From: an archaeon
Lineage (GTDB): Archaea; Thermoproteota; Nitrososphaeria; Nitrososphaerales; CADDZS01
Assembly (NCBI GenBank): GCA_021792315.1
Contig: JAJYUX010000087.1
Location: 1 to 6,202 of the forward strand
Reading direction: 5' to 3'
Length of the DNA stretch: 6,202 bases
Both the position numbers and the translations under genes were made by a program. Of the stretch, positions 1 through 6,202 are shown piece after piece (position 1 is the first letter of the stretch; every line of letters begins with the position of its first letter). The notes under the pieces were generated by a model. The model searched no databases. It saw only the letters and a program-made list of their open reading frames with translations, and had not been told where the DNA came from.

Positions 1-393
1 TGTGTTGCTTGAGGTCGTTCCGCTAGAAGAATTTGATCCTCCCGGAGGAGGATAGATCAAGAGCTGCATCGTGGCATTTACGCCAACATTAGAAGTGTAC
101 ACTTCTACAATCATAGAAACAGTTTGCCCCCTTGTCACATTCAACACATGGTTTGTCGCGCCATTGAACCCATGAATCGTTGCAAGTGAGGGTATCAGCA
201 CATCCACGACAGGCTCGCTTATGAAACATCCGTTCTTGCAATTCGAACCACTTACTGGCGAGCTATTCGTCCTCAAGGGGGCCAAGAAGAAAGAGTACAT
301 TACTGCGGAAACCAGCACGAGAAGTACTGCAACAATAAGAACTATCTTGGTCGATGTCAATGCAGCAGTGGCAGTGCACTTGTGTCGAAACAT
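1..393 (-). CDS. Membrane-anchored extracytoplasmic protein of unknown function, C-terminus beyond window
   Basis: The frame is open from an ATG at 393 to the left edge, giving 131 residues without a stop, so the 3' end is missing. Residues 1-15 are polar and basic. Residues about 16-40 form one hydrophobic helix (KIVLIVAVLLVLVSAV...), either a signal anchor or an uncleaved signal peptide. The rest looks like an exported beta-rich domain: a CKNGC cysteine pair at residues 52-56, several N-x-S/T sites, then a Pro/Gly/Ser-rich stretch (PPPGGSNSSSGTTSS). I do not recognise a family. No TATA-like box is seen 30-35 bases upstream. The gene follows the large membrane-protein gene on the same strand after an 83-base gap, so cotranscription is likely. 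The gap holds a possible 22-codon ORF. There is no clear ribosome-binding site. Confidence 0.7.
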   Translation of the reverse strand, partial: MFRHKCTATAALTSTKIVLIVAVLLVLVSAVMYSFFLAPLRTNSSPVSGSNCKNGCFISEPVVDVLIPSLATIHGFNGATNHVLNVTRGQTVSMIVEVYTSNVGVNATMQLLIYPPPGGSNSSSGTTSSNT

Positions 394-406
394 TTCTTTG
401 CGCACT

Positions 407-475
407 CTACTTGATCGCTGAAAGTCCTTCTTGGATTCCTTCTAATAACAAGACGTTAAGCTTCAGCTCGTTCAT
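407..475 (-). CDS. Possible 22-residue ORF between two minus-strand genes
   Basis: An ATG at 475 lies one base after the TAG stop of the upstream membrane-protein gene and opens a 22-codon frame ending in TAG at 407-409. The peptide (MNELKLNVLLLEGIQEGLSAIK) could form an amphipathic helix. Its stop is 13 bases before the ATG of the next gene. It might be a coupled micro-ORF that carries ribosomes across the gap, or chance. No family is recognised, and only position supports it. Confidence 0.25.
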   Translation of the reverse strand: MNELKLNVLLLEGIQEGLSAIK

Positions 476-476
476 G

Positions 477-1523
477 CTAGCGGGCATCGATGGCTGTCCT
501 CTTCCTCACTGTTCTCGACATGTAGACCAAGCTGATGAGTAAAGCGGCGAGGCTGATTACAGGCGGAAGAACAACACCGTAGATGTTTGAAAACACAGCT
601 TCGGCAGCAGCTATGCCGCCAAATAGCACTGTGATAAAAGCAGGAACCAAACATGTTGGACAGGTCGCACACATACCAACGAGTGAGCCAGCTGTGGACA
701 GGGTCGTCCCTTTGGTAGAACATTTCAGTCCACTGTTCGAAATCAGATAGTGCGCCATTACAACATTGGATGCGACGAGAAGCGACAGTACCGTTGCAAA
801 GACCATTTCATAAGGTATGACGAGCAAATTGATCAAGGAATTGAGCTGAATCAGGACGTAGGGCAAGTAAACTAGGTTGATGAATGGTTGCTGAACTCCG
901 ACTGTGAAAACGTAAGCAAAAGGATATGTGTTCCCGGGAGAGGGTATGTAATCGGCCGCACCGTATCCAGTTATCACGATTTGGTTGACTTCAAGCAGAT
1001 AAACGAGTGCAAATGACGCTGATAGAATTATGGACATTAGGGCATATTTCCTTGCTTCAAGAATGCGCTTGAGAACTGGAAAGAAGCGGTAAATGGCTCT
1101 AGAGAACCCAATTACCGATGTTATTGTTAACAGTAAGATATAGGTCCCACCAATAGTACCCGCGAGTGAAGGAGGAGGATATGGATATGCAGATGCGACC
1201 AATACTCTCATTGCTGCAAATGAAATAACTGTGATGGAAGCTAGACCGAGTATAATGTATGAAGGAATGGAGTTGAATCGCGCAATGAAAGCTGCGGCCC
1301 TGTTGTTGTTGGGCGGAACAGAACTGGCTATCGTGTAGCTGCCGCGTGATAGCAGCAAGAGCAAAACCGTCACCGCCGCAGTTACTATAAAGTATGGAAT
1401 AATTGCCAGAAAATAAAATGTCGAATTAACGCCATAGTATACTGTAAGCAAGGGGAGACCGAAGAGTAATGTTACCATCATGAAAAGATAAGCGGTCGAT
1501 GGCGTTACTTTTGCCCGTAGCAT
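477..1523 (-). CDS. Polytopic membrane protein with CxxCxxC motif, unknown function
   Basis: From the ATG at 1523 the product is 348 residues with about eight predicted transmembrane helices (roughly 4-30, 36-58, 88-111, 123-139, 160-178, 215-235, 240-261, 278-302, with a last one at 317-336; the exact count is uncertain). The C-terminus is basic (RTVRKR) and so probably cytoplasmic. Near the start of the penultimate helix is MCATCPTC, with Cys at 285, 288 and 291, and a further Cys at 268 in the preceding loop. A thiol or metal site at the membrane face is possible, but no enzyme family is recognised. A longer frame starts at TTG 1547, but that codon is only about 7 bases from the TATA-like box, upstream of the expected transcript start. 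I therefore chose the ATG at 1523. It heads a probable operon with the exported-protein gene that follows. Confidence 0.8.
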   Translation of the reverse strand: MLRAKVTPSTAYLFMMVTLLFGLPLLTVYYGVNSTFYFLAIIPYFIVTAAVTVLLLLLSRGSYTIASSVPPNNNRAAAFIARFNSIPSYIILGLASITVISFAAMRVLVASAYPYPPPSLAGTIGGTYILLLTITSVIGFSRAIYRFFPVLKRILEARKYALMSIILSASFALVYLLEVNQIVITGYGAADYIPSPGNTYPFAYVFTVGVQQPFINLVYLPYVLIQLNSLINLLVIPYEMVFATVLSLLVASNVVMAHYLISNSGLKCSTKGTTLSTAGSLVGMCATCPTCLVPAFITVLFGGIAAAEAVFSNIYGVVLPPVISLAALLISLVYMSRTVRKRTAIDAR

Positions 1524-1553
1524 CCGTTTCTTGCGGATGCGCCACAAACGCTT

Positions 1554-1561
1554 GATATAAG
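1554..1561 (-). promoter_or_regulatory. TATA-like box of the CxxCxxC membrane-protein gene
   Basis: On the minus strand this reads CTTATATC, preceded by the A-rich CAAAAT as a possible BRE. Its centre is about 34 bases before the ATG at 1523, so transcription should begin about 8 bases before that ATG. This decides against the TTG start at 1547. Confidence 0.6.
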
Positions 1562-1572
1562 ATTTTGTTGTT

Positions 1573-1587
1573 GCGGCGTGCGGCGTG
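1573..1587. repeat. Tandem CGGCGTG pair in divergent promoter region
   Basis: GCGGCGT occurs twice back to back, so CGGCGTG is present at 1574-1580 and 1581-1587. A third copy lies inverted (CACGCCG) at 1664-1670, just before the DoxD-like start. The three copies bracket the divergent intergenic region and could be binding sites, though GC-rich 7-mers can recur by chance. Confidence 0.35.
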
Positions 1588-1608
1588 ACAAAAGTTTCAA
1601 GCTTTTGT
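1588..1608. promoter_or_regulatory. Inverted repeat ACAAAAG-N7-CTTTTGT, possible operator
   Basis: Perfect 7-base arms at 1588-1594 and 1602-1608 are separated by TTTCAAG. The 21-base dyad fits a dimeric winged-helix regulator. It lies between the divergent promoters, about 27 bases upstream of the minus-strand TATA-like box and about 34 bases upstream of the plus-strand one. The function is inferred. Confidence 0.4.
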
Positions 1609-1619
1609 TTCCTTCTGCC

Positions 1620-1632
1620 TTACGAATGTAAA
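1620..1632 (+). promoter_or_regulatory. 13-base regulatory element TTACGAATGTAAA, copy 1
   Basis: This 13-mer is identical to the one at 4356-4368 and contains a short dyad, TTAC-GAAT-GTAA. It starts 54 bases before the GTG at 1674 and 24 bases before an AAAT core at 1644-1647. Both distances are the same at the second copy. In archaea, a site just upstream of BRE/TATA is typical of an activator. A CCGACA follows in both copies, but at a different spacing. Confidence 0.6.
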
Positions 1633-1641
1633 GGGAAACCG

Positions 1642-1649
1642 ACAAATAG
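1642..1649 (+). promoter_or_regulatory. TATA-like box of the DoxD-like gene
   Basis: The sequence ACAAATAG has its AAAT core at 1644-1647, 30 bases before the GTG at 1674. This spacing predicts a leaderless or nearly leaderless transcript. The box is weak on its own. The argument for it is its exact alignment with the box at 4378-4384. Confidence 0.5.
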
Positions 1650-1673
1650 TTTGAAGGCGCAACCACGCCGAAA

Positions 1674-2267
1674 GTGATGCGCAGAACGCTCTATCCGCCT
1701 CGCTCCGAGGGACAACGCGACGAGCAGCGCGGGCTCGGTAGCAAGAGTGCAGAGGAGGAAGAAGAGTATTTTCCGCCCAGAGACGCCGCATTCGTAAGGC
1801 GCAATTGGCGCGTTCTTCTGAGAATTTTCTTTGCATTAGTTTGGAGCATTGATGCTTACTTCAAGTGGTTGTTTGTCTACTACGGAGGTGATTTCGGACA
1901 CATGATTAGATCGGCGGCACAGAATCAGCCGGGCTTCGCCCAAAATTGGATGAATCTCTGGGCTAACATTGCTCAGGCAACGCCAAACTTTACCCTTCTA
2001 ATCGCAATATTCGAAACTCTGATTGCTTCGTTCCTTCTCTTGGGCTTGCTAACACCTGTTGTCTCAACTATGGGAATAATCTTCAACCTGTTGATTTGGA
2101 GCACTGCAGAGGGATTCGGAGGTATCCTTCAACCTGGAGCAACAGACATTGGCACGGGGCCCTTGTATGCTGCAATATTTGCTGGATTAATCGTAATTCA
2201 AGCAGGAAGACAGAAAGGGGTAGACAAGATTCTACACAAGAGATTTCCCAGCATACCATTCTGGTAG
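1674..2267 (+). CDS. DoxX/DoxD-like four-helix membrane protein
   Basis: The product is 197 residues. Residues 1-42 form a charged, probably cytoplasmic extension with a run of five glutamates at 27-31. Four predicted helices follow at about 48-70, 105-127, 128-147 and 160-178. The pattern of one helix with WSIDAYFKW, an FETLIASFLLLGLLTP pair, then WSTAEGFGG and GATDIGTG is that of the DoxX/DoxD family. DoxD is known as the small subunit of the thiosulfate:quinone oxidoreductase of Acidianus, but stand-alone relatives are common and their roles are mostly unknown. No DoxA partner is visible here, so thiosulfate oxidation should not be assumed. Starts are adjacent: GTG 1674 and ATG 1677. I chose GTG because its 54-base distance to the 13-base element matches the second copy exactly. 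The long acidic N-terminus is unusual for the family. Confidence 0.8.
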   Translation: MMRRTLYPPRSEGQRDEQRGLGSKSAEEEEEYFPPRDAAFVRRNWRVLLRIFFALVWSIDAYFKWLFVYYGGDFGHMIRSAAQNQPGFAQNWMNLWANIAQATPNFTLLIAIFETLIASFLLLGLLTPVVSTMGIIFNLLIWSTAEGFGGILQPGATDIGTGPLYAAIFAGLIVIQAGRQKGVDKILHKRFPSIPFW

Positions 2268-2371
2268 GGGAGAAAATTTGCACACCTTGACATACGGCTG
2301 GATCACGTGTTTGATCAACTCAGTTTATGGCGTTAAGAAATCTGTGAATTTGATTGGCTTACTACAAGCTA

Positions 2372-2400
2372 CTTTGTTCTCTTTCCTATTCTTCTTCTTC
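2372..2400 (+). terminator. Pyrimidine-rich tract, possible transcription terminator after the DoxD-like gene
   Basis: Twenty-seven of 29 bases are C or T, with runs such as TTCTTCTTCTTC. Archaeal terminators are commonly T-rich tracts without a strong hairpin. The tract is about 105 bases after the stop of the DoxD-like gene and upstream of the ZIP gene. The rest of the 210-base gap (2268-2477) holds a distant inverted repeat and a possible TATA-like box. Confidence 0.25.
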
Positions 2401-2442
2401 GAAAGGGCGCACGGCATTTTCGCTGGGCGTCTTTGCTTGACA

Positions 2443-2449
2443 ACAAATC
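2443..2449 (+). promoter_or_regulatory. Possible TATA-like box of the ZIP gene
   Basis: ACAAATC resembles the boxes at 1642 and 4378, and its AAAT lies 33 bases before the TTG start at 2478. It is weak in sequence, and the gene could also be read through from the DoxD-like gene. Confidence 0.3.
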
Positions 2450-2477
2450 GTTGAGTTGATCTTACAAGGGTTACAAA

Positions 2478-3329
2478 TTGTCGAATCTGTTTCTGGGTCT
2501 CGGAATTTCGATTCTGGCTACTTTCCTGCCTCTCTATCTTGGGCTTTATCTTCCTACACTTGCAGGGAGTTTCGGCATGAAGAAGGACCACAGGCAGTTC
2601 GTTCTTCTCTTCACAGGAGTTTCTTCCGGAGTCATGTTTTGGTTCTTCCTTGATGTTATGAATGACGCGGCTCTTCTGGGCGTTAATCAAGGGTTTTCTG
2701 GAGGAGCAGCTCACGTTGTTCTAGCCGTGTTATTTGCATTTGCTCTGCTATTGTTCTTCGGTCTAGAAACAGTATTGTCGTCTACTTCGCGATCATTGCA
2801 AGATACCTCTAGCCGCCCCAATACTTTGGAGCAAATTTCCACAAACAGTAGACAATTAGGGACTCGTGCGATTAGCATCACCTTTGTGGTTAGTGCAATC
2901 GTTGCCTTCGGGATAGGCTTTCATGCGGTGGGCGAGGGAATAGAAATAGGAGGCATTTTGCAATACACTTCATCCATAATAAACGCGATAGGCGGATTAG
3001 GTCCAGCTATTGCGTACGTGATTCACAAGATTCTGGAAGGTCTTGTAATAGGCACATTTGCTTTGCTTGCGGGAGTGCCGCGGAAGGGCATTCGTCTACC
3101 GGCTCTAGGACTAATTGCCGGCATCCCCACCATAATTGGTCTGTTCATTGGATTGTATTCGCTCATCGACCCGACTTATTTCTTTGCTCTTGGCGGTGCT
3201 GTCGTAGTGTTTGCGGAATACAAGTTGATTCCCAGATTTTTAGAAATGGGCGATTCAAAATATCTCTCGGTTGTTACAGTGCTCTTGGGTTTTTATCTAA
3301 TGTACTTGGCTGGTCTTTTCCACGGCTGA
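2478..3329 (+). CDS. ZIP-family divalent metal transporter
   Basis: The 283-residue product has about eight hydrophobic segments. The two metal-site helices of the ZIP family are clear. TM4 has FGIGFHAVGEG, with His149 and Glu153, and TM5 has HKILEGLVIG, with His183 and Glu187; both are HxxxE pairs. ZIP proteins move Zn(II), Fe(II), Mn(II) and related ions into the cytoplasm, but the substrate cannot be read from sequence. The loop between TM3 and TM4 (about 100-128) is Ser/Thr-rich and lacks the usual histidine cluster. The helix after the DHRQ loop (42-60) carries few polar residues until Asp59 and Asn62/Asp63. The start is TTG: an in-frame TGA at 2457-2459 leaves no other start before the first helix, and the next ATG would delete TM1. 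A cupredoxin gene follows after 76 bases. Confidence 0.85.
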   Translation: MSNLFLGLGISILATFLPLYLGLYLPTLAGSFGMKKDHRQFVLLFTGVSSGVMFWFFLDVMNDAALLGVNQGFSGGAAHVVLAVLFAFALLLFFGLETVLSSTSRSLQDTSSRPNTLEQISTNSRQLGTRAISITFVVSAIVAFGIGFHAVGEGIEIGGILQYTSSIINAIGGLGPAIAYVIHKILEGLVIGTFALLAGVPRKGIRLPALGLIAGIPTIIGLFIGLYSLIDPTYFFALGGAVVVFAEYKLIPRFLEMGDSKYLSVVTVLLGFYLMYLAGLFHG

Positions 3330-3405
3330 AAGAATGAACAGAGTGCGTTTTTCGGCGCTCGTGATATCATCTCTAGAATCGTTCAGGATTTGGTAAGAAA
3401 GAAAA

Positions 3406-3864
3406 ATGATAGCAAAATCGAAATTATCTATCGGCATAGCCACAGCTGCTGTCGTAGCAATCTCCATCATAATAATTGTCGCTCTGCATTACCCTAATCT
3501 GCTTGGAACAACCAGTACCAATGCTACCTCTTCCTCCACAGTCTACTTTACAATTGTAGACAATGATTATCCCAGCCCAGGCGCAGGGATGAACGGAAGT
3601 TATTATCATTCATTTACAACCCCATGGCCTGTTATTCACGTCCAAAAGGGTCAGACTGTCGTGATACACGTTGTGAATGAAGGAGACGAACCTCATGGGT
3701 TCATGATCGGTCACTACTTTGACAGCGGCGTCGCATTGCAGCCGGGCGCATCTTACACCGTAACTTTCCTCGCGGATGAAGCAGGCACTTTTACATTTCG
3801 CTGCAGCATTTTTTGTGCGATTCACGTTTACATGCAAAATGGGCAATTGATAGTTTCCACTTAG
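3406..3864 (+). CDS. Membrane-anchored cupredoxin with CuA-like, shortened copper-binding loop
   Basis: The product has 152 residues: one N-terminal helix at about 8-28, a Ser/Thr linker, and a single cupredoxin domain. The likely copper ligands are His97 (DEPHGF) and a C-terminal CSIFCAIHVYM with Cys133, Cys137, His140 and Met143. Size, single anchor and the His97-Cys133 distance resemble subunit II of ba3-type oxidases, which carries binuclear CuA. However, canonical CuA is C-x3-C-x3-H-x2-M, and here the second gap is x2. The part C137-x2-H140-x2-M143 matches the short type-1 loop of amicyanin. The protein could therefore be CuA, type-1 or a hybrid site. It probably acts outside the membrane as an electron carrier or a copper-binding protein. 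No oxidase subunit I is in the window. The ATG follows an A-rich stretch (AAGAAAGAAAA), with no convincing TATA-like box. Cotranscription with the ZIP gene 76 bases upstream is plausible. Confidence 0.85.
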   Translation: MIAKSKLSIGIATAAVVAISIIIIVALHYPNLLGTTSTNATSSSTVYFTIVDNDYPSPGAGMNGSYYHSFTTPWPVIHVQKGQTVVIHVVNEGDEPHGFMIGHYFDSGVALQPGASYTVTFLADEAGTFTFRCSIFCAIHVYMQNGQLIVST

Positions 3865-3914
3865 AGCAGACTGTTGATCTCAAGAGGTCCGTATAATACC
3901 ATGCATGATCTAGA

Positions 3915-3939
3915 TTTTTGAACCTTTGCATAATAAAGG
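3915..3939. terminator. T-run and small hairpin between convergent genes
   Basis: A TTTTT run at 3915-3919 is followed by CCTTT-GCATAAT-AAAGG at 3923-3939, a 5-base-pair stem. It sits in the 126-base gap between the convergent cupredoxin and zinc-finger genes, where termination from both sides is expected. The stem is weak. Confidence 0.3.
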
Positions 3940-3990
3940 ATCTGTTTCTGATCGGCTGGAGGCGACTCCTCTGCTACATTACAATGAGCG

Positions 3991-4233
3991 CTATTGCCCT
4001 CCTCTTTGTAAACGCCTAAATTGTTCCAAGCTCATTCCTTTAGATTTCGCGAACGCGACAATCCTTCTCGAACTGAACTCGCATTCTTTGCAGATATACG
4101 CATAACACACTGCACAATACTCTACTTCCTTCACTCTAGTATCGTTGAGGGTTAGCCTGCATACGTCGCAGATTCCTAGCATTTTGTTTGACCTCACTTC
4201 CGGAATTTTCGGAGAACGGTTCTCGTAATACAT
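3991..4233 (-). CDS. Small six-cysteine zinc-finger protein
   Basis: The 80-residue product has six cysteines as three CxxC knuckles: Cys22/25 (CDVC), Cys40/43 (CAVC) and Cys48/51 (CKEC), spaced x14 and x4. This looks like a treble-clef or FYVE/zinc-ribbon-like finger binding one or two Zn(II), although the fourth pair needed for two full sites is absent. The C-terminal 25 residues are basic and probably helical (FAKSKGMSLEQFRRLQ), which could contact nucleic acid or a protein. No signal peptide or membrane segment is seen, so it is probably cytoplasmic. A regulator or small adaptor is possible but unproven. The start is ATG 4233, about 34 bases after a TATA-like box; an internal ATG at 4182 would still keep all six cysteines. 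The gene is convergent with the cupredoxin gene and divergent from the cysteine-peptide operon. Confidence 0.7.
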   Translation of the reverse strand: MYYENRSPKIPEVRSNKMLGICDVCRLTLNDTRVKEVEYCAVCYAYICKECEFSSRRIVAFAKSKGMSLEQFRRLQRGGQ

Positions 4234-4258
4234 GATATGGTTGCGACATAAAAAAGAT

Positions 4259-4273
4259 CTCCGTATTTAGGAG
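4259..4273 (-). promoter_or_regulatory. TATA-like box of the zinc-finger gene inside a CTCC/GGAG dyad
   Basis: On the minus strand the box reads CTAAATAC (4263-4270), with its centre about 34 bases before the ATG at 4233. It is framed by CTCC at 4259-4262 and GGAG at 4270-4273, a dyad that could let a repressor cover the box. A T-rich TTTTTTAT at 4248-4255 is closer to the ATG than usual for a TATA box. Confidence 0.4.
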
Positions 4274-4355
4274 GGCTGTGAAATTTTCATTCTTCTTACT
4301 AATCGTATTCTTGAGCTTCCCTTGTCAGGTTCTATGGGATGTAGCATAAAAGTCG

Positions 4356-4368
4356 TTACGAATGTAAA
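4356..4368 (+). promoter_or_regulatory. 13-base regulatory element TTACGAATGTAAA, copy 2
   Basis: This copy is identical to 1620-1632. It starts 24 bases before the AAAT core at 4380-4383 and 54 bases before the ATG at 4410, the same offsets as copy 1. It probably binds the factor that also acts on the DoxD-like promoter. Confidence 0.6.
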
Positions 4369-4377
4369 CCGACAGGG

Positions 4378-4384
4378 CTAAATC
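4378..4384 (+). promoter_or_regulatory. TATA-like box of the cysteine-peptide operon
   Basis: CTAAATC has its AAAT core 30 bases before the ATG at 4410, predicting a leaderless transcript for the small peptide gene. It resembles the CTAAATAC box of the divergent zinc-finger gene. Confidence 0.5.
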
Positions 4385-4409
4385 CTCTCCGCAGTTTAGC
4401 TGAATAGAG

Positions 4410-4508
4410 ATGTCTCGCGCTAAGCTGGAAATTATTCTCGAAAAAACTTTCGAACGAGTACAGGAGAGGTGCGATGATTTCGGTGGCTGCGACACGTGTT
4501 CAGATTGA
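4410..4508 (+). CDS. 32-residue cysteine-rich small protein, first gene of operon
   Basis: The frame runs from ATG 4410 to TGA 4506-4508 and encodes 32 residues. The first 20 are charged and helix-prone (MSRAKLEIILEKTFERVQER). The tail is CDDFGGCDTCSD, with Cys21, Cys27 and Cys30 and four Asp, a plausible metal- or thiol-binding patch. There is no membrane segment. No family is recognised. Evidence that it is real: its ATG sits 30 bases after a TATA-like core and 54 bases after the 13-base element, exactly as for the DoxD-like gene, and it precedes two same-strand genes. It lies 32 bases before the ATG of the next gene, or overlaps it by 13 bases if that gene begins at GTG 4496. It could be a small regulator, a metal-binding peptide or a leader peptide. 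Confidence 0.5.
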   Translation: MSRAKLEIILEKTFERVQERCDDFGGCDTCSD

Positions 4509-4540
4509 CATTGCTCACGTGGGGGTGCCACAATTTATTC

Positions 4541-4891
4541 ATGACCTGCGAAAGTAATCTAAGAGCTTGGAATATCAACCTGCGGCGCCTTCTTGTGCTT
4601 GTGGGGCTAGCGGCAGTCATTATTGCAGTATCTGTTGCTTCCGTCCTTGTAAGTCCGGCATTCATTTCCGTCCTTCCACTGCTTTTCTTTGTTGCAATGT
4701 GCCCGCTAATGTGTGTGGCGCACAGATTGGTATCTTGGGTCAAGGGAGGAGCAAAGGTGAGAGAAAGAATAGTGTTTGGCGACAACATCCCTGAAGTAAG
4801 AAAGGGAACGGAAGAGAGACCTGCGCTGGCCTCAACAGATTCTGATCCAGAAACAACTACGATTGCTTTGGAGCGAAAGCCAGAGGAATGA
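4541..4891 (+). CDS. Two-helix membrane protein with CPLMC motif (DUF2933-like)
   Basis: From ATG 4541 the product is 116 residues. Helices are predicted at about 14-37 and 40-63. The second ends in LPLLFFVAMCPLMCVAHR, with Cys54, Met57, Cys58 and His61. This recalls the CPLMH signature of DUF2933 proteins, small membrane proteins often seen near heavy-metal resistance genes; the match is from memory of the motif and is tentative. After a basic stretch (KGGAKVRER) the C-terminal 50 residues are polar and probably disordered. A longer frame begins at GTG 4496, inside the preceding small gene. The ATG is preferred for its clean N-terminus. A GGGGGTG at 4521-4527 is a possible, rather distant, Shine-Dalgarno site. 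The TGA stop overlaps the ATG of the propeller gene (ATGA), which indicates translational coupling. Confidence 0.7.
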   Translation: MTCESNLRAWNINLRRLLVLVGLAAVIIAVSVASVLVSPAFISVLPLLFFVAMCPLMCVAHRLVSWVKGGAKVRERIVFGDNIPEVRKGTEERPALASTDSDPETTTIALERKPEE

Positions 4892-6202
4892 TTCATAATA
4901 CCAATCTCTCAGGGATTCGATCATTCCTCAGTCTTTCAATTTTGTTTCTTTTATTGCTGACCGTCGTCCCTAACTTTTCAATTATTATTTTTCCACTTGC
5001 TCTTTCTTCCACTACTGGCGCAGCAGCTGCCGGTACTTCTTCTTCATCTCCCTTGTTGAACATCAACAGAACAACAGTTTTGAGCCCCTATGTCAGGGAG
5101 TTTGATGTACCAATGATCGATTCAGGTCCGGCCGGAATTACTGTTGATCCGTCCGGAAATGTGTGGTTCATGGAAGATAGTGCATCCAAGGTAGGAGTAT
5201 TCTTCCCAAGCAACGAATCTTTCAAAGAGTATCCATTTACGGCTCCCAGCCAATCACAAACTCAATCCGCAAACTTGTCTAACATTGCTTCGCTCGCCAT
5301 AAGTCAGATAGCATACGACTCCCATACAGGCAATCTGTGGTTTACCTGGGCTGCGTCGAATTCTATCGGGCAGTTTGATCCAAAAACAGGACAGGTGAAA
5401 TTCTATCAAGTTCCAACAAAAGCAGCGGGGCCGTTTGATATCCTGATAAGCCCGAATGACATGATATGGTTCACTGAAATACTCGGGAACAAGATAGGAG
5501 AGCTGAATCCTGTTTCCGGAAATATTGAGGAATTTGACACGCCAACTTCATTTTCAGGGCCGGGCATGATGACCTTTGATTCTAAGGGCAGGATCTGGTT
5601 TGCTGAAACTTATGCAAAGAAAATTGGCGTATTAGATCCAAACAATGTACAACCAGGCACCCCAAACGGAATACAAGAATACGCGCCGCCCTTCCAAGTA
5701 TTCTCTCCGCTTGGCATCACATTTTCTGGAGGCGATGTTTGGTTTACAGACCACGGGGCGAATAGCTTTGGCGAATTCATTCCTCAAAACAACACTTGGA
5801 GGCAGTTCTGGGTCAATCCTCCAATTGGAGTAAGTTTCGGCGGTGTGCCAATAGTGCAATCCCTGCCAGCTCAGATACTGATAGACAAGAACGGCAACGT
5901 ATGGTTAGCAGAACATCAGGGAAACAGAATTGCGCGATTCGATCCTTCAAATGGCACTCTGATAGAGTATCTAGTCCCTACGCGGCCCCTCACCGAGACT
6001 TTATGGCTCGCACTTGACCAAAACGGGAATGCTTGGTTTACTGAGCATGATACTGGCAAAATAGGAATCGTCAAAGCGAGCAAGACAATTCCGTTCAGCG
6101 TCTCAATATCTAATGACATTCTCTACCTTCAACAAGGAAGAATCTCTTCGTCGAAGGTCTCAGTTTCATTCTCTTCAAATGCCTCGTCGAGCATGGGTTC
6201 CC
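4888..6202 (+). CDS. Vgb-like seven-bladed propeller protein (COG4257 type), C-terminus beyond window
   Basis: The frame is open from ATG 4888 to the right edge (438 residues, incomplete). Residues about 11-40 are hydrophobic and act as a signal peptide or anchor, followed by an Ala/Ser/Thr linker. Residues about 67-396 hold seven repeats centred on a W[FL][TAM]-type strand: WFMED 93, WFTW 151, WFTE 194, WFAE 237, WFTD 285, WLAE 339 and WFTE 383, each followed by xNKIGxxxP-like strands. Seven such repeats fit the seven-bladed propeller of virginiamycin B lyase (Vgb). Archaeal members are usually annotated as streptogramin lyase or NHL-like, but that activity is unproven and an extracellular binding role is as likely. 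Past residue 400 a Ser-rich region begins another domain or anchor. The ATG overlaps the preceding TGA by four bases, so it is in the same operon. Confidence 0.8.
   Translation, partial: MIHNTNLSGIRSFLSLSILFLLLLTVVPNFSIIIFPLALSSTTGAAAAGTSSSSPLLNINRTTVLSPYVREFDVPMIDSGPAGITVDPSGNVWFMEDSASKVGVFFPSNESFKEYPFTAPSQSQTQSANLSNIASLAISQIAYDSHTGNLWFTWAASNSIGQFDPKTGQVKFYQVPTKAAGPFDILISPNDMIWFTEILGNKIGELNPVSGNIEEFDTPTSFSGPGMMTFDSKGRIWFAETYAKKIGVLDPNNVQPGTPNGIQEYAPPFQVFSPLGITFSGGDVWFTDHGANSFGEFIPQNNTWRQFWVNPPIGVSFGGVPIVQSLPAQILIDKNGNVWLAEHQGNRIARFDPSNGTLIEYLVPTRPLTETLWLALDQNGNAWFTEHDTGKIGIVKASKTIPFSVSISNDILYLQQGRISSSKVSVSFSSNASSSMGS

Follow-up and report, generated by a model that had tools for sequence, protein, structure and literature searches.

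The window, that is the whole stretch of 6,202 nucleotides of archaeal DNA analyzed in this work, most likely holds two predicted copper-regulon promoters, each carrying one copy of the 13-base element TTACGAATGTAAA at the same distance from an A+T-rich box. From the comparison with related genomes it is very probable that both copies are operators of a CopR-type regulator, the archaeal copper-responsive regulator in which an Lrp/AsnC-type helix-turn-helix (HTH) is combined with a metal-binding TRASH domain. Sequence comparison indicates the identity of the sites, their link to CopR clusters and their phase relative to the box; we infer the presence of CopR in the source organism, its binding to these sites, copper as the metal, an activating and not a repressing effect, and the reach of the operons. 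If this is true, the DoxD-like membrane protein, the very small cysteine peptide and the CPLMC-motif protein encoded downstream could be new copper-handling parts; these three targets are absent from the CopR accounts in the available part of PMC7830388. The analysis provides a defined operator, a regulator candidate and a spacing rule that can be tested, and it may connect DoxD-like and CPLMC proteins, whose roles are unknown, with copper.

Results

Two promoters of the window share an element and its spacing

An earlier note on this DNA had reported an identical 13-mer at 1620-1632 and 4356-4368; both exact copies were confirmed on the + strand, and no further copy was found in the 6.2-kb window allowing up to two mismatches. 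The AAAT that the note placed 24 bases past the start of each element was also confirmed in the sequence, at 1644 and 4380, and the dyad lies just upstream of the BRE/TATA at both promoters as it had proposed, the box being the one suggested by the A+T content. The claim that a start codon follows at 54 bases holds for GTG 1674 and ATG 4410; nonetheless, ATG 1677 is another possible start of the DoxD-like gene, matching that of its closest homologue, P0001, and would make the distance 57. The distance between the element and the A+T box (24 and 24) is independent of this choice. The features of the window are given in Table 1.

Table 1. Predicted features of the window, in order of position
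Feature	Position	Strand	Description
Operator 1, CTTACGAATGTAAA	1619..1632	+	Dyad TTAC-N4-GTAA at 1620-1631; matrix score 18.9, the best of the window
Likely BRE/TATA of promoter 1 (ACCGAC AAATAG)	1638..1649	+	AAAT 24 bases from TTAC
DoxD/DoxX-like membrane protein, 197 aa	1674..2267	+	Start GTG 1674 or ATG 1677
ZIP-like membrane protein	2478..3329	+	PF02535 and PRK04201.1, both below cut-off
Cupredoxin	3406..3864	+	PF13473, 34.7 bits (cut-off 27)
Operator 2, GTTACGAATGTAAA	4355..4368	+	Dyad at 4356-4367; matrix score 16.0, second-best of the window
AAAT, likely TATA box of promoter 2	4380..4383	+	24 bases from TTAC
32-residue cysteine-bearing peptide	4410..4508	+	Open reading frame only, no Pfam family
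Small membrane protein with CPLMC motif, 116 aa	4541..4891	+	Two close homologues
Virginiamycin-B-lyase (Vgb)-like propeller protein	4888..6202	+	PF24684, 155.3 bits (cut-off 50); cut by the end of the window

Judged by its sequence, the product of 1674..2267 is DoxD-like only, and it did not reach the cut-offs for DoxD, the TQO subunit (PF04173, 15.2 bits against 22.7; NF041179, 18.7 against 300). For the ZIP-like protein the scores were 23.3 bits with PF02535 (cut-off 35.1) and 33.3 bits with the zinc transporter ZupT model PRK04201.1 (cut-off 252). The ZIP-like and cupredoxin genes lie on the + strand like the DoxD-like gene, and perhaps belong to the same transcript. The CPLMC protein of the window matched no family over its cut-off, DUF2933 included, and searches of the window for Rfam families and tRNAs gave no match.

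The presence of a repeat is not unusual by itself: an exact repeat of at least 13 bases appeared in 75 of 300 dinucleotide shuffles of the window, so that such repeats are common at this size, and the window contains a second one, ACATGATATGGTT, at 4230 and 5459. Two matches to this particular 13-mer, with up to two mismatches allowed, were reached in 3 of 200 shuffles (mean 0.17). The arrangement of the copies, both preceding genes by the same offset, is the unusual part: among 5000 shuffled sets of the 100-nt stretches upstream of nine gene starts, 29 shared a 13-mer, and 4 shared one at offsets that agreed to within 5 bases.

Near-exact copies of the element are found at cop clusters

Scatter at chance frequency was one of the outcomes that the earlier note had named as fatal to its proposal. 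When this was evaluated on relatives, the exact 13-mer was not enriched over 400 related genomes, given that 33 matches (in 32 genomes) were found against 72 (counted by hand) for the reversed control. Four of the 33 matches (L132, L133, L134 and L194) are located at clusters of genes encoding a CopR-type regulator, a YHS metal-binding protein and/or a CopA-like ATPase (cop clusters). In L132, L133 and L134 copR and the YHS gene are divergent and the 13-mer lies between them; in L194, from genome G168, it precedes copA by about 100 bases, and another site is present just upstream of copR. The regulators of L133 and L134 match the AsnC-type HTH (PF13404, 42.6 and 45.6 bits, cut-off 27) and the archaeal TRASH domain (PF08394, 32.4 and 29.5 bits, cut-off 27), and their neighbours carry an E1-E2 ATPase domain. 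Another match, L188, has two weak CopR-like hits (E values of 1e-5 and 9e-5) in a short frame about 630 bases from the 13-mer, and was not counted as a cop cluster.

Specificity for cop clusters was seen with the near-exact form, TTACNNATGTAAA. It was searched in eight genomes and gave seven matches, all seven inside cop clusters and all in G165, G398, G168 and G353, with none in G303, G322, G001 or G002; since the former four genomes were picked for having the 13-mer at cop loci, the result is that TTACNNATGTAAA occurs nowhere else in them. The reversed control gave three matches in the same eight genomes, all in G168. Further CopR-like genes of G398 (L202, L203) have no site. Separately, a pattern scan of viral contigs, done with no control, returned 27 stretches.

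The same dyad is the leading motif upstream of copR genes

A search with the CopR alignment A2 recovered candidates in 61 of the 400 genomes at an E value of 1e-25 or better, up to seven candidates being scored per genome, and sites were counted at 30 of the loci from this search. At the cop loci of other genomes the dyad has the form CTTTAC-N4-GTAAAG, and each window copy shows one mismatch to TTTAC-N4-GTAAA among the ten arm positions. This core was found with at most one mismatch in 17 of the 18 best CopR loci (L210-L227), 13 of them mismatch-free; the exception is L211, from G303, where the dyad is absent. Among the weaker loci (L228-L239) only 3 of 12 have the dyad within 200 bases of copR. 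Altogether, 37 sites were counted over the 30 loci; 20 mononucleotide shuffles gave 5.6 on average and 11 at most.

Palindromic dyads were also counted blind in 26 copR upstream regions, all from genomes other than the four to which the 13-mer had led. TTTAC-N4-GTAAA came out at the top, in 9 of the 26 regions, and the maximum of 200 shuffles was 3. This is a cleaner test than the weight matrices, because the core criterion used to choose the matrix sites was set when the window element was already known. A 27-site matrix was derived from 31 sites by dropping three that lie inside genes away from copR and one duplicate; a 20-site matrix represents 13 loci and excludes the same four genomes. 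With the 20-site matrix, positions 1619 and 4355 rank first and second in the window; their scores are reached by 1 and 5 of 5,000,000 random positions, respectively, and the lower of the two by none of 1,160,672 positions in the mostly bacterial loci L003-L080. Both window sites score below most cop-locus sites. The proposal that one regulator acts on both window promoters is supported by these data, given that the same dyad is present at the promoters of genes for the CopR-type regulator, YHS protein and CopA in other genomes.

The distance to the A+T box distinguishes the promoters

In the promoter averages, the A+T-rich stretch lies 16-21 bases from TTAC at copR (n=16), 21-25 at copA (n=8) and 24-28 at YHS (n=8). 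For the two window promoters the distance is 24-27, and for the DoxD promoters of relatives about 24-28 (n=3). With a noisier measure, the first best A+T 6-mer of each promoter, the values were 15-24 for YHS, 13-17 for copR in 15 of 16 promoters, and 22 for both window promoters. By sequence, then, the window promoters share the phase of the YHS promoters. The spacing classes fit the scheme of Pyrococcus furiosus, in which one divergent site serves an activated copA and a repressed copR, and the window promoters would belong to the activated class.

Relatives of the window genes near cop genes

The DoxD alignment A1 led to L001 and from there to genomes of the same order. L001 (G001), from a Thaumarchaeota metagenome-assembled genome, holds the closest DoxD relative among those with DNA (62-64% identity). 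Relatives were found in 15 of the 400 genomes of the class, and in three of these (G158, G303 and G322) the DoxD-like genes are near cop genes. In G158 (L118) frames for CopR, YHS and CopA-like proteins are near DoxD, and the listed YHS frame is preceded at 36 bases by a site with a score of 20.5; the DoxD frame, interrupted by a stop or shift, has no site nearby. Degenerate operator-like sequences precede the DoxD-like gene of G303, whose frame is also broken, and the two genes of G322, and the scores upstream of DoxD-like genes were 13.9 (L196), 7.9 (L198) and 4.3 (L197/L115). The link between DoxD and cop genes is thus lineage-specific, given that in the other 12 of the 15 genomes, G001/L001 included, the stretches seen contain no cop genes and no good site. 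One of these 12 genomes has a score of 10.7 (L122). In viral contigs, DoxD relatives were not found by tblastn.

One of the two close homologues of the CPLMC protein is probably encoded on the same 37,727-base contig as the DoxD homologue P0002. In L233, L234 and L235, small proteins with an MxC...CPLMC layout are encoded at about 400 bases or less from copR; the CPLMC look-alike resembles the window protein weakly (27% over 59 residues, E value of 4e-7 in a single comparison), and the one from L234 gave 11.8 bits with DUF2933, below the cut-off of 21. In L235 a site with one core mismatch is located 55 bases before the listed look-alike frame, and in L233 and L234 a similar sequence with two mismatches was seen by eye. 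In L210, L216 and L218 a gene divergent from copR encodes a weak relative of the window cupredoxin (22-25 bits), and the dyad lies between both genes.

Discussion

By analogy with the CopR of P. furiosus, CopR would sit on the dyad directly upstream of the BRE/TATA, and upon binding of copper by its TRASH domain it would help TBP/TFB onto the adjacent box. This would raise the expression of the DoxD-like gene, perhaps together with the ZIP-like and cupredoxin genes, and that of the operon for the cysteine peptide, the CPLMC protein and the Vgb-like protein. A broader scheme, about which we are slightly more doubtful than confident, is that a single operator, CTTTACR-WW-YGTAAAG, governs a copper regulon in soil Thaumarchaeota and their relatives, that its effect depends on how far it lies from the TATA box (about 16 bases for copR autorepression, about 21 for copA and about 24 for metal-binding proteins), and that the DoxD-like protein, the cysteine peptide and the CPLMC protein were recruited in some lineages.

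Whether CopR activates or represses cannot be read from the family alone, since it represses copA in Thermococcus onnurineus and acts as an activator in Saccharolobus solfataricus, according to the available part of PMC7830388. CopR could thus bind the window sites and, as in T. onnurineus, repress when copper is absent instead of activating when it is present. We regard this as unlikely: the window dyad leaves room for the box as it does at YHS, whereas the dyad at copR nearly abuts the box and is better suited to repression, and the same source describes a CopR of P. furiosus that activates from a site directly upstream of the BRE. It is still less probable that a different regulator, for instance of the ArsR type or another of the Lrp type, acts at both promoters through this dyad or one like it. 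The CopR of the source organism is itself a prediction, and an ArsR-like gene, judged from its translation, is present in L002 upstream of a DoxD relative; nonetheless, L002 lacks the dyad, and the presence of the dyad at nearly all of the best copR loci is what autoregulation predicts.

Very improbable, in our opinion, is that the repeat arose by chance or is a general core-promoter element that says nothing about regulation, even if repeats of this length are frequent in shuffled windows, the window has another one, and the 13-mer shows no enrichment over the 400 genomes. The 13-mer alone is insufficient to discard chance, which is rejected on the cop-locus specificity of TTACNNATGTAAA, the blind dyad count and the matrix ranks, and the shared phase argues in the same direction. 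A core-promoter element should recur at many promoters of the same genomes, and this possibility was rejected given that the four genomes with near-exact copies have them at cop loci only.

Activation by a CopR-type regulator, the reading that we prefer, can be compared with known copper systems. A literature search limited to titles and abstract openings gave no description of a CTTTAC-N4-GTAAAG operator or of a link between DoxD and CopR. In the soil thaumarchaeon Nitrososphaera viennensis, the motif TTCSGSMTTTGWACYANT, reported for copper limitation in the available part of PMC7785015, is likewise an upstream motif common to copper-related genes; in contrast with the element described here, it has a different sequence and is located at genes raised by copper lack. 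The same source reports for N. viennensis a CopT similar to SSO2652. The S. solfataricus CopR/CopT (SSO2652), a reported activator cited in PMC7830388, belongs to a similar cluster of regulator, chaperone and ATPase, a likeness of gene content.

The closest resemblance is with P. furiosus, as described in the available part of PMC7830388, where CopR acts from a single divergent site to activate copA and repress copR. The systems share a divergent cop cluster, a regulator with an AsnC-type HTH plus TRASH, the half-sites TTNNCA and TGNNAA, and the place of the motif directly upstream of the BRE. The target genes differ, and the centre of the P. furiosus consensus, TTNNCAWWWTGNNAA, has three bases and not two as here; neither window site matches this consensus within two mismatches. 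Both fit its two-base-centre version with one mismatch, a pattern that by itself occurs at chance level (4 found, mean 3.67). With the same half-sites and a centre one base shorter, the operator described here would therefore be a variant of the P. furiosus form.

Further sequences in the window

A second sequence, AACCGACA, is present at both window promoters, that of the DoxD-like gene (promoter 1) and that of the cysteine-peptide operon (promoter 2). Its distance from the dyad is unequal, since it directly adjoins the dyad in promoter 2 and lies 5 bases further on in promoter 1; a resembling sequence, AACCGAC...AAATAG, is found at 1369-1384 of L001, a thaumarchaeotal locus with a DoxD relative. 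The third-ranking match to the dyad matrix in the window, TTTACAATTGTAGA, lies within the cupredoxin gene with a score of 13.4, which was equalled or exceeded at 31 of 5,000,000 random positions in the matrix scan, and it may be a chance match or an intragenic site. The cupredoxin itself aligns with models for nitrous-oxide reductase in their C-terminal portion, scoring 47.5 bits with TIGR04246 against a cut-off of 625; given that the match is confined to this part, only the copper domain is common to both. For the membrane protein encoded divergently from the DoxD-like gene, Pfam and NCBIfam searches gave no match.

Features of the window
Feature	Position	Strand
Membrane protein with MCATCPTC stretch	477-1547	minus
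AACCGACA, promoter 1	1636-1643	
Cupredoxin	3406-3864	
TTTACAATTGTAGA	3547-3560	
AACCGACA, promoter 2	4367-4374	

Related loci in other genomes

In a soil Bathyarchaeota MAG (L002, 2130-7084), ZIP-like, cupredoxin and DoxD-like relatives of the window proteins are grouped with a CopA-like frame; no dyad was found in this gene group when the locus was scanned with the matrix. Locus L237 holds a CopR homologue that is more distantly related; 128 bases beyond its end is a perfect dyad, TTTACATTTGTAAA (2234-2247), and the frame downstream of the dyad, read by eye, has the start MAKDWIKTSAKFTNLKECLKKCQ.

In G168, a genome with the dyad at copA and copR, visual inspection of positions 5828-5880 of locus L204 indicated that the dyad also faces a divergent frame for a small membrane protein, whose ATG at 5878 is 50 bases from the TTAC, with TATAAA at about 23. 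Compared by eye, the layout of this divergent promoter is the same as that of the window promoters.
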